Shown: in pieces, positions 1 through 64,000 of the stretch
Layout of the letters: each line of letters begins with the position of its first letter
How positions within the stretch are numbered: the first letter of the stretch is position 1
Assembly: GCA_025698865.1 (NCBI GenBank)
Contig: JAILWQ010000003.1
Span: 434,001-498,000, forward strand
Origin: Erythrobacter sp.
GTDB lineage: Bacteria; Pseudomonadota; Alphaproteobacteria; Sphingomonadales; Sphingomonadaceae
Length of the DNA: 64,000 nt
Direction of reading: 5' to 3'
Translations under genes and position numbers: made by a program
The notes under the pieces: generated by a model
Told to the model about the DNA's origin: nothing
Databases searched by the model: none
The model's input: the letters and a program-made list of their open reading frames with translations, nothing else

Positions 1-798
1 TTCATCAAGATGCATGGCCTCGGCAACGATTTCGTCGTGCTCGATGCGCGGGATGCGCCCCTGCCGCCGGTGGACGCCAACGTCGCGCGCGCGCTGGCCG
101 ATCGCCACACCGGCATCGGCTGCGACCAGCTGATCCTGCTCCAGCCGAGCGAGCAGGCTGATTTCCGGATGCGGATCTTCAACCATGACGGCGGCGAGGT
201 CGAGGCCTGCGGCAACGCCTCGCGCGCCGTCGCCCTGCTCCACGGCGCTCCCGCTCGGGTCGAGACCGGTGGCGGCACGATCGACCTTCGCCCCTCGGAA
301 GGCGGCGCGAGCGTCGACATGGGCGTGCCGCGCTTCGGCTGGGACGAGATTCCGCTCGCCTATCCGATGGACACGCTGGCCGTGCCGGTCGGCTGGGACA
401 TGCTGGAGGAACCGGGCGCGGCGAATGTCGGCAATCCGCATGTCGTGTTCTTCGTTGCGGATTGCGATGCGGTTCCGCTCGAAACGCTCGGCCCGCTCAT
501 CGAGACCGACGCGCTTTTTCCGCAAGCCGTCAACGTCAATGTCGCGACCATCGAGAGCCGCACCCGGTTGCGCCTCCGCGTGTGGGAGCGGGGTGCGGGG
601 CTGACCCGCGCCTGCGGCACAGGCGCCTGCGCGACCGCAGTCGTCGCCATGCGCCGCAAGCTCGTCGATCGCAGCGTGACGGTCGCTCTTCCCGGCGGCG
701 AATTGCAGATTGACTGGGGCGAGGACGGACGGATCACCATGACCGGCCCGGCGACCGAGAGCTTCCGCGGCGAGTTCGAGTGGGACCACTTCGCATGA
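1..798 (+). CDS. dapF: Diaminopimelate epimerase (5' end outside window)
   Basis: Interconverts LL- and meso-diaminopimelate in the lysine and peptidoglycan precursor pathway, in the cytoplasm. The frame is open to the first base (F-I-K before M-H-G-L-G-N-D-F), so the true start probably lies just upstream; an internal ATG is at position 10. Counting from that ATG, the two catalytic cysteines are visible: Cys67 in ACGNAS and Cys202 in RACGTGAC. About 262 residues are present, close to full length for the family. Its stop overlaps the next start (ATGA at 795-798), the first of a chain of coupled genes. Identification is secure; only the N-terminus is missing. Confidence 0.96.
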   Translation, partial: FIKMHGLGNDFVVLDARDAPLPPVDANVARALADRHTGIGCDQLILLQPSEQADFRMRIFNHDGGEVEACGNASRAVALLHGAPARVETGGGTIDLRPSEGGASVDMGVPRFGWDEIPLAYPMDTLAVPVGWDMLEEPGAANVGNPHVVFFVADCDAVPLETLGPLIETDALFPQAVNVNVATIESRTRLRLRVWERGAGLTRACGTGACATAVVAMRRKLVDRSVTVALPGGELQIDWGEDGRITMTGPATESFRGEFEWDHFA

Positions 799-2009
799 AC
801 GCGCCCGGTCTCGGCGCTCCCGGTCTCGGCCCCAAAGCAGGTGCAGAGGTGATCTCGCTCGGCTGCCGCCTCAATCTCAGCGAAAGCGAGCGCATCCGTG
901 CCCTGCTGGCCGACGAGGGCGACGTCGTGGTCGTCAACAGCTGCGCCGTGACCAGCGAGGCGGTGCGCCAGACGCGCCAGGCGATCCGCCGGGCGCGGCG
1001 CGAACGTCCCGAGGCGCGCCTGCTGGTCACCGGCTGCGCCGCCGAGATCGAGCGCGAGCAGATCGCCGCGATGCCCGAGGTCGATGGCCTCGTCGCCAAT
1101 GCCGACAAGCTCGATGCCCGCGCCTGGAACGTCCCCGCCCCGCTGCCCGCCGCACCGGTCAGGCACACCCGCGCCTTCGTGGCGGTGCAGAACGGGTGCG
1201 ACCACGCCTGCACCTTCTGCGTCATCCCGCAGGGACGCGGCACCAGCCGGTCGCTGACCGTTCCGCAGGTGCTGGCCGAGATCGAGCATCACCTGACCCT
1301 CGGCGCGGGCGAGGTCGTGCTGACCGGGGTGGATGTCACCTCATGGGGCCACGACCTGCCCGGCAGTCCGCCGCTCGGCACGCTTGTCCGCGCGATCCTC
1401 GACGAATTTCCCGGCCTCCGGCGCCTGCGCATGTCCTCGGTCGACGGGATCGAGATCGATCCGCTGCTGTTCGAGATGCTGGCGAGCGAGGCGCGGTTGA
1501 TGCCGCATCTCCACCTCTCGCTCCAGCACGGTCATGATCTGATCCTGAAGCGCATGAAGCGCCGCCACCTGCGCCGCGATGCGGTGGTGCTGGTCGAAGC
1601 CCTGCGCGCGCGGCGGCCCGAGCTTGCCGTGGGCGCCGACCTGATCGCCGGCTTTCCGACCGAGAGCGAGGCGCACCACGAGGCCAACCTCTCGATCATA
1701 GGCGAGCTCGGCATCGTCCACGGCCACCTCTTTCCCTATTCCCCGCGCCCCGGCACGCCCGCCGCCCGGATGCCGCAGATCGAGCGGCCCGTCATCAAGC
1801 GCCGCGCCGCCGAACTGCGCGCCGCCGTGGCCGAGCTGCGCGATGGCTGGCTTGCGAGCCTCGTCGGCACTCCGCTCGCCGTGCTCGCCGAGAGCGACGG
1901 AACCGGCTATGCCCCCAACTTCGCCCGCGTGAAGCTGCCCCAAGGCACGCAGCGCGGGGCGATCGTCACAGTCACACCAACGAAATTCGAGGAAGGTCTC
2001 CTGCAATGA
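795..2009 (+). CDS. mtaB: tRNA threonylcarbamoyladenosine methylthiotransferase MtaB
   Basis: Radical SAM enzyme that adds a methylthio group to t6A37 of tRNAs reading ANN codons. The N-terminal UPF0004 domain shows Cys24, Cys50 and Cys81, which should bind one 4Fe-4S cluster. The radical SAM triad CxxxCxxC follows at Cys135, Cys139 and Cys142 (NGCDHACTFC). At 404 residues it is of normal length, though the C-terminal TRAM region is short. I chose ATG 795, which overlaps the dapF stop by four bases, over an in-frame GTG at 780 that would overlap dapF further. The partner MiaB is not in the window. The MtaB rather than RimO assignment rests on overall motif spacing. Confidence 0.93.
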   Translation: MNAPGLGAPGLGPKAGAEVISLGCRLNLSESERIRALLADEGDVVVVNSCAVTSEAVRQTRQAIRRARRERPEARLLVTGCAAEIEREQIAAMPEVDGLVANADKLDARAWNVPAPLPAAPVRHTRAFVAVQNGCDHACTFCVIPQGRGTSRSLTVPQVLAEIEHHLTLGAGEVVLTGVDVTSWGHDLPGSPPLGTLVRAILDEFPGLRRLRMSSVDGIEIDPLLFEMLASEARLMPHLHLSLQHGHDLILKRMKRRHLRRDAVVLVEALRARRPELAVGADLIAGFPTESEAHHEANLSIIGELGIVHGHLFPYSPRPGTPAARMPQIERPVIKRRAAELRAAVAELRDGWLASLVGTPLAVLAESDGTGYAPNFARVKLPQGTQRGAIVTVTPTKFEEGLLQ

Positions 2010-2929
2010 GCGAGACGAGCTGGTCGCAGCGGCTGTTTGGCGGTTTCCGCAAGACATCGGAACGCCTGTCCTCCAACCTCACCGGCGTGGTCGGGACCGC
2101 GAAGCTCGACGATGCCACGCTCGACGATGTCGAGGACGCGCTGATCATGTCCGATCTCGGCCCGAGCGCGGCGGCGCGCATCCGCGGCAAGCTTGCCGAG
2201 AAGCGCTTCGGTCTGGAGATCACCATGGACGAGTTGCGGCTCGCCATGGCCGAGGAGATCGCCGAGATCCTGCGCCCGGTGGCCAAGCCGCTCGACATCG
2301 TCGCCTTTCCGCGCCCGCAGGTCATTCTCGTGATCGGGGTCAATGGCAGCGGCAAGACCACCACCATCGCCAAGCTCGCCCACCTCTTCCAGGAGGACGA
2401 TTACGGCGTCATGCTGGCGGCCGGCGACACTTTCCGCGCGGCTGCGATCGGCCAGCTCCAGACCTGGGCCGACCGGATCGGCGTGCCGCTGATCCGCGGG
2501 GCCGAGGGCGGCGATCCGGCGAGCGTGGTGTTCGACGCGGTCAAGGAAGCCACCGCCACCGGGATCGACGCGCTGGTGGTCGACACCGCCGGGCGCCTCC
2601 AGAACAAGCGCGAGCTCATGGACGAGCTGTCCAAGATCCGGAAGGTTCTCGGCCGCCTCAACCCCGAGGCGCCGCACGACGTGGTGCTGGTGCTCGATGC
2701 GACCAACGGCCAGAACGCCCTCGCCCAGATCGACGTCTTCCGCGAGGTCGCGGGCGTCACGGGCCTCGTCATGACCAAGCTCGACGGCACCGCGCGCGGC
2801 GGCGTGCTGGTTCAGGCGGCCGAGCAATACGGCCTGCCGATCCACGCCATCGGCGTCGGCGAGAAGATCGACGATTTGCGCCCCTTCGATCCCGACCTCG
2901 TCGCGCGCGTCATTGCGGGAGTGGCCTGA
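2006..2929 (+). CDS. ftsY: Signal recognition particle receptor FtsY
   Basis: SRP-receptor GTPase that docks ribosome-nascent-chain complexes at the SecYEG translocon on the inner membrane. The N domain spans about residues 1-90. The NG GTPase core carries the P-loop GVNGSGKTTT at 111-120, then DTAGR near 193 and TKLDGTA for base recognition. At 307 residues it lacks the long acidic A domain of enterobacterial FtsY, as is common in alphaproteobacteria. Its ATG overlaps the mtaB stop (ATGA) and its own stop overlaps the next start (TGATG). The SRP RNA of the same pathway is at 38866-38954. Confidence 0.97.
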   Translation: MSETSWSQRLFGGFRKTSERLSSNLTGVVGTAKLDDATLDDVEDALIMSDLGPSAAARIRGKLAEKRFGLEITMDELRLAMAEEIAEILRPVAKPLDIVAFPRPQVILVIGVNGSGKTTTIAKLAHLFQEDDYGVMLAAGDTFRAAAIGQLQTWADRIGVPLIRGAEGGDPASVVFDAVKEATATGIDALVVDTAGRLQNKRELMDELSKIRKVLGRLNPEAPHDVVLVLDATNGQNALAQIDVFREVAGVTGLVMTKLDGTARGGVLVQAAEQYGLPIHAIGVGEKIDDLRPFDPDLVARVIAGVA

Positions 2930-3579
2930 TGAGCGAGCCTGTGACCGACAAGCCGCCCAAGAGCGGGTGGCTGAACATCCTCGTCGATTACGGCCCGCTG
3001 CTGGTCTTTCTGGCCGTGTACAAGTTCGCCGCGCCCGACGAGGGCGGGACCTTCGGCGAGATCACCGCGGTCATTCAGGGCACGATCGCCTTCATGATCG
3101 CGGCGGTGATCGCGCTCGTCTTCAGCAAGTGGAAATTCGGGCGCATTTCGCCCATGCTGATGCTCAGCACTGCGCTGATCGTCGGTTTCGGCGCGCTCAC
3201 CATCTGGCTGCGCGACGAAAGCTTCATCCAGATCAAGCCGACCGCGATCTATCTGTTCTTCGGCATCGTCCTGCTGATCGGCTATGCGCGCAGCAAGGCG
3301 CTGCTCCAGACCCTGCTCGAAGCCGCGTTCGAGGGGCTCGACCGGGCCGGCTGGCTCAAGCTGTCGCGCAACTGGGGCGTGTTCTTCCTCTTCCTCGCCG
3401 CGCTCAACGAAGTTCTTCGTGCCCAGCTCACCTTCGAAAGCTGGCTCTGGGCGAAGCTCTGGGTGTTCATGCCGTTGAGCTTCCTGTTCACTTTCAGCCA
3501 GCTGCCGATGCTGATGCGCCACGGTCTCGCCCTCGAGGAAAAGGACGACGTGGTGAAGGACGAGCCCCCTACCGCCTGA
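2929..3579 (+). CDS. YciB/IspZ-family inner-membrane septation protein
   Basis: Integral membrane protein of the intracellular septation protein A family (YciB/IspZ), which in enterobacteria affects envelope integrity and links elongation and division machineries. The 216-residue product has about five or six hydrophobic segments, beginning with a segment around residues 20-40. The W-A-K-L-W and F-T-F-S-Q-L-P stretches near the C-terminus are typical of the family. The start ATG shares one base with the ftsY stop. A 13-base tandem duplication (3572-3597) covers the stop codon and the gap to the convergent gene, so a second in-frame-like stop context follows immediately. Confidence 0.9.
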   Translation: MSEPVTDKPPKSGWLNILVDYGPLLVFLAVYKFAAPDEGGTFGEITAVIQGTIAFMIAAVIALVFSKWKFGRISPMLMLSTALIVGFGALTIWLRDESFIQIKPTAIYLFFGIVLLIGYARSKALLQTLLEAAFEGLDRAGWLKLSRNWGVFFLFLAALNEVLRAQLTFESWLWAKLWVFMPLSFLFTFSQLPMLMRHGLALEEKDDVVKDEPPTA

Positions 3580-3601
3580 ACTGGCCGCCTGAACTGGCGG
3601 C

Positions 3602-4177
3602 TCAGCCTCCCACCCCGGCCGAGCTGGCGATCACCCACAGGCCGATCGCCAGGAACAGCAGCGCCGCGACCCGGCGCACCCAGACGAGCGACACCCGCTC
3701 CACGATCGCATGGCCGAGATAGACCGCCGGCACGTTCGCCAGCATCATGCCCAGCGTGGTGCCGATGGTCACGGTCAGCACGTTCTGGAACTGCGCGCCG
3801 AGGGCGATGGTGGCGATCTGCGTCTTGTCGCCGATCTCCACGAGGAAGAAAGCGATCGCGGTCGTGGCGAAGGCGCCGAACCGGGATCGCTTCGGCTCCT
3901 CATCCGCGTCCAGCCGGTCGGGCACCAGCGTCCATAGCGCCATGGCCACGAAGCTCAGCCCCACGGCATAGCGGAACCACGCGCCTTCCAGCAGGCTCGC
4001 GGCGGTCTGCCCGATGAAGGCGGCGATCCCGTGATTGGCGAGCGTGGCGACCAGAATGCCCAGCACAACAGGCAGCGGCTTGCGGAACCGGGTGGCGAGG
4101 ACGATCGCGAGCAGCATCGTCTTGTCGCCGATTTCGGCGAGCGCGACCACGAAGGTCGAGGTGAGAACGGCTTCCAA
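3602..4177 (-). CDS. GDT1/UPF0016 (TMEM165) family manganese exporter
   Basis: Six-TM inner-membrane protein of 191 residues with the two family signature motifs E-x-G-D-K-T at residues 15-20 and 114-119, which form the cation site. Bacterial relatives (MneA, MntX) export Mn2+. The manganese assignment is backed by the yybP-ykoY riboswitch directly upstream. The start is TTG (4175-4177): a GGAG Shine-Dalgarno lies at 4185-4188 and this start gives the family-typical N-terminus M-E-A-V-L-T-S. Translation is therefore probably weak and leader-controlled. The gene is convergent with the septation gene upstream in coordinates and lies downstream of kup, but it has its own leader. Confidence 0.92.
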   Translation of the reverse strand: MEAVLTSTFVVALAEIGDKTMLLAIVLATRFRKPLPVVLGILVATLANHGIAAFIGQTAASLLEGAWFRYAVGLSFVAMALWTLVPDRLDADEEPKRSRFGAFATTAIAFFLVEIGDKTQIATIALGAQFQNVLTVTIGTTLGMMLANVPAVYLGHAIVERVSLVWVRRVAALLFLAIGLWVIASSAGVGG

Positions 4178-4184
4178 GGGATAT

Positions 4185-4255
4185 CTCCGGGACCGGGCGA
4201 CAAGACGGCAACGACACCATGCCTTCCGCCCGGTCGGACGAAAGCAGGTGTCATT
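4185..4255 (-). promoter_or_regulatory. Riboswitch expression platform with two competing hairpins
   Basis: Between the aptamer and the TTG start, four segments can pair in two ways. AATGACACC (4247-4255) can pair with GGTGTCGTT (4210-4218), nine pairs with one G-U. GACCGGGCG (4227-4235) is perfectly complementary to CGCCCGGTC (4191-4199). The two stems interleave, so a simple secondary structure can hold only one of them. The second stem ends three bases from the GGAG Shine-Dalgarno (4185-4188). I infer translational control through access to that site; no T-tract suggests termination. Confidence 0.6.
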
Positions 4256-4365
4256 GGTCTTGCCCGGACGGCGAACCGTCCCGCCTGCGCCACGACCTCT
4301 CGGCCGAGTGTGTTGACGCGAGGGAACCGCGCTTCATGTAAAGGCGCGGCGGGCTACTCCCCAGA
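4256..4365 (-). promoter_or_regulatory. yybP-ykoY manganese riboswitch aptamer
   Basis: Read on the minus strand, the leader starts with the invariant GGGGAGTAGC (4353-4362). A GCGC-bounded hairpin follows, then GTCAACACACT, and a GACGG-TTCG-CCGTC hairpin that runs into CGGGCAAGACC (4256-4266). The two conserved loop strands GGGGAGTAG and GGCAAGACC are the metal-binding elements of this class, known to sense Mn2+. It sits 80 bases upstream of a gene for a manganese exporter, the commonest partner of this riboswitch. Exact ends are approximate. Confidence 0.88.
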
Positions 4366-4429
4366 TGACGTTTGCGGGCCTAGCAGTGCGCAGCAGACCC
4401 GGCAAGGCGCATTCATCGCCCCGATCGCC

Positions 4430-4450
4430 GCCTTGGCCCTCTCGGGCCGC
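4430..4450 (-). terminator. Possible kup terminator hairpin without T-tract
   Basis: On the minus strand, just after the kup stop codon, GGCCC-GAGA-GGGCC forms a five-pair stem with a tetraloop (about 4435-4448). No run of T follows, so it is at best a weak or Rho-assisted 3' end between kup and the manganese riboswitch. Confidence 0.35.
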
Positions 4451-6402
4451 TAGATTTCGATCTGGCTTCCCAGCTCGACCACGCGATTGGTCGGCAGGCG
4501 GAAGAACTCCATCGCCGTCGCCGCGTTGCGCAGCATCCAGGCGAACACCTTCTCGCGCCAGATCGCCATGCCCGGATTGTCGCTGGTGAGCAGGGTCTGG
4601 CGGCTGAGGAAGAAGCTGGTGTTCATCATGTCGAACTTGCCGCCGCAGCGCTGCATGGACTGGAGTCCCTGCGGCACGTCGGTTTCCTCCATGAAGCCGT
4701 AATTGAGGACCGCCTTGTAGAAGCCGTCGCCCAGATCGTGCATTTCGCACCGTTTCTCACAGTCGACATAGGGTTCGTCGGCGATCTGGACGGTCAGGAT
4801 CACGACCCGTTCGTGCAACACCTTGTTGTGCTTGATGTTGTGGAGCAGCGCACTCGGCACGCCGGCCGTCTGGCTCGCCATGAAGATCGCCGTGCCGGGC
4901 ACGCGCGTGGCCGAGTTCTTGGCGGACTTGGCGAAGATCTCGATCGGCAGCGCAACTTCGGTCATGCGTTCGCGCATCAGCTTGCGGCCCTTGGCCCAGG
5001 TCGTCAGCAGGGTGAAGGCGACCAGGCCCACCACCAGCGGGAACCAGCCGCCATCGGGCACCTTGGGCAGGTTGGCCGCGAAATAGGCCCCGTCGACGAA
5101 GATGAAGAGCAGCGTCACGGGCAGCGCGAACCACCATTTCCACTTCCACACCGCGAACAGCAGCACGCCCATCAGCAGCGTGTCGATGAACATCGCGCCG
5201 GTCACCGCGATGCCATAGGCCGAGGCGAGATTGCTCGAGCTCTGGAACATCAGCACCAGCAGGATGACTGCGACCATCAGCGCGTAATTGACGAAGGGGA
5301 TGTAGATCTGCCCCTGCTCCGAGGCGCTGGTGTGCGCGGTCGAGAGGCGCGGGATGAAACCCAGCTGCACCGCCTGATGAGTGACCGAGAACGCGCCCGA
5401 GATCACCGCCTGGCTGGCGATGAAGGTCGCTGCCGTGGCCAGAAGCACCAGCGGGAACCGCAACGCCTCGGGCGCCATGTTGAAGAACGGGTTCTGCATC
5501 GCGACGAAGGTCTCGGTCGGATCCATCGCCGTGATCATCGCGCCCTGCCCGAAATAGTTGAGCAGCAGGCACGGCATGACGAAGCCGAACCAAGACAGGC
5601 GCATCGGGCCGCGCCCGAAATGGCCCATGTCGGAATAGAGCGCTTCGGACCCCGTCACGGCCAGCACCACCGAGCCGAGCGCGAGGAAGGCCACCGTTCC
5701 ATCGGCAATGAAGAACTGCACCGCGTACCAGGGGTTCAGCGCCTGGAGGATATAGGGATTGTCGACGATGTGGATCACGCCGAGCGTGGCGATCGTCAGG
5801 AAATAGACGATCATGATCGGCGCGAAGAGCTTGCCGACCGAGGCCGTGCCCCGTCGCTGGATCAGGAACAGGAAGATCAGCAGCATCAGCGCGATCGGGA
5901 TGACCAGCGGTTCGAGCTGCGAATTGACGACGGTCAGCCCCTCCACCGCCGACAGGACGGAGATCGCGGGGGTGATCATGCTGTCGCCGTAGAACAGGGC
6001 GGTCGCGAAGACGCCCAGCAGGATCGTCAGCCAGCCATAGGACGAACCGCCGATATGGCGGGTGAGCAGCGCGACGAGGGCGAGCGTTCCGCCCTGCCCC
6101 TTGTTGTCCGCGCGCATCAGAATCGAGACGTACTGGATCGAGACGATCAGCGTCATCGACCAGAAGATCAGGCTGACCACGCCGTAGATATGCAGGCGGT
6201 CGATCGCCAGCGAATGCTCGCCGAGAAAGGTCTCGCGGAAAGCGTAGAGCGGGCTGGTGCCGATATCGCCGAAGACGATCCCGATCGCCCCGATGGCGAG
6301 CGTGGTCTTCGTTGCGGACGATCCGTGCGCGCCGTGCAGCCCTTCGCTGGACGGATGCTTCTGCGGCACCGTCCCGTCGGCTGGTGGCGGGGTATCTGTC
6401 AT
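4450..6402 (-). CDS. kup: Potassium uptake transporter Kup
   Basis: Proton-coupled K+ importer of the KUP/HAK/KT family in the inner membrane. The 650-residue product has about 12 hydrophobic segments in the first 450 residues, starting with the family motif [10 protein letters not shown] near residue 45, and a cytoplasmic C-terminal domain. Length matches the family (about 620-650). The start ATG at 6402 has no Shine-Dalgarno on its own strand, because the upstream sequence reads CTCCTCCT, which would be a ribosome site only on the other strand. The first 25 residues are Pro-rich and poorly conserved, so a slightly later start cannot be excluded. Confidence 0.95.
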
Positions 6403-6531
6403 AGGAGGAGTAAGCTCGCTGCCATGGTCGTCTTCCCGAAGACTAGAGCGCAGCCTTCACGCGAAGGGCGCGCGCTTAGCACTGCGGCTTCGCACCCGCA
6501 ATATGGCGTGCGGCCAGCGGAATGGCGGCGC

Positions 6532-7197
6532 TCACGGCGTTTCCGCGGGGTCTGGGGCGGCCAAAGGCCGGGCGGCAGGCTCTGCGAGCAGCGCGTCCAG
6601 CCGCGCGAGTCGATCCGCGATCACCGGGCGCCACGGCGCATCTTCCGGCGCGTCCTCGACCAGTCCGGCCCATATTTCCCGCGCCCGTTCCGCCTCGCCC
6701 GACCGCAGGAAGCCGAACCCGGCGAAATAGCCGGCAGCGGGATTGTCCGGAGCCACCTGCTCGGCGCGGGAATAGGCGTGAAGCGCCGCGGCGGTCAGCC
6801 GACCCTCGGCATGTTCGGTGAGCGCATTGCCCAGCGCGACCCAAGCTTCGGTGTCGGCCGGGTTCTCCTCGACTGCATTGCGCAGGAATTGCGCCGCCTG
6901 CGCATAATCACCCCGGCGCGCGAAGGCGTCCGCCGTTATGACGAAGCGCGAGGGCAGCTCGTTATCGGGAAAGAACTCGCGCCGTGCCTCGACCAGCAGC
7001 TCTCCGGTTTCAGCCGGGGGCGGGGTCGGCTGTCTGGGCGCGGAGGGAAGCCCGGGCATTCCCTGCATCGCGTAGCCGGCCAGCCCGAACAGCAGCGCCG
7101 CGCCGAACAGCGTCCACACATTGCGCGGCAGCTTCAGCACGAAAGCGGCGAGGAGGAACGCGAGCCCGGCCAGCGCGAGGATCGGCAGCCAGCTCAT
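6532..7197 (-). CDS. ccmI: Cytochrome c maturation protein CcmI (TPR)
   Basis: Last gene of the ccm operon. CcmI binds apocytochrome c and presents it to the CcmF/CcmH ligation complex at the periplasmic face. From ATG 7197 the 221-residue product begins M-S-W-L-P-I-L-A-L-A-G with a first membrane segment (about 5-22) and a second at about 30-50. A periplasmic TPR region follows (about 80-190) with pattern residues such as A-W-V-A-L-G-N-A. The start overlaps the ccmH stop (ATGA). The C-terminus is Ala/Pro-rich. It is shorter than the 400-residue CcmI of some species, as in other sphingomonads. Confidence 0.87.
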   Translation of the reverse strand: MSWLPILALAGLAFLLAAFVLKLPRNVWTLFGAALLFGLAGYAMQGMPGLPSAPRQPTPPPAETGELLVEARREFFPDNELPSRFVITADAFARRGDYAQAAQFLRNAVEENPADTEAWVALGNALTEHAEGRLTAAALHAYSRAEQVAPDNPAAGYFAGFGFLRSGEAERAREIWAGLVEDAPEDAPWRPVIADRLARLDALLAEPAARPLAAPDPAETP

Positions 7198-7598
7198 GCG
7201 CGGCGCCTGTACCGGCGCAGCAACAGCGCCCCCGCCAGCATCAGCAGCAGCACCGGCACCGCGAAGAGCGGCCATGTGGCGGCACCGACCTCCGGCTTGT
7301 AGCTGACATAGTCGCCGTAGCGTTCGACCAGCCAGCCGCGAATCTCATCCGGGCTCTCGCCCGAGGCGATGCGAATGCGGACCTGGTGGCGCATGTCGCC
7401 CGCCATTGGCGCGTCACTGTCGGCGATCGACTGCGACTGGCAGGTGAGGCAGCGCAACGTTTCCATGAGATCCTGCGCGGCCTGCTCCTGCGCCGGATCG
7501 TCGAGCTGGCGATAGGCATAGGGTGCGGGCGGCAAACTCTGCTGGGCAAGCAGGGGAGACGCAAACAGCACGGCAATAGACGCCAAAAGTGCTCTCAT
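7194..7598 (-). CDS. ccmH: Cytochrome c maturation protein CcmH
   Basis: Periplasmic thiol-disulfide protein of the cytochrome c ligation step, which reduces the apocytochrome CxxC. The 134-residue product has a signal peptide (residues 1-19), the redox motif L-R-C-L-T-C-Q near residue 49, and a C-terminal membrane anchor followed by R-R-Y-R-R-R. The correct start is ATG 7598, which overlaps the ccmG stop by four bases; the frame stays open further upstream but only inside ccmG. The length fits the short form of CcmH. Confidence 0.93.
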   Translation of the reverse strand: MRALLASIAVLFASPLLAQQSLPPAPYAYRQLDDPAQEQAAQDLMETLRCLTCQSQSIADSDAPMAGDMRHQVRIRIASGESPDEIRGWLVERYGDYVSYKPEVGAATWPLFAVPVLLLMLAGALLLRRYRRRA

Positions 7599-8122
7599 TT
7601 GCCCAACTTTCCCAGTTTTTCGACCAGGATCGGCACGTCTTTCGCGCGGATGTCGCCGATATGCTGGTAAACGATCCGCCCCTGCCCGTCGATCACGAAG
7701 GTCTCGGGCACGCCGGACGAGCCGATGCCGAGCTGGACTTCGGACAGATCGTCCAGCCCGATCGCGGTGTAGGGATTGCCATGCCGTTCGAGGAAACGCG
7801 CGACATCCTCGGGCCGGTCGCGGATCGCGACGCCGACGATCTCGGCGCCGGATTCCTGCAGCCGCTCGAGTTGCGGGGCCTCGGCGATGCAGGGCAGGCA
7901 CCAGCTCGCCCAGATATTGAGCAGGCGCGGCTTGCCGTCGGCGAATTGCACGCTGGCGATGCCGGGCCGGTCAGACGTGGCGGGCCGCAGCTCGAAGAAG
8001 GGCAGTTTCTCGCCAATCATCCGGCTCTCGACGAAATCGTTTCTCGGCCGGCTGAGCTGATAGCCCGCAAGGCCGAGAAAACCGGCGAACAGCAGCAGCG
8101 GAACCCACAGACGCCAGCTCAT
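7595..8122 (-). CDS. ccmG: Thiol:disulfide interchange protein CcmG/DsbE
   Basis: Membrane-tethered thioredoxin-like protein that keeps the cytochrome c haem-binding cysteines reduced for ligation. From ATG 8122 the 175-residue product has an N-terminal membrane anchor (about 3-22) and a thioredoxin fold. The active site is W-C-L-P-C in NIWASWCLPC and a cis-proline lies in G-V-P-E-T-F. Both ends overlap neighbours by four bases, so it is tightly coupled between ccmF and ccmH. Confidence 0.94.
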   Translation of the reverse strand: MSWRLWVPLLLFAGFLGLAGYQLSRPRNDFVESRMIGEKLPFFELRPATSDRPGIASVQFADGKPRLLNIWASWCLPCIAEAPQLERLQESGAEIVGVAIRDRPEDVARFLERHGNPYTAIGLDDLSEVQLGIGSSGVPETFVIDGQGRIVYQHIGDIRAKDVPILVEKLGKLGK

Positions 8123-10071
8123 GCCAGCGCCTCCGCCCGCCGATCCGCGAGCCTCCGGCGAAAACCGCGCCGCCGGATATCGCCGAGCACCCGCCCGATC
8201 AGCGCCAGCACGCCGCCGAGCGCGACGAGAACGCCGCCATACCAGATGAGCGTCACGAAGGGTTTCCACCACAGGCGCAGCTGCCAGCGCCCGTCGCCCG
8301 CCTCGTTTCCGATCACGGCGTAAAGCTGGCCGTTCCAGCGGGTCGCCAGCTCGCTCTCGGTCGTTTCCTGCGGAGGCGCCCAGAAATTGCGCGCCTGCGG
8401 CCGCAGGACACGGGGCTCGCCCCCGTCATAGCTGGCCTCGATACGCCCTTCGATCGCGGTCCAGTTCGGACCGGCGACCGGCGCGACACCGGCCAGCGTG
8501 ATCGTCCACGGTCCGACCTGCGTTGCCTCGCCGATCCTGACGGCGGCGAGCCGTTCTTGCGAAAAAGCGCTCTCGCTCGCCATGCCGAACAGCGCGACGG
8601 CGATGCCGAAATGGGCGACGACCATGCCCCAGATCGCGATCGGCGTGCGGCGCAGCTTGCGGCCTTTCAGCGGCAGGAAACTCGCCACCGCCAGCGCACC
8701 GGCCAGCGCGAGGCCCAGCAGCGGCAGCAGATCGATGCCCCCGATCACCGCGAACAGGACCAGTCCGGCAAGGATCAGGGCACCAATCAAAGCCAGTTCG
8801 CGCGAAATCCGCCCGAACCCGTCCTGCCGCCAGCGCAGCAGCGGACCGACCGCCATCACCAGCAGCATCGGGATGACGAAGATCGCGCCGACCGGGTTGA
8901 AATAGGGCGGCCCCACCGAAACCCGCACATCGAACGCCTCGGTCAGCAGCGGATAGAGCGTGCCGAGCAGCACGATGGCGAGCGTCGCGCTCAGCATCAC
9001 GTTGTTGAACACCAGCGCCCCCTCGCGGCTGGCGACCGCAAAGCGTGTGCCCTCGGTCACCGTCCCCGCGCGCAGGGCGAAGAGCAGCAGCGCCCCGCCG
9101 ATATAGAGCATCAGCAGGAACAGGATGAAGGTCCCGCGCTCGGGATCGACGGCGAAAGCGTGGACGCTGGTGAGAATGCCCGATCGCACGAGAAAGGTGC
9201 CGACCATGCTCATCGAGAAGGCGACCACACCCAGCATGATCGTCCAGGCGCGAAGGGCATCGCGCGCGGCCAGCACGCTTGCGGAGTGGAGCAGCGCGGT
9301 CGCCGCGAGCCACGGCATCAGCGAGGCGTTCTCGACCGGGTCCCAGAACCACCAGCCGCCCCAGCCGAGCTCGTAATAGGCCCAGTAACTGCCCGCCGTG
9401 ATGCCGAGCGTCAGGAACACCCAGGCGCCGAGCACCCAGGGGCGCATGGCGCTGGCGAAATCGGGCGTCACCTGCCGCGTCACCAGTGCGCCGACCGCGA
9501 AGCTGAACGCGATCGAGAGCCCGACATAGCCGAAATAGAGCGTCGGCGGATGGAAGGCGAGGCCGATATCCTGGAGCAGCGGGTTGAGGCCCAGCCCCTC
9601 CGCCGCAGGCACGGGGAGCCGCTCGAACGGGTTCGAGCTCAGCAGCAGGAAGGCGTAGAAACCGAGCGCGACGAAGCCTTGCGCCGACAGTGTCGCCTGC
9701 ATGGTCCGTTCGGGCAGGCGCCTCTCGACGAGCGCGATCAGCCCGCCCGCCAGTGCCATCACCGTGACCCACAGCAGCATCGAGCCCTCGTGATTGCCCC
9801 ACGCGCCCGACAGCTTGTAGATCAGCGGCTTCATCGAATGCGAATTGCTGGCGACGAGCTTCACCGACAGATCGGTGACCGCAAACACCCACAGCAGCAT
9901 CGCGAAGGCGAACCCGGCAAGCACGCCCTGCAGGACCGCCGCCGGCCGGGTCAGGGCAGCGATCTCGGCCCCATCCGCCCCCGCGCGCACGGCCAGCGCT
10001 CCGGTCAGCAATTGCAGCGCAGCCAGCGCAGCGGCGAGCCAGAGCGCTGCGAGACCGAGTTCGGCGATCAT
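8119..10071 (-). CDS. ccmF: Haem lyase subunit CcmF
   Basis: Large polytopic inner-membrane protein of the cytochrome c haem ligation complex. The 650 residues match the family length and contain about 14-15 hydrophobic segments. The tryptophan-rich haem-binding WWD motif is visible as GWGGWWFWDPVENAS near residue 235. Conserved histidines flank it on periplasmic loops. Its start overlaps the ccmE stop (ATGA) and its stop overlaps the ccmG start. Confidence 0.96.
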   Translation of the reverse strand: MIAELGLAALWLAAALAALQLLTGALAVRAGADGAEIAALTRPAAVLQGVLAGFAFAMLLWVFAVTDLSVKLVASNSHSMKPLIYKLSGAWGNHEGSMLLWVTVMALAGGLIALVERRLPERTMQATLSAQGFVALGFYAFLLLSSNPFERLPVPAAEGLGLNPLLQDIGLAFHPPTLYFGYVGLSIAFSFAVGALVTRQVTPDFASAMRPWVLGAWVFLTLGITAGSYWAYYELGWGGWWFWDPVENASLMPWLAATALLHSASVLAARDALRAWTIMLGVVAFSMSMVGTFLVRSGILTSVHAFAVDPERGTFILFLLMLYIGGALLLFALRAGTVTEGTRFAVASREGALVFNNVMLSATLAIVLLGTLYPLLTEAFDVRVSVGPPYFNPVGAIFVIPMLLVMAVGPLLRWRQDGFGRISRELALIGALILAGLVLFAVIGGIDLLPLLGLALAGALAVASFLPLKGRKLRRTPIAIWGMVVAHFGIAVALFGMASESAFSQERLAAVRIGEATQVGPWTITLAGVAPVAGPNWTAIEGRIEASYDGGEPRVLRPQARNFWAPPQETTESELATRWNGQLYAVIGNEAGDGRWQLRLWWKPFVTLIWYGGVLVALGGVLALIGRVLGDIRRRGFRRRLADRRAEALA

Positions 10072-10559
10072 CGGATGCCGACCATGGTCTCTTCGGCCAT
10101 TTCGGCCGCTTGGTGCTCGGTCATCTCCTGCAATTCGCGCGGCACGTAATTCTCGTCATGCTTGGCGAGCAGATTGTCGGCCACGAAAGTCCCGTCGGCC
10201 CGCAGCGTCCCCTCGGCCACGACGCCCGAACCCTCGACGAAAAGGTCGGGCACGATCCCGGAAAAGCGCACGGGTACGACCGAATTGTCGAGCCCGGTCA
10301 CGTTGAAGGCGATGGTCACCCCGTCGCCCAGCGTGCGCAGCGATCCGTCCTCGACCATGCCGCCCAGCCGCACGGCCTGGCCGATGGCGGGCGGATCGTC
10401 GCGCATCTGTTCCGGCAGATAGAAATAGCTCGCCTGATTGCGCAGCGCATAGGCCGCAAGCAGCCCGGCCGCGATCAGCGCGACCAATGCGAGGACCACG
10501 AGCACCAGCCGCTGATGCTTGGGCTTCAGCCGCGATCCGGAGGGCGAGACAGCGCTCAC
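10068..10559 (-). CDS. ccmE: Haem chaperone CcmE
   Basis: Periplasmic haem chaperone that covalently holds haem b before handing it to CcmF. The start is GTG (10557-10559), overlapping the ccmD stop; this gives 163 residues beginning M-S-A-V-S-P-S-G-S. There is a membrane anchor at about 17-38 and an OB-fold domain. The haem-attachment histidine is seen in L-A-K-H-D-E-N-Y near residue 130, with the neighbouring tyrosine that ligates the iron. The C-terminal tail is acidic and Met-rich. Confidence 0.95.
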   Translation of the reverse strand: MSAVSPSGSRLKPKHQRLVLVVLALVALIAAGLLAAYALRNQASYFYLPEQMRDDPPAIGQAVRLGGMVEDGSLRTLGDGVTIAFNVTGLDNSVVPVRFSGIVPDLFVEGSGVVAEGTLRADGTFVADNLLAKHDENYVPRELQEMTEHQAAEMAEETMVGIR

Positions 10560-10696
10560 TTGCGCTTCGCCGCATCGCGCCGGCGTTCGGCCCGGACCAT
10601 CGCCGCCCAGGCCCAGCCGGCCATGGCCAGCGTCCCGCCCACGCCCAAAGCGTAGGCGGCGATCACGAAATCCCACTGGTCGAGCGCTTCTCTCAC
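10556..10696 (-). CDS. ccmD: Haem exporter protein CcmD
   Basis: A 46-residue single-span membrane protein (GTG start at 10696) that stabilises the CcmABCE haem-handling complex. It shows a short N-terminal periplasmic stretch (M-R-E-A-L-D-Q-W), one membrane helix (about 10-33) and a basic cytoplasmic tail ending R-R-R-D-A-A-K-R-K. The small size, the position between ccmC and ccmE and the four-base overlaps on both sides make the call firm in spite of weak family conservation. Confidence 0.85.
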   Translation of the reverse strand: MREALDQWDFVIAAYALGVGGTLAMAGWAWAAMVRAERRRDAAKRK

Positions 10697-11442
10697 GAGA
10701 CCCCCCGCACCTGTCCGAAAGCAGGCGCTTCCATCGCCTTGCGCCGCAACCGCGCCTCGGCCTGACGGTCCGCGAGAAGGGCGCGCATCCGCGCCAGCAC
10801 CACGCCGCCGAACAGCAGCGAAAAGCCAAGCACGGCGAACAGCAGCGGGACGAGAAAGGCGGCGTCGATCGCGCTCTTGCCCATGGTGAGGCTGGGCGGC
10901 TGGTGGAGCGAGTTCCACCACACCACGCTGCGATTGATGATCGGGATGTTGACGGCGCCGAGCAGGCCGAAGATCGCCGGGATGCGCTCGCTCACACCCT
11001 CGCGCTCGGCCGCCTGTGCAAGGGCGATATAGGCAAAGAACAGGAACAGCAGCACCAGCATGCTCGTCAGCCGTCCGTCCCACACCCACCATGTGCCCCA
11101 GGTCGGCCGGCCCCAGATCGAGCCGGTCGCAAGGCAGATCGCGGTGAACGCCGCGCCTGGAACCGCCGCCGCGCGGGCAGCAAGCGCGGCCAGCGGATGG
11201 CGCCAGACGAGAAAGGCGAGGCTGGAGATCGCGATGGCCGTCCACCCCCCCATGCCGAGCCATGCGGCGGGCACGTGGAGGAAGAGGATACGCACCGTCT
11301 CCCCCATCAGCCGGTCGGGCGGCACGAACAGCAGACCCCACGCCAGCGCGCCGCCCGCGATCAACAGGCCGCCGACCAGCAGAAGCGGTGTCAGCCAGGT
11401 CGCCAGCGAAAGAAATCGTTTCGGGTTGGCAAAGCCGTGCAT
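10693..11442 (-). CDS. ccmC: Haem export protein CcmC
   Basis: First gene of this ccm operon. A six-TM protein of 249 residues that transfers haem to CcmE. The WWD haem motif reads W-G-T-W-W-V-W-D-G-R near residue 130, flanked by conserved histidines. ccmA and ccmB, which form the ABC part of the system, are not adjacent and must lie elsewhere. The whole run ccmC-D-E-F-G-H-I uses four-base overlaps, so it is probably translated as one coupled unit. Confidence 0.95.
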   Translation of the reverse strand: MHGFANPKRFLSLATWLTPLLLVGGLLIAGGALAWGLLFVPPDRLMGETVRILFLHVPAAWLGMGGWTAIAISSLAFLVWRHPLAALAARAAAVPGAAFTAICLATGSIWGRPTWGTWWVWDGRLTSMLVLLFLFFAYIALAQAAEREGVSERIPAIFGLLGAVNIPIINRSVVWWNSLHQPPSLTMGKSAIDAAFLVPLLFAVLGFSLLFGGVVLARMRALLADRQAEARLRRKAMEAPAFGQVRGVS

Positions 11443-11504
11443 GCGCTAGAAAAGTCCCGTCGGCCGCGGGTTCTGGCAGTCCCAGAGGAGTGCCGCAAGG
11501 GTTA

Positions 11505-12569
11505 TCAGCGCCCGATCAGCCTCTGCGCCATGGCATCGGCCACGCGGTCGGGCGAGACGCCGCTCGCCTCGCTCTCGCGCCAGATTTCTTCGAGCCGGCC
11601 GGGGATCTGCGCAAGACCCTTGCGGACCTCGTTGATGTCGCAGGGCTTGCCCTCGTTGCGGGCGAGATATTCCAGCGTCACGCTGATGATACCGCCGGCG
11701 TTGATGACGTAGTCCGGCGCATAGAGAATGCCTCGTTCGGCCAGCATCGGCCCGTGACGTTCCCGCGCGAGCTGGTTGTTCGCTCCGCCCGCGACGATCG
11801 AACAATCGAGCCGCGCGATGCCTTCGTCGTCGAGAATGGCGCCGAGCGCGTTCGGGCTGAACACGTCGCAGGCGACCGACATGATCGCATCCGCCGCGGC
11901 CGTTTCGGCACACAGTTCCTTGGCGAGTTCCTCGGCGCGGTCCTCGTTGATGTCCGAAAGGGTCAGGATCGCGCCTTCCTTCGCGGCAAGACGCGCCACC
12001 CCGCCACCGACGCTGCCGGTGCCCTGGATCGCGATGCGCACGCCCTCGAGGCTGTCCTTGCCGAGCTTGTGGCGGACCGCGGCCTTGATGCCGTGGAAGA
12101 TGCCCATGGCGGTGAACGGACCCGGATCGCCGCCGGCGGTCTCGTCGCCGTCGACCGGCAGGCCGGAGACATATTGCGTGCGTTCGGCCACCAGCGTCAT
12201 GTCCGCCTCGCTGATGCCGACATCCTCGGCCGTGACGTAGCGCCCGCCAAGCCGTTCGACCGCATCGGCGAAGGCGTGGATCATCTGCGGGGTCTTGGTC
12301 CGCGAATCATCGGCGAGGATCACGGCCTTGCCGCCACCCATCGGCAGGCCGGCCATGGCGTTCTTGTAGCTCATCCCGCGGCTCAGGCGCAGCGCATCGC
12401 GCATCGCGTCCTTCGATTCGGCATAGTGCCAGAAGCGCGTGCCGCCCGCCGCCGGGCCGAGATGGGTGGAATGGATCGCGATGATCGCCGTCAGGCCGCT
12501 GGCAGGATCCCGGACAAGCTGCACCAGCTCGTGATCGTCATAATCCGCTTCGGTCCAGAAAGCCGTCAT
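11505..12569 (-). CDS. Leucine dehydrogenase (Glu/Leu/Phe/Val dehydrogenase family)
   Basis: NAD-dependent oxidative deaminase of branched-chain amino acids. The 354 residues match leucine/valine dehydrogenases (about 350), not the longer glutamate enzymes. The N-terminal domain has the catalytic lysine context P-M-G-G-G-K-A-V near residue 80 and an upstream G-P-A-A-G-G-T-R. The Rossmann domain has G-T-G-S-V-G-G-G near residue 185. It stands alone between the ccm operon and tRNA-His. Substrate preference among Leu, Val and Phe cannot be settled from sequence. Confidence 0.88.
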   Translation of the reverse strand: MTAFWTEADYDDHELVQLVRDPASGLTAIIAIHSTHLGPAAGGTRFWHYAESKDAMRDALRLSRGMSYKNAMAGLPMGGGKAVILADDSRTKTPQMIHAFADAVERLGGRYVTAEDVGISEADMTLVAERTQYVSGLPVDGDETAGGDPGPFTAMGIFHGIKAAVRHKLGKDSLEGVRIAIQGTGSVGGGVARLAAKEGAILTLSDINEDRAEELAKELCAETAAADAIMSVACDVFSPNALGAILDDEGIARLDCSIVAGGANNQLARERHGPMLAERGILYAPDYVINAGGIISVTLEYLARNEGKPCDINEVRKGLAQIPGRLEEIWRESEASGVSPDRVADAMAQRLIGR

Positions 12570-12633
12570 CGCGCGCTCGATTCCTTAGATCAGCTCGGAC
12601 GCCGCACGCGGCGCCCTTCGTGAATGGGGAAGA

Positions 12634-12711
12634 TGGGGCGATCGACGGGATCCGAACCCGCGACCTCCGGTACCACAAACCGGCGCTCTAACCGACTGAG
12701 CTACGATCGCC
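12634..12711 (-). tRNA. tRNA-His (GTG)
   Basis: Minus strand: acceptor stem GCGATCG/CGATCGC, D-loop with TAGCTCAGTCGGTTAGAGC, anticodon stem CCGGT-TTGTGGT-ACCGG with anticodon GTG, T-arm with GGTTCGGATCC, and an encoded CCA. G-1 is encoded at 12711 and faces discriminator C73, the canonical histidine identity pair. Confidence 0.96.
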
Positions 12712-12912
12712 ACAAGCCCCCCGCACGGGTCAAATCCCGCGCAGTGCGTGGGGCTGTTAGCGCTCCGCATGATGCCGTCAAGCGATCCCTGCGGGCGAAG
12801 GGCGCCTGTTGCACAATGCGTTTCCGCATGGAAGGGAAAAGTCGAAACGCACTGGTTTTGCGCAATATCCTTACCGTGGTTTCGGGGCGGCTGGCGATTA
12901 TGCTGGGCCGCG

Positions 12913-13548
12913 ATGACCAGTCCCGGCGAATCCTCCAGCCAGCGCCTGCTGGCCATGCGCGGCGTCCAGCGCGTCCCCTCCCCCAAGATCGAACTGTTCC
13001 AAATGAAGGGCTTCGTCCCGGCATCGCTGTGCGAACGGCTGATCGCCCTGATCGATGCCAATCGCCGCCCCTCCACTCTCGCCGATGACAATGGCGACCG
13101 GTATTTCCGCACCAGCGAGACCTGCGACCTTGCCCCGGAGGAACCGGCGGTGCGCGAAACCGAGGCTCTGCTGGAACGCCTGAACGGCATCGATCCGGCC
13201 CATGGCGAACCGTTGCAGGGCCAGCGCTACGATATCGGGCAGGAGTTCAAGCCGCATTGCGACTGGTTCAATCCCGACGGCACGGATTTCGAGAAATACT
13301 GCGCGGTCGCGGGCCAGCGAACCTGGACCTTCATGATCTACCTGAACGAGCCCGAGGCAGGCGGCGCGACGCGGTTCAAGGCAGTCGGCAAGACCTTTCA
13401 GCCCGAAACCGGAAAACTCGTCTGCTGGAACAACATGCGGCCCGACGGCTCGCCCAATCCGAACGCGATCCACCACGGCATGAAAGTGCGCGGGGGCGTG
13501 AAATACGTGCTTACGAAATGGTACCGCGAGAAGGTGTGGGGGTGGTAG
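12913..13548 (+). CDS. Prolyl 4-hydroxylase-like 2OG-Fe(II) oxygenase
   Basis: Fe(II)/2-oxoglutarate dioxygenase of the prolyl-4-hydroxylase alpha-subunit family, 211 residues. The iron triad is His115, Asp117 (K-P-H-C-D-W-F) and His187 or His188 (A-I-H-H-G-M), and Lys197 is placed to bind 2-oxoglutarate. No signal peptide is seen, so it is cytoplasmic. I chose ATG 12913 because the upstream part of the frame shows no conserved look and runs into the tRNA-His spacer. The hydroxylated substrate is unknown. The last 38 bases overlap the convergent SMR pump gene. Confidence 0.85.
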   Translation: MTSPGESSSQRLLAMRGVQRVPSPKIELFQMKGFVPASLCERLIALIDANRRPSTLADDNGDRYFRTSETCDLAPEEPAVRETEALLERLNGIDPAHGEPLQGQRYDIGQEFKPHCDWFNPDGTDFEKYCAVAGQRTWTFMIYLNEPEAGGATRFKAVGKTFQPETGKLVCWNNMRPDGSPNPNAIHHGMKVRGGVKYVLTKWYREKVWGW

Positions 13549-13876
13549 CGGACGACTGCTTTGTCGTGAGGTTCAACCCGACAGCTCCGATCAGGATCAG
13601 TGCGATGAAGACCGTCTGCATCGCGCCCAGCCGCTTCTGAAAGGCGAAGATGCCGATGATCGTCGCCGCGACGATCCCGACACCCGCCCAGATCGCATAG
13701 ACCACGCCGACCGGGAGGACTTTCATCGCCGGGGCCAGGAACCAGAAACAGGCGGAATAGCATGCGATCGACAGCACGCCCCAGACCCAGTTCTCGAACC
13801 CGTTGGACAGCTTGAGCAGGAACGTCCCCGTCACTTCGAGCGCGATCGCGCATACAAGAAAGAACCACGCCGACAT
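13511..13876 (-). CDS. Small multidrug resistance (SMR) family transporter
   Basis: Four-TM drug/metabolite pump of the EmrE/SugE type. The essential membrane glutamate is Glu13 (A-L-E-V-T-G-T), and the family signature V-V-Y-A-I-W-A-G-V-G is present near residue 60. At 121 residues it is about ten longer than usual because of a Ser/Thr/Pro-rich tail, which is exactly the part that overlaps the oxygenase gene on the other strand. Whether it exports cationic drugs or guanidinium cannot be read from sequence. Confidence 0.88.
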   Translation of the reverse strand: MSAWFFLVCAIALEVTGTFLLKLSNGFENWVWGVLSIACYSACFWFLAPAMKVLPVGVVYAIWAGVGIVAATIIGIFAFQKRLGAMQTVFIALILIGAVGLNLTTKQSSATTPTPSRGTIS

Positions 13877-13935
13877 CTTCCCCTCCCGATTGTCCTGCCT
13901 CTTTCGTAACCGCCTGCCGCTGCATGTCTACAAAC

Positions 13936-13965
13936 GAAAAAGGGCGGCCCCGTCGGACCGCCCTT
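13936..13965 (-). terminator. Intrinsic terminator of rpmE
   Basis: On the minus strand AAGGGCGG-TCCGACGGGG-CCGCCCTT followed by a T-run (13937-13941) forms a G/C-rich stem-loop about 40 bases after the rpmE stop codon. It separates rpmE from the SMR gene on the same strand. Confidence 0.85.
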
Positions 13966-14001
13966 CCATACGGGCCGAAACCCGCGTGGCCGATAAAGCC
14001 G

Positions 14002-14226
14002 TTACTTCTTGAGGCTGAGCCCGCCGAAACGCTTGTTGAAGGCTGCGACGCGGCCGCCTTCCTGAATCTGCTGCTTGCCGCCAGTCCAGGCCGGGTGGCT
14101 GGTCGGATCGATGTCGAGCGTCAACGTGTCGCCCTCGCTGCCCCAGGTGGAGCGCGTCTGGAATTCTGTGCCATCGGTCATCTTGACCGTGATGGTGTGG
14201 TAAGCGGGGTGACCTTCGGCCTTCAT
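14002..14226 (-). CDS. rpmE: 50S ribosomal protein L31
   Basis: Large-subunit ribosomal protein that bridges to the 30S head. It has 74 residues starting [10 protein letters not shown], with the family core T-R-S-T-W-G and [11 protein letters not shown]. There are no zinc-binding cysteines, as is usual for the alphaproteobacterial form. ATG 14226 is chosen because it gives the conserved N-terminus. It is followed by a strong terminator and is the last gene of the run downstream of fabZ. Confidence 0.95.
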
Positions 14227-14334
14227 GATCAAAATCCTTCGAGCTTCGGAGCGGTTCCGACCGGTCCAGCTTATTGAATGAGAGGGCGCCACATAACGCG
14301 AAGCGCCCGAAATGCAAGGGTCAGTCGCGTGGCG

Positions 14335-14808
14335 TCAGTCGTCTGCCGGCGGGTCGGCGATCATCGCGGTGAACTCGCATTCGGTGGTGGTCTTGCCCTC
14401 CACGCTGGCGCGGCCCTTGAACTTGTAGACGCGGCTGCGCTTCTGAAGGAACTCGACCTCGAGATCGAGCAGGCAGCCCGGCGTCACGGGGGACCGGAAC
14501 TTGGCTCCGTCGATCCCCATGAAATAGACGAGCTTGCCACTCCCGGCGAGATCGAGCGTCTCGATCCCAAGGATCGCGGCGGCCTGAGCCAGCGCCTCGA
14601 TCTGGAGAACACCGGGCATGATCGGGGCACCGGGGAAATGGCCCTGAAAATAGTCCTCGTTGAAGGTCACCGCCTTCACCGCGTGAATGCGCTCGCCCTT
14701 TTCGAGGCTGCGCACCCGATCCACCAGCAGCAGCGGATAGCGATGCGGCAGGGCTTTCAGCACCTGCCGGATATCGAGCTCCGCCGCTTTCGCCGTTTCT
14801 TCCGTCAT
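14335..14808 (-). CDS. fabZ: 3-hydroxyacyl-ACP dehydratase FabZ
   Basis: Hotdog-fold dehydratase of fatty acid elongation, 157 residues. The catalytic histidine is in Y-F-Q-G-H-F-P-G near residue 56 and the catalytic glutamate follows in Q-I-E-A-L-A-Q near residue 70. Length and motifs are typical. In LPS-making proteobacteria lpxD precedes and lpxA follows fabZ in this block. Here skp sits directly upstream and rpmE directly downstream, so both lipid A genes are absent from the locus. Confidence 0.96.
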
Positions 14809-14829
14809 CGCCGCTCGTCCGTGCCGGCT

Positions 14830-15513
14830 TTAGCGGCCGCTCGGCTGAGCCGACTGCTGCTGCGTCGGCTGCTGCTGTTGCTGCTGCGCTGCCTGCTGCT
14901 GCGCCGCGGCTAGCAGGATCTGCTGGACCGCCTGCTGCAGTTGGAGCGTCTGCTGGCGCGGCTGCCAGCCGGCCGGCGGGGTCGTCTGGACGGTGGGAAT
15001 GCGCGCGTCGAGAGCGGCGACGATGTCGGTCGTCACGTCGACATTATCCGGCGCGTACTGGATCGCGTCGGGCGAGAGCATCATCTGGATGTTCTTGCTC
15101 TGGATCACCTGGTTCTGCGCGTTCTGGTAGTCGTTGACGAGCTGCTCGATCACATAGGCCTGCGCCAGAACGATCGGCTGGCTGGTCTGGGCGATCTGCT
15201 GCTCGCGCTGCTGGATCTGCTGGAGCACGGTCGGGTTCGCATTGACCTCCGCCTCGGTCAGCTGACCGTCGCTGTTGGTGTCGAGGCTCTGCTGCGCCTG
15301 CTGATTCTGCTGGCGAAGCTGGCTGAGCTGCTGGATCTGCGCCGAATAGGTCTGGCCGATCTGCTGGTAGCCCGCCTGACGCGCCGCCGCGCGGACGATC
15401 ACCGCTTCGGGGCTGCTGGTGGCGATGCCGTTGACCTGCGCGGTGGCGGGCATGGCGGCGAAAGTTGCGCCGGCGAGACCTGCGGCGACGAGCGTCTTGG
15501 TAATGGTCTTCAT
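14830..15513 (-). CDS. Skp/OmpH-type periplasmic chaperone with EF-hand-like insert
   Basis: Periplasmic protein with a signal peptide (residues 1-26, cleavage after A-T-A-Q-like site) and two long Gln-rich helices expected to form the Skp hairpin tentacles. Position directly after bamA supports the Skp role in carrying outer-membrane proteins. Two oddities stand out. Residues 78-89 match a canonical 12-residue EF-hand loop, with D, N, D, G, L and E at positions 1, 3, 5, 6, 8 and 12. It lies at the turn between the helices. The C-terminus (about 195-227) is a poly-Gln tract that ordinary Skp lacks. At 227 residues it is longer than E. coli Skp (161). The ATG shares a base with the bamA stop. 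Confidence 0.82.
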   Translation of the reverse strand: MKTITKTLVAAGLAGATFAAMPATAQVNGIATSSPEAVIVRAAARQAGYQQIGQTYSAQIQQLSQLRQQNQQAQQSLDTNSDGQLTEAEVNANPTVLQQIQQREQQIAQTSQPIVLAQAYVIEQLVNDYQNAQNQVIQSKNIQMMLSPDAIQYAPDNVDVTTDIVAALDARIPTVQTTPPAGWQPRQQTLQLQQAVQQILLAAAQQQAAQQQQQQPTQQQSAQPSGR

Positions 15514-18248
15514 CAGAATTGCGTCCCTACGTTGAAGGTGAGGAGTTTGGTGTCGTCGCCCGGCTGCTTCTTGAGCACATGAGCGAGGTCGATCCGGAAC
15601 GGACCGAAAGGCGAGTTCCAGTTGACGCCGATGCCAACCGAAATGCGCGGCGCCGGACTGTCGCCCAGGAAGACTTCCTGGAACGCCGGAAGAACGTTGC
15701 CCTGGCGGACGAACCCGTCGGGGATCGGATCGCCGACCGGGATGCCCACGGCCACGTCGTCAGTCGCATCGTCGGGATCGCCGGGGTTGAGGAACACCGG
15801 ATTGCCCGCGCTGTCACGAAGCGGAATGAAAATCTCGTTGCCCAGCGGGTTCTGGATAAGCGCCGGATCGGTGACATTGAACAGCGCGCCGACATCCATG
15901 AAGATGGACGGGCGAAGTCCGAGTTCGCGAGCGCCGCTGCCCAACGGGATTTCGATCTCGGCGCGACCGAGATAGTAGGCGGTCCCGCCGATCGCGTCGT
16001 CGTTGATCCGGTTGCGATCAGTGATGACGACCGGATTGCCGTCCTCGTCGGCGACGATCGACTGACGCAGGACGCGCGGGCCGACGCCGCGGATGTCGAA
16101 TCCGCGGATCTGCGGTTCACCGAGGAAGAAACGGTCCGTGAGGCGCACGTCGTCGGTGCCGGGAAGGTTCCGATTCTCGAAGCTGCGAATCGCGCCGCCT
16201 TCCACCGAGAGCGAACCGATGAAACCGGCGGGCAGCGGCACGTATTGCGCCGCGCGCCCGCGAATGCGCAGGAAGTTCACCGACCCGCCAAGTCCCGCAT
16301 ATTCGGCACTGACCGACATGTTGCGGCCACGCGTCGGGCGGAGACGGCTGTTGGTGTTGTCGAGAGACAGGGTCAGGCCGAGGATCGAACTGGTTCGCTC
16401 GCCGATGGCGTCGCACAGGAACCGCCCGGCCAAAAGGGGTTCGCAGGTCCGGATACCGTCGCCGTCGAAATCGGCGAAGAACTGGTTCTCGTCGAGCGAG
16501 ACGTCGTCGTAATTGAGCGTGTAGCTGCCGATCAGCGACATGTATTCGGTCAGCGGTACACCAGCGCGGAACGAAATGCCGGTCGTCGCCTGCTCGAAGG
16601 TCGTGTTGCGATCGCCACCGCTGAAATTGAAATTGTTGTAGTCGCGCCGGTAGAGATCGACCCCTGCCGAGATGTTGCGGTCGAACAGGTAGGGCTCGGT
16701 GAAGCTCGCCTGGGCCGAGCGCGAGAAGCGCGAATAATTGACGCTGAGACCGATCGTCTGGCCACGCCCGCGGAAGTTACGCTGGCGGATCGCACCCTGA
16801 AGGATGAAGTTCTCGATCGAGGAGAAACCAGCCGACAATTGCAATTCGCCGGTGGCCTGTTCTTCCACATTCGCCTCGAGGACGATGCGGTCGGGGGCGC
16901 TGCCGTCGACCTGATTGATCTCGAAATTCTCCTGGAAGAATCCGAGCGAATTGATGCGCGCGGTCGAGCGCTTGACCTGCAGGGAGTTGAACGCATCGCC
17001 TTCCGAGATGCGGAATTCGCGGCGCACGACCTTGTCCTGCGTCAGAGTGTTGCCGTTGACGTCGATCCGCTCGACATAGACCCGCGGGGCCTCCGCGAGC
17101 TGGAAGGTCACATCCATCGTCAGCGTCTCGCGATTGCGCGAGAATTGCGGTTCGATGTCCGCGAAGGCATAGCCGAACGCGCCGGCCAGTTCGGACATCT
17201 GCTCGACCGTGTCCTCGACCAGCTTGGCGTCGTACCAGTCGCCGGTCTTCATCGGCACGGTCCGGGCGAGCTGCGAGCTGTCGAAATCGCGCAGCTGGCT
17301 TTCGACGTCGACCTCGCCGAACTTGTAGCGCTCGCCTTCTTCGACGACATAGGTGATGATGAAATCGCGCTTGTCCGGCGTCAGCTCGGCGACGGCGGAG
17401 ACGACGCGGAAATCGGCATAACCCTGCGTCAGGTAGAAACGGCGCAGATTCTGTTGGTCGAAGGCCAGCCGGTCGGGATCGTAGCTGGTGTTGGAGCTAA
17501 GGAAACTCAGCAGGCCGCCGGTCTGCTTGGTCACCATCTCGCCGCGCAACTCGCCATCGGAGAAGGCTTCGTTGCCAATGATGTTGATCTGGCGAATCTT
17601 GGATTTGGGCCCCTCCTCGATCTCGAACACGATATCGACGCGGTTCTGGGCGAGCTGGACCGATTGGGGTTCGACCGTGGCGGCGAACCGCCCCTGCCGC
17701 TTGTAGAGCTCGATGATGCGCGCAACGTCGGCGCGGACCTTGGAGCGCGTGAAGATCTGGCGCGGGGCAAGCCGGATTTCGGGCAGGATCTTGTCATCCT
17801 TGATACGGCTATTGCCTTCGAGGATGATGCGGTTGATCACCGGATTCTCGGTGATGGTGATCGTGACATTCCCGTTCTCGAACGCCACGCTCGCATTCGA
17901 GAACAGCTCGGTCGCGTAGAGATCCTTCAGCACCTCATCGCCGACGACCTGGCTCCAGGCGTCGCCGGGGCGCAGGCGGATGTAGGAAAGGATCGTCTGC
18001 GGCTCGAGCCGCTGGGCGCCGGACACCGAGATCGTGCGCACGATCTCGGTCTGCTGCGGCGCGGTTGCCGGCTGGGCAGTGGCTGGCGCCGGCGCAGGTT
18101 GTGCGCTCGTCGGTGCTGACGCCGCCGGAGCAGCATCCTGCGCCATGGCGGCGGCGGGCATTCCGGTGAGGATCGTGCCGGCCAGCAGAGTCCCGGTCAG
18201 CCGCGTCGCGTTACGCTTTGCGGCAATGGCAATGTTCTTCGTCGACAA
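15513..18248 (-). CDS. bamA: Outer-membrane protein assembly factor BamA
   Basis: Central Omp85 component of the BAM complex that inserts beta-barrel proteins in the outer membrane. It has a signal peptide (about 1-37), a Pro/Ala/Gln-rich linker (about 40-68), five POTRA domains to about residue 430, and a 16-strand barrel ending in the required aromatic residue (G-T-Q-F). At 911 residues it is roughly 100 longer than E. coli BamA. The extra length is in the linker and in barrel loops, one of which carries acidic D-P-D-D-A-T-D-D. It lies between rseP and skp, the standard arrangement. Confidence 0.96.
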   Translation of the reverse strand: MSTKNIAIAAKRNATRLTGTLLAGTILTGMPAAAMAQDAAPAASAPTSAQPAPAPATAQPATAPQQTEIVRTISVSGAQRLEPQTILSYIRLRPGDAWSQVVGDEVLKDLYATELFSNASVAFENGNVTITITENPVINRIILEGNSRIKDDKILPEIRLAPRQIFTRSKVRADVARIIELYKRQGRFAATVEPQSVQLAQNRVDIVFEIEEGPKSKIRQINIIGNEAFSDGELRGEMVTKQTGGLLSFLSSNTSYDPDRLAFDQQNLRRFYLTQGYADFRVVSAVAELTPDKRDFIITYVVEEGERYKFGEVDVESQLRDFDSSQLARTVPMKTGDWYDAKLVEDTVEQMSELAGAFGYAFADIEPQFSRNRETLTMDVTFQLAEAPRVYVERIDVNGNTLTQDKVVRREFRISEGDAFNSLQVKRSTARINSLGFFQENFEINQVDGSAPDRIVLEANVEEQATGELQLSAGFSSIENFILQGAIRQRNFRGRGQTIGLSVNYSRFSRSAQASFTEPYLFDRNISAGVDLYRRDYNNFNFSGGDRNTTFEQATTGISFRAGVPLTEYMSLIGSYTLNYDDVSLDENQFFADFDGDGIRTCEPLLAGRFLCDAIGERTSSILGLTLSLDNTNSRLRPTRGRNMSVSAEYAGLGGSVNFLRIRGRAAQYVPLPAGFIGSLSVEGGAIRSFENRNLPGTDDVRLTDRFFLGEPQIRGFDIRGVGPRVLRQSIVADEDGNPVVITDRNRINDDAIGGTAYYLGRAEIEIPLGSGARELGLRPSIFMDVGALFNVTDPALIQNPLGNEIFIPLRDSAGNPVFLNPGDPDDATDDVAVGIPVGDPIPDGFVRQGNVLPAFQEVFLGDSPAPRISVGIGVNWNSPFGPFRIDLAHVLKKQPGDDTKLLTFNVGTQF

Positions 18249-18467
18249 GGAAATTCCCGTCCTTCAAATTACCCGTCAGTCCCGGCTGTCGGCCACCTGT
18301 TCCATCCGCTCCCGGCGAAGCTGGAGAACGCCCCCTTGCGGCAACCGGAGCCGCCCATGCCTCAAGCGGCGGGGGCAATCAAGCAGTGCGACTGTATTTC
18401 CCGGTCCCGACCCATCCCTATCCCCGGTCCGCTGCCGTCCCCGGCCCGCGGATCGGACTGCGCCCGG

Positions 18468-19646
18468 TCAGCTCCCGAAAATGGGCAGACTGACCAGATC
18501 GTTGATCGTGACGAATATCATCAGCATCAGAACAAGCGCCATGCCGGTGCGATACGCCACTTCCTGACCGCGCGGGCCAACAGGCTTCCGGCGCACCGCT
18601 TCGGCCGCGTAGAAAGCCAGGTGTCCGCCGTCGAGGGCGGGAATTGGCAGGAGGTTGATGAATGCCAAGTTAAGCGAGATCAGCGCCACGAAATTGACGA
18701 AGGCGATCGGGCCGAGGCTCAGTTGCTCGCCCGAAAACTTGGCGATCTTGACCGGTCCGCCGAGCTCGCGGACCGAGCGGTCGCCGATCAGGATCTGCTT
18801 TATCCCGACCACCATCATGCGCATCATGTTGACGCTCTGCTCGGCCGAGAGCGGGATGGAGGACAGCACGCCCACCCGCTCCCATTCGAAGGGCGAGGAA
18901 TAGATGCCCAGCCGCCCGACCTTGGAGCTGTTGCCGAAGCGGTCGGTCTCCACACTCTCCCCGATGGTGACGGGCACGGTTCGCCGCGTTCCGTCGCGCT
19001 CGACCGAGAGGACGATGTCCTTGCCGGGATACATGACCACCCGGTCGGTGATGTCGCTGAATTCGCGCACCGGCGCGCCGTCGATGGCGACGATGCGGTC
19101 GCCCGCCTCGATCCCCGCTGCCTCGGCGACCGAATTCTCGGCGAAGCTCTGGACGACATTGGTCTCTTCCGGATCGGCCGTCACCGGCCGCCCGAGGATC
19201 GAGAAGAAGGCCGCGAAGATCGCCAGCGTGATGAGGATGTTCATCGCCGGGCCGGCGAAGACGATCAGCGCGCGCTTCCACAGATCGGCCTGATGGAACG
19301 GGGCGCCATGGACCGCACGATCCTCTTCCTCGGCAAGGTCCGCCTCGGTCGCGACACCGAAATTGGCGTCCTCGACCGCGCCCTGCTGCTGCGGCACGCT
19401 CGCTGGGTTCATGTCGCCCTTGAACTGGACGTATCCGCCGAGCGGAAGGGCGGAGAGCTTCCAGCGCGTGCCGCGGCTGTCGGTCCAGCCCGCGATTTCT
19501 TTGCCGAAGCCGATAGAGAAGGCCTTGGCGCCGACGCCGAACCAGCGCCCAACGAGGTAGTGCCCCAGTTCGTGCAGCGTCACCAGCGGCCCCAGCAGCA
19601 GCGGGAAGCCGATAATGTACATCCAGAAGGGTATCGAACCGTCCAA
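18468..19646 (-). CDS. rseP: Site-2 protease RseP
   Basis: Membrane zinc metalloprotease that cleaves anti-sigma factors within the membrane. The zinc motif H-E-L-G-H is in the first membrane segment (about residue 24), a PDZ domain lies in the middle, and the second metal-site motif N-L-L-P-I-P-A-L-D-G-G-H lies near residue 335. I favour the TTG start at 19646, because a GGAG lies ten bases upstream and it gives a full first helix. The next in-frame ATG (19622) has no ribosome site and leaves only 15 residues before H-E-L-G-H. The TTG is one base past the dxr stop. Confidence 0.92.
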   Translation of the reverse strand: MDGSIPFWMYIIGFPLLLGPLVTLHELGHYLVGRWFGVGAKAFSIGFGKEIAGWTDSRGTRWKLSALPLGGYVQFKGDMNPASVPQQQGAVEDANFGVATEADLAEEEDRAVHGAPFHQADLWKRALIVFAGPAMNILITLAIFAAFFSILGRPVTADPEETNVVQSFAENSVAEAAGIEAGDRIVAIDGAPVREFSDITDRVVMYPGKDIVLSVERDGTRRTVPVTIGESVETDRFGNSSKVGRLGIYSSPFEWERVGVLSSIPLSAEQSVNMMRMMVVGIKQILIGDRSVRELGGPVKIAKFSGEQLSLGPIAFVNFVALISLNLAFINLLPIPALDGGHLAFYAAEAVRRKPVGPRGQEVAYRTGMALVLMLMIFVTINDLVSLPIFGS

Positions 19647-19647
19647 G

Positions 19648-20799
19648 TCAGGCTTTCTCCAGCAATTCCTGCGTCCAAACGCGCACATCGGCGTCCACTT
19701 GCAGCACGTCTTCGAGAGAACGCGGCGGTGGCGGCATGTTCCCGCCCGCCAGTGTGTCTTCCACCAGTGCCGCGATGCGGGTGAACGCGATCTGACCGTC
19801 GAGGAAGGCAGCGACTGCGATCTCGTTGGCGGCGTTGAGGACGGCAGGTGCCGCCCCGCCCTGCTCCAGCGCCTCGCGCGCGAGCCTTGTGGCGGGAAAG
19901 CGCTCCTCGTCGGGCGCGAAGAAGGTGAGTTCGCCCAGCGCAGCAAGGTCGAGCGGGGCGCAGGGCGTATCCATCCGCTCGGGCCAGGCGAGACAGGACG
20001 CGATCGGCACCCGCATGTCCGAAGGGCCGAGCTGCGCCAGCGTGGAGCCGTCGCAATATTCGACCATCGAGTGGATCACGCTCTGCGGGTGGACCACGAT
20101 CTTCAACCGCTCGAGCCCGACGGGGAAGAGATGGAACGCCTCGATCAGTTCGAGGCCCTTGTTCATCATCGTTGCCGAATCGACGCTGATCTTGGCGCCC
20201 ATGTCCCAGTTGGGATGCGCCACCGCCTGCGCCGGGGTGACCTCCGAAAGGTCCGCGACCGTGCGCAGCGGCCCGCCGCTGGCGGTCAGCGTGATCGAGC
20301 GGACATCGGCGATGTCGTTTCCGGCGAGGCACTGAAAGATCGCATTGTGCTCCGAATCGGTCGGCAGCAGCGTCGCGCCGTGGCGTTCGACGGCGGCGGT
20401 CAGCACCTCGCCCGCGCTTACCAGCGCTTCCTTGTTGGCGAGCGCGATCGTGCCGCCGCGTTCGACCGCGGCCATGACGGGGGCGAGCCCCGCGCAGCCG
20501 ACGATCGCCGCGACTGTCAAATCGACCTCGCGCGCCGCCGCCTCGACCAGCGCCGCACGGCCGCCCGCTGCCTCGATCCCGCTGCCCGCCAGCGCCGCGC
20601 GCAGATCGTCGAGGCAAGTCTCGTCGGCGACAACCGCGATCTCGGCTCCGAATCCGCGCGCGAGTTTCGCCAGCTCGTCCGCCCGGCAATTGGCGGTCAG
20701 CGCCACCACCCGCCATTCGGCGCGGTTGCGGCGGACGAGGTCGAGTGTCGAAGCGCCGATCGAACCGGTCGCGCCGAGGACGGAAATGGAGCGGGTCAT
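19648..20799 (-). CDS. dxr: 1-deoxy-D-xylulose-5-phosphate reductoisomerase
   Basis: Second enzyme of the MEP isoprenoid pathway, making 2-C-methyl-D-erythritol 4-phosphate with NADPH. The 383 residues match the family. The N-terminal NADPH site is G-A-T-G-S-I-G (about 8-14). The metal-binding and substrate residues are in L-P-T-D-S-E-H-N-A and the M-M-N-K-G-L-E-L-I-E-A-F region. It sits between cdsA and rseP in the conserved uppS-cdsA-dxr-rseP order, so undecaprenyl carrier and isoprenoid supply are co-located. Confidence 0.97.
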   Translation of the reverse strand: MTRSISVLGATGSIGASTLDLVRRNRAEWRVVALTANCRADELAKLARGFGAEIAVVADETCLDDLRAALAGSGIEAAGGRAALVEAAAREVDLTVAAIVGCAGLAPVMAAVERGGTIALANKEALVSAGEVLTAAVERHGATLLPTDSEHNAIFQCLAGNDIADVRSITLTASGGPLRTVADLSEVTPAQAVAHPNWDMGAKISVDSATMMNKGLELIEAFHLFPVGLERLKIVVHPQSVIHSMVEYCDGSTLAQLGPSDMRVPIASCLAWPERMDTPCAPLDLAALGELTFFAPDEERFPATRLAREALEQGGAAPAVLNAANEIAVAAFLDGQIAFTRIAALVEDTLAGGNMPPPPRSLEDVLQVDADVRVWTQELLEKA

Positions 20800-20800
20800 C

Positions 20801-21554
20801 TCAGAGCGATCCCGAGACCAGTCCGAGGATCAGCGCCACCGGAAGCATTCCGTCGATCCGGTCGAACACCCCGCCATGGCCGGGAATGAGATTGGACGAA
20901 TCCTTCATCTTCGCCCGCCGCTTCAGCCAGCTTTCGAAGAAATCCCCGGCCTGCGCCGCCACGGCGAGCAAGGCGCCCGCCAGCGCCCACATCGCCGCTT
21001 CGAGCGGAGCGATCGAATAATCGTCGGCAAGGCGCAAGAAATCGCCAGTGTTGTGCATCATGGCCATGAAAACGACGAGCCACAGGGCGCTCCCCGCCAT
21101 CCCGCCGAACAGCCCAGCCCAAGTCTTGGATGGGCTGATCGTCGGCGCGATCTTCGGGCCGCCGATCGACCGCCCGCTGAAATAGGCGCAGGTGTCGGTG
21201 AAGATCACGATGCCGAGAACGGCGACGATGTGGTAGAGATCGAGCCCCGCCAGACCGTATGCCGCCAGGCCGATATAGCCCGCGCCGAGCAGAAGGCCGA
21301 TCGCGCGGATCGCGAGGCTTGCGGTCGTGCGCCAGACCAGGCGGACGAACTCGCCGAACGCCGCCAGCGCGACGAGATAGATGAACGCGCGCAGCACCAC
21401 GCCGCCGATCCAGATCGCGGTTCCGGCGGCGGCGAGCATGACCACGGCCGACGCGACCCGCTGGGGCAGGTCCGAGGTGCGGACCGACAGCGGGACATCG
21501 ACATAGCGCCGCATCCGCGCCCTGAAGCGGTCGCGCTTGCGCAGGGGCGCCGGA

Positions 21555-21568
<14 letters not shown>
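20801..21568 (-). CDS. cdsA: Phosphatidate cytidylyltransferase
   Basis: Makes CDP-diacylglycerol, precursor of all phospholipids, in the inner membrane. The 255-residue product has about seven hydrophobic segments and the signature S-P-S-K-T-W-A-G-L-F-G-G near residue 150, with the C-terminal G-H-G-G-V-F-D-R-I-D-G. ATG 21568 lies within the uppS 3' end; a GTG at 21580 is the alternative. Its product feeds pssA at 27426-28283, which lies further along in this window. Confidence 0.94.
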
Positions 21569-22238
<670 letters not shown>

Positions 22239-22256
22239 CCTCGGCCACCTATGCCC

Positions 22257-22814
22257 TTATTGGGTAAGGATTTCCTTTTCCTTCTGCGCGACGGCGGTGT
22301 CGATGTCGCCGACATACTTGTCGGTCAGCTTCTGGACCTCGTCTTCCGACCGCTTGCGATCGTCCTCGGAGATTTCCTTCTTCTTCTCGTCTTCCTTCAG
22401 CGCTTCCATGCCGTCGCGCCGCACGTTGCGGATGGCGATCTTGGCATTCTCGCCATACTGCCCGGCGAGCTTGGCGAGATCCTTGCGGCGCTCCTCGGTC
22501 AGGTCGGGAAGCGGCAGGCGCAGGGTCTGCCCGTCGATCATCGGGTTGAGGCCGAGATTGGCCCGGGCGATGCCCTTCTCGACCGCGATGACGTTGGACT
22601 TGTCCCACACCTGCACGGCCAGCATCCGCGGTTCCGGCGCGTTGACCGTCGCCACCTGGCTGAGCGGCATGATCGAACCATAGACCTCGACCGTCACGGG
22701 ATCGAGCAGGCTGGTGTTGGCACGGCCCGTGCGCAGGCCCGACAGATCGCCCTTGAGGCTGTCGACGGCGCCCTGCATCCGGCGTTCGATATCGGTCTTG
22801 TCGTATTTGGCCAT
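22257..22814 (-). CDS. frr: Ribosome recycling factor
   Basis: Releases ribosomes from mRNA after termination together with EF-G. The 185-residue product has the three-helix-bundle pattern and the signature [10 protein letters not shown] near residue 30, with N-I-R-R-D-like I-R-N-V-R-R-D-G around 130. Its ATG shares a base with the pyrH stop, as in most alphaproteobacteria. Confidence 0.97.
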
Positions 22815-23536
22815 CAGGCCTCTCCTTTGACGATGGTCTGCACCCCCTCGCCCGCCAGCACGCGCGCGAGGTTGCCCTTCTCGCGGATCGAGAAGACCAC
22901 GATGGGAATGTCGTTGTCACGGCACAGCGCCACGGCGGACGCGTCCATGACCTTGAGATTGTCCGCGAGCACCCGGTCGTAACCCACGGTTTCGAAACGC
23001 TTGGCCGCGCTGTTCTTCTTCGGGTCGCTGTCATAGACCCCGTCGACGCTGGTGCCCTTGAGCAGCGCGTCGCAGCGCATCTCGGCCGCGCGCAGGGCTG
23101 CGCCGCTGTCGGTGGTGAAATAGGGTGCGCCCACACCGGCCGCGAAGATTACCACGCGGCTCTTTTCCAGGTGGCGTTCGGCGCGGCGGCGGATGACGGG
23201 CTCGCACACCTGGTCCATCTGGATCGCGGACTGGACCCGCGTGGGCACGCCGAGCTGTTCGAGCGCGTTCTGCATCGCCAGCGCGTTCATCACGGTTGCG
23301 AGCATGCCCATGTAATCGGCCTGCGCGCGGTCCATGCCCCGCGCCGCGCCCGCCATGCCGCGGAAGATATTGCCGCCGCCGATGACGAGGCAGATCTCCA
23401 GCCCGGTTTCCTTGGCGCGCTTCACCTCCTGCGCCAGTTCCATGACGAAATCGGGGTCGATACCGAACGGCCCGTCGCCCATCAGCACCTCGCCCGAAAG
23501 CTTGAGGAGCACGCGTTTCATCGGGGGCATGGACAT
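22814..23536 (-). CDS. pyrH: Uridylate kinase
   Basis: UMP kinase of pyrimidine nucleotide synthesis, a hexameric amino-acid-kinase fold enzyme. The N-terminus [10 protein letters not shown] is diagnostic and G-G-G-N-I-F-R-G follows near residue 60. The start is uncertain among ATG 23536, 23530 and 23521. I use 23536, preceded by a weak GGAAAG. A longer open frame exists upstream but reads as unconserved Pro/Arg sequence. The gene is separated from tsf by a porin, a break in the usual rpsB-tsf-pyrH-frr order. Confidence 0.95.
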
Positions 23537-23676
23537 GCGGACTTTCCGTCGGATTGCTGGCCGCGCGGGCACCGGTGGCACTCGCGCAAATATCGATTGG
23601 ATCGCGGCTCCTTAGCCACGATGCTCGATGCGCGCAAAGGGAAAGCCGGTCGATGCCGCGGTGGGAGCCTTGCCGC

Positions 23677-24912
23677 TCAGTAGACGAACTGGAAGCGGAA
23701 GGTCACCGCGTCGCTGCGCAGGCCGTCATCCACGCCGGCGACGGCCTTGGTTCGCGAATAGTCGGCGGTCAGCGTGATCCGCTTGGTGAGGTAGGCGTTC
23801 ACCACCCCGGTCAGCCCCCATTGCGCGCCGGCGACGGGGCCGAGATCGGTGAGGTCGAGATAGTCGAACCGTCCGCCCACCTCGATCGCGCCGAAGCCGC
23901 CCTCGTCGATCGGGTTCTGCGGAATGACGCGGCCGAACACCCCGGTCGTGCGATCGTGGCCGCGCCGCTCTCCGGTCAGAAAATACGTCGCATAGGCATA
24001 GCCCCCGGTCGCCGTGCCGCTCACCGCGGGCGCGTTCAGCCGGGCGGCGGTCCATTCGCCCTGAAGCGAAAGCGAACCGAGCTGCCGCGACACCTCGAAA
24101 TTGGCGCGGAGCAGGCTGTCGACACCGTCGATGGCGGGGCTGGAGACGATCGAGCGCGGCACGAGCGAACTTCCTCCGCTGCCGGAGAAGGATACCGGAT
24201 CGTCGATATCGAAGCGCGCCGACAGGCCGAGGCCGAGATGAAGCAGATCGTCCACGCGCTGCGTCCCGACGCCGCTGCTGGTGGCATCGCCGCCGCGGGT
24301 GATCTCGCTCTCGCTGTAGATCGGCGCCCATGTCGCCCGGCCCGTTACCGCGACGCCGTTGTCGCCGAAGCCGCCCTGCGCGTTGCCGCCGAAGACCCCG
24401 AGCGCGAGCGAGTGATCCTTTCCGCCATAAAGCGCGGTGATGCCCAGATTGTCGCCGGGGATCAGCGCCGCGCTTTCTCCCGAGGCCGCGAAGGGCAGGA
24501 ACCGGCCGCCGGAGAAATCCTGCAACGAGAACGGCTCGTCCTGCTGACCGCCGCGGATCGTCAACCGGCCGCTGACGTCGTAATTGACGAAGGCATAGCG
24601 CAGCGTGTCGTCGTTGAAATCGTAGGCGAAGGTTCCGGAGAAATCCCCCGCGCGGCCGAATATCTGCAGGCGCGCCAAGGCGGTCTCGCCCTGCCAGTCG
24701 TCTTCGCCCGGATCGAGCCAGACATTCCCGCCGTCGAACTGGACGAAGGGCGCAAAGGTGATGTTGGTCTCGTCGTCCCCGATGCGCAGGATGCGTTCGT
24801 CCGTCGGGAAGAGATCGCTGTCGTCCGTGGCGCTCTGCGCCGCCAGCGGCATGGCGGGCCAGGCAAGGACGGCCGCGTTCAGGAACAGGCGAGCCACGGG
24901 AAGGTTCATCAA
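23677..24912 (-). CDS. OprO/OprP-type outer-membrane porin
   Basis: Predicted beta-barrel porin of the phosphate-selective porin O/P family, 411 residues. There is a signal peptide (about 1-25, ending L-A-A-Q), then alternating polar/aromatic strands to a terminal aromatic residue (F-V-Y). Typical early features are F-A-P-F-V-Q-F-D-G-G and Y-D-F-N-D-D-T near residues 55-105. It lies between the tsf terminator and pyrH on the same strand, so it probably has its own promoter and may read into pyrH. Selectivity for phosphate is only a family name here; no phosphate genes are near. Confidence 0.83.
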   Translation of the reverse strand: MMNLPVARLFLNAAVLAWPAMPLAAQSATDDSDLFPTDERILRIGDDETNITFAPFVQFDGGNVWLDPGEDDWQGETALARLQIFGRAGDFSGTFAYDFNDDTLRYAFVNYDVSGRLTIRGGQQDEPFSLQDFSGGRFLPFAASGESAALIPGDNLGITALYGGKDHSLALGVFGGNAQGGFGDNGVAVTGRATWAPIYSESEITRGGDATSSGVGTQRVDDLLHLGLGLSARFDIDDPVSFSGSGGSSLVPRSIVSSPAIDGVDSLLRANFEVSRQLGSLSLQGEWTAARLNAPAVSGTATGGYAYATYFLTGERRGHDRTTGVFGRVIPQNPIDEGGFGAIEVGGRFDYLDLTDLGPVAGAQWGLTGVVNAYLTKRITLTADYSRTKAVAGVDDGLRSDAVTFRFQFVY

Positions 24913-25017
24913 AAACTCCGGCCGGTAATCAGCAGCTTGATCAATCGTTCATCTATGACAGTTTTCGCTCGGTGGCAGCCCGTAACCGGCATTCCGATCA
25001 CAGGCGGCACGCTCCGG

Positions 25018-25054
25018 AAACGAAAACGGCTGCCGGGCCAGAGCCCGACAGCCG
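25018..25054 (-). terminator. Intrinsic terminator after tsf
   Basis: On the minus strand an 11-pair stem (CGGCTGTCGGG with CCCGGCAGCCG, one G-U) around a six-base loop is followed by TTTT and more T at 25018-25026. It starts about 30 bases after the tsf stop and closes the rpsB-tsf unit before the porin gene. Confidence 0.93.
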
Positions 25055-25083
25055 CCATCGAAATCAGACAGTGAGGGGAAGGA

Positions 25084-26010
25084 TCAGCCCTTGACCGCGG
25101 CCGCGACTTCCGCGGCGAAGTCGCTCTCTTCCTTCTCGATGCCTTCGCCGAGCTGGTAGCGGACGTAATCCGTCAGCTCGATCGGCTTGCCGGCATCCTT
25201 GGCCGCCTTGGCGACGACCTCGGAGATCGGGGTCTTGTTGTCGATCACGAAGACCTGGCTGAGCAGCGCGTTTTCCTTCGCGAACTTGGACACGGCGCCT
25301 TCGACCATCTTTTCCTGGACCTTCTCGGGCTTGCCGCTTTCCGACGCCTTTTCCTTGGCGATGGCGCGCTCGCGCTCGATCAGCTCGGCGTCGAGACCCT
25401 CGGCGTTCAGCGCCTGCGGGAATGCGGCGGCAATGTGCATCGCGATCTGCTTGCCGAGCGGCTCGAGCACGTCCTGGCCCGCTTCGCTCTCGAGCGCCAC
25501 GAGCACGCCGATCTTGCCGAGGTTCGGCGCGACGGCGTTGTGCATGTAGGGCACGACAATGCCGTTGGTGACCGATACGGTCTTCATGCGTCGGATCTGC
25601 TGGTTCTCGCCGATCGTCGCGACATTGTCGGTCAGCTTGTCCGAGACGCTGCCGCCGTCGGGATAGTCCATGCCCTTGAGCGCTTCGACATCGTCGCCGC
25701 CGGCGCTGAGCGCGGTTTCGGTGACCTTGCGGACGAAGTCCTGGAACTTGTCGTTCTTGGCGACGAAATCGGTCTCGGAGTTGACTTCGACGGCGACGCC
25801 CCTGGTGCCTTCGACGGCCACGCCGACGAGGCCTTCGGCCGCGGTGCGGCTCGACTTCTTCTGGGCGGTGGCGAGGCCCTTGGCGCGCAGCGCGTCGACC
25901 GCGGCTTCGAGATCGCCATCGGTTTCGACGAGCGCCTTCTTGGCATCCATCATGCCGGCGCCGGTGCGCTCGCGCAGGGCCTTGATGTCGGCGGTGGTGA
26001 AGTTCGCCAT
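25084..26010 (-). CDS. tsf: Elongation factor Ts
   Basis: Guanine nucleotide exchange factor for EF-Tu. The 308-residue product begins [10 protein letters not shown] and has the N-terminal UBA-like domain with [10 protein letters not shown], then the core motif [10 protein letters not shown] near residue 80 that contacts EF-Tu. Length is normal. It follows rpsB after 109 bases and ends at a strong terminator. Confidence 0.97.
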
Positions 26011-26119
26011 GGTTCGTGTGTCCTTGTTCTGAATGGATATGCGGCCGGACCGCTAGGGAGCGGCCCGGCACTTAGGCATGTTGCGTGACGGGGGCGTGAC
26101 GCGCCCCGCCATCACCGGA

Positions 26120-26875
<756 letters not shown>

Positions 26876-27096
26876 AATCATATTCCTTTCCGGTTGGACC
26901 TCTGGAAGGCTGGAACCCGGATGCGGAGCTTCCCGCGATCGGGCACCGGTATGATGCGCCTTCCATGTGGATTTGGCCTTCCGGAGACGGGTCGAAGATC
27001 CGAATCCGGGAGAACCGGCGGCGATCTAGCGACGCGGCTCGGAAAAATCCAGCCTCAATTCGTCGCAGATCAGTAGGGTCCGGTCGCGTTTTCCGC
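26876..27096 (-). other. rpsB leader region with alternative pairing segments
   Basis: About 220 bases upstream of rpsB hold no gene. On the minus strand two copies of GGAAGGC (26958-26964 and 26976-26982) can each pair with GCCTTCC (26904-26910) close to the start codon; the nearer pairing extends to eight bases. This might be an autoregulatory leader, but no known rpsB leader class was recognised and no clear promoter could be fixed. Confidence 0.35.
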
Positions 27097-27125
27097 TTGA
27101 CTGGCGTGAACAAAAAGAGAACATT
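27097..27125 (+). promoter_or_regulatory. LexA box inside a sigma-70-like promoter
   Basis: GAAC-N7-GAAC (27108-27122) is the reverse complement of GTTC-N7-GTTC, the LexA site of Caulobacter, Rhodobacter and Rhizobium. A -35-like TTGACT lies at 27097-27102 and a -10-like AACATT at 27120-27125, spaced by 17 bases. The LexA site therefore covers the spacer and touches the -10. The promoter points at the small gene starting at 27227. Confidence 0.7.
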
Positions 27126-27180
27126 GGTCGCCAGATCGGGAACCCGTCTCGATATGGGATGTTTTCAACTCGTTCTCCAC

Positions 27181-27196
27181 AGCCTGTCAACAGGCT
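27181..27196 (+). other. Leader hairpin AGCCTG-TCAA-CAGGCT
   Basis: A perfect six-pair stem with a TCAA loop lies in the predicted 5' leader between the LexA-type promoter and the small ORF, 30 bases before the start codon. It has no T-run. It could modulate translation or stability of the leader; function is unknown. Confidence 0.45.
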
Positions 27197-27226
27197 CGGG
27201 AAAGCGACAACAGAAAGATCGGTTCG

Positions 27227-27478
27227 ATGTCCGCAATTGTTCTGACAGCCTTTTTCGCCTTCATTGCCCTGACTGCGGTTACGGCTCTCGCCGACAGCGC
27301 GCTTCGCTGGTGGTCGGCGTTCGGCCTGCTCCGCGCGAGCGGCGTGGCGACCGGCGTTGCGCCGGCCCTGCTCCGCGGGCGCCGTGCCGAAATCGTGCAT
27401 GGCGGCTTTTCGGGATATGGCCGCGCTACGGCCGCGCGTCAGCCTTCGCAGCGCTGCGCATTGCGCGCTGCCGCTTGA
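27227..27478 (+). CDS. Small membrane protein, candidate SOS-induced gene
   Basis: An 83-residue ORF beginning M-S-A-I-V-L-T-A-F-F-A-F. One membrane segment covers residues 3-23, followed by L-R-W-W-S-A-F-G-L-L-R and a basic, low-complexity C-terminal half. No family was recognised. The case for a real gene is the upstream LexA box and promoter (27097-27125) and the strongly hydrophobic start. Against it are a weak ribosome site and a 53-base overlap with the 3' end of pssA on the other strand. Small LexA-controlled membrane peptides such as Caulobacter SidA block division, so a checkpoint role is an inference worth testing. Confidence 0.55.
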   Translation: MSAIVLTAFFAFIALTAVTALADSALRWWSAFGLLRASGVATGVAPALLRGRRAEIVHGGFSGYGRATAARQPSQRCALRAAA

Positions 27479-28283
27479 CCTTGGCGTAACGCGCCCAGCC
27501 CAGCGGCAGCAGTGCGAGGTAGACGAGGCTGATAATCGCCAGCGTCCACCAAGGCTCCAGCAGGAGACCCGCGAACAGAAGGCCGGTCAGCGCGAGCAGC
27601 CACAGCCGGATATCGCGACGCGGTTTCAACGACGCCCAGCTGAGCGTTGCGAGGTTCGAGATCATCAGCAGCGCCATCAGGGCGACCCATGGTCCCACCA
27701 GCAACGGCTCGCGAAACACCGTGATCCCGGTCGTGGTCCACAGGTAGAACGGCAGGAAAGCCAGCCCCGCTCCGACGGGTGCGGGAATGCCGGTCAGAAA
27801 GCCCGCCGACTTGTGCGGCTGCTCATCCGCATCGATCCGCGCATTGAAACGCGCGAGGCGCAGAGCAGCGCATACCGCAAAGGCCAGCGCGGCGATCCAT
27901 CCGAGACGCGGGCTTGCCGAAAGCGACCAGAGATAGATCACGATCGCCGGTGCGGTTCCGAAGGAAAGCGAATCGGCGAGGCTGTCGAGCTCCGCTCCGA
28001 AGCGCGACTGACCGTTCAGCATCCGCGCGATGCGGCCGTCCATGCCGTCGAGCACGCCCGCCAGGATGATCGCACCGACCGCCAGAGCCCAAGTGCCGGA
28101 AACTGCGAAAAGGATGCCGGTCAGGCCCGAACACATCGCGGCGGTGGTTACCGCGTTGGGCGCGAAGGTGCGCAGGGTCAGCCCGCCCTTCACTCCCCCG
28201 GTGGCGAAATCGTCCTCGTCCTCGGATGCCTTGGGGCCGACGCGTGGCCGGTCGTCCGCCGGACCCCTGCCATGGGGAATCAC
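27426..28283 (-). CDS. pssA: CDP-diacylglycerol-serine O-phosphatidyltransferase
   Basis: Makes phosphatidylserine from CDP-DAG and serine at the inner membrane. The 285 residues contain the CDP-alcohol phosphotransferase signature DG-x2-AR-x8-G-x3-D-x3-D, starting D-G-M-D-G-R-I-A-R near residue 75, and about seven membrane segments. The start is GTG 28283, overlapping the psd stop by four bases (GTGA); an acidic S-E-D-E-D-D stretch lies at about 20-25. It acts directly before Psd, its neighbour. Confidence 0.93.
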
Positions 28284-29032
28284 TGCGCGATGCCTTCGAT
28301 ATGCTTCGCAACGCCCATTTCGGCGAGAACGGTTTCGCCTGCGATCACCCGCTGGCCGAGCAGGACGCTCGAATCGGTCCCCGCCGGGAGATAGACATCG
28401 ACCCTGCTGCCGAAGCGGATCAGGCCGACCCGCTGCCCGCTGCCCACCGTGTCGCCTTCCTTGACGAAGGGCACGATCCGCCGCGCCACCAGCCCGGCGA
28501 TCTGGGTAAAGCCGAGCCGCACGCCATCGGCCCGCTCGATCAGGATATGCTGGCGCTCGTTCTCCTCGCTCGCCTTGTCGAGATCGGCGTTGAGGAACTT
28601 GCCGGGAATATAGACCAGCCGCCGGATGACGCCGCCGATCGGGGCGCGATTGATGTGGACGTCGAACACGCTCATGAAGATTGAGACGCGGGTGACCGGC
28701 CCTGCCGCAAGCCCCTCTATCCCGCTGCCATCGTCGATCTTGAGCTCTTCGGGCGGCTCGACCTGCGCGATGAGGGAGACCAGGCCGTCGGCGGGCGCCA
28801 CGATCGCGCCTTCCGAATGCGGCACGACTCTCTCGGGATCGCGGAAGAAGGCGAAGACGCCGGCCGAGAGCATCAGCAACGGCCAGCCCACGATCTCCCA
28901 ATCGAGAAGCAGCAGGAAGATCAGGCTGATGCCGACGGCGATCAGGCCGAACTTGCGCCCTTCGGGATGGATCGGGGGGAAGGACCATGCGACGTCGCCG
29001 CGGCCCCGGTTGTCGAGAAGTTCACCTGCCAT
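28280..29032 (-). CDS. psd: Phosphatidylserine decarboxylase proenzyme
   Basis: Converts phosphatidylserine to phosphatidylethanolamine. This is the short bacterial form: 250 residues from ATG 29032 with two membrane segments near residues 28-62. The self-cleavage site is Gly208-Ser209 (I-R-F-G-S-R), where the serine becomes the pyruvoyl cofactor. The upstream ATG-like position 29068 would add an unconserved 12-residue stretch, so I prefer 29032. It is coupled to pssA by a four-base overlap. Confidence 0.94.
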
Positions 29033-29098
29033 GACACTGGACTTAGGCGCGCCGCGCCCCGACCACAAGCGCGCCGACCACCAGAGCGACCCGCCGGT

Positions 29099-30229
29099 TC
29101 AGGCCGCCTTGCGCACGAAGACCGTGCCGGCCGAATATCCCGCGCCAAAGCTGCAGATGAGCCCGGTATCGCCCGCCGCAAGGTCGTCGCTGTTGAGATG
29201 GAACGCGATGATCGAGCCCGCGCTAGACGTGTTGCCGTAGGTGTCGAGCACGGTCGGGCTCTCGTCGTCGCTCGCCTCGTGGCCGAGCACCTTGTGCGCG
29301 ATCAGCCGGTTCATGCCGGCATTGGCCTGATGCAGCCACATGCGGCGAAGCGTGGCCGGATCGATGGCAAGGCGATCCGCTTCTTCCAGGATCATCTGCG
29401 CCACCATCGGCACGACCTCCTTGAACACCTTGCGCCCTTCCTGAACGAACAGCTTGTCGGCGGCGCCCACGCTGTCGGGATGGGCGCGGTTGAGGAAGCC
29501 GAAATTGTTGCGGATATTGTTGGAGAACACGGTCTTCAGCCTGGTGCCTAGAATGTCCCAGTGGCCGTCCGGCGCCATCGCCGCATCCTCGACCAGCACC
29601 GCGGTCGCTACGTCGCCGAAGATGAAGTGGCTGTCCCGGTCTCGCCAGTTGAGGTGGCCGCTGGTCACCTCCGGGCTGACAACGAGCACGCTGCGGGCAT
29701 TGCCGGACCGCACGTAGTCGGCCGCCGTCTGGATGCCGAAGGTCGCGCTGGAACACGCGACATTCATGTCGAAGCCGAACCCCTCGATGCCGAGCGCCTG
29801 CTGGATCTCGATCGCCATGGCGGGATAGGGCCGCTCCATGTTCGATGCCGCGCACAGCACCGCGTCGACGTCGGACGCATCGCGTCCCGCCCGCTCGAGC
29901 GCCTGCCGCGCCGCCTTGACCCCGATCTCGGCGAGGAGCGAGAGGTCCTCGTTGCTCCGCTCCGGCCAGCGCGGAGCCATGATTTCGGGGTCGAGCACCG
30001 GCGCCTTGGCCATCACGTGGCGCGCCTTGATCCCGCTCGCCTTCTCGATGAATTCTACCGAGCTCGGCTCCAGCGCCGTCACCTCGCCCGCCGCGATCGC
30101 ACCGGCATTGGCGGCGTTGTGGCGGCGCACGAACTCGTTGAAGCTCGCCACCAGTTCCTCGTTCGAGATGCTTTCCTCGGGCGTGAACAGGCCGGTGGCG
30201 GAGATGACGGGGCGGTGGGTCGGTTCCAT
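29099..30229 (-). CDS. Beta-ketoacyl-ACP synthase III-like condensing enzyme
   Basis: Thiolase-fold condensing enzyme of the KAS III class, 376 residues from ATG 30229. The Cys-His-Asn triad is visible: Cys159 (N-V-A-C-S-S-A-T), His300 (W-L-H-Q-A-N) and Asn333 (Y-G-N-T-S-S-A-G). It is longer than housekeeping FabH (about 320) and carries an insert around residues 28-60, so it resembles the FabH-like enzymes that use unusual acyl donors. It may not be the essential FabH. It stands upstream of psd-pssA on the same strand with a 66-base gap. Confidence 0.85.
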   Translation of the reverse strand: MEPTHRPVISATGLFTPEESISNEELVASFNEFVRRHNAANAGAIAAGEVTALEPSSVEFIEKASGIKARHVMAKAPVLDPEIMAPRWPERSNEDLSLLAEIGVKAARQALERAGRDASDVDAVLCAASNMERPYPAMAIEIQQALGIEGFGFDMNVACSSATFGIQTAADYVRSGNARSVLVVSPEVTSGHLNWRDRDSHFIFGDVATAVLVEDAAMAPDGHWDILGTRLKTVFSNNIRNNFGFLNRAHPDSVGAADKLFVQEGRKVFKEVVPMVAQMILEEADRLAIDPATLRRMWLHQANAGMNRLIAHKVLGHEASDDESPTVLDTYGNTSSAGSIIAFHLNSDDLAAGDTGLICSFGAGYSAGTVFVRKAA

Positions 30230-30386
30230 GCCCTCGCCTAAACCCAAGCCCGCTGCGGAGCAACTGGGCGCGCAGCCATGTTGACAGTGCCGAAGGCCTT
30301 CGCCAAAGGGGCGCCTCTCGGCAGTCGGCGGATCGCATCCGCCCGCACAGCCTGGGCGGTTCCGCCGCCCTTGAAAGCCGGTTCGT

Positions 30387-30472
30387 GGACAGGTGGCCGA
30401 GTGGTTAAAGGCAGCAGACTGTAAATCTGCCCGTGCAAGCGTACGCTGGTTCGAATCCAGCCCTGTCCACCA
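30387..30472 (+). tRNA. tRNA-Tyr (GTA)
   Basis: Class II tRNA with a long variable arm. Acceptor stem GGACAGG/CCTGTCC, discriminator A, encoded CCA, anticodon stem GCAGA-CTGTAAA-TCTGC with anticodon GTA, and T-loop GGTTCGAATCC. Confidence 0.97.
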
Positions 30473-30652
30473 AACCGGAACTCCTGACGAAGAACCAGCG
30501 TCCGGCATCGCGAAGCGAGGCCAAGCTGGGGCGGAGTCGGAGCGCCTCTCCACCCCCGTCCTCCAACGAAGGGGGCGAAACGGCGTCAAAATTCGCTCGC
30601 TGCGCCGCCGCGTGCCCTTCCCCTTTCCCTCGTCCGCTTTTAGAGCGCGGCC

Positions 30653-31438
30653 ATGTCGAAGAACCGTAAGAAGGTCCTGCGCGGACGCGCGGGCAGAATG
30701 CAGGGCGGCCGCGGCAGCGGGCGGGCGAGCACCGGGCAGGTGCGGTTGTGGGGTCACCATGCCGTGGAAGCGGCGCTGAAGAACCCGGACCGCAGCCACC
30801 ACAAGCTGTGGGCGACGCGCGAGGCGATCGCCGGGCTTGACGGCGACCTGCCGCCCGACTTTCCGGTCGAATATGCCGACAACCCCGATCTCGACCGTCT
30901 GGTCACCCGCGACGCCCCGCATCAGGGCCTCGTGCTCGAATGCGCGGCGCTGGACGACGTGTTTCTCGGCGACGTGATGGACGATGATCCGCAGCGTCCG
31001 CTGGTCGTTCTCGACCAGGTGACCGATCCGCACAATGTCGGCGCGATCATGCGCTCGGCCGCCGCCTTCGGCGCAAGCGCGATCGTGACGCAGGACCGCC
31101 ATGCCCCGCCCGAAGGCGGCGTACTGGCCAAGGCGGCGAGCGGCGCGCTGGAGGTGCTGCCCTGGGTGCGGGTGGTGAACCTAGCCCGCGCGCTCGAGGA
31201 AATGGCCGAAGCCGGCTACTGGCGCATCGGCCTTGCCGGCGAGGCGGAGGCGACGCTCGCCGAGGCGCTGCCGGCCGGTCCGGTCGCGCTCGTGCTGGGC
31301 GCCGAAGGCCCCGGAATGCGGCACAATATCGCCGGACATTGCGACGCGCTGGCCCGCCTTCCGATCGGCGACACGGTGGAGAGCCTCAACGTCTCGAACG
31401 CGGCCGCCGTCGCGCTCTACGCGGTCGCATCGCGCTGA
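30653..31438 (+). CDS. rlmB: RlmB/TrmH-family rRNA 2'-O-methyltransferase
   Basis: SPOUT-class methyltransferase that probably modifies 23S rRNA. The 261-residue product has a basic N-terminal stretch (about 1-25), a substrate-binding L30-like domain (G-H-H-A-V-E-A-A-L near 35), and the three SpoU motifs. These are D-P-H-N-V-G-A-I-M-R-S-A near 125, L-V-L-G-A-E-G-P-G-M-R near 215 and L-N-V-S-N-A-A-A-V-A-L-Y-A near 245. The RlmB (G2251) target is the usual one for this subfamily but is not proven by sequence. Confidence 0.85.
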   Translation: MSKNRKKVLRGRAGRMQGGRGSGRASTGQVRLWGHHAVEAALKNPDRSHHKLWATREAIAGLDGDLPPDFPVEYADNPDLDRLVTRDAPHQGLVLECAALDDVFLGDVMDDDPQRPLVVLDQVTDPHNVGAIMRSAAAFGASAIVTQDRHAPPEGGVLAKAASGALEVLPWVRVVNLARALEEMAEAGYWRIGLAGEAEATLAEALPAGPVALVLGAEGPGMRHNIAGHCDALARLPIGDTVESLNVSNAAAVALYAVASR

Positions 31439-31448
31439 CACCCGGAAA

Positions 31449-31490
31449 GAAAAACGCCGCGAAGTCCCCGTGGACCTCGCGGCGTTTTCG
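31449..31490. terminator. Bidirectional terminator between rlmB and hupB
   Basis: A near-perfect stem runs from ACGCCGCGA (31454-31462) through GTCC-CCGT-GGAC to TCGCGGCGT (31477-31485). Five A residues precede it and four T residues follow, so it can end both the + strand rlmB and the - strand hupB transcripts. Confidence 0.92.
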
Positions 31491-31511
31491 ACAATTGCGG
31501 ATGGGCCGTCC

Positions 31512-31784
31512 TTAGTTGACGGCGTCCTTGAGGCCCTTGCCGGCCTTGAACTTGGGCTGGTTCGAGGCCTTGATCGTCATCGGTTCGCCGGTACGCGGGT
31601 TGCGGCCGGTCGAGGCCTTGCGCTTGGCGACCGAGAACGAGCCGAAGCCGACCAAGCGCACTTCGTCACCATTCGACAGCGCCTTCTGGATCGAATCGAA
31701 CACCGCCTCGACAGCGCTCGACGCGTCGTTCTTCGAAAGACCGCTGGTGTCGGCGACGGCGCTGATCAGGTCGTTCTTGTTCAT
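31512..31784 (-). CDS. hupB: HU family DNA-binding protein
   Basis: Histone-like nucleoid protein of 90 residues that bends DNA as a dimer. It begins M-N-K-N-D-L-I-S-A-V-A and shows the family signature G-F-G-S-F-S-V-A-K-R, then R-N-P-R-T-G at the DNA-inserting arm tip. AGGGG lies about ten bases before the ATG. It lies downstream of lon on the same strand after 249 bases, a common pairing in proteobacteria. Confidence 0.96.
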   Translation of the reverse strand: MNKNDLISAVADTSGLSKNDASSAVEAVFDSIQKALSNGDEVRLVGFGSFSVAKRKASTGRNPRTGEPMTIKASNQPKFKAGKGLKDAVN

Positions 31785-32012
31785 TATTTCGGGTCCCCTC
31801 ATGGAATTTTGAATCGGCGATCGGGAATCGATCTGCGGAAGGGCGGCAAGTTGGGCGGAGTTGCCCGAGGTGTCAAAGCGAAATCCGGCCAAACCGCGCC
31901 AAAATCACGGCCTCGCGCCGCGAATCGTCATGCGAGGCGCGGATTGCCCCGGCACGCGGCCCGTAACCTAACACAAGACAATCCCGACGCGCCACGATTC
32001 GCGATCACCGAG

Positions 32013-32028
32013 CTTAACTTAAGTTAAG
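32013..32028. repeat. 16-bp AT-rich perfect palindrome after lon
   Basis: CTTAACTTAAGTTAAG lies five bases beyond the lon stop codon. It is a perfect inverted repeat, contains three TTAA steps at 5-base intervals, and stands out in a GC-rich background. It could be a protein-binding site or a weak lon 3' hairpin; the TTAA spacing (N6 for the outer pair) does not match the CtrA rule of N7. Confidence 0.6.
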
Positions 32029-32033
32029 TGCGT

Positions 32034-34433
32034 TCAATGCGCGGTCGGCGTTTCGACCTGAGGTGCGGCGACAACCGGAACCGGCTGGCTGGCCAGATCG
32101 TCCGCCTCGGTCCACTCGATCGGCTCGAGCGGGGCCGCCAGTGCGATTTTCAGCACCTCGTCGACATGCGAGACCGGCACGATCTCCAGCCCCTCCTTCA
32201 CGTTGGAGGGTATTTCCGCGAGGTCCTTCACGTTCTCTTCGGGAATGAGGACCGTCTTGATCCCCCCGCGTAGCGCCGCGAGCAGCTTTTCCTTGAGGCC
32301 GCCGATCGCCAGCACCCTTCCGCGCAAAGTGACCTCGCCGGTCATCGCGACATCGGGCCGCACCGGCACGCCGGAAAGGGTCGAGACGATCGAGGTGACC
32401 ATGCCGACGCCTGCGCTCGGCCCGTCCTTGGGCACCGCGCCTTCGGGCAGGTGGATATGGATGTTCTTGCGCTGGAAGATGCTCGGCTTGATCCCGTAAT
32501 GGGGGCTGCGCGCCTTCACGAAGCTGAAGGCGGCGGCGACGCTCTCGTTCATCACCTCGCCCAGCTTGCCGGTCGTCTTGACCTCGCCCTTGCCGGGGGT
32601 CGTCACGCTTTCGATCGTCAGCAGTTCGCCGCCGACTTCGGTCCAGGCCAGCCCGGTGACCGCGCCGATCTGGGCCTCGTCCTCGCCCATGCCGCGCTTG
32701 AACTTGCGCACGCCGGCGAAGTCGGAAAGGTTGTCGGGCGTGACGGTCACGCTCGTTTCCTTGCCTTCGAGGATGCGGCGCAGCGACTTGCGCGCCAGCC
32801 GCGCCAGCTCGCGCTCCAGCGTGCGCACGCCGGCCTCGCGGGTATAATAGCGGATGAGATCGCGCAGGCCCTCTTCGGTCAGCTCGAATTCGCCGTCCTT
32901 CAGCCCGTGATCCTTCACCTGCTTGGGCAGCAGGTGCCGGGTCGCGATCTCGACCTTCTCGTCCTCGGTGTAGCCTTCGAGACGAATGATCTCCATCCGG
33001 TCGAGCAGCGGCTGCGGCAGGTTGAGGCTGTTCGCGGTGGTCACGAACATGATGTCGGACAGGTCGAGATCGAGCTCGAGATAATGGTCCTGGAACTTGC
33101 CGTTCTGCTCGGGGTCGAGGACCTCGAGCAGGGCCGAGGCGGGGTCGCCGCGGAAATCCTGGCCGAGCTTGTCGATCTCGTCGAGCAGGAACAGCGGGTT
33201 GCTCTTGCCCGCCTTCCTCAGATTGGTGACGATCTTGCCCGGCAGCGAGCCGATATAGGTGCGCCGATGGCCGCGGATCTCCGCCTCGTCGCGCACGCCG
33301 CCCAGCGACTGGCGCACGAATTCGCGCCCCGTCGCGCGGGCGATCGACTTGCCGAGGCTGGTCTTGCCGACGCCGGGCGGCCCGACGAGGCACAGGATCG
33401 GGCCTTTCAGCTTGTTGGTGCGCGCCTGAACGGCGAGATATTCGACGATCCGGTCCTTCACCTTTTCCAGCGCGTAGTGATCCGCATCAAGGATTTCCTG
33501 CGCTTCGGTGATGTCCTTCTTCACCTTGCTCTTCTTGCCCCAGGGCAGGCCGAGGAGCACGTCGAGGTAATTGCGGATGACGGTCGCCTCGGCGCTCATC
33601 GGCTGCATCGCCTTGAGCTTCTTGAGCTCGCCCTCGGCCTTGGCGCGCGCTTCCTTGCTGAGCTTGGTTTTGGCGATCTTCTCGGTCAGTTCGGCGATCT
33701 CGTTGCCGCCGTCCTCGTCGCCATCGCCGAGCTCGTTCTGGATCGCCTTTAACTGCTCGTTGAGGTAATATTCGCGCTGGGTCTTCTCCATCTGCCGCTT
33801 CACGCGGCCGCGGATCTTCTTCTCGACCTGGAGGACCGACAGCTCCCCGTCCATGAAGGACAGGACCATTTCGAGCCGCTTGAGCGGATCGAATTCGCCC
33901 AGCAGGGTCTGCTTGTCCGAAACCTTGGCGGCGATGGCGGCGGCGATCGTGTCGGCCAGTTCGCCGGCATCGTCGATCTCGGCCAGTTCCTCGGCCGCGC
34001 CCTCGCCCAGCTTCTTGTTGAGCTTGGCGTATTCGCCGAACTGCTCGATCACCTGGCGCATCATCGCCGTGACCTCGCTTCCGGCCGCGGTGTCGGGCTC
34101 GCGGACGGTCAGTGTGGCGGCGACGTAATCGTCCTTCGCCTCGAGACTGTCGAGGCTGGCGCGGTTGTTGCCCTCGACCAGCACGCGGACCGTGCCGTCG
34201 GGCAGCTTGAGCATCTGCAGGACCTGCGCGACGACGCCCATCTCGTAGAGATCGTCGCGCTCGGGATCGTCGCAGCCCGGGTCGAGCTGCGCGAGAAGGA
34301 AGATGTCCTTGTCCCCCTCCATCGCGGCCTCAAGCGCCGCCACCGACTTGTCGCGCCCGACGAAGAGCGGGACGACCATGCCGGGGAAAACTACGATGTC
34401 ACGGAGGGGCAGAAGCGGAAGTGTCTCGGTCAT
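32034..34433 (-). CDS. lon: ATP-dependent endopeptidase Lon
   Basis: AAA+ serine protease that degrades misfolded and regulatory proteins, including antitoxins. The 799 residues hold the LonN substrate domain from [11 protein letters not shown], a coiled-coil region (about 190-300), Walker A G-P-P-G-V-G-K-T near 355 and Walker B L-L-D-E-I-D-K. The protease domain has the catalytic serine in P-K-D-G-P-S-A-G and the lysine in G-L-K-E-K about 43 residues later. ATG 34433 is chosen because it gives the canonical N-terminus, although the frame is open upstream. It is divergent from ccdAB. Confidence 0.97.
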
Positions 34434-34441
34434 GCCGGGAA

Positions 34442-34468
34442 TATGGGAAGCACCACGGCAGCACGCAA
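34442..34468 (-). promoter_or_regulatory. Possible heat-shock (RpoH) promoter of lon
   Basis: On the minus strand a TTGCGT box (34463-34468) is followed after 15 bases by CCCATA (34442-34447), close to the RpoH pattern of a TTG-type -35 and a CCCAT-type -10. Transcription would start only a few bases before the lon ATG. lon is a classic heat-shock gene, but the match is loose. Confidence 0.35.
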
Positions 34469-34534
34469 CGGGCGCGCGGCGATTGGCTGTGGGAAGCAGG
34501 GGCGGAGCAGCAACGTGCGTTGTCGGAGCCTCAC

Positions 34535-34571
34535 TTGTTTCATGGACTAGATGCGCATAAGCTATGCGCAT
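34535..34571 (+). promoter_or_regulatory. ccdAB promoter and palindromic operator
   Basis: A TTGTTT (34535-34540) and TAAGCT (34558-34563) pair spaced by 17 bases forms a plausible promoter. ATGCGCATA-agc-TATGCGCAT (34551-34571) is a perfect inverted repeat with nine-base arms that covers the -10 and the start codon. This is the layout expected for autorepression by the CcdA-CcdB complex. The predicted transcription start falls at about 34570, on the A of an ATG, so the mRNA may be leaderless. Confidence 0.65.
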
Positions 34572-34809
34572 GAAGCATTCGGTCCCGTCATCCCGCCGCG
34601 CAACGAACGTATCGCTCGACACCGCGGTCGTTTCCGAGGCGAAGGCGCTGGGTATCAATGTTTCGCAGGCCTGCGAGCGAGGTCTGGTCGAAACGGTGAA
34701 CGAGGCGCGTGCCGCGTTGTGGCGCGAAGAAAACCGGGAAGCGCTCGAGGAATACAACCGCCACCTTGCGGAGCAGGGCCTGCCGCTCGCGCAGAACCGG
34801 CTGTTCTGA
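34570..34809 (+). CDS. ccdA: CcdA-family antitoxin
   Basis: Antitoxin of a type II toxin-antitoxin pair, about 79 residues. The N-terminal half fits the CcdA ribbon-helix-helix DNA-binding fold (N-V-S-L-D-T-A-V-V-S-E-A-K-A-L-G). The C-terminal half (E-E-N-R-E-A-L-E-E-Y-N) is the flexible part that wraps the toxin and is cut by Lon. ATG 34570 matches the predicted transcript start; ATG 34564, two codons earlier, lies inside the operator and has no ribosome site. The lon gene is divergent and adjacent. Confidence 0.86.
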   Translation: MKHSVPSSRRATNVSLDTAVVSEAKALGINVSQACERGLVETVNEARAALWREENREALEEYNRHLAEQGLPLAQNRLF

Positions 34810-34816
34810 CGACGGA

Positions 34817-35116
34817 ATGGCGCAATTCGACGTATATCGAATGACCGGGAGCGGTGTTCTGGTCGTCGATTGCCAGAGCGACCTGCTCGACCATATCGAC
34901 AGCCGCTTCGTGGTGCCGCTCCTGCCCGCCAACCAGTCTCCGTTGCCGGCCAAGCGTCTCAATCCGCAGTTCGAGCTGGATGGAGAGGCCTACATATTGC
35001 TCACCCAGGCAGCATCCGCGGTCGCGCGGCGCGAGCTCGGGCCGGTCGTCACCTCGCTGGCCAAGCACGACCGCGAAATCCTGAATGCGCTGGACTTTCT
35101 TCTGACCGGCGTTTGA
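34817..35116 (+). CDS. ccdB: CcdB-family gyrase-poison toxin
   Basis: A 99-residue toxin seven bases after ccdA. It follows the CcdB pattern: A-Q-F-D-V-Y at the start, V-V-D-C-Q-S-D-L-L near residue 18, V-V-P-L-L-P-A-N near 32. F-plasmid CcdB kills by trapping DNA gyrase and depends on its last residues W-G-I. Here the end reads L-L-T-G-V, so the tryptophan is replaced by threonine. That may mean a changed or weaker gyrase contact. GGA stands shortly before the ATG as a weak ribosome site. Confidence 0.86.
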   Translation: MAQFDVYRMTGSGVLVVDCQSDLLDHIDSRFVVPLLPANQSPLPAKRLNPQFELDGEAYILLTQAASAVARRELGPVVTSLAKHDREILNALDFLLTGV

Positions 35117-35120
35117 TCCC

Positions 35121-35915
35121 CTAGTCCCGAAACCCCGGATCGATCCGGTCGAGCTTTCTCAGCAACGCGGGCCAGGCGAGCGCGTTGGCGACCATGCCGA
35201 TGCCGGCGGGCGGGGTCTGCGCCTTGACCTTTTCCGGCGTGCCCTGCGGCGGGTTGTTGAGGTTTTCGTGGCCCGCGCTCAGCATCTTCACCTGCGCCTC
35301 GCAGGCACGCTCGATGAAATAGAGGCGCAGGAAACATTCGCCGACGCTCTTGCCGATCGCCAGCGTGCCGTGATTGCGCAGGATCATGGCGTGGCGGTCG
35401 CCCATGTCCTCGACCAGCCGCTCGCGTTCTTCCAGATCGGTCGCGATGCCCTCGTATTCGTGATAGGCGATGTCGCTGCGCGCGATCATCCCGGTCTGGG
35501 TGTGTTCGAGCAGGCCCCATTCCATCGCGCTGACCGCCTGCCCGTTCGGGGTGTGCAGATGCATCACCGAATGCGCGTCCTCGCAATTCATGTGCAGGGC
35601 CGAATGAATGGTGAAGCCCGCCGGATTGACCGGATGGCTCGTCGGCAGGACCGGCTGCCCCTCGACGTCGATCTTCACGAGGCTGGAGGCGGTGATCTCC
35701 TCGAACATCATGTCGTAGGGGTTGATGAGGAAATGATGTTCCGGTCCCGGCACGCGCGCGGAAAGATGCGTGAAGATCAGGTCGTCCCAGCCGTAGAGCG
35801 CCACCAGCCGATATGCCGCGGCAAGATCCACGCGGACCGCCCATTCCTCGTCGCTGACCTGCGCGCGGACATCCGCGTCCGATCCGCTTCCATTGTCGTT
35901 CATCATGGTCGCCAT
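35121..35915 (-). CDS. Class II aldolase/adducin family protein
   Basis: Zinc-dependent aldolase-fold protein of 264 residues. The metal histidines appear in V-M-H-L-H-T-P-N-G near residue 120 and in L-R-N-H-G-T-L near 180. The N-terminal D-L-I-F-T-H-L-S-A-R fits the family. The exact substrate is unknown; relatives include fuculose-phosphate aldolase and many uncharacterised proteobacterial proteins that lack sugar-phosphate residues. ATG 35906 is an alternative start three codons later. It is convergent with ccdB with a four-base gap. Confidence 0.82.
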   Translation of the reverse strand: MATMMNDNGSGSDADVRAQVSDEEWAVRVDLAAAYRLVALYGWDDLIFTHLSARVPGPEHHFLINPYDMMFEEITASSLVKIDVEGQPVLPTSHPVNPAGFTIHSALHMNCEDAHSVMHLHTPNGQAVSAMEWGLLEHTQTGMIARSDIAYHEYEGIATDLEERERLVEDMGDRHAMILRNHGTLAIGKSVGECFLRLYFIERACEAQVKMLSAGHENLNNPPQGTPEKVKAQTPPAGIGMVANALAWPALLRKLDRIDPGFRD

Positions 35916-35982
35916 CGCATCGTCTCCTCTGCCCGGCAGTGTCGCACCATCCCGCCCCCGATGGCAAGAGCCGCTCGCGGTC

Positions 35983-36600
35983 CTAGACGGAGTGCCCGTC
36001 GTGCCGCCGGGGATCGAAGGTGTAGAAGCAACTGAACGTGTAGCGGATGCCCGACAGGATCGGCTCGACGCCGTGCAGATAATCCGCGGTCGAGGGGAAA
36101 TAGGCCAGCAGGCGCGGCTTCAGTTCCGGCCTCAGGCCCAGTTTGGGGAAGTGGATTTGCCCGCCCTCATATTCCTCGTTCAAATAGATGATCGAGGCGA
36201 AGGCGCGCCACGGCGTCTGGTTGGGCCGCCCGTCCGGCTCCTCGCAATCGGCATGGGCGATCTGATCGTCGCCCGGCCGCCAGCGCACCAGCTGGAGCGT
36301 ATCGGCGTAGATCGGCTCCTCGATGGAATAATGGCGGGCGATGTGCCGCGCGGTGCGCCGCCGGATCTTCTCCATGAGCTTCAAGGTCTTGGGCGGCATG
36401 GAGCGGGGATTGATCATCCGCCCGTGCCACACATCGGTCGGCGGCAGGTAGGTTTCCCACGGTGCATCGGGCGAGCGGGCGAAATGCAGCAGCTGCTTGC
36501 GCTCGCCTTCGGTGATGAAATCATATTCGAGGCCGACCGGCTGGCCGACCAGCGAGCGTGCGTCGCGAATCCCACGGGGTGCGGGAGCCGCCGCGCTCAT
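35983..36600 (-). CDS. 2OG-Fe(II) oxygenase family protein
   Basis: A second Fe(II)/2-oxoglutarate dioxygenase, 205 residues from ATG 36600. The iron ligands are His116 and Asp118 (A-H-A-D-C-E) and His176 (D-Y-L-H-G-V-E-P), with Arg186 for 2-oxoglutarate. It is not closely similar to the one at 12913-13548. A GTG at 36624, with GGGA nearby, is a possible longer start. It lies just downstream of ybaB on the same strand. The substrate is unknown; the E-G-G-Q-I-H-F stretch is shared with prolyl hydroxylases. Confidence 0.82.
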   Translation of the reverse strand: MSAAAPAPRGIRDARSLVGQPVGLEYDFITEGERKQLLHFARSPDAPWETYLPPTDVWHGRMINPRSMPPKTLKLMEKIRRRTARHIARHYSIEEPIYADTLQLVRWRPGDDQIAHADCEEPDGRPNQTPWRAFASIIYLNEEYEGGQIHFPKLGLRPELKPRLLAYFPSTADYLHGVEPILSGIRYTFSCFYTFDPRRHDGHSV

Positions 36601-36627
36601 GCTCCGCTGGCCGGTCGGCAGCACCGG

Positions 36628-36963
36628 TTACATTCCCGGCAGCTTGAAGCCCGGCGGCAGGCCCATCCCGCCCTGGATCTTCTGCATTTCCTCGCCCGAC
36701 TTGCGATCGGCCTTGTCGCGCGCATCGTTGAAGGCGGCGGCGACGAGATCCTCGACCATCTGCTTCTCTTCGGGCTTCATCAGGCTTTCGTCGATGTGAA
36801 CGCCGATGATCCGGCCGCGCGCGGTGGCGCGGACCTTGACGATACCGCCGCCGGCATTGCCCTCGACCTCGATATTGTCGAGCTTGGCCTGCGCCTCGCC
36901 CATCTGGCTCTGGATCGTCTCGGCGGCCTTCTGCGCCTGCGCCAGCATTTCTTCCATGTTCAT
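36628..36963 (-). CDS. YbaB/EbfC nucleoid-associated protein
   Basis: Small DNA-binding protein of 111 residues from ATG 36963, which overlaps the dnaX stop (ATGA). The N-terminal helix M-E-E-M-L-A-Q-A-Q-K-A and the central G-G-I-V-K-V and V-E-D-L-V-A-A-A-F-N-D-A are typical. The dnaX-ybaB(-recR) gene pair is widespread, which supports the call. recR does not follow; a 2OG oxygenase does. Confidence 0.93.
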   Translation of the reverse strand: MNMEEMLAQAQKAAETIQSQMGEAQAKLDNIEVEGNAGGGIVKVRATARGRIIGVHIDESLMKPEEKQMVEDLVAAAFNDARDKADRKSGEEMQKIQGGMGLPPGFKLPGM

Positions 36964-38816
36964 GCGTTTCGTCTCCATTGGCGCTCGCCGGAAGGCGGCG
37001 CGTCACTGTCCTCGATGATCTCGGCACCCGGAAAGGCGGCGAGCGTCGCCTTCACCAACGGATGCTCGCGCGCTTCGGTTTCCTCGGCCGCACGCGCTTC
37101 CTCCTCGCGCTCTGCGATGGAGGGCACCGCTTCGGCCTCGGAGGTCTCGAGCACCCAGCGCATGCCCGTAGCCGTCAGCAGCGCATCGCGCAGGACCGGG
37201 CCGATATCGTCGCGATATTTCGCGTCGCGGCTGTAGCGCAGGGTGCCGGGCTCAACCCAGACCGGGCGGATCTGCAATTTCATGATGCTGGCGGCAAGGT
37301 GCTGGCCCGCCGCCTCGACCTTGTCGACCAGCTGCACCCAGGCTTCGGCGGGGCTCGCCTGCGCGGCCGCCCCCTCGCCGCCGGCGGGAGCGGAGGAGGA
37401 CGGCGCCGGCGGGTTCGCGGCGACCGACTCCAGCGTCTTCGCCAGCTTGCCGGGATCGGGCAGGTCGGCGGCGTGAAGCGCGCGGAGCAGCGCCATCCGG
37501 GCCGAGACCAGCGGATCGGGCGCCTGGCGGACTTCCTCGTGCCCCTTCAGCAGCAATTGCCACAGCCGGTGGAGCTGCCCGGCGGTGAGTTCGCGCGACC
37601 ATTGCGAGATCTGCTCGCGCTCTTCGGCCGAGGTCCCCTCCGCTTCCCCGTTGGCGACCTGCGCCACGGTGATGCGGTGGGTGACGTCCATCAGGGCGCG
37701 CATCATCGCCAGCGGTTCGACGCCGAGCGCGTACTGGTCGTCCACTCCCGCAAGGAGGGCCTTCGCATCGCCGCCAAGAAGGTCGCCCAGCAATCGCCGC
37801 TGCGCGCCCTTGTCGGCGAGGCCGAGCATGTCGCGCACCCGCTCGGCGGTGACCTTGTTGCCGCCCTCTTCTTCGGCGCCCATGTCGGCGTGGGCAATCG
37901 CCTGGTCGAGGATCGAGAGCCCGTCGCGCACCGACCCTTCCGCCGCATTGGCGACGATATGGATAGCCTCGTCCTCGGCCTCGACGCCTTCCTTCGCGCA
38001 GATTTCGGCGAAATGCCGCTCGAGCAGTTCCACCGGAATGCGGCGCAGGTCGAAGCGCTGGGTGCGGCTCAGCACTGTGACCGGCAGCTTGTCGACCTCG
38101 GTCGTGGCGAAGAGGAACTTCACATGCGCAGGCGGTTCCTCCAGCGTCTTGAGCAGCGCGTTGAACGCGTTGCGCGACAGCATGTGGACTTCGTCGATGA
38201 TATAGATCTTGTAGCGCGCGGAGACGGCGGAATAGCGCACCGCCTCGATGATCTCGCGCACGTCGTCGACGCCGGTGTGGCTGGCGGCGTCCATCTCGAT
38301 GACGTCGATATGGCGCCCTTCCGCGATGGCGACGCAGGGCTCGCACACGCCGCAGGGATCGATCGTCGGCCCGCCATTGCCATCCGGACCGATGCAGTTG
38401 AGCGCCTTGGCGATCAGCCGCGCGGTCGAGGTCTTGCCCACCCCGCGCACGCCGGTCATTAAAAAGGCATGGGCCAGCCGATCGCGCGCGATGGCGTTGG
38501 CCAGCGTGCGGACCATCGCATCCTGCCCGATCAGCTCCGAAAAGGTCTGCGGCCGGTATTTGCGCGCCAGCACGCGGTAGGGCTGCGCGGTTTCCGGAGG
38601 AGAAGCGGAAGGCTTGGCAGGAGGCGTGTCTGGCGTTTCCGCCGGAGTGACGGCGGGAGGTTCCGGCTGGGGATGGCGCGGAGGCTCGACCCCGCCGAAC
38701 AGCGCAGACTGGCCCGCTTCCTCGAGCTCGGCAGCCGACGGTCCCGCGATGCCGTTGTCGTCGGCGTCGTCCGTTTCCCAGGGAAGCGTGTCGGAACTGT
38801 CCGGTGAATCACCCAT
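36960..38816 (-). CDS. dnaX: DNA polymerase III subunit gamma/tau
   Basis: Clamp-loader ATPase of the replicative polymerase, 618 residues. An acidic, Pro-rich N-terminal extension (about 1-80) precedes the AAA+ module. This has Walker A G-V-R-G-V-G-K-T-S near 120, a zinc site C-G-V-C-E-P-C near 160, and D-E-V-H-M-L-S near 210. Domain III follows to about 440, and a variable tau tail ends the protein. No programmed frameshift signal of the E. coli type was found at the gamma boundary. Confidence 0.95.
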   Translation of the reverse strand: MGDSPDSSDTLPWETDDADDNGIAGPSAAELEEAGQSALFGGVEPPRHPQPEPPAVTPAETPDTPPAKPSASPPETAQPYRVLARKYRPQTFSELIGQDAMVRTLANAIARDRLAHAFLMTGVRGVGKTSTARLIAKALNCIGPDGNGGPTIDPCGVCEPCVAIAEGRHIDVIEMDAASHTGVDDVREIIEAVRYSAVSARYKIYIIDEVHMLSRNAFNALLKTLEEPPAHVKFLFATTEVDKLPVTVLSRTQRFDLRRIPVELLERHFAEICAKEGVEAEDEAIHIVANAAEGSVRDGLSILDQAIAHADMGAEEEGGNKVTAERVRDMLGLADKGAQRRLLGDLLGGDAKALLAGVDDQYALGVEPLAMMRALMDVTHRITVAQVANGEAEGTSAEEREQISQWSRELTAGQLHRLWQLLLKGHEEVRQAPDPLVSARMALLRALHAADLPDPGKLAKTLESVAANPPAPSSSAPAGGEGAAAQASPAEAWVQLVDKVEAAGQHLAASIMKLQIRPVWVEPGTLRYSRDAKYRDDIGPVLRDALLTATGMRWVLETSEAEAVPSIAEREEEARAAEETEAREHPLVKATLAAFPGAEIIEDSDAPPSGERQWRRNA

Positions 38817-38865
38817 GCGCCCTAGCTAGTGGCTGGGCGATCAAAAGTCATGAGAGCGAATCGAA

Positions 38866-38954
38866 AAGGAGCCGAGCGACCCGTCGCAATTCACCTGGGC
38901 TGCTTCCTTCCGGACCTGACCCGGTGAGCGAACGCAAACGTCCACCCGACTCCC
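38866..38954 (-). ncRNA. ffs: Signal recognition particle 4.5S RNA
   Basis: On the minus strand the conserved SRP core GGTCAGGTCCGGAAGGAAGC (tip loop and symmetric/asymmetric loops that bind Ffh) lies at 38901-38925. The flanks pair into one long hairpin from GGGAGTCG (near 38954) to CGGCTCC (near 38869), followed by TTTT. Length is about 89 bases; ends are approximate. It lies between dnaX and the NDUFS4-like gene, all on one strand. Confidence 0.93.
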
Positions 38955-38986
38955 GGCGCGCCATATGGCGGGGCCGGAGAGGAAAA

Positions 38987-39265
38987 TCAACGGAAGTTGT
39001 CGGCGTAGGCCTGGAGCTTGAGCGTTTTCGGCGGGGTCGCGTGGACGCGGGCGGCGATCCCGTGCTTTTCGGCATAGGCCCTGGCCGCATCCTTGCTCTC
39101 GAAGCGGAGCTGGACCTGCGCCTGCGTGTCGCCGCTGCCCGTCCATCCCATGAGAGGATCGGCACGCCGCGCCTCCGACTGCTCGAATTCGAGCACCCAC
39201 TCGTCGGTCCGGGCGCGGCCCGACTGCATCGCCGATTTCGGTCGCTGATAGATTCGCGCGGTCAT
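38987..39265 (-). CDS. NDUFS4-like accessory subunit of NADH dehydrogenase
   Basis: A 92-residue protein of the ETC complex I subunit (NDUFS4/18 kDa) family, an accessory subunit found in alphaproteobacterial and mitochondrial complex I. Diagnostic features are M-T-A-R-I-Y-Q-R-P-K-S-A-M-Q-S-G-R at the start, then W-V-L-E-F and P-L-M-G-W-T-G-S-G-D. It sits at the inner membrane side of complex I. The main nuo operon is not in this window. Confidence 0.92.
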   Translation of the reverse strand: MTARIYQRPKSAMQSGRARTDEWVLEFEQSEARRADPLMGWTGSGDTQAQVQLRFESKDAARAYAEKHGIAARVHATPPKTLKLQAYADNFR

Positions 39266-39375
39266 TTCTTGTTCGAGTCCCTCAAACGCCAGGCGCGAGC
39301 CGTCCGGCTCGCTTGGCTTCCTCGCATAAGCTCGGGCGGGCGGTCGCCCTTGCCTCGCCAGGGCCCGGTAGACAA

Positions 39376-41799
39376 TTACTGAGAACGTTGAAAGGCGTTC
39401 TTCGTCTTCACGCTCGGCTTTTCGGCCCAGGGTTCCTCGGGCCAGCGATGCTTGGGATAGCGGCCCTTCATGTCCTTGCGCACATCGGCCCAGCTGCCGC
39501 GCCAGAAGCCGGGCAGGTCGCGCGTCGCCTGAACCGGGCGCCCCGCCGGACTGGTCAGCTTCAGCAGCAGCGGCGTGTCGCCGACCGTCGGATGCCGGTC
39601 GAGCCCGAACAGCGCCTGCGCGCGCACCTCCACGCTCGGCGCATCGTCGCCGGTATAGTCGATCGCGTGCGACGTGCCGGCAGGCGAAGCGAAGTCGCGC
39701 GGGGCCAGTCGGTCGAGCCGCTGCCGCGTGTCCCAGTCGAGCAGGCCCAGCAACCCATCAACCAGAGCGCCGCGCGGGATCGCAAGGTCGCGGCGGTTCT
39801 CGAGCAGGGGGTCGAGCCACAGCGCGGCATTCTCGCGCAGGGTCTCGGGGTCCAGCACGTCAATCCCGGCAAAGCGCGCCCGTGCCAGCAGGTCGGCGGG
39901 CAGCAACGCGTCGATCCGCGCCAGCGCCTGTTCGCGAAGGACATCGCGCACCTTGGCCGCATCCGGCGCCGGATCGGGCGCGCTGGCAAGGCGGATCGCG
40001 CCCAGCCGCCGCTCGAGCCGGGCGACCACCCGGCCCTCGCCCCACACGATCGTGCTGCGGCTTGCGATTGCATCGACAAGCCATTCCTCGACCTCGCCGC
40101 GTTCGAGCGGAAGCGCGGCGGTGATCCGCGCGCCTTTTGCTCTGCCCTGCGCATCGCCGATGACGAGAAATTCGCTGCGGGCAAGCGACGATGCCGGGTC
40201 GAGCACGTAACCGCGCCCGCTTCCCGCCAACCACGCCTCGCCGCTCGCATCGCGGCGCTTCGCCACGAATTCGGGACTCCCGGCGGCGAGGATCGCGCCG
40301 AGGGGCACATCGCTCGTGGCCCCGGGGGCGACCAGCTTCGCGGCCTGCACCGCCCAGCCCTTCGCCAGCTTGCGCGAGGCTTCGGCGCGCGGCGAGCGGT
40401 CCCCGTTCCAGCGGTCGAGCCGTGCCGAAAGGTCTTCCGAAGGCCCGCCGAGCTTGCGCTCCTGCAACAACAGCGCGAGCCGCGCCGCACGCTCCGCCTG
40501 TCCGAAACGCGCGCCGAACAGGACCATCGCGCTGCCGCGAGGATCGAGCGGCAATTGCGCGAGCCTGCCGCCTGTTTCGGTCAGCCGGTTCTCGCCATCG
40601 AGCGCGCCGAGCGCCGCCAGCCGCCCGCGTGCCGCCGCCAGCGAGGCTTCCGGCGCAGGATCGAGGAAGGGCAGGCTTTCGGGCGGACTGCCCCATTGCG
40701 CGGCCTTCAGGACCAGCGGCGATAGATCGGCCACGGCCATTTCCGGCGGATCGTAGGGCGGGCGCCCCTTGTGGCCGCCCTCCTCCCACAGGCGATAGGC
40801 GACGCCCGGCCCCTGCCGCGCCGCGCGGCCCGCCCGCTGGGCGGATGCCGCCTGACTGGCACGCTCGGTGACGAGATGGGTGGTCCCCGCCGCCCGGTCG
40901 TATTCCGCGCGGCGCGAGAGGCCGCTGTCGACCACCACCGAGACGCCGTCGAGCGTCAGCGAGGTTTCGGCGATGGCAGTGGCAAGCACGATCCGCCGAC
41001 GCCCGTCGCCATCGCGCCGGATCGCCAGCCGCTGCGCCGCCGGGTCGACCTGCCCGTGGAGCGGCAGGATCGGCACGTCCGGCAAGCGGGCCTCCAGCCG
41101 CTCGCGCACCCGCTCGATCTCGCCGACGCCGGGAAGGAAGGCGAGAATGTCGCCATCCTCCTCGCGCCATGCCGTCAGGATGGCGGCGGCAACGCCCTCG
41201 TCGATCCGCTGGTCGGGCCGCGAACCGAGCCATTCGATCCGCAGGGGATGCGCCCTGCCCGCGCTCTCGACCACTGGCGTATCCGGTCCCAGCAGCCGGG
41301 CAAAGCGCGCGCCGTCGATCGTCGCCGACATGACGACGACCCGCAAATCCTCGCGCAGCACGCCGCGCGTCTCCAGCGCCAGCGCGAGGCCGAGATCGCT
41401 GTCGAGGTGCCGCTCATGCGCCTCGTCGAACAGCACGGCGGAAACGCCGGCAAGTTCGGGATCATCGAGGATGCGGTTGACGAAGATCGCCTCGGTCATG
41501 ACGAGGATGCGGGTTCTGGCCGAGGTCCGGCTGTCGAGGCGGGTGAGGTAGCCGACCGTCTCGCCCGGCTTTTCGCCCAGCATCTCCGCCATCCGCTCCG
41601 CCGCCGCACGCGCGGCCACCCTGCGCGGCGAGGTGAGGATCACCTGACCCTCGCACCAGCTCTCGCCGATCAGCGCGGGCGCGACCGCGGTCGTCTTGCC
41701 CGTCCCCGGCGGAGCGACAAGCACCGCGCCGGTCTGCGAACTCAGAGCCACGAGCAGGTCGGGCAGGACCGCGAATATCGGAAGGTCGCTGTCCGCCAT
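39376..41799 (-). CDS. hrpB: ATP-dependent helicase HrpB
   Basis: DEAH-box helicase of 807 residues. Motifs in order: Walker A A-P-P-G-T-G-K-T-T near residue 35, T-S-P-R-R-V-A-A-R, D-E-A-H near 125, S-A-T motif III, and Q-R-A-G-R-A-A-R motif VI near 330. A helicase-associated winged-helix region and the C-terminal HrpB domain with P-W-A-E-K-P follow. Its RNA substrate in bacteria is not well defined. It stands alone between the complex I gene and the prenyl synthase. Confidence 0.94.
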   Translation of the reverse strand: MADSDLPIFAVLPDLLVALSSQTGAVLVAPPGTGKTTAVAPALIGESWCEGQVILTSPRRVAARAAAERMAEMLGEKPGETVGYLTRLDSRTSARTRILVMTEAIFVNRILDDPELAGVSAVLFDEAHERHLDSDLGLALALETRGVLREDLRVVVMSATIDGARFARLLGPDTPVVESAGRAHPLRIEWLGSRPDQRIDEGVAAAILTAWREEDGDILAFLPGVGEIERVRERLEARLPDVPILPLHGQVDPAAQRLAIRRDGDGRRRIVLATAIAETSLTLDGVSVVVDSGLSRRAEYDRAAGTTHLVTERASQAASAQRAGRAARQGPGVAYRLWEEGGHKGRPPYDPPEMAVADLSPLVLKAAQWGSPPESLPFLDPAPEASLAAARGRLAALGALDGENRLTETGGRLAQLPLDPRGSAMVLFGARFGQAERAARLALLLQERKLGGPSEDLSARLDRWNGDRSPRAEASRKLAKGWAVQAAKLVAPGATSDVPLGAILAAGSPEFVAKRRDASGEAWLAGSGRGYVLDPASSLARSEFLVIGDAQGRAKGARITAALPLERGEVEEWLVDAIASRSTIVWGEGRVVARLERRLGAIRLASAPDPAPDAAKVRDVLREQALARIDALLPADLLARARFAGIDVLDPETLRENAALWLDPLLENRRDLAIPRGALVDGLLGLLDWDTRQRLDRLAPRDFASPAGTSHAIDYTGDDAPSVEVRAQALFGLDRHPTVGDTPLLLKLTSPAGRPVQATRDLPGFWRGSWADVRKDMKGRYPKHRWPEEPWAEKPSVKTKNAFQRSQ

Positions 41800-41842
41800 T
41801 CAGGTCACACGCGCGCGGCCAGCCAGCGGCGGGCGAGGCGCC

Positions 41843-42862
41843 TTAATATCCGCGGGAAACCGAGAATTCCGCCGCCTGAACCATCGCCTGACGGGCCTTG
41901 CCGTCCGGGAAAATCGACAGGGCGTCGATCGCGCGCTGGGCGAAGTGGCGGGCGCGGGCGCGGGTATCGGCGACGGCGTTGTGGCTGCCGATCAGGGCGA
42001 TCGCGTGGTCGAGATCGGCATCGGAGGTCCGGTGCCCGGCGATCGCGGCCTTCCAGAAGGTGCGCTCCTCCTCGCTGCCCCGGGCATAGGCGAGGATCAC
42101 CGGCAGGGTCATCTTGCCTTCGCGAAAATCGTCGCCCCGGTCCTTGCCCATGGCGGCGGCATCGGAATCGTAATCGATGGCATCGTCGACGAGCTGGAAG
42201 GCGACGCCCAGATTGCGGCCATATTCGTCGAGCGCCTGTTCCTGCTCGTCCGAACATTCGGCGACCACCGCCGCCACGCGCGCGGCGGCGGCGAACAGCG
42301 CGGCGGTCTTGGCGCGGATGATCTGGAGGTAATGCTCCTCGCTCGTGTCGATCCTGCGCTGGGCGGTCAGCTGGTCGACCTCGCCCTCGGCAATGATCGC
42401 GCTCGCGCCCGAGAGGATCTTGAGCACTTTGAGGCTGCCGTCCTCGACCATCAGTTCGAAGGCGCGGCTGAACAGGAAATCGCCGACCAGAATCGAGGCG
42501 GGATTGCCGAAGATGATATTGGCCGCCGCCTTGCCGCGCCGCAGATCGCTGCCGTCGACCACGTCGTCGTGCAGCAGGGTCGCGGTGTGGATGAATTCCA
42601 CCGCCGTCGCCAGCTTGTGGTGGCGCGTGCCGTTATAGCCCACCAGCTCCGCCCCGGCGAGCGTCAGCATCGGCCGAAGCCGCTTGCCGCCGCCCGAGAT
42701 CAGATGGCCCGCAAGCGCGGGAATGAGCGGAATCTCGCTCTGCATCCGCGCCAGAATGACGGAATTCACCGCATTCATTCCCTGAGCGGTGAGGCTCAGC
42801 ATGGGTTCGAGCGAAGGGGGCGCATTGTCCTTGCGCGGAAGCGGTATTACGTCGGCGGGCAT
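41843..42862 (-). CDS. Polyprenyl (octaprenyl/decaprenyl) diphosphate synthase
   Basis: Trans-prenyltransferase that makes the ubiquinone side chain. From ATG 42862 it has 339 residues. The first aspartate-rich motif is L-L-H-D-D-V-V-D near residue 95, followed by R-R-G, and the second is Q-L-V-D-D-A-I-D-Y-D near 225. The chain length (C40 or C50) depends on residues before the first motif and is not settled; sphingomonads usually make Q-10. A GTG at 42871 is a possible longer start. It is divergent from the chorismate mutase gene with a 65-base gap. Confidence 0.9.
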   Translation of the reverse strand: MPADVIPLPRKDNAPPSLEPMLSLTAQGMNAVNSVILARMQSEIPLIPALAGHLISGGGKRLRPMLTLAGAELVGYNGTRHHKLATAVEFIHTATLLHDDVVDGSDLRRGKAAANIIFGNPASILVGDFLFSRAFELMVEDGSLKVLKILSGASAIIAEGEVDQLTAQRRIDTSEEHYLQIIRAKTAALFAAAARVAAVVAECSDEQEQALDEYGRNLGVAFQLVDDAIDYDSDAAAMGKDRGDDFREGKMTLPVILAYARGSEEERTFWKAAIAGHRTSDADLDHAIALIGSHNAVADTRARARHFAQRAIDALSIFPDGKARQAMVQAAEFSVSRGY

Positions 42863-42927
42863 AGCGCGCACGACATGGGCCGCGCGACCTACCTTGGCAA
42901 GCGTCCAATTGCTGATAGGCTTCGCCC

Positions 42928-43227
42928 ATGACGCAACAGGCTTCCGAACCCGACCAGACGCTGGCGACCTATCGCAAGAGCATCGACAACATCGACGCGG
43001 CGCTGGTTCATATCCTCGCCGAGCGGTTCCGGATCACCAAGGCGGTGGGCGAATACAAGGCGCGGCAGACCCTGCCCCCCGCCGATCCGGGCCGCGAACG
43101 CGAACAGATCTCGCGGCTCCGACGCCTTGCCGAGGACGCCGAGCTCGATCCCTCCTTCAGCGAGAAATTCCTGCGCTTCATCATAGACGAGGTGATCCGC
43201 CACCACGAACGCGCGCAGGAACGCTAG
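42928..43227 (+). CDS. Chorismate mutase (AroQ class)
   Basis: Converts chorismate to prephenate for Phe and Tyr synthesis. The 99-residue product is an all-helical AroQ-type mutase with Y-R-K-S-I-D-N-I-D at the start, A-E-R-F and K-A-V-G-E-Y-K-A active-site helix residues, and I-I-D-E-V-I-R-H-H at the end. No signal peptide is present, so it is the cytoplasmic enzyme. aroQ (dehydroquinase) at 56486 belongs to the same pathway. Confidence 0.92.
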   Translation: MTQQASEPDQTLATYRKSIDNIDAALVHILAERFRITKAVGEYKARQTLPPADPGREREQISRLRRLAEDAELDPSFSEKFLRFIIDEVIRHHERAQER

Positions 43228-43239
43228 CCTCGGACCAGG

Positions 43240-43785
43240 TCAGTTGCGCGGAACGGTGCGCGGCGTGCGCAACCGCTCGCTGCGCACCCGCGAACGATCG
43301 GGACGCGCCCGCCGTTCGCTTCGCTCGATTCGGCTGCGCTGCCGATCCCGCTGGATGCGCTCGCGACGCTGCTCCCGGTATTCGCGGCGCTGTTCCCGAT
43401 AATCCCGGCGCTGCTCGCGATAGCGGCGAACGTCCTGCCGGTCGCGATAGCGGCGCTGGTCCCGCCGGACGCAGTCGCCCCGGCGTTCGTAGCGATAGTC
43501 GTTCCAGTGGTCGCGGTATGCCCGGTGGCCGGCGCGGCGCGCAGTCCAGTATCGCCGATGGCGATCGGACCAGGCGTGGCGATAGCCGCTCCGGTCCCAG
43601 ACATAGGCGCCCGTTCCCGGATAGTAGAAGTCATCGTACCACCCGTAATAGGGCGAATAGTTTCCGGCATTGTAGCCGACCGAAACGGCCGACCCGTAAT
43701 AACCGTCATGGCCGTAGGTCGAACACGCGCCGAGCCCCATGGCGGTAATCGCGAGCATTGCAGTGCGCAGGAAGGGCGGCGGCAT
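43240..43785 (-). CDS. Tyr/Arg-rich lipoprotein of unknown function
   Basis: A 181-residue protein with a lipoprotein signal (lipobox L-G-A-C, Cys21). A Gly/Tyr-rich segment follows (about 22-60: Y-G-W-Y-D-D-F-Y-Y-P). The Arg-rich C-terminal half contains at least three near-exact heptads Y-R-E-Q-R-R-D/E at about residues 118-140. The repeats predict a very basic helix on the outer surface of a membrane, possibly in contact with acidic polysaccharide or phospholipid. No family was recognised. A regulator box shared with the adjacent two-component operon stands 48 bases before the start, so it is probably a target of that system. Confidence 0.8.
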   Translation of the reverse strand: MPPPFLRTAMLAITAMGLGACSTYGHDGYYGSAVSVGYNAGNYSPYYGWYDDFYYPGTGAYVWDRSGYRHAWSDRHRRYWTARRAGHRAYRDHWNDYRYERRGDCVRRDQRRYRDRQDVRRYREQRRDYREQRREYREQRRERIQRDRQRSRIERSERRARPDRSRVRSERLRTPRTVPRN

Positions 43786-43832
43786 CTTGTTCTCCGGTTC
43801 TGTGTGTTGTTGTCCCTGTCTAGGGCAGAGGC

Positions 43833-43850
43833 ATTGAACCGGGTCTGAAC
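43833..43850 (-). promoter_or_regulatory. Direct-repeat response-regulator box, lipoprotein promoter
   Basis: The + strand reads ATTGAAC-cgggtc-TGAAC, i.e. GTTCA-N6-GTTCA toward the lipoprotein gene, an 11-bp period typical of OmpR/PhoB-family sites. Two GGTAACG copies at 43855-43861 and 43865-43871 continue the phase. The same motif occurs at 46427-46444. Confidence 0.6.
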
Positions 43851-43866
43851 TTTCCGTTACCTTTCG

Positions 43867-45255
43867 TTACCTCGACGCGGCCGGCCGGTCGGCGCGCGGC
43901 AGGCTGAGCACGGACATGAGACCGCCCAGATCCTCGCTCTCGGTCAGTTCGACCGATCCGCCGTAGATTTCCGCCACGTCGCGCACGATGGCGAGGCCGA
44001 GGCCGGTGCCGGGCTTGCCGGTGTCGAGACGTGCGCCGCGGTCGAAGATGCGGGTGCGCTGTTCCTCGGGAATGCCCATCCCGTCATCCTCCACCCAAAT
44101 GACGCATTGCTCGGAGCCCGGCTCGGCATCGACGGTCACGAAGACGCTGCCGCCGCCATATTTGGCCGCGTTCTCGATCAGATTGCCGAGGATTTCGTCG
44201 AGGTCCTGCCGCTCGATCGCGACCGTCGCGCCGCGATTGCCGGCAATGTCGAAGCGGGTTTCGGAATAGAGCCGCTCGACCGCGCGCCGCACCGCTTCCG
44301 CGCTTTCGCAGACGGGAGTGCGCGCATGGCCGACCGCGCGCCGCCCAACCGCGCGGGCGCGGGCGAGGTGGTGGTCGACATGGCGCTGCATGGTGCGCGC
44401 CTCGCGGATCGTGGTGTCGGCCAGATCCTCGGCATGGGCGGTGGCCGCGTTGGTGAGCACGGTCAGCGGGGTCTTCAGCGCATGGGCGAGATTGCCCGCA
44501 TGGGTCCGCGCCTCTTCCGCCTGGCGGGTGGTGTGAGCGAGCAGCGCGTTGATCTCCTCCACCAGCGGTTCGACTTCCAGCGGCAACGGCTCCTCGATCC
44601 GGTTGGCGCCGGTCGAGCGCATCTTCTGGATCGCGTCGCGCACCCGGCGCAGCGGGCCGAGGCCGACCCAGTTCTGGAGCACCGCCATTCCGAACAGGCC
44701 GAGTCCGAGCACCGCGAAGCTCCAGATCAGGATCGAGCGGATGCGCGCGATCTGGTAATCCATCTCCTCGCGGCTGGCGGCCACGGCGAACCACCAGCGG
44801 GTATCGCTGCCCGGAAGCATCACCGAACGTTCGGCGATGCGCATCGGTTCAGTGGCGATCTGGCGGGAATCGTAGAGATGGACCTCGTCGTCGCGATATT
44901 TGCGGATCTCGAGGCTGCGATCCCACAGGCTGCGCGAGGGATAATCCTCCCGCCCCTCGCCGCTGATCTGCCAGTAGAGGCCGGAATTGGGCTCGAGAAA
45001 GCGCTGGTCGCCCATCGGGCGGATGAAATAGACATCGCCCGTATTGTCGAGCTCGGCCGAGGAGATCATCGCGGTCAGCATGTATTCGAGCTGATCGTCG
45101 AAATTGTCCTCGACCAGATTGGTCAGCGTGCGGTCGAGCGCGAACCCGCCGGCGAGCAGCAGGATGAAGATCCATCCCGCCGCGATCGCCATCATCCGCC
45201 CGGCAAGGCTGCGGGTCGCAGCCGGCGCCGGGGGCGGCGCGCCTACGCCCTGCAC
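43867..45255 (-). CDS. Sensor histidine kinase (PhoQ-like)
   Basis: Membrane sensor kinase. From GTG 45255 it has about 462 residues: TM1 (near 30-50), a periplasmic sensor of about 125 residues, TM2, a HAMP-like linker, and the kinase core. The phospho-acceptor is in L-A-H-A-L-K-T-P, the N box in L-I-E-N-A-A-K-Y-G, then D-D-G-M-G-I-P and G-T-G-L-G-L-A-I. The start is uncertain: ATG 45354 would overlap the response regulator gene by 68 bases, and ATG 45198 leaves almost no N-terminus. The H-A-L-K-T-P form and the gene order resemble PhoQ/FeuQ systems. Confidence 0.88.
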   Translation of the reverse strand: MQGVGAPPPAPAATRSLAGRMMAIAAGWIFILLLAGGFALDRTLTNLVEDNFDDQLEYMLTAMISSAELDNTGDVYFIRPMGDQRFLEPNSGLYWQISGEGREDYPSRSLWDRSLEIRKYRDDEVHLYDSRQIATEPMRIAERSVMLPGSDTRWWFAVAASREEMDYQIARIRSILIWSFAVLGLGLFGMAVLQNWVGLGPLRRVRDAIQKMRSTGANRIEEPLPLEVEPLVEEINALLAHTTRQAEEARTHAGNLAHALKTPLTVLTNAATAHAEDLADTTIREARTMQRHVDHHLARARAVGRRAVGHARTPVCESAEAVRRAVERLYSETRFDIAGNRGATVAIERQDLDEILGNLIENAAKYGGGSVFVTVDAEPGSEQCVIWVEDDGMGIPEEQRTRIFDRGARLDTGKPGTGLGLAIVRDVAEIYGGSVELTESEDLGGLMSVLSLPRADRPAASR

Positions 45256-45286
45256 CGCGTCCGCCGGAGCGGAAGGCGCGGCCCGG

Positions 45287-45964
45287 TCAGGCGCGCGGCT
45301 GGTCGGCGGGGTCGTCGAGAGAGTAGCCAAGGCCGCGTATCGTGGTGATGACATCCGCGCCCAGCTTCTTGCGGATGCGGGTGACGAAGACCTCGATCGT
45401 GTTCGAATCGCGGTCGAAATCCTGATCGTAGATATGCTCGATCAGTTCGGTGCGGCTGACCACCTTGCCCTTGTGGTGCATGAGGTAGGACAGCAGCTTG
45501 TATTCCTGCGCCGTCAGCTTGACCGGCTCGCCTTCGAGCGTGACGCGGCCCGAACGGGTGTCGAGCCGCACGTCGCCGGCGGTCAGTTCGCTGGAGGTGT
45601 TGCCCGAGGCACGGCGGATCAGCGCGCGCAGGCGAGCGATCAGTTCTTCGGTCTGGAAAGGCTTGGCGAGATAATCGTCGGCGCCCGCATCGAGCCCGGC
45701 GACCTTGTCGCTCCAGCTGTCGCGCGCGGTCAGCACCAGCACGGGGAAGGTCCGGCCTTCCTTGCGCCACATGCCGAGCACGGTCAGCCCGTCGATTTCC
45801 GGCAGGCCGAGGTCGAGAATGACCGCATCGTAATCCTCGGTGCTGCCGAGGAAATGCCCATCCTCGCCGTCGGTGGACAGATCGACGGCATAGCCGTTCT
45901 GTTCGAGTGTCGATTTCAGCTGCTTGCCGAGTGTCGGTTCATCCTCGACGATCAGAATACGCAT
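45287..45964 (-). CDS. OmpR/PhoB-family response regulator
   Basis: Two-domain regulator of 225 residues. The receiver has V-E-D-E-P near residue 7, phospho-acceptor Asp51 (V-I-L-D-L-G-L-P), T-A-R near 79 and K-P-F near 101. The C-terminal winged helix has L-T-A-Q-E-Y-K-L-L and R-T-I-R-G-L-G-Y-like T-I-R-G-L-G-Y at the end. It is followed by its kinase and preceded by a PepSY-like gene in the same direction. The ATTGAAC-N6-TGAA boxes flanking the operon are the best guess for its binding site. Confidence 0.94.
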   Translation of the reverse strand: MRILIVEDEPTLGKQLKSTLEQNGYAVDLSTDGEDGHFLGSTEDYDAVILDLGLPEIDGLTVLGMWRKEGRTFPVLVLTARDSWSDKVAGLDAGADDYLAKPFQTEELIARLRALIRRASGNTSSELTAGDVRLDTRSGRVTLEGEPVKLTAQEYKLLSYLMHHKGKVVSRTELIEHIYDQDFDRDSNTIEVFVTRIRKKLGADVITTIRGLGYSLDDPADQPRA

Positions 45965-46085
45965 GGTGCGGGCTGTCCCCTCATGTTCTCGTGCCTGCGA
46001 CCGCTCTGGTCTCTTGTTGCAAACGCGTCAATCGGACGGGGTTTCCCCGCCCCCGAGAGTTTGGACCCCGGAGTTTACGACCGCC

Positions 46086-46400
46086 TTAGTTGCTGCGTCC
46101 GATCACCCGGCCGGTGCGCGCATCGACGTCGATGAACACCACCCGCCCCTCGCGGATGAATTTCAGGCGATAGGCCATCGCCGTGGGATCGTAGGCGAAG
46201 CCGAGATATTCGGCATCGCGCATGGTCGGCAGGATCCGCGCCTCGATCTCGCGCGAGCGCATGATGTTGCCAGCCCGCATCTCCTTGCGGGCATCGGCCT
46301 GATCGGAACGCGACTGGGCGGCCGCCGGCGCCTCGACAGCGCCGAAAGCGATCAGCCCGGCAAGCGCGGGAGCGAGCAAGGTTACGACGGGAAGTTTCAT
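46086..46400 (-). CDS. Small periplasmic PepSY-like protein
   Basis: A 104-residue exported protein: signal peptide (about 1-29, A-A-A-Q), then a short charged region and a C-terminal beta-rich segment Y-R-L-K-F-I-R-E-G-R-V-V-F-I-D-V-D-A-R-T-G-R-V-type PepSY fold. Small PepSY proteins often accompany PhoPQ-like systems and may inhibit the sensor or a periplasmic protease. It is the first gene of the operon with the regulator and kinase and carries the regulator box upstream. Confidence 0.8.
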   Translation of the reverse strand: MKLPVVTLLAPALAGLIAFGAVEAPAAAQSRSDQADARKEMRAGNIMRSREIEARILPTMRDAEYLGFAYDPTAMAYRLKFIREGRVVFIDVDARTGRVIGRSN

Positions 46401-46426
46401 GATGGCTGCTTGCCTAGGATCAAGGT

Positions 46427-46444
46427 ATTGAACAAGATGTGAAT
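46427..46444 (-). promoter_or_regulatory. Direct-repeat response-regulator box, PepSY operon promoter
   Basis: The + strand reads ATTGAAC-aagatg-TGAAT, matching 43833-43850 at 12 of the 12 informative positions if the last base is allowed C or T. It lies 26 bases before the start codon of the PepSY-RR-HK operon and suggests autoregulation. Confidence 0.6.
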
Positions 46445-46496
46445 ACCTGCGGATCGAGGCGCAGGCTCCGTCTGCCCCTCCGCAATCCTCTAGTCC

Positions 46497-47222
46497 TCAG
46501 CGCGTCATCTCGTATGTCAGCGCGATCGCGACGCCGGTGGTGACCACCCCCGGCGCGACCGGCGGTTGCGGGGCACTCTGCACCCGCACGGCGGTCGTGA
46601 CGATAGCATCGCTTTCAGCTCCGCTGCCTCCGGTCGAGCGGATCGCCTCGGCCACCTGCACCAGCCGGACTCCGCGATAGCCAACGATCCGCGCATAGTC
46701 CTCGGCCTGCTTCTGCCCGCGCTCCAGCGCGCGGCGGCGGGCCGTGGCCTTGGCCTCGACATCGTTCTCGATCGAGAAATAGGGGCCGTTGATATTGGTC
46801 GCGCCGGCCGAGACGAAAGCGTCCAGCACCTCGCCCACCCGCTCGACCTCGCGCAGCTTCACCGTCACCTGATTGCTCGCTTGATAGCCGGTGAAGCGCG
46901 GCGACTGATTGTTGCGATAGTCGTACTGCGCGCTGAGATTGATCCGTGCGGTCTGGATATCCTCGGCCGCGATGCCGAGCGCACGGATCATCTGGACGAG
47001 CCGTTCCATCTCCGCCGAATTGCGCCGCAGCGCCTCGACCGCGGTGGGCGCATCGGTGGTGACGCCCGTGCCGACCGTGGCGAGATCGGGTTCGACCTCG
47101 ATCTGCTCGAAGACCGACAATTCGACCACCGGGCCTTGCGTCTGCACCTGCACTTCGGCGGCCGTGGCAGGCGCTGCCAGGACGGCGGTGGCGGAAAGCA
47201 GGGCGGCTGCGAGCGTCTTCAT
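46497..47222 (-). CDS. SIMPL domain (DUF541) periplasmic protein
   Basis: Exported 241-residue protein of the SIMPL/DUF541 family (relatives YggE, BP26). It has a signal peptide (about 1-21) and a beta/alpha core with E-V-E-P-D-L-A-T-V-G near residue 42 and the V-K-L-R-E-V-E-R-V-G-E-V-L-D stretch near 135. YggE-type proteins are linked to oxidative stress tolerance, and some form oligomeric rings in the periplasm. No partner gene is obvious nearby. Confidence 0.88.
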   Translation of the reverse strand: MKTLAAALLSATAVLAAPATAAEVQVQTQGPVVELSVFEQIEVEPDLATVGTGVTTDAPTAVEALRRNSAEMERLVQMIRALGIAAEDIQTARINLSAQYDYRNNQSPRFTGYQASNQVTVKLREVERVGEVLDAFVSAGATNINGPYFSIENDVEAKATARRRALERGQKQAEDYARIVGYRGVRLVQVAEAIRSTGGSGAESDAIVTTAVRVQSAPQPPVAPGVVTTGVAIALTYEMTR

Positions 47223-47302
47223 GATGTTCTCCCTCTGATCAGCCGTTCAAAGCGGGCCGGACCGGCTTGTTCCCATGCGCGCCAGCGCCTACCTGCCCGC
47301 AC

Positions 47303-49114
47303 ATGGCCCAGCCCCCCATTCTCAGTCTCGAAAACATCGCACTCCAGCAGGGGGGCAAATGGCTGTTCGGCGGCGCGCCCGGCAGCGATGCCGAAACGCT
47401 CGATCTCCATGTCGGCGCGCGCGACCGGCTCGCGCTGATCGGCCGCAACGGGGCGGGCAAGACCACGCTGTTCCGCCTGATCAAGGACCGGATCGAGGCC
47501 GATCGCGGCGCGCGCAAGGTGAAGCCGGGAATGCGGATCGTCCTGCTCGAGCAGGAACCCGACCTGTCGGGCTACGAGACGCTCATGGACTGGGCGCTGA
47601 CCGGCGAGCATCCCCCCGCCCATCATGAGGTGGAGGCGATCGCCGGCCAGCTCGGCATCGACATGACCACCCCGGTCGAAGGCGCGAGCGGCGGCGAGAA
47701 GCGCCGGGCCGCGATCGCCCGCGCTCTGGCGCAGGAGCCCGACCTCCTGCTGATGGACGAGCCGACCAACCATCTCGACCTCGCCGCGATCGACTGGCTG
47801 GAAAGCTGGCTCGATCGCTACAAGGGCGCCTTCCTGGTCATCAGCCACGACCGCACTTTCCTGAAGCGCCTGACCCGCGCGACGCTGTGGCTCGACCGCG
47901 GAACCATGCGGCGCAAGGAAGTCGGCTTCGGCGGTTACGAGGCGTGGGAAGAACAGGTCTATGCCGAGGAGGCCCGTGCCGCCGAGAAACTCGACGCCAA
48001 GCTGAAGATCGAGGCGCACTGGCTCGAACGCGGCGTCACCGCGCGGCGCAAGCGCAATCAGGGCCGGCTGGAAAAGCTGTGGCAGATGCGCGCCCAGCGG
48101 GCCGCGATGATCTCGGGCGGCGGCACGGCCAAGCTCAAGCTCGCCACGGAAGAGGATTTCAAGTCCAAGTCCGTGATCATCGCCGAGAACATTTCCAAGA
48201 GCTATGACGGGCGCGCGATCATCAAGCCGTTCAACCTGCGCATCCAGCGCGGCGACCGGATCGGCATCGTCGGATCGAACGGCGCGGGCAAGACCACGCT
48301 GCTCAAGATGCTGACCGGCGAACTCGCGCCCGACAGCGGCACGGTCGAAATTTCGAACAAGCTGACCGGTGTGATGATCGACCAGCAGCGAAAGCTGCTC
48401 TCGCCCGACAAGACAGTGCGGCAGGTTCTCGCCGAAGGCGGCGACTGGATCGACGTGCAGGGCCACCGCAAGCACGTGCAGGCGCATCTGAAGGATTTCC
48501 TGTTCGACCCCGGGATCGTCGACACCAAGGTCGGCATCCTGTCCGGCGGCGAGCGCAGCCGGCTGCTGCTGGCGCGCGAATTCGCCAAGGCGTCGAACCT
48601 CCTGGTGCTGGACGAGCCGACCAACGATCTCGACCTCGAGACGCTCGACCTGTTGCAGGAAGTGATCGCCGATTACGAAGGGACGGTCCTGATCGTCAGC
48701 CACGATCGCGATTTCCTCGACCGCACCGTCACGGTCACGCTCGGCCTCGACGGCACGGGCAAGGTCGATGTGGTCGCCGGCGGGTACGAGGACTGGGAAA
48801 AGAAGCGCCGCGCTCCGGTGGAGAAACGCGAGCGCAACGAAAGTGCCCAGAAGCACCCAACTTTACCTCCAGTTGCACCCAAATCGACCAAACTTTCCTA
48901 TAAGGATCAGCGCGACTACGAGCTGTTGCCCGCGCGGATCGAGGATCTGGAGGGCGCGATTGCCAAGGGCGAGCAGATCCTGTCCGACCCCGATCTCTAC
49001 ACCTCCGATCCGCAGCGTTTCGCCACGATTTCCAAGGGCTTGGAGAATGCGCGCGCGGAAAAGGACGCAGCCGAGGAACGCTGGCTGGAGCTCGCCGAAG
49101 CGGTCGAGGCGTGA
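47303..49114 (+). CDS. Uup-type ABC-F ATPase
   Basis: Soluble tandem-ABC protein of 603 residues that acts on ribosomes or DNA structures, not in transport. The first ABC domain has Walker A G-R-N-G-A-G-K-T-T near residue 50 and signature S-G-G-E-K-R-R near 130. A linker with coiled coil and R-R-K-R-N-Q-G-R follows. The second domain has G-S-N-G-A-G-K-T-T near 328 and L-S-G-G-E-R-S near 422. A C-terminal coiled-coil (about 530-603) points to the Uup subgroup. ATG 47303 gives the conserved start; a longer frame upstream is Pro/Cys-rich and unconserved. Confidence 0.9.
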   Translation: MAQPPILSLENIALQQGGKWLFGGAPGSDAETLDLHVGARDRLALIGRNGAGKTTLFRLIKDRIEADRGARKVKPGMRIVLLEQEPDLSGYETLMDWALTGEHPPAHHEVEAIAGQLGIDMTTPVEGASGGEKRRAAIARALAQEPDLLLMDEPTNHLDLAAIDWLESWLDRYKGAFLVISHDRTFLKRLTRATLWLDRGTMRRKEVGFGGYEAWEEQVYAEEARAAEKLDAKLKIEAHWLERGVTARRKRNQGRLEKLWQMRAQRAAMISGGGTAKLKLATEEDFKSKSVIIAENISKSYDGRAIIKPFNLRIQRGDRIGIVGSNGAGKTTLLKMLTGELAPDSGTVEISNKLTGVMIDQQRKLLSPDKTVRQVLAEGGDWIDVQGHRKHVQAHLKDFLFDPGIVDTKVGILSGGERSRLLLAREFAKASNLLVLDEPTNDLDLETLDLLQEVIADYEGTVLIVSHDRDFLDRTVTVTLGLDGTGKVDVVAGGYEDWEKKRRAPVEKRERNESAQKHPTLPPVAPKSTKLSYKDQRDYELLPARIEDLEGAIAKGEQILSDPDLYTSDPQRFATISKGLENARAEKDAAEERWLELAEAVEA

Positions 49115-49692
49115 CGGGGCACGAGGCGCTCGCTCGCGAGATCGCGGATTGCCGCGCCTGCGCCGCTCACCTTCCTCACGGCGTGCGCCCAGTGGCAAGC
49201 TTTTCGCCCACCGCACGACTGCTGATCATCGGACAGGCGCCCGGTTCGAAAGTCCATCAGACCGGCATTCCGTGGGACGACAAGAGCGGCGATCGCCTGC
49301 GAGAATGGACCGGGCTGACGCGCGAGACGATGTACGACGCGGCGCGAGTGGCCCTCGTCCCGATGGGTTTCTGCTATCCCGGCAAGGCGAGCGGCGGGGA
49401 CAGGCCGCCCCGCCGCGAATGCGCGCCGCTCTGGCATGACCGCATCCTCGATCTCCTGCCCGAGGACCGGTTCACGCTGCTGGTCGGCACCTACGCCCAG
49501 GCACGCTATCTGCCCGAGGCGCGCAAGCGTTCGATGACCGACCGCGTGCGCGCCTTCCGCGAGTTCCTGCCGGGTTTCCTCCCCCTTCCCCACCCGGCCT
49601 GGCGCAGTACCATCTGGATGCGCCAGAACCCGTGGTTCGAGGAGGAGGTTTTGCCGGTGCTTCGCGACCGGGTCGCGCGGGCGCTGGGTTAG
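49111..49692 (+). CDS. Fe-S uracil-DNA glycosylase family protein
   Basis: Base-excision repair enzyme of the UDG superfamily, 193 residues. GTG 49111 overlaps the stop of the ABC-F gene (GTGA). The catalytic-site motif is I-I-G-Q-A-P-G near residue 40 and the second motif is L-P-H-P-A-W-R near 160. Cys14, Cys17, Cys88 and Cys104 have almost the spacing of the 4Fe-4S ligands of family 4 UDGs (13, 16, 85, 101 in Thermus), so an iron-sulfur cluster is likely. Activity on uracil is inferred from the family; some members act on other bases. Confidence 0.83.
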   Translation: MTGHEALAREIADCRACAAHLPHGVRPVASFSPTARLLIIGQAPGSKVHQTGIPWDDKSGDRLREWTGLTRETMYDAARVALVPMGFCYPGKASGGDRPPRRECAPLWHDRILDLLPEDRFTLLVGTYAQARYLPEARKRSMTDRVRAFREFLPGFLPLPHPAWRSTIWMRQNPWFEEEVLPVLRDRVARALG

Positions 49693-50270
49693 CCGAGGCC
49701 CTCGTCAGCCATTACCCGCTTGACCGCTTCGCGCTGCATGTTGCGTTGGCGGTATTCCTTCAGCTTTTCAGGCAGTTCGATGCCGAACTTGTCAGCCCAC
49801 AGCAGGGTCACGAACAGGTAATTGTCCGCAACCGTCGGCCCGTCGCCGACCAGCCAGTCGCCGCCTTCCATCAGCTCGGCGGCGAACCGGTATTTCTCGG
49901 CGAGCTGGTTCTTGGCTTTCGCCCTGCGATCGTCGGTGTCGCCGCCGAACAGGGGGCCATATCCGCCGTGGATCTCGGTGCCGACAAAGCCGATCCATTC
50001 GAGCATCTTGTAGCGATCCGTGCCGCCCGGCGCGGCATTTCCCTTGTCCGCAATGTAGGCGAGCACCGCCGGATTCTCGGTCAGCAAGCCGAGCTCGTCG
50101 GTCTCGATCGCCGGCACGTATCCGCGCGGGCTGATGCTGTAGAAATCCTTCCCGTCCTCGGTCTTGTGCTCGCCCAGATCGACCTTGACGGTCTCATGCT
50201 CGATCTCTTCGTCGATAAGCGCGATATGGCTCGCGAGACTGCAGGCGCCAGGGGAAAAATAGAGCTTCAT
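49689..50270 (-). CDS. Glutathione S-transferase (beta-class-like)
   Basis: Cytosolic GST of 193 residues. The N-terminal thioredoxin-like domain starts M-K-L-Y-F-S-P-G-A-C-S-L-A-S-H, with Cys10 and Ser11 in the positions of the bacterial beta-class active site. The cis-proline is in Y-V-P-A-I-E-T-D and E-N-P-A-V-L-A-Y-I-A-D follows. The C-terminal helical domain is complete. The last four bases overlap the convergent UDG gene. Confidence 0.92.
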   Translation of the reverse strand: MKLYFSPGACSLASHIALIDEEIEHETVKVDLGEHKTEDGKDFYSISPRGYVPAIETDELGLLTENPAVLAYIADKGNAAPGGTDRYKMLEWIGFVGTEIHGGYGPLFGGDTDDRRAKAKNQLAEKYRFAAELMEGGDWLVGDGPTVADNYLFVTLLWADKFGIELPEKLKEYRQRNMQREAVKRVMADEGLG

Positions 50271-50342
50271 GGGGTTCGATCCTTCGTCATTGGGGTTCGA
50301 TCGACCAACGGCGCGGAGGCGACAAAGCTCCGACGAGGCGGT

Positions 50343-50810
50343 TCACAGACGGTAGTAATCCGCCACCCGGTCGAGAGCGAGGCGCAGAACCAGCTTCCCG
50401 CTGCGTGCCGGCCATGCCAGCGCTTTCTCGGCATCAGGCAGACTCTCGCACGCGCAGACCACCCGCCACAGCACGTCGTCCAGACCCCTGCCCGCCTGCG
50501 CCATCGCCCCGTCGAACCTCTCCTTCGCGGCAAGCTGGCGTTCCGATGGCGTCAGTCCGTCACCCGTGGTCCGCGCGCGAACCGGATCCCAGCGCATGGT
50601 GACAGAGGGGGCCATTTGCGCCCTCTCGTAATCGGAGCGAAGGCGCTCGCCAGCATCGAACAGCCGGTCCTCGAGATGGCCCCGCGCATGAAGCCAGGAA
50701 AGCGGCGATTCGGCGAGGTTCACGGTGACGCTTCGCTTGCGTGGCCTCGCCCCGGACCCCCGGAGCGGCCCCTCTTCGGTCAATTCACGTTCCACCAGCC
50801 TGCGTTTCAT
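50343..50810 (-). CDS. DUF6456-type protein
   Basis: A 155-residue protein starting M-K-R-R-L-V-E-R-E-L. The conserved part is the C-terminal half: G-L-T-P-S-E-R-Q-L-A-A-K-E-R-F, then L-W-R-V-V-C-A-C-E-S-L and L-R-L-A-L-D-R-V-A-D-Y-Y. This matches the alphaproteobacterial DUF6456 domain as I know it. Function is unknown; the basic N-terminus and helix-rich core suggest a nucleic-acid binder. It is divergent from an XRE regulator with an 89-base shared promoter region. Confidence 0.75.
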   Translation of the reverse strand: MKRRLVERELTEEGPLRGSGARPRKRSVTVNLAESPLSWLHARGHLEDRLFDAGERLRSDYERAQMAPSVTMRWDPVRARTTGDGLTPSERQLAAKERFDGAMAQAGRGLDDVLWRVVCACESLPDAEKALAWPARSGKLVLRLALDRVADYYRL

Positions 50811-50899
50811 CCTCGTTCCTTTCGCTGCATGTCCCACGCTTGCAAAATGGTTGGCCCTGTAGGAAAGCGAAAACCGATCTGGTTATTCGAGGGCCACAG

Positions 50900-51472
50900 A
50901 TGATCAACCGCATTCGCGACATTCGCCGGCAGAAGGGCTGGACCCTCGCCGATCTTGCCGACGCCTGCGACCCGCCGACCACGCCGCAGACGGTGGGGCG
51001 GCTGGAGACCGGGATGCGCAACCTCTCGCTCAAATGGATGGAGCGGATCGCCGCGGCACTCGAGGTCGATCCGGAATTGCTGGTGCGTTCGGAAAAGGCC
51101 GGCCATCCGCAGATCGTCGCCACTCTGGCGCAAGGCGGCGCGCAGGCCCTTGTGGAAACGCGCGACGCGATGCTGGCGACCGATCTCGGCGGGGGCGGTG
51201 TTCTCATGGTTATGACGGTCGACTACCCCCATGGCGAATACCGTCCGGGCGACCAGCTGTGGCTGCGCCAGCTCGCGCCGGAAGACGCGGGCCGCGCCAT
51301 CAACCGCGACGTGCTGGTGCCGCGAAAGGGCGGCCGCTTCGCCTTCGGCCGGTTGATCGACCGGCAGGGCGACCTCGTCGGGATATTGCCGCCGGGCCAC
51401 GGGCAGAAGCAGGACGTGGTGCGCGATCCGGCTTGGATCGGCGTTGCCGAAATGCTGGTCCGGCGCCTGTGA
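50900..51472 (+). CDS. XRE-family regulator with S24-like C-terminal domain
   Basis: Transcription regulator of 190 residues. Residues 1-65 form a helix-turn-helix of the XRE type (R-R-Q-K-G-W-T-L-A-D-L-A). The C-terminal part (about 95-190) resembles the LexA/CI S24 fold with Y-R-P-G-D-Q-L-W-L, but I see no Ser-Lys dyad, since the serine position after G-D is Q-L. It is therefore probably not self-cleaving. It sits divergent from the DUF6456 gene, its likely target, and overlaps the glycosyltransferase start (GTGA). Confidence 0.82.
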   Translation: MINRIRDIRRQKGWTLADLADACDPPTTPQTVGRLETGMRNLSLKWMERIAAALEVDPELLVRSEKAGHPQIVATLAQGGAQALVETRDAMLATDLGGGGVLMVMTVDYPHGEYRPGDQLWLRQLAPEDAGRAINRDVLVPRKGGRFAFGRLIDRQGDLVGILPPGHGQKQDVVRDPAWIGVAEMLVRRL

Positions 51473-52674
51473 GGGCACCCGAAAAGAGGCGGCGGGTTCT
51501 CGTTCTCTCCACCCTGTGGCCCAACGCCGAGCAACCCCGCTTCGGAACCTTCGTGGAAAGTTCCATCCGCGCGCTGCACCGCGAGACCGAGTGGGAGCCC
51601 GTGGTCGTCAATCCGATCGGCGCCCCCCCGATCGCGTTCGGACGCTACCGCAAACTGGCCGACGCCGCACGTAGCGGCGAGGAGGCGGGCATCGCGGTAC
51701 ACCGACCGCGCTTTTCCCTGATTCCCGGAGTCGGGGCGCGCCTCAATCCGGGCGCTATCGCCAATGCCGTTCTACCGCTAGCCCGACAGCTTCACGATCA
51801 ACACCCGTTCGACCTCGTCGACGCGCAATTCTTCTGGCCGGACGGGCCGGCGGCGGCGCGGATCGCCCGAGCGCTCGGTCTTCCCTTGTCGATCAAGGCA
51901 CGCGGTGCGGATATTCATCTCTGGGGTGCCAAGTCTTTCGCCCGAGACATGATGATGGCCGCGGCCGAGCAGGCGGACGGGCTTCTCGCGGTCTGTCAGG
52001 CATTGACGGACGACATGGCGGTGATGGGGCTGCCGCGCGAGAAGGTCGCAATCCATTACACCGGCCTCGACCGCGACCGGTTTCGCCCGCTCGATCACAC
52101 GGGCCTGCGCGCCTGTCTCTCGGCCGAGCTCGGCGTGCCACTGGCGCGGGGCGAGACCTTGCTGGCCACGGTCGGCGCGCTCATCCCGCGCAAGGGGCAG
52201 GAGCTTGTCATCCAAGCGCTGTCATCCCTGCCGCGCGCAAGGCTCCTCCTCGTCGGGCAAGGTCCGGACGAGACGCGCCTTCGTCAACTGGCCAGCGCAC
52301 AGGGCGTTGCGGACAGGGTGCATTTCCTCGGGTCGCTCGACCACGATCTCCTCCCGCCTGTCCTGTCGGCGGCGGACGCGATGGTTCTTCCCTCGGCAAG
52401 CGAAGGGCTGGCCAATGCCTGGATCGAGGCGCTGGCCTGCGGCACGCCGCTGGTCATCACCGACGCGGGAGGCGCGCGAGATGTGGTGACCGGCCCCGAA
52501 GCCGGCGTGATCGTGGCACGGGAAACCGAAGCCATTGCCGCCGGCATCCGCCGCGTCCTCGACGCCCGCCACGATCCCCAGACGGTCGCCGCCATGGCGG
52601 AGCGTTTCGACTGGGCCGCCAACGGGCGCGCTCTCGGCGCGCATTATGACCGGATCGTCTCCGGGCGGGACTGA
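51469..52674 (+). CDS. GT4-family glycosyltransferase
   Basis: Retaining GT-B glycosyltransferase of 401 residues from GTG 51469. The N-terminal domain starts R-R-V-L-V-L-S-T-L-W-P-N. The C-terminal Rossmann domain has V-G-A-L-I-P-R-K-G near residue 225 and the donor-binding E-x7-E stretch, P-S-A-S-E-G-L-A-N-A-W-I-E-A near 305. No membrane segment is present. It probably builds a surface polysaccharide or glycolipid; donor and acceptor are unknown. It is coupled to the XRE gene upstream. Confidence 0.88.
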   Translation: MRAPEKRRRVLVLSTLWPNAEQPRFGTFVESSIRALHRETEWEPVVVNPIGAPPIAFGRYRKLADAARSGEEAGIAVHRPRFSLIPGVGARLNPGAIANAVLPLARQLHDQHPFDLVDAQFFWPDGPAAARIARALGLPLSIKARGADIHLWGAKSFARDMMMAAAEQADGLLAVCQALTDDMAVMGLPREKVAIHYTGLDRDRFRPLDHTGLRACLSAELGVPLARGETLLATVGALIPRKGQELVIQALSSLPRARLLLVGQGPDETRLRQLASAQGVADRVHFLGSLDHDLLPPVLSAADAMVLPSASEGLANAWIEALACGTPLVITDAGGARDVVTGPEAGVIVARETEAIAAGIRRVLDARHDPQTVAAMAERFDWAANGRALGAHYDRIVSGRD

Positions 52675-52684
52675 ACCCGCCCGG
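52661..52684. terminator. Hairpin between convergent glycosyltransferase and secF
   Basis: CCGGGCGGG-ACTGAA-CCCGCCCGG is a perfect nine-pair inverted repeat whose loop holds the stop codon of the glycosyltransferase gene. There is no T-run on either side. It lies between two convergent genes and may act as a 3' boundary for both. Confidence 0.55.
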
Positions 52685-52697
52685 TGTCTGCGAAATC

Positions 52698-53678
52698 TCA
52701 GGCTTCGCCGCGGGCGCGCCGTTCCTGACGGTCGACGTCGCTCTCCTGCGGCACGAAGCTCTGCGATGTCACGCCGAGCCAGATGAGGATCGGGGCCGCC
52801 ATATAGATCGAGCTGTAGGTGCCGACGAAGATGCCGAGCGTGATCGCGGCCGTCAGTCCGAACAGGCTCTCCGGCCCGAACAGCAGCAGCGGGATCAGGG
52901 CCACCAGCAGCGTCAGCGAGGTCATCACGGTACGCGCAAGCGTCTCGTTCACCGACAGGTCGAGCAGCTCGGGCAGCGGCATCTTACGATATTTCTTCAG
53001 ATTCTCGCGGATGCGGTCGTAGACGACGATCGTATCGTTCAGCGAATATCCGATGATCGCCAGAATGGCGGCGATCGACTGCAGGCCGAATTCGAGCTGG
53101 AACAGCGCGAACATTCCAAGCGCGAGTGACACATCGTGGAACAGCGCGAACAGACCGCTCGCACCGAACTGCCATTCGAAGCGCAGCCAGATATAGAGCG
53201 CCACCGCCAGCATTGCGGCAATCAGAGCGAGAGCAGCGTCGCTACGGAATTCACCCGATACCTTGCCGGACACCGAATCGACCCCGTCGATCCGGACATT
53301 GGGATGGCCTTCTCGCAATGTCTCGGTGACGGCTTCGGTCATGCGGTCGGCAAATTCCTTGTCGCCTTCCGCCTCGGGGGGGAGCGCAATTCGGATCGAG
53401 ACCTGATTTTCCCCGCCGAAGCGTTGAATCGTCGGGTTCTCGATGTACGGCAGGGCAGCGACATTCTCGCGGATATCGGCGACGGGCGCCACCGTCTCGC
53501 CGACATAGGTCGCACGGATTTCCTGACCCCCGGCGAAATCGACGCCGTAATTCAGCCCCTTGGTGAAGACCAGCGCCCAGCTTGCCGCGATCAGAATGAT
53601 GCTGACCACGAAGAACGGGATCCGGTATTTCAGGAATTTGAAATTGGTGTCGTCGGGGACGAGCTTGAGCAGTTTCAT
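52698..53678 (-). CDS. secF: Protein translocase subunit SecF
   Basis: Membrane component of the SecDF proton-driven accessory to SecYEG. The 326-residue product has six membrane segments and a periplasmic P1-like domain after the first. Motifs are Y-G-V-D-F-A-G-G near residue 45 and Y-S-L-N-D-T-I-V-V-Y-D-R-I-R-E-N near 230. ATG 53678 has a near-perfect AAAGGAGG Shine-Dalgarno eight bases upstream, which decides the start. It is the last gene of yajC-secD-secF. Confidence 0.96.
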   Translation of the reverse strand: MKLLKLVPDDTNFKFLKYRIPFFVVSIILIAASWALVFTKGLNYGVDFAGGQEIRATYVGETVAPVADIRENVAALPYIENPTIQRFGGENQVSIRIALPPEAEGDKEFADRMTEAVTETLREGHPNVRIDGVDSVSGKVSGEFRSDAALALIAAMLAVALYIWLRFEWQFGASGLFALFHDVSLALGMFALFQLEFGLQSIAAILAIIGYSLNDTIVVYDRIRENLKKYRKMPLPELLDLSVNETLARTVMTSLTLLVALIPLLLFGPESLFGLTAAITLGIFVGTYSSIYMAAPILIWLGVTSQSFVPQESDVDRQERRARGEA

Positions 53679-53692
53679 CGGTCTCGCCTCCT

Positions 53693-55291
53693 TTAGAGAA
53701 GAATGTCTTTGGGCTTGGTCTTGCGCAGCCATCCCGCCACCCACATGCGGGTAAGCGTGACCGCGGTGAACACGCTCGTGAACAGGCCGATCACCAGCAC
53801 CACCGCGAAGCCGCGAACCGGGCCGGAGCCGAACAGGAACAGCAGCACGCCGGCGATGAAGTTGGTGATGTTCGCATCGTAGATCGCGCGGCTGGCTTCT
53901 GTGTAACCGTTTTCCACGGCAGCGACGACCCGCCGCCCCCGTTTTCGCTCTTCGCGTATGCGTTCATTGATCAGCACGTTGGCATCCACCGCCGCGCCGA
54001 TGGTCAGCACGAAACCGGCAATGCCCGGCAGGGTCAGCGTGGTGTTGAGCACGGCCATGATGCCGAGGATCATCAGCACGTTGATGACGAGCGCCACGGT
54101 CGCATAGACACCGAAGCGGCCATAGGTCGCCATCATCAGCACGATCACCGCGAGCGAGCCGATCGCCATGGCGACGATGCCCTTGCGGATCGAGTCGGCG
54201 CCAAGATCGGGGCCGACCGTGCGCTCCTCGATCACGGCAAGATCGATCGGCAGAGCCCCCGAACGCAGTGAAATGGCCAGATTGTTCGCGGTATCGACGT
54301 TGAACCCGCCGGAAATTTGTGCACTTCCGCCCAGAATCGGCTCGTTGATGTTCGGCGCGGACAGAACCTTGCCGTCGAGAATGATCGCGAAGGGCTTCTT
54401 GACGTTCTCGGTCGTCAGCCGGGCGAAGCGTGCGCCGCCCTGCTGGTCGAAGGTGATCGAGACCACTGGCTCGTTGGTCTGGGGGTCGAAGCTCTGCTGC
54501 GCGCCCACCAGATTGTCGCCGCGAATGCCGCCGAGGCGGCGGACGGCGAGGGACTGGCCCTCGCCAGTGGTCCCTTCGGCGAACGGCACGACTTCGCTGC
54601 CCGGAGGGGCGCGGCCCTCGGCCACGTCGCTCGGCAGCGCGGTCTGGTCGACCAGCTTGAACTCGAGACGCGCGGTCTGACCCAGCAGCTCCTTGAGCGC
54701 TTCGGGATCCTCGAGACCGGGCACCTGCACGACGATGCGGGTATCGCTCTGGCGGATGATGGTCGGCTCGCGCGTGCCGAGCGCGTCGATACGCTTGCGC
54801 ACCACTTCGGTGGCGCTGTCCATCGCGTCGTCGACCGCCTGGTCGAGCCCGGCCTGCGTCTGGCTGAGGACGACGCGGTTGCCGTCGACCACCTGGAGGT
54901 CCCACTCACGGGTCAGACCCGCGCCGTTCACCAGCGGCAGAAGCAGTTCGCGCGCCCGGTCGATATCGGCCGGATCGTCGAGCATGAAGCTGAGCCGGCC
55001 GTTCGCGGTCGAGACGTCGCCGATGCGGATGCGCGGCTCGGCCTGACGCATCGCGCCGCGCACCGCCTCTTCCATGTTCTCAAGACGCTGCGAGGCCACC
55101 TGCGAGGGCTCGGCCTCAAGCAGGATGTGGCTGCCCCCGGCAAGGTCGAGACCCAGATTGACCGTCGGGTCGGGCAGCGCGGCGGGCCAGCGCTGGCCCG
55201 AGAGCGAAGCGAGCGATGGCAGGGCCGCAAGAATGGCCACGGCGGTAATCAGCCAGAGCCAGGTTTTCTTCCAAGTCGGAAAGTCGAGCAT
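53693..55291 (-). CDS. secD: Protein translocase subunit SecD
   Basis: Partner of SecF, 532 residues. It has one N-terminal membrane segment, a large periplasmic domain (about 35-330) with L-G-L-D-L-A-G-G near residue 48, and five C-terminal membrane segments. The proton-path motif G-A-A-V-D-A-N-V-L-I-N-E-R-I-R-E-E lies near 435-450. Length and order are normal for alphaproteobacteria. Confidence 0.96.
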   Translation of the reverse strand: MLDFPTWKKTWLWLITAVAILAALPSLASLSGQRWPAALPDPTVNLGLDLAGGSHILLEAEPSQVASQRLENMEEAVRGAMRQAEPRIRIGDVSTANGRLSFMLDDPADIDRARELLLPLVNGAGLTREWDLQVVDGNRVVLSQTQAGLDQAVDDAMDSATEVVRKRIDALGTREPTIIRQSDTRIVVQVPGLEDPEALKELLGQTARLEFKLVDQTALPSDVAEGRAPPGSEVVPFAEGTTGEGQSLAVRRLGGIRGDNLVGAQQSFDPQTNEPVVSITFDQQGGARFARLTTENVKKPFAIILDGKVLSAPNINEPILGGSAQISGGFNVDTANNLAISLRSGALPIDLAVIEERTVGPDLGADSIRKGIVAMAIGSLAVIVLMMATYGRFGVYATVALVINVLMILGIMAVLNTTLTLPGIAGFVLTIGAAVDANVLINERIREERKRGRRVVAAVENGYTEASRAIYDANITNFIAGVLLFLFGSGPVRGFAVVLVIGLFTSVFTAVTLTRMWVAGWLRKTKPKDILL

Positions 55292-55323
55292 GTGGGTGGG
55301 TCGCCTCTAGATAGCGGGCCGTG

Positions 55324-55647
55324 TCAATCGTTGGCGGGCTTGGCCCCGGCGGGCGGAACGACGTCGCCGATCGTGTTGCGCACCGCCTTCACCACCATGC
55401 CCTTGGCAAGCTCGATGTGGACGTAATCGTCCTCGACCTTGGTGATCTTGCCGACGAGGCCGCCTGCGGTGACGACCTGATCGCCGCGGCTGAGACCGGC
55501 GACCTTCTGCTGATGCGCTTTCTGCTGGCGCATCTGCGGGCGGATGATCAGGAACCAGAAGATCGCGATCATGCCGACGATCGGCAGCCAGCTGATCCAC
55601 GAGGGGGGCGGCGCGGCGCCGGATGCGGCGGCGAGAATATCGAGCAT
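55324..55647 (-). CDS. yajC: Preprotein translocase subunit YajC
   Basis: Small single-span membrane protein of 107 residues that associates with SecDF. It has one hydrophobic helix (about 18-38, P-I-V-G-M-I-A-I-F-W-F-L-I-I-R-P) followed by Q-M-R-Q-Q-K and a small soluble domain with G-D-Q-V-V-T-A-G-G near 60. It opens the yajC-secD-secF unit. Confidence 0.95.
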   Translation of the reverse strand: MLDILAAASGAAPPPSWISWLPIVGMIAIFWFLIIRPQMRQQKAHQQKVAGLSRGDQVVTAGGLVGKITKVEDDYVHIELAKGMVVKAVRNTIGDVVPPAGAKPAND

Positions 55648-55857
55648 TGGGTTAGACGATCCAGTATTCGAGTTGAGGCAGGAGCGACGAGCGGTACCGC
55701 TGAACGAGCGTCAGCGGACGGCCACCCGTTGCCGGAAAGACGCGCGCGCCTAACAGCATTGGCGGGGCGGAGCAATCTATAGCAAGGTCTTGCCATGCAG
55801 CGTCACACCGCTTGCCATGCGCGGGGACCCTGCCTATAGGCCCGCCTCCACTGGACT

Positions 55858-55934
55858 CGGGACGTAGCGCAGCCTGGTAGCGCATCACACTGGGGGTGTG
55901 GGGGTCGCAGGTTCGAATCCTGTCGTCCCGACCA
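55858..55934 (+). tRNA. tRNA-Pro (GGG)
   Basis: Acceptor stem CGGGACG/CGTCCCG, discriminator A, encoded CCA, D-arm GCGCAGCCTGGTAGCGC, anticodon stem CACAC-TGGGGGT-GTG with anticodon GGG, and T-loop GGTTCGAATCC. The first base C is usual for tRNA-Pro. Confidence 0.96.
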
Positions 55935-56002
55935 GTGGAAAATCCCCCCGGATGTTGGATTGTGTCGCCTTCCCCCTCGGCGGATGCCCGATCTTTCCTA
56001 CT

Positions 56003-56019
56003 CTAACCGATATGGTTAG
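56003..56019. promoter_or_regulatory. Inverted repeat with CtrA-like half-site before the holin gene
   Basis: CTAACC-gatat-GGTTAG lies 28 bases before the holin start codon. Its minus strand contains CTAACCAT, seven of eight bases of the CtrA half-site TTAACCAT. CtrA controls gene-transfer-agent genes in other alphaproteobacteria, so this is a plausible operator, but the match is imperfect. Confidence 0.4.
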
Positions 56020-56046
56020 CTCAGACGGTTCTTCAGGAGAACCGCC

Positions 56047-56460
56047 ATGGCCATCGTCGATTCGCTCATCGGACCCATCGCCTCGATCATCGACAAGGTG
56101 ATCCCGGACCGCGACGCACGTGCGCGCGCCAGGCTCGCCCTTCTCGAACTGGAAGGGACGCAGGAATTGAAGCTGGTGGAAACGCGCCTGTCCGCGATCG
56201 TGGCCGAGGCGCAGGCCGCCGATCCATGGACCAGCCGCGCCCGCCCCAGCTTCCTCTACGTCATGTACGCGCTGATCCTTTTCTCCGTGCCGATGGGCGT
56301 CATCGCCGCTTTCGACCCCATCACCTCCCGAGCGATCGGCGACGGCATGACCAGCTATCTCGCCGCCTTGCCCGAGGCGCTCTACGCACTCTTCGGCACC
56401 GGCTATCTCGGCTACACGGCGGCGCGCCAGTGGGGAAAGGTGAAGGGCGTAGACGCGTGA
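56047..56460 (+). CDS. GTA-type 3TM holin family protein
   Basis: A 137-residue protein of the holin family linked to gene-transfer-agent release (three predicted membrane regions). An N-terminal amphipathic part with basic I-P-D-R-D-A-R-A-R-A-R is followed by E-L-E-G-T-Q-E-L and the strongly hydrophobic V-M-Y-A-L-I-L-F-S-V-P-M-G-V-I-A near residue 80, then a second hydrophobic stretch near 105-122. A good AGGAGA site precedes ATG 56047. No endolysin, spanin or phage gene is adjacent, so it may be a stand-alone lysis gene serving a GTA cluster elsewhere, or a relic. Confidence 0.8.
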   Translation: MAIVDSLIGPIASIIDKVIPDRDARARARLALLELEGTQELKLVETRLSAIVAEAQAADPWTSRARPSFLYVMYALILFSVPMGVIAAFDPITSRAIGDGMTSYLAALPEALYALFGTGYLGYTAARQWGKVKGVDA

Positions 56461-56485
56461 GCGGGGCTCGCGCTATCCTCATGCC

Positions 56486-56920
56486 ATGACCGAGACCGTC
56501 TTCGTCCTCAACGGCCCCAATCTCAACCTTCTCGGGACGCGCGAGCCGGAAATATACGGCTCGCGCACTCTCGGCGACATCGAGGCTCTGGTGCGCGAAA
56601 AGGCCGATGAGGTCGGCCTTCTCGTCGAATTCCGCCAGTCCAACCACGAAGGCGATCTGGTCGACTGGCTGCACGAGGCGCATCGGAAAGGCGCGAAGGC
56701 GGTCCTGCTGAACGCCGCGGCCTACACCCATACCTCGATCGCCTTACTCGACGCGATCAAGGCGATCGCGGTTCCGGTGATCGAGGTTCACCTCTCCGAT
56801 CCGGGAAAGCGCGAACCGTTCCGGCACCTTTCCTATGTCGCGATGGGCGCAGTCGACACCGTTCAGGGAATGGGTCCGCAAGGCTATGTCGTGGCGCTCG
56901 AGAAGGCCGCAGCACTGTAA
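56486..56920 (+). CDS. aroQ: Type II 3-dehydroquinate dehydratase
   Basis: Third enzyme of the shikimate pathway, making 3-dehydroshikimate. The 144-residue dodecameric type starts T-V-F-V-L-N-G-P-N-L-N-L-L-G with catalytic Tyr24 (E-I-Y-G-S-R). H-T-S-I-A-L-L-D and E-V-H-L-S-D-P follow with the active-site histidine and substrate residues. aroQ-accB-accC is a common proteobacterial order, which the next two genes complete. Confidence 0.96.
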   Translation: MTETVFVLNGPNLNLLGTREPEIYGSRTLGDIEALVREKADEVGLLVEFRQSNHEGDLVDWLHEAHRKGAKAVLLNAAAYTHTSIALLDAIKAIAVPVIEVHLSDPGKREPFRHLSYVAMGAVDTVQGMGPQGYVVALEKAAAL

Positions 56921-56993
56921 AAGGGGTCCGCTTGCCCTTGCCAGTTGCGAATCGCGGTAGCATAGCGCGCGCCACGCAATTTCAAGGACCAGC

Positions 56994-57479
56994 ATGGCTG
57001 ATACCAAGCGCGACGCCGAGCGCAAATCCGGCATGGATGTGGATACGAAACTGGTGCGCGAGCTCGCCGAGATGCTCGCCGAGACCGGATTGACCGAGAT
57101 CGAGGTGGAAGACGGCGAACGCAAGGTCCGCGTGTCGCGCGGGGCGCTGGCCGCCGTCGCACCCGCTGCCGCCCCCGCCCTGCCGGCTGCCGCGGCAGCA
57201 CCGGCGGCGCAGGCGGCCGATGCGCCTGCTCAGACTGCCGACCTTGCCGGAGCGGTCAAGTCGCCCATGGTCGGGACCGTCTATCTCGCGCCCGAGCCGG
57301 GTGCCGACGATTTCGTGCGGATCGGCGACAGCGTGAAGGAGGGGCAGACCATCGTGATCGTCGAGGCGATGAAGGTGATGAACCCGATCACCGCCGACAG
57401 GTCGGGCACGGTCAAGGCCATTCTGGTCGACAACGCCCAGCCCGTGGAATTCGACCAGCCGCTCGTCGTGATCGGCTGA
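56994..57479 (+). CDS. accB: Biotin carboxyl carrier protein of acetyl-CoA carboxylase
   Basis: Carrier of the carboxybiotin arm in malonyl-CoA synthesis. The 161-residue product has an N-terminal region, an Ala/Pro-rich linker (about 52-82), and the biotinyl domain with biotin acceptor Lys127 (E-A-M-K-V-M-N). The second position after Lys is Val-Met, a normal variant of the A-M-K-M motif. It is followed by accC after seven bases. Confidence 0.96.
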
Positions 57480-57486
57480 TCGTCCC

Positions 57487-58836
57487 ATGCCGATCGAACG
57501 CATACTGATTGCCAATCGCGGCGAGATCGCGCTCCGCATCCACCGCGCCGCGCATGAAATGGGTATCGAGACCGTCGCGGTGCACTCCACCGCCGATGCC
57601 GATGCCATGCATGTCCGCCTCGCCGACCACGCGGTCTGCATCGGGCCGCCGGCGGCGGGCGAGAGCTATCTCAACATCGCCAACATCATCTCGGCCGCCG
57701 AGATCGCCCAAGCCGACGCGATCCATCCGGGCTACGGTTTCCTCTCGGAAAACGCCAAGTTCGCCGAGATCGTCGAGGCGCACGACATCGCGTGGATCGG
57801 GCCGAAGCCCGAACATATCCGCACGATGGGCGACAAGGTCGAGGCCAAGCGCACCGCCGGCAAGCTCGGCCTGCCGCTCGTTCCGGGCAGCGACGGCGCC
57901 GTCTCCGATTTCGACGAGGCGCGGGCGATCGCGGCCGAGATCGGCTATCCCGTCATCATCAAGGCGGCGAGCGGTGGCGGCGGCCGCGGCATGAAAGTGT
58001 GCGAGGCCGAGGACCAGCTCGAGACGCTGATGCGCCAAGCTGGCAGCGAGGCGAAGGCCGCCTTCGGCGACGCCACCGTCTATATCGAGAAATATCTCGG
58101 CAACCCGCGCCACATCGAATTCCAGGTGTTCGGCGACGGGCGCGGCGCCGCGATCCATCTGGGCGAGCGCGACTGCTCACTCCAGCGCCGGCACCAGAAG
58201 GTGCTGGAGGAAGCGCCCTCCCCGGTCCTCTCCAGCGAAGAACGCGATCGCATGGGCGAAATCTGCGCGCAGGCGATGCGCGACATGGCCTATCGCGGCG
58301 CGGGCACAATCGAGTTCCTGTGGGAAAACGGCGAGTTCTACTTCATCGAGATGAACACCCGCTTGCAGGTCGAACATCCGGTCACCGAGATGATCACCGG
58401 CATCGATCTCGTGCGCGAACAGATCCGTATCGCCGACGGCAAGGACCTGTCCTGCAAGCAGGAGGACATCCGCTTCGAAGGCCACGCGATCGAGTGCCGG
58501 ATCAATGCGGAGGATCCCTTCACCTTCGCGCCGAGCCCAGGTCAGGTGACGCATTACCATGCCGCAGGGGGCATGCATGTGCGCGTCGATAGCGGGCTCT
58601 ACGCCGGATACCGCATTCCGCCCTATTACGATTCGATGATCGCGAAGCTTATCGTCTATGGCCGCACGCGCGAGCGCTGCATCATGCGGCTGCGCCGTGC
58701 GCTCGAGGAGATGGTGGTCGAGGGTGTGAAGACCTCGATCCCGCTGCATCAGCAACTGCTTCACCAGAACGACGTGCTGAGCGGGGATTACTCGATCAAA
58801 TGGCTCGAGGAATGGCTCGCCGGGCGTGACGCCTGA
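57487..58836 (+). CDS. accC: Biotin carboxylase of acetyl-CoA carboxylase
   Basis: ATP-grasp enzyme that carboxylates AccB-bound biotin. The 449 residues match AccC. Motifs: I-A-N-R-G-E-I-A near residue 8, [10 protein letters not shown] near 80, the glycine-rich ATP loop S-G-G-G-G-R-G-M near 163, and [10 protein letters not shown] near 288. It forms an operon with accB. Confidence 0.97.
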
Positions 58837-58862
58837 ACGCCGACGCGGGCGGTATCGCCGCG

Positions 58863-60101
58863 TTGGTTGAGCCTACGGACGGACAGCCAGGCGAGGTTTG
58901 CGAAGCCTCGCTCGCCGTGGGCATCGTCGCCTGGACCTATCCGCCCGAAAAGAGCGGACTGGCAGTGGCGGCGCGGGAAATCGCGCAGTCGCTTGTCGCC
59001 AGCGGCCACCACGTACGTGTCCTGACACTCGACAGATCCGGCCGCGCGATGGACGGTGCGGTCGAGGTGGTCGGCCTCGCCGATGCGTTGACATGGCCGT
59101 TGCGCGTCCTGCGCAAGCTGGCCGGCTTCGGTCACCTCGCCGCGCCGCTGGCATTCCGCAAGGCGATCGCCCGTGAACACCGACGGCGCCGCTTCGACGT
59201 GGTCGAGGGCACCAACTGGTACGCGCCGCTCGCGCTGGCGCCGCGGGCTGGCATTCCGCTGGTCACGCGGTGCAGCAGCCCGGTGGCCGAGACGCTCGAA
59301 CAGCTTGAGACATTGCGCAACCGCATCGACGGATGGGCGGCGCGAACACTGGAGGCTGTGAGCGCGCGGGCCAGCGCCGGCCTGATCTCGAACAGCCGCG
59401 AACACGGGCGCAAGATCGCTTCCCTCTACAACGCTCCCGCGCCGCCCTCCCCGGAACACGCGCTCATCGGTCTCAGCCTTTCGCCCGAGTTTCTCGAGCG
59501 GGCGCGGAACGCCGGTTTTCCGGACCCGCAATCCGGGCAAATCGAGGTGCTGTTCGTCGGCAGGCCGGAAGCGCGCAAGGGCTTCGACGCGGTGGCACGG
59601 GCGGCGCAAATCCTCGCGGACCGCCCGGTCGATTTCCGGGTGGTGGGCGTCACGCCTGCCGATTTCGAGGCAGCGGCGGGTGATTGTCCAGGGCCGAACG
59701 TGACCTGCCGCCACCGCCTTGATCAGGAGGAATTGCTGCGCGCCTTCGAGGCCGCGCATGTCGTGCTCTGCCCGTCGCGCTATGAGAGCTTCGGCCTCGT
59801 CTATCAGGAAGCGATGGCGTTCGGCCGCGTGGTCATCGCCTGCGCCGAGGATCCGTCCGCCCGCGAATTTCTCGGCGAGACCGGCGGCGGCCTGCTGGTG
59901 GAGCGCTGCGAGGGCGGCGCCATCGCCGCTGCACTGGCCGAGCTGTTGAAGGACCGCGCCCTGTTAAAGGATTGGCGCGCGAAGGCACTTGCGGCCTCGG
60001 GCCGGTTCGACCGCACCTCGCTCGCGAAGCAGACGGCCGTCGCCTACAGAAACGCCATCCAGCGTTCCGGCATCGGCTCGAGGAGCGCCGCCTCGTCCTG
60101 A
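58863..60101 (+). CDS. GT4-family glycosyltransferase
   Basis: GT-B glycosyltransferase of about 412 residues. The N-terminal domain has V-G-I-V-A-W-T-Y-P-P-E-K-S-G near residue 19. The C-terminal domain has L-F-V-G-R-P-E-A-R-K-G near 237 and P-S-R-Y-E-S-F-G-L-V-Y-Q-E-A near 305 (the E-x7-E type donor site). The start is uncertain: TTG 58863 is the only start upstream of the conserved core, while GTG 58917 would begin exactly at G-I-V-A-W-T. It stands 26 bases after accC. Donor and acceptor are unknown. Confidence 0.84.
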   Translation: MVEPTDGQPGEVCEASLAVGIVAWTYPPEKSGLAVAAREIAQSLVASGHHVRVLTLDRSGRAMDGAVEVVGLADALTWPLRVLRKLAGFGHLAAPLAFRKAIAREHRRRRFDVVEGTNWYAPLALAPRAGIPLVTRCSSPVAETLEQLETLRNRIDGWAARTLEAVSARASAGLISNSREHGRKIASLYNAPAPPSPEHALIGLSLSPEFLERARNAGFPDPQSGQIEVLFVGRPEARKGFDAVARAAQILADRPVDFRVVGVTPADFEAAAGDCPGPNVTCRHRLDQEELLRAFEAAHVVLCPSRYESFGLVYQEAMAFGRVVIACAEDPSAREFLGETGGGLLVERCEGGAIAAALAELLKDRALLKDWRAKALAASGRFDRTSLAKQTAVAYRNAIQRSGIGSRSAASS

Positions 60102-60898
60102 AGGCGTTCGCCGCCCTCGGCCATGGCACCGTACTGTAGGCTGCGTTCGAGGACCCGCTGGCGGCTGAGCATGTGATCGATGGGTGCTGACAGGCCGAGC
60201 GTGGTATCCTCGAAGGGGACCACCGGCCGCTCATGGACGACACCGGCGAAGCGCACGTCGCGGTGCAGCAGGCGATACTGGATATCGGGATAGAGGCTCG
60301 CCAGCACCCCGTCGACATGACTGCGGCGCGGCAGGCCGACGGCCCGCAAACCCAGCGCCTGCGCCCGGCCGGCAAGCGCTATCGCCTGCCCCGCGCAGGC
60401 CATTGTAAGAGTCTCGTCGGTGTCGAGCTGGAGCACCCAATCGCTCGCAACGGCGTCCATGAGAAAATTGCGCTGGGCGGCAAAATCGCCGGCCATGGGG
60501 CGGGCAAGGACACGAACGCCATCGGGGGCATCCATGACAGGCTGATCCGCATCGACGACGATCAGGCGTTCGGAGAAAAGCGCAGCCATCGCGGCAGTCG
60601 CATCTAGAAAATGCGCAAGCTCGGGAGGCCGGGCGATCGCGGCAAGCGTTACACTTGCTTGCTCCCCGGCGCGCCGCGCGGTGGCAAAGGCGAGATTGCG
60701 CGCAGCCGCCTTGCCGAGAGCGATGCCCGCAGCCAGCGCCTCGCCGTCAGCATGAGTAAACAGCGCCAGCCGCGTCTCTTCTGGTCGGGCGATAGTCGCC
60801 GCGTCGTACGCGACCTCGCAATGGGTGCATTCACGCCACCCGTTCGGCCGGTCGTGGAAACCGGCGTTGCAGCATAGCGGACATCGCACATCGTCCAC
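60044..60898 (-). CDS. GT2-family glycosyltransferase with N-terminal zinc ribbon
   Basis: GT-A glycosyltransferase of about 284 residues from GTG 60898. It opens with a zinc-ribbon-like motif (C-P-L-C near residue 6 and C-T-H-C near 24), then a GT2 core resembling WaaE/KdtX. In that core A-A-Q-R-N-F-L and the metal motif L-D-T-D-E lie near residues 145-165. It probably adds a sugar to a surface glycan. It lies 30 bases after an lrp-type gene on the same strand and overlaps the convergent glycosyltransferase by 58 bases. The start could also be GTG 60889. Confidence 0.78.
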   Translation of the reverse strand: MDDVRCPLCCNAGFHDRPNGWRECTHCEVAYDAATIARPEETRLALFTHADGEALAAGIALGKAAARNLAFATARRAGEQASVTLAAIARPPELAHFLDATAAMAALFSERLIVVDADQPVMDAPDGVRVLARPMAGDFAAQRNFLMDAVASDWVLQLDTDETLTMACAGQAIALAGRAQALGLRAVGLPRRSHVDGVLASLYPDIQYRLLHRDVRFAGVVHERPVVPFEDTTLGLSAPIDHMLSRQRVLERSLQYGAMAEGGERLQDEAALLEPMPERWMAFL

Positions 60899-60927
60899 GG
60901 ACAGGTCGCCGCGCGGCCGGGATGCCG

Positions 60928-61389
60928 TCAGAGCGGGACGCCCGGCTCGTGCTTGGTGGTGCGGATCGTCAGGCTGGTCTTCACGCTCGCCACGTTCGGC
61001 GCGGGGGTCAGCTTGCTGGTGAGCAGTTCCTGAAAGGCCTGCAGATCGCGGCTGACGATCTTGAGAATGAAGTCGATCTCGCCGTTCAGCATGTGCACCT
61101 CGCGCACCTCGGGCAGGTCGCGCATCGCCGCCTCGAACTCGCGCAAGGCATCCTCCGCCTGGCTCTTGAGGCTGACCATCGCGAAAACCGTGATGGAAAA
61201 GCCGAGCTTCGCCGGATCGAGATCGGCGTGATAGCCGCGGATCACGCCGTCCTGCTCCAGGCTGCGCACCCGCCGCAGGCATGGCGGCGCGGTCAGCCCC
61301 ACCCTGCCGGCGAGTTCCACATTGGTGACTCGTCCTTCGTCCTGCAATTCGGCCAGCAATCGCCGGTCGATCTCATCCAGATTGGTCAT
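60928..61389 (-). CDS. Lrp/AsnC family transcription regulator
   Basis: Feast/famine regulator of 153 residues from ATG 61389. The helix-turn-helix spans about residues 4-60 (L-D-E-I-D-R-R-L-L-A-E-L, then R-V-T-N-V-E-L-A-G-R-V-G-L). The RAM effector domain follows, with the G-E-I-D-F-I-L-K-I-V stretch near 105. Amino acid effector is unknown; leucine dehydrogenase at 11505 is not adjacent. It is divergent from the kinase-like gene at 61622, sharing a 232-base intergenic region that is its most likely target. Confidence 0.92.
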   Translation of the reverse strand: MTNLDEIDRRLLAELQDEGRVTNVELAGRVGLTAPPCLRRVRSLEQDGVIRGYHADLDPAKLGFSITVFAMVSLKSQAEDALREFEAAMRDLPEVREVHMLNGEIDFILKIVSRDLQAFQELLTSKLTPAPNVASVKTSLTIRTTKHEPGVPL

Positions 61390-61621
61390 CTCGTGCGTCC
61401 CCAAAACGCGTTGTGGCGCGGGCGAGCCGTGGGCATCGCCGCAAGGATCGGACTCGTTCCGTGCCCTTGCGCCTAATATTGTTGTTTCTGCCAGCAATCG
61501 TCCCGCATTGCAACGAACGGGGTAACATTCCGTTCAGCGTGTTCCTTTCACGGGTTTTGATGTTCATAGGGCATGATGGCGAAGCGGAACGTATCGCGCG
61601 CGCCATCACTTACGGGACCCC
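61390..61621. other. Divergent intergenic region lrp / kinase-like gene
   Basis: A 232-base spacer with the promoters of two divergent genes. I could not fix -35/-10 boxes. A GTTC-N5-GTTC pair at 61532-61544 resembles a LexA site but has the wrong spacing. Confidence 0.4.
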
Positions 61622-63331
61622 ATGCTGTTCGACGACCGCCTTGCCACTGTCTTGCGTCACCGTGCCGGTGGCGAGCTGGCGGCGCGTACCCAGTACAGGC
61701 AGCTGCTCGACCTGCTTGGCCAGGCGGAAAGCGGGGCGGACGAAGGGCTGGTTGCAGCCGCATTCCTCCGTCTTGACGCTCTGGCCAGAACCATTCCCGC
61801 CCCGGAACGCGCGCGCTTGGTTCACGATGCGGCGCCGCGGATCCGGATGCCCGACCTCGTCGCCCAGCTGGCGGAGGAAGAGCCCGACATCGCCATCGCC
61901 GCGCTTTCCGGCGCGCGTCTGTCCGATGGCGAGTGGAAGGACCTGATCCCCGCACTTCCCGTTCGTGCACGCGGGTTCCTTCGCTACCGCCGCGATCTGC
62001 CGCCGGGGGCGGTGCAACTGCTCGACCGCCTCGGCGTGAGCGATCGCGGGTTGCCGGAGCCGGAACGGCAGGAGCCTGCCGAAGCGACGGTCCCGCCCGC
62101 GCCCCAGGAAGCGCCCGTGAGCCGGGCCGAACGCGAAAAGCACGCACCCCGCCCGCTTCCTGCCGAAAAGAGAAGCGACGGCGTGAGCATCGGCGCTCTT
62201 GTCGAGCGGATCGAAGCCTACACCAGAGCGCGGGAGTCCGGACACCCGGCGGCCGCATCGCCGCGCCGGGGGGAGACCCAGACCGCGGCCCCGCGCCGGG
62301 CGATCACCTCTTTTTGCGCCGGGCTCGACAGCAAGGGCCGTTTTGAGATCGCCGATGCCGGCGTCGCGCCGATGGTGGTCGGGCTCGAAATCGCCATTGC
62401 GAATGACGGGATCACGCCCCGCGATGCCTTCGCGGTCGCGTTCCACAATCGCCAACCGGTGCGGAGTGCGACGATCGAGCTGGCCGGCGCCCCTGCCATC
62501 GCGGGAAGCTGGCTGATCGACGCGACCCCGCGCTTCGACCGCCTCGACGGGCGCTTTCTCGGCTACGCTGCCCGCCTGCGCCGACCGACCGCCGAAAGCG
62601 CCGCCGACCGCGCCGAAAGCGCTGCGGATCGGATCCGCCAGCTGCTCCACGAATTGCGCACGCCGGTAAACGCGATCCAGGGGTTTGCCGAGGTCATCCA
62701 GCAGCAGCTGTTCGGGTCGACCCCGCACGAATACCGCGCGCTGGCTGCGGCGATCGCGGGCGATGCCGCGCGGATGCTGGCCGGCTTCGACGAGCTCGAC
62801 CGCCTCGCCAAGCTGGAAAGCGCCGCGCAGGATATCGAGACCGGCGAATGCGATTTCGCCGCCATCGCCCGCCAGCAGGTGGACCAGTTGCAGAACGTGC
62901 TCTCGGCGCGCGTCGCGCAGTTCGCGGCTCGCTGGCCCGCCACCCCTGCATTGCTGTCCGTATCCGAAGGGGAGGCGCAGGTCCTCGCCTGGCGGATCCT
63001 CGCGACGCTCGCCTCGGCGACGGGCGCCGGAGAAACGCTCGATCTCGCGCTAGAAGCCGCGGGCGACGCACTGGAAATGCGCTGCGACCTGCCGTCCACT
63101 CTCGCCGGCACGAAGAACATCTTCTCGACCGAGACCCGGCCCGTCGGCGGTGCAGTCAGTGCAGGCATCTTCGGCGCCGGATTTGCGCTCCGCCTCGCCC
63201 GCGCGGAAGCGCGCGCGGCCGGTGGCGATCTGGTCCGGGAGGCCGACCGCCTGCTGCTCACCCTGCCCCTCTTGACCGCGTCCGAGGCCGATCCTAGCCA
63301 CCTGCGGGAGCCGGACCGGGCCCGGAGCTGA
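61622..63331 (+). CDS. Histidine kinase-like protein with degenerate ATPase domain
   Basis: Soluble protein of 569 residues. An N-terminal helical region (about 1-150) precedes a Pro-rich linker, a PAS-like segment (about 228-320) and a HisKA dimerisation helix with a normal phospho-acceptor histidine (L-L-H-E-L-R-T-P-V-N-A-I near residue 342). In the HATPase region the N-box asparagines are missing (R-I-L-A-T-L-A-S-A) and no D-x-G-x-G box is seen; only a G2-like F-G-A-G-F-A-L-R-L remains. It may act as a phosphatase or scaffold instead of a kinase. It is 19 bases before a polysaccharide deacetylase gene on the same strand. Confidence 0.8.
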   Translation: MLFDDRLATVLRHRAGGELAARTQYRQLLDLLGQAESGADEGLVAAAFLRLDALARTIPAPERARLVHDAAPRIRMPDLVAQLAEEEPDIAIAALSGARLSDGEWKDLIPALPVRARGFLRYRRDLPPGAVQLLDRLGVSDRGLPEPERQEPAEATVPPAPQEAPVSRAEREKHAPRPLPAEKRSDGVSIGALVERIEAYTRARESGHPAAASPRRGETQTAAPRRAITSFCAGLDSKGRFEIADAGVAPMVVGLEIAIANDGITPRDAFAVAFHNRQPVRSATIELAGAPAIAGSWLIDATPRFDRLDGRFLGYAARLRRPTAESAADRAESAADRIRQLLHELRTPVNAIQGFAEVIQQQLFGSTPHEYRALAAAIAGDAARMLAGFDELDRLAKLESAAQDIETGECDFAAIARQQVDQLQNVLSARVAQFAARWPATPALLSVSEGEAQVLAWRILATLASATGAGETLDLALEAAGDALEMRCDLPSTLAGTKNIFSTETRPVGGAVSAGIFGAGFALRLARAEARAAGGDLVREADRLLLTLPLLTASEADPSHLREPDRARS

Positions 63332-63350
63332 ACCGACCGCTTCCGGCGTG

Positions 63351-64000
63351 ATGCAAAGGGGGACTCGCATCGCCGATCACGACATGCTCGTCCCGCCGGC
63401 AAGCGGGCAGAAGGCGGCGTTTTCGAAGGGATTCGGCCAGCGCGCCCTGCTGACCGTCGATACCGAGGAAGAATTCGACTGGTCTGGCGATTTCCACGCC
63501 TTCGACTACGATCTAGGGCACATCCGCCGGCTCGCCAAGTTTCAGGAATTCTGCGAGAATATCGGCGTGGTCCCGGTCTACCTGATGGACTGGCCAGTCG
63601 CCAATTCGAAGCTGGCGGTGGAGATCATCGGCGATGCAGCCCGGCGCGAGAAAGCCGAGATCGGCATCCAGCTCCACCCCTGGGTCAACCCGCCGCATCG
63701 CGAGGAAGTCAGCGCCTTCACGAGCTATGCCGGCAATCTGCCGCCGGACCTCGTGCGCGAGAAGTTCCTGCGCCTGCGCGATGTCATCGCCCAGAACTTC
63801 GGCTGCATGCCGCAAATCTACCGCGCCGGCCGCTACGGGCTGGGACGACATTCCGCGCGGATGCTCGCGGAGGCAGGAATCGCGGTCGATTCCTCCGTCC
63901 GCAGCCTCTACGATTATAGCAAGGGGCATGGCCCGGATTACAGCGCGCACCCGGTGTGGCCCTATTGGGTCGGCGAGGAGCGGCGCTTGCTGGAACTGCC
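63351..64000 (+). CDS. Polysaccharide deacetylase family protein (3' end outside window)
   Basis: An open frame without a stop runs from ATG 63351 (or GTG 63348) to the window end, 216 codons. It contains L-L-T-V-D-T-E-E-E-F-D-W near residue 33, where the catalytic Asp of NodB-type deacetylases is expected. I-G-I-Q-L-H-P-W-V-N-P near 100 carries the metal histidine, and F-R-A-G-R-Y-like Y-R-A-G-R-Y-G follows near 158. No signal peptide is seen at the chosen start. It probably modifies a surface polysaccharide together with the glycosyltransferases upstream. Confidence 0.8.
   Translation, partial: MQRGTRIADHDMLVPPASGQKAAFSKGFGQRALLTVDTEEEFDWSGDFHAFDYDLGHIRRLAKFQEFCENIGVVPVYLMDWPVANSKLAVEIIGDAARREKAEIGIQLHPWVNPPHREEVSAFTSYAGNLPPDLVREKFLRLRDVIAQNFGCMPQIYRAGRYGLGRHSARMLAEAGIAVDSSVRSLYDYSKGHGPDYSAHPVWPYWVGEERRLLEL

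What the first reader, a model, noticed from the sequence alone, without database searches (positions are those of the whole stretch)
27097..27478. LexA-controlled small membrane protein, candidate SOS division inhibitor
GAAC-N7-GAAC (27108-27122), the alphaproteobacterial LexA pattern, sits exactly between a TTGACT -35 and an AACATT -10 with 17-bp spacing. The promoter faces an 83-residue ORF with a single N-terminal membrane helix and no recognised family. Caulobacter SidA and DidA are small membrane proteins that halt division after DNA damage, so an analogous checkpoint in this lineage would be new.
Basis: partly seen in the sequence, partly recalled or inferred. Interest (0 to 1): 0.72.

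Follow-up and report, generated by a model that had tools for sequence, protein, structure and literature searches.

The report
SOS-controlled small membrane protein, sphingomonads
A small membrane protein, probably switched on by DNA damage and probably built to be destroyed quickly afterwards, is encoded next to the same ribosomal gene in most sphingomonad bacteria examined, and is a good but untested candidate for an unidentified brake on cell division in that lineage.

Summary
In detail: GAACAAAAAGAGAAC (27108-27122) behind TTGACT, before an 83-codon ORF (27227-27478) between rpsB and pssA. The same operator pattern precedes lexA, recA and radA in this genome. Within 1.5 kb of rpsB, on the divergent side, 78 of 80 named loci and 42 of 60 further genera carry it; 119 following ORFs, 118 distinct, were taken. 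pN is below pS in 59 of 59 nearest-neighbour pairs chosen by rpsB. First, 106 of 118 proteins end in Ala-Ala, against 74 of 1890 other ORFs; the host tmRNA tag ends LAA, suggesting a ClpXP-type degron. Second, exact DnaA-box-like sites: 16 in 8658 leader bases against 2 in 185470 surrounding bases. No curated family matches. Sister families lack the locus (0 of 20); some other alphaproteobacteria carry SidA-sized ORFs behind LexA boxes upstream of dnaE. Division inhibition is inferred, not tested. Best reading: a lineage-wide SOS membrane checkpoint protein, analogous to SidA but differently built.

The parts
27097..27102 (+). TTGACT, -35-like hexamer, 5 bases before the LexA box
   Evidence: Sequence. 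TTGACN6GAACN7GAAC, at any gene, occurs in 88 of 149 family genomes; by my reading of the table 12 of 149 have the reversed control pattern. 73 of 121 boxed loci have at least 5 of 6 matches to TTGACA at this spacing.
27108..27122 (+). LexA operator GAAC-N7-GAAC
   Evidence: the pattern, in either orientation, lies before lexA, recA, uvrA, uvrD, radA and an rSAM_link_UDG gene in this genome; present in 78 of 80 named loci and 42 of 60 further genera.
27120..27125 (+). AACATT, weak -10-like hexamer overlapping the second half site
   Evidence: Sequence; 3 of 6 to consensus, not called by the promoter scan.
27173..27181 (+). TTCTCCACA, DnaA-box-like site (one mismatch to TTATCCACA) in the leader; the only TT[ATC]TCCACA in the 64 kb window, both strands
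   Evidence: 37 of 118 distinct leaders have a site with at most one mismatch on this strand, 2 of 118 on the other; 0.67 expected over 119 leaders from single-base shuffles.
27182..27195 (+). GCCTGTCAACAGGC, palindromic leader element shared with relatives
   Evidence: 13-sequence leader alignment, invariant CTG-x-CAACA; 5-pair hairpin with almost no covariation support. CTGTCAA in 19 of 119 leaders against 0.36 expected.
27227..27478 (+). ORF of 83 aa: SOS-controlled small membrane protein
   Evidence: purifying selection among relatives.
27233..27289 (+). Transmembrane segment, residues 3-21, no charge before it
   Evidence: Hydropathy; AlphaFold helix 2-41.
27467..27475 (+). C-terminal Ala-Ala-Ala, predicted ssrA-like degron
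   Evidence: 106 of 118 distinct proteins end in AA, 57 in AAA, against 74 of 1890 other ORFs of the loci and 6 of 260 in the window, this ORF included; host tmRNA tag ANDNEALALAA.
26120..26881 (-). rpsB, divergent neighbour (ribosomal protein S2), synteny anchor
   Evidence: Pfam PF00318.
27426..28286 (-). pssA-like CDP-alcohol phosphatidyltransferase, convergent (start codon not settled); its 3' end overlaps the last 53 bp of the ORF
   Evidence: Pfam PF01066 and PF08009; coordinates.

Best explanation
This is a lineage-specific SOS checkpoint gene. LexA sits on GAACN7GAAC between the -35 and -10 and blocks transcription; when RecA triggers LexA cleavage the gene is released. The product is a small single-pass inner-membrane protein, N-terminus outside and basic disordered tail in the cytoplasm (inferred from charge). 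It most likely holds division back by acting on a late membrane component of the septal machinery, as SidA does with FtsW (inferred by analogy). The C-terminal Ala-Ala mimics the host ssrA tag, so ClpXP or a related protease would remove it quickly once LexA is restored (inferred). DnaA-like sites in the leader may add a brake tied to replication initiation (inferred). Shown by computation: the box, the conserved architecture, the ORF under selection, the AA ending, the DnaA-like sites. Inferred: LexA binding, induction, topology, proteolysis, target.
For: Operator before lexA, recA, uvrA, uvrD and radA in this genome. Box plus ORF divergent from rpsB in 78 of 80 named loci and 40 of 60 further genera. 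pN below pS in 59 of 59 nearest-neighbour pairs picked by rpsB alone, median ratio 0.63, range 0.17-0.96, and in 44 of 44 pairs picked by protein identity, 0.17-0.67. 106 of 118 proteins end in AA; tmRNA tag ends LAA. 117 of 119 lack K/R before the helix and 118 of 119 are net positive after it. Two of the 60 genera without an exact box (L156, same as named L134; L169) keep an AAA-ending ORF behind a one-mismatch box. Small membrane SOS inhibitors whose C-terminus is under proteolytic control are known elsewhere (SosA, PMC6851548, passages). In Caulobacter, constitutive sidA expression makes lexA mutants filament (PMC12700426, passages).
Against: No experiment. 20 of the 60 further genera lack exact box plus ORF at rpsB: 2 of these have a box without a fitting ORF, 2 a near-box with an AAA-ending ORF, 16 neither. 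The protein evolves fast (median pN/pS 0.63), and profile comparison of the Erythrobacter-type and Sphingomonas-type sets aligns only 24 columns of the helix, probability 39%, E 0.0003. The ORF criterion is loose (225 of 705 random points). Starts were trimmed towards the helix: 32 of 119 ORFs have an in-frame upstream ATG, and in 12 the extension holds K/R. SOS-induced single-helix peptides can be depolarising toxins instead (DinQ, PMC3567139, abstract).
Confidence: 0.5

Rival explanations
1. SOS-induced membrane toxin of the TisB/DinQ type: the peptide depolarises the membrane and lowers growth, giving tolerance rather than a specific division block; the leader would limit translation.
For: Single hydrophobic helix, LexA box, leader of median 96 nt from box start to ATG with shared elements. 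DinQ precedent: SOS-regulated, toxic, depolarising (PMC3567139, abstract).
Against: 117 of 118 distinct proteins are 64-102 aa with a basic tail and AA end, unlike toxins of roughly 20-30 aa (recalled); Rfam has no match in 26800-27500, though no other search for an antisense RNA was made; box and ORF are kept at one chromosomal place across most genera sampled.
Confidence: 0.2
2. SOS-induced membrane-to-nucleoid tether or modulator of another envelope enzyme (for example the convergent phosphatidylserine synthase): the Arg-rich tail binds DNA or acidic lipid.
For: Mean 10.4 K/R against 3.6 D/E after the helix; tail predicted disordered; position next to pssA-like and psd-like genes in the window.
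Against: In several Novosphingobium and Tsuneonella loci the box lies 0.35-1.2 kb from rpsB, so the neighbourhood is not fixed; no DNA-binding family found.
Confidence: 0.2
3. The box and ORF are accidental: GAACN7GAAC is frequent and long ORFs arise by chance in GC-rich DNA.
For: Window count of the bare pattern is not above chance; 225 of 705 random points satisfy the loose ORF criterion.
Against: 112 of 141 loci with a box within 400 bp against 0.95 expected; AA ending and pN below pS in 59 of 59 pairs.
Confidence: 0.02
4. It is the orthologue of Caulobacter SidA moved to the other side of rpsB, since dnaE and rpsB are neighbours in many alphaproteobacteria.
For: LexA-boxed tiny ORFs lie upstream of dnaE in other families; dnaE precedes rpsB in many class genomes (coordinates); no box upstream of dnaE in 29 of 29 sphingomonads. 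sidA is CCNA_02004 (PMC10769358, passage), dnaE is CC1926 (PMC1839093, passage).
Against: Opposite charge pattern around the helix, length two- to three-fold larger, none of 13 tiny ORFs ends in AA, divergent orientation; similarity to SidA itself could not be tested because its sequence is not held.
Confidence: 0.08

Closest known systems
SidA, Caulobacter crescentus
   Same: LexA-controlled small inner-membrane protein in an alphaproteobacterium; likely role in blocking division (PMC4211646, passages).
   Different: SidA is 29 aa and interacts with FtsW; this family is 64-102 aa in 117 of 118 cases, with an uncharged N-terminus, a basic tail predicted cytoplasmic and an Ala-Ala end, and sits next to rpsB. 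SidA sequence not available here.
DidA, Caulobacter crescentus
   Same: 71 aa, one predicted helix, DNA damage induced (PMC4211646, passages).
   Different: DidA is induced by DriD independently of SOS and interacts with FtsN; this gene has a LexA box.
SosA (Staphylococcus) and YneA (Bacillus)
   Same: SOS-induced single-pass division inhibitors; SosA is 77 aa and its C-terminus is proposed to control turnover (PMC6851548, passages).
   Different: The SosA C-terminus is extracellular and proposed as a CtpA substrate; here the tail is predicted cytoplasmic with an ssrA-like end. No LysM match, which YneA has.
TisB and DinQ, Escherichia coli
   Same: SOS-regulated single-helix inner-membrane peptides (DinQ: PMC3567139, abstract; TisB details recalled).
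   Different: Type I toxin-antitoxin arrangement with antisense RNA; much shorter (recalled).
Joint DnaA and LexA control of uvrB, recN and dinJ in E. coli
   Same: DnaA boxes beside LexA boxes at SOS genes, both repressing (PMC6015884, abstract).
   Different: Here the sites lie in the leader of a small membrane protein gene in another class; DnaA binding untested.

Membership tests
LexA regulon (alphaproteobacterial operator) | GAACN7GAAC within a promoter, as at lexA and recA of the genome | tested here: met
   conservation.
LexA regulon (alphaproteobacterial operator) | LexA binding and damage induction | not testable with these tools
   Needs footprint and expression data.
SidA | about 29 aa inner-membrane peptide | tested here: not met
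   83 aa; relatives 52-102 aa, median 80.
SidA | sequence similarity to SidA | not tested
   SidA sequence not seen in any call; the 2011 paper is not held.
SidA | interacts with FtsW and blocks division | not testable with these tools
   Needs experiment.
SidA | gene position: LexA-boxed tiny ORF upstream of dnaE | tested here: inconclusive
   No box upstream of dnaE in 29 of 29 sphingomonads, but that sidA itself lies there is inferred, not shown.
DidA | LexA-independent induction through DriD | tested here: inconclusive
   LexA box present; no DriD site was sought.
SosA/YneA | extracellular C-terminus (LysM domain in YneA) | tested here: inconclusive
   Prediction only: net positive tail in 118 of 119 suggests a cytoplasmic tail; no LysM among Pfam matches.
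TisB/DinQ type I toxin | antisense RNA partner | tested here: inconclusive
   No Rfam match in 26800-27500; no expression data.
ClpXP ssrA-type substrate | C-terminal -AA on an unstructured tail | tested here: met
   low pLDDT tail, with a short predicted helix at 76-81.
ClpXP ssrA-type substrate | degradation by ClpXP | not testable with these tools
   Needs experiment.
DUF2537 (PF10801) | score over Pfam cut-off | tested here: not met
   19.4 bits against 23.2; 1 of 20 members.

The most novel reading that the evidence does not exclude
Sphingomonads (GTDB Sphingomonadaceae) share one previously unnamed SOS checkpoint protein family with a self-destruct, ssrA-mimicking cytoplasmic tail and joint LexA and DnaA control, which replaced a class-wide SidA family encoded upstream of dnaE: same job, opposite membrane orientation, different locus.
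Probability: 0.3. Interest if true: 0.8.

Novelty: new variant of a known kind. Interest (0 to 1): 0.63.

Why it matters
Known SOS division inhibitors are unrelated from group to group and too short for easy homology searches, so many lineages have none named. This gives a concrete candidate for a large and well-cultured group (Erythrobacter, Novosphingobium, Sphingobium and relatives), with a simple experiment, and a way to find such genes elsewhere: LexA box, short helix, fixed neighbour. The Ala-Ala end suggests how the brake could be released in a Gram-negative cell through a cytoplasmic protease, in contrast to the extracellular proteolysis proposed in Firmicutes. The DnaA-like sites, if real, would tie the brake to replication initiation.

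Tried and rejected
Chance box: rejected on conservation. A box serving rpsB alone: set aside because promoter layout, ORF and selection point away from rpsB; it may still also affect rpsB. DUF2537 relation: below cut-off in 1 of 20 members. Rfam leader families: none at E up to 1. RNA hairpin in the leader: 5 pairs, covariation term -0.05 kcal/mol, one pair with changes on both sides; kept as unexplained. SidA orthology: the dnaE-rpsB gap of 20 other-family genomes has no box, but the 0.8 kb upstream of dnaE has one in 16 of 60 (1.32 expected from single-base shuffles); 9 of those 16 have an ATG tiny-helix ORF 20-125 bases on, against 21 of 880 random points in unboxed loci. The two protein sub-alignments could not be joined beyond part of the helix.

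Sampling and corrections told plainly. Of 96 genera in the family sample I fetched one genome for each of 60, mainly the more distant ones; the other 36 (near ones, own genus, some fragmented) were dropped. Named and unnamed sets overlap: L117/L164 give the same protein, L134/L156 the same ORF. Class genomes: upstream of rpsB in the 27 best-matching other-family genomes of the 190 searched (two have an isolated box without ORF), upstream of dnaE in 60, mostly one per family and at least 2.0 Mb. The pairs were picked by protein identity, which favours low pN, and are not independent; one search repeats the test with pairs picked by rpsB. The site densities used an imprecise leader border and are replaced. 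Controls for chance AA endings used ATG ORFs of at least 60 codons in all frames, not curated genes. Motif expectations use single-base shuffles.

Full report
The feature. The window (G000, contig C20) carries rpsB on the minus strand (26120-26881), then, reading away from it, TTGACT 27097-27102, GAACAAAAAGAGAAC 27108-27122, a 104-base leader, and an 83-codon ORF 27227-27478, whose last 53 bases overlap the 3' end of a convergent pssA-like gene. The bare operator pattern is common (3 in the window, 1.62 expected), so the case had to rest on comparison.

LexA control. In the same genome the pattern, in one or the other orientation, lies before lexA (L146), recA (L006), uvrA (L008, in the same TTGACN6GAACN7GAAC layout), uvrD (L005), radA (L145) and an rSAM_link_UDG gene (L001). 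lexA, recA, radA and rSAM_link_UDG pass NCBIfam cut-offs; uvrA and uvrD are cut by the end of the fetched stretch and stay below theirs despite E-values of about 1e-168 or lower. The TTGACN6GAACN7GAAC layout occurs, at any gene, in 88 of 149 family genomes and 20 of 190 class genomes.

Conservation. rpsB loci were gathered without regard to the ORF. Of 80 named loci (Qipengyuania, Erythrobacter, Altererythrobacter, Novosphingobium, Porphyrobacter, Tsuneonella, Sphingobium and others) 78 have the box within 1.5 kb and 78 a following helix-bearing ORF; of 60 further genera 42 and 40. With the window this makes 119 ORFs, 118 distinct. L134/L156 and L169, without an exact box, keep an AAA-ending ORF behind a one-mismatch box. 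Several Erythrobacter-type loci have two or more boxes. Outside the family I did not find the arrangement: 0 of 20 genomes of sister families in the order, searched over 2.4-3 kb (one has a box pointing the other way 2.4 kb off, without ORF), and 0 of 27 of other families, over 0.5-1.5 kb (two have an isolated box but no ORF).

The ORF is a gene. With pairs picked as nearest neighbours by rpsB, pN is below pS in 59 of 59; median ratio 0.63, range 0.17-0.96; for the 29 pairs counted at rpsB identity of 90% or more, the median is 0.57. With 44 pairs picked by protein identity, a biased choice, the ratio is 0.17-0.67, and lower in the first 40 codons than after in 28 of 44. So constraint is real but moderate; where the ORF overlaps pssA, as in the window, the 3' end is also under pssA constraint. 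Majority consensus of 20 Erythrobacter-type sequences: MFALxLxALFAxxAxAxxxVLADSGLRWWSAFGxLR...RAAA; the Sphingomonas-type set (18 rows, one entered twice) shares part of the helix and the ending. A warning: a like loose test (hydrophobic ATG ORF of 45-150 codons within 260 bases) is met near 225 of 705 random points, so presence of an ORF alone is weak evidence.

(a) The C-terminus: 106 of 118 distinct proteins end in AA, 57 in AAA; of other ATG ORFs in the same loci 74 of 1890 end in AA, and of all ATG ORFs in the window 6 of 260, this one included. Of the 12 exceptions most keep a small hydrophobic residue at the end; L111 (HV) and L192 (RR) fit least. The tmRNA of this genome encodes the tag ANDNEALALAA. 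The tail is predicted mostly disordered (block means of pLDDT 49-56 from residue 41, short helix 76-81). An ssrA-like degron is the natural reading; that ClpXP reads such ends is established knowledge, recalled. (b) The leader: TTATCCACA, the DnaA box (recalled consensus), is exact in 16 of 118 leaders and within one mismatch in 37 of 118, on the reverse strand (one mismatch allowed) in 2 of 118. Exact sites number 16 on the sense strand in 8658 leader bases, against 2 on both strands in 185470 bases around them; with one mismatch 42 against 11. Upstream of the LexA box one-mismatch sites occur in 2 of 111 on this strand and 2 of 111 on the other. In the window the site is TTCTCCACA, 27173-27181. 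The strand bias would also fit an RNA element.

Topology. The hydrophobic core starts at residue 3 (median); 117 of 119 have no K/R before it and 118 of 119 are net positive after it, which by the positive-inside rule means N-out, C-in. I trimmed starts towards the helix: 32 of 119 ORFs have an in-frame upstream ATG after the box, 12 of them with K/R in the extension, so the first number is favoured by method.

Relation to SidA. In other alphaproteobacterial families dnaE often precedes rpsB (coordinates). Upstream of dnaE, 16 of 60 genomes have the operator (1.32 expected) and 9 of those 16 have a tiny ATG ORF with a helix 20-125 bases on (random points: 21 of 880). The 13 examples I list are 26-47 aa (one with a GTG start); 13 of 13 have a charged residue in the first 12, 1 of 13 has K/R in the last 8, and none ends in AA; for example MSEWVKDTAALFVLGAVMWSGFALTAAAQAAG in L321. 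SidA is 29 aa (PMC4211646, passages), sidA is CCNA_02004 (PMC10769358, passage), dnaE is CC1926 (PMC1839093, passage) and CCNA_02005 a nucleoside hydrolase (PMC3667746, passage); that sidA and dnaE are neighbours is likely but not shown here. Of 29 sphingomonads none has a box in the up to 1.5 kb upstream of dnaE (a few cut by contig ends). No genome that I examined at both places had boxes at both, but not every genome was examined at both. This is what a functional replacement would look like.

Mechanism. SOS-induced small membrane proteins are division inhibitors in several groups: SidA, SosA and YneA (PMC6851548, passages), but DinQ shows that they can be depolarising peptides (PMC3567139, abstract). 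I favour a division inhibitor with fast proteolytic release at about even odds. Joint DnaA and LexA repression of SOS genes has a precedent in E. coli (PMC6015884, abstract).

Literature. Searches joining LexA with Sphingomonadales, the LexA regulon with sphingomonads, and DnaA boxes with LexA and division inhibitors showed no title or abstract on this gene among the papers listed, which were 20 of 290, 15 of 505 and 15 of 137. The library lacks most subscription papers; I read listings, abstracts and passages only.

Noticed in passing
L309, L310, L321, L333, L338, L345, L348, L359, L364, L365, L368, L296, L297 (upstream of dnaE): LexA-boxed ORFs of 26-47 aa with one helix upstream of dnaE in other alphaproteobacterial families; a candidate class-wide SidA-like family.
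   Followed up: partly
window 27173-27181 and leaders of 37 of 118 distinct ORFs: DnaA-box-like sites, strand-biased, between LexA box and start codon.
   Followed up: partly
window 27182-27195; leaders of L056-L073: Conserved CTGTCAACAG element in the leader; possible hairpin with very weak covariation.
   Followed up: partly
L089, L099, L103, L105, L112, L119, L127: Three or four LexA boxes close together at the same promoter in Erythrobacter-type genomes.
   Followed up: no
L136 (G000:C1:361700-364700): A box 76 bp before a 228 aa protein with weak, below cut-off matches to S24-type regulators and UmuD-like subunits, distinct from LexA.
   Followed up: no
L398 (G000:C1:419774-420116): tmRNA (alpha_tmRNA, RF01849) with tag ANDNEALALAA.
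   Followed up: yes
window 15681-15695 and 43836-43850: Two further GAACN7GAAC matches with GC-rich spacers, probably chance.
   Followed up: no
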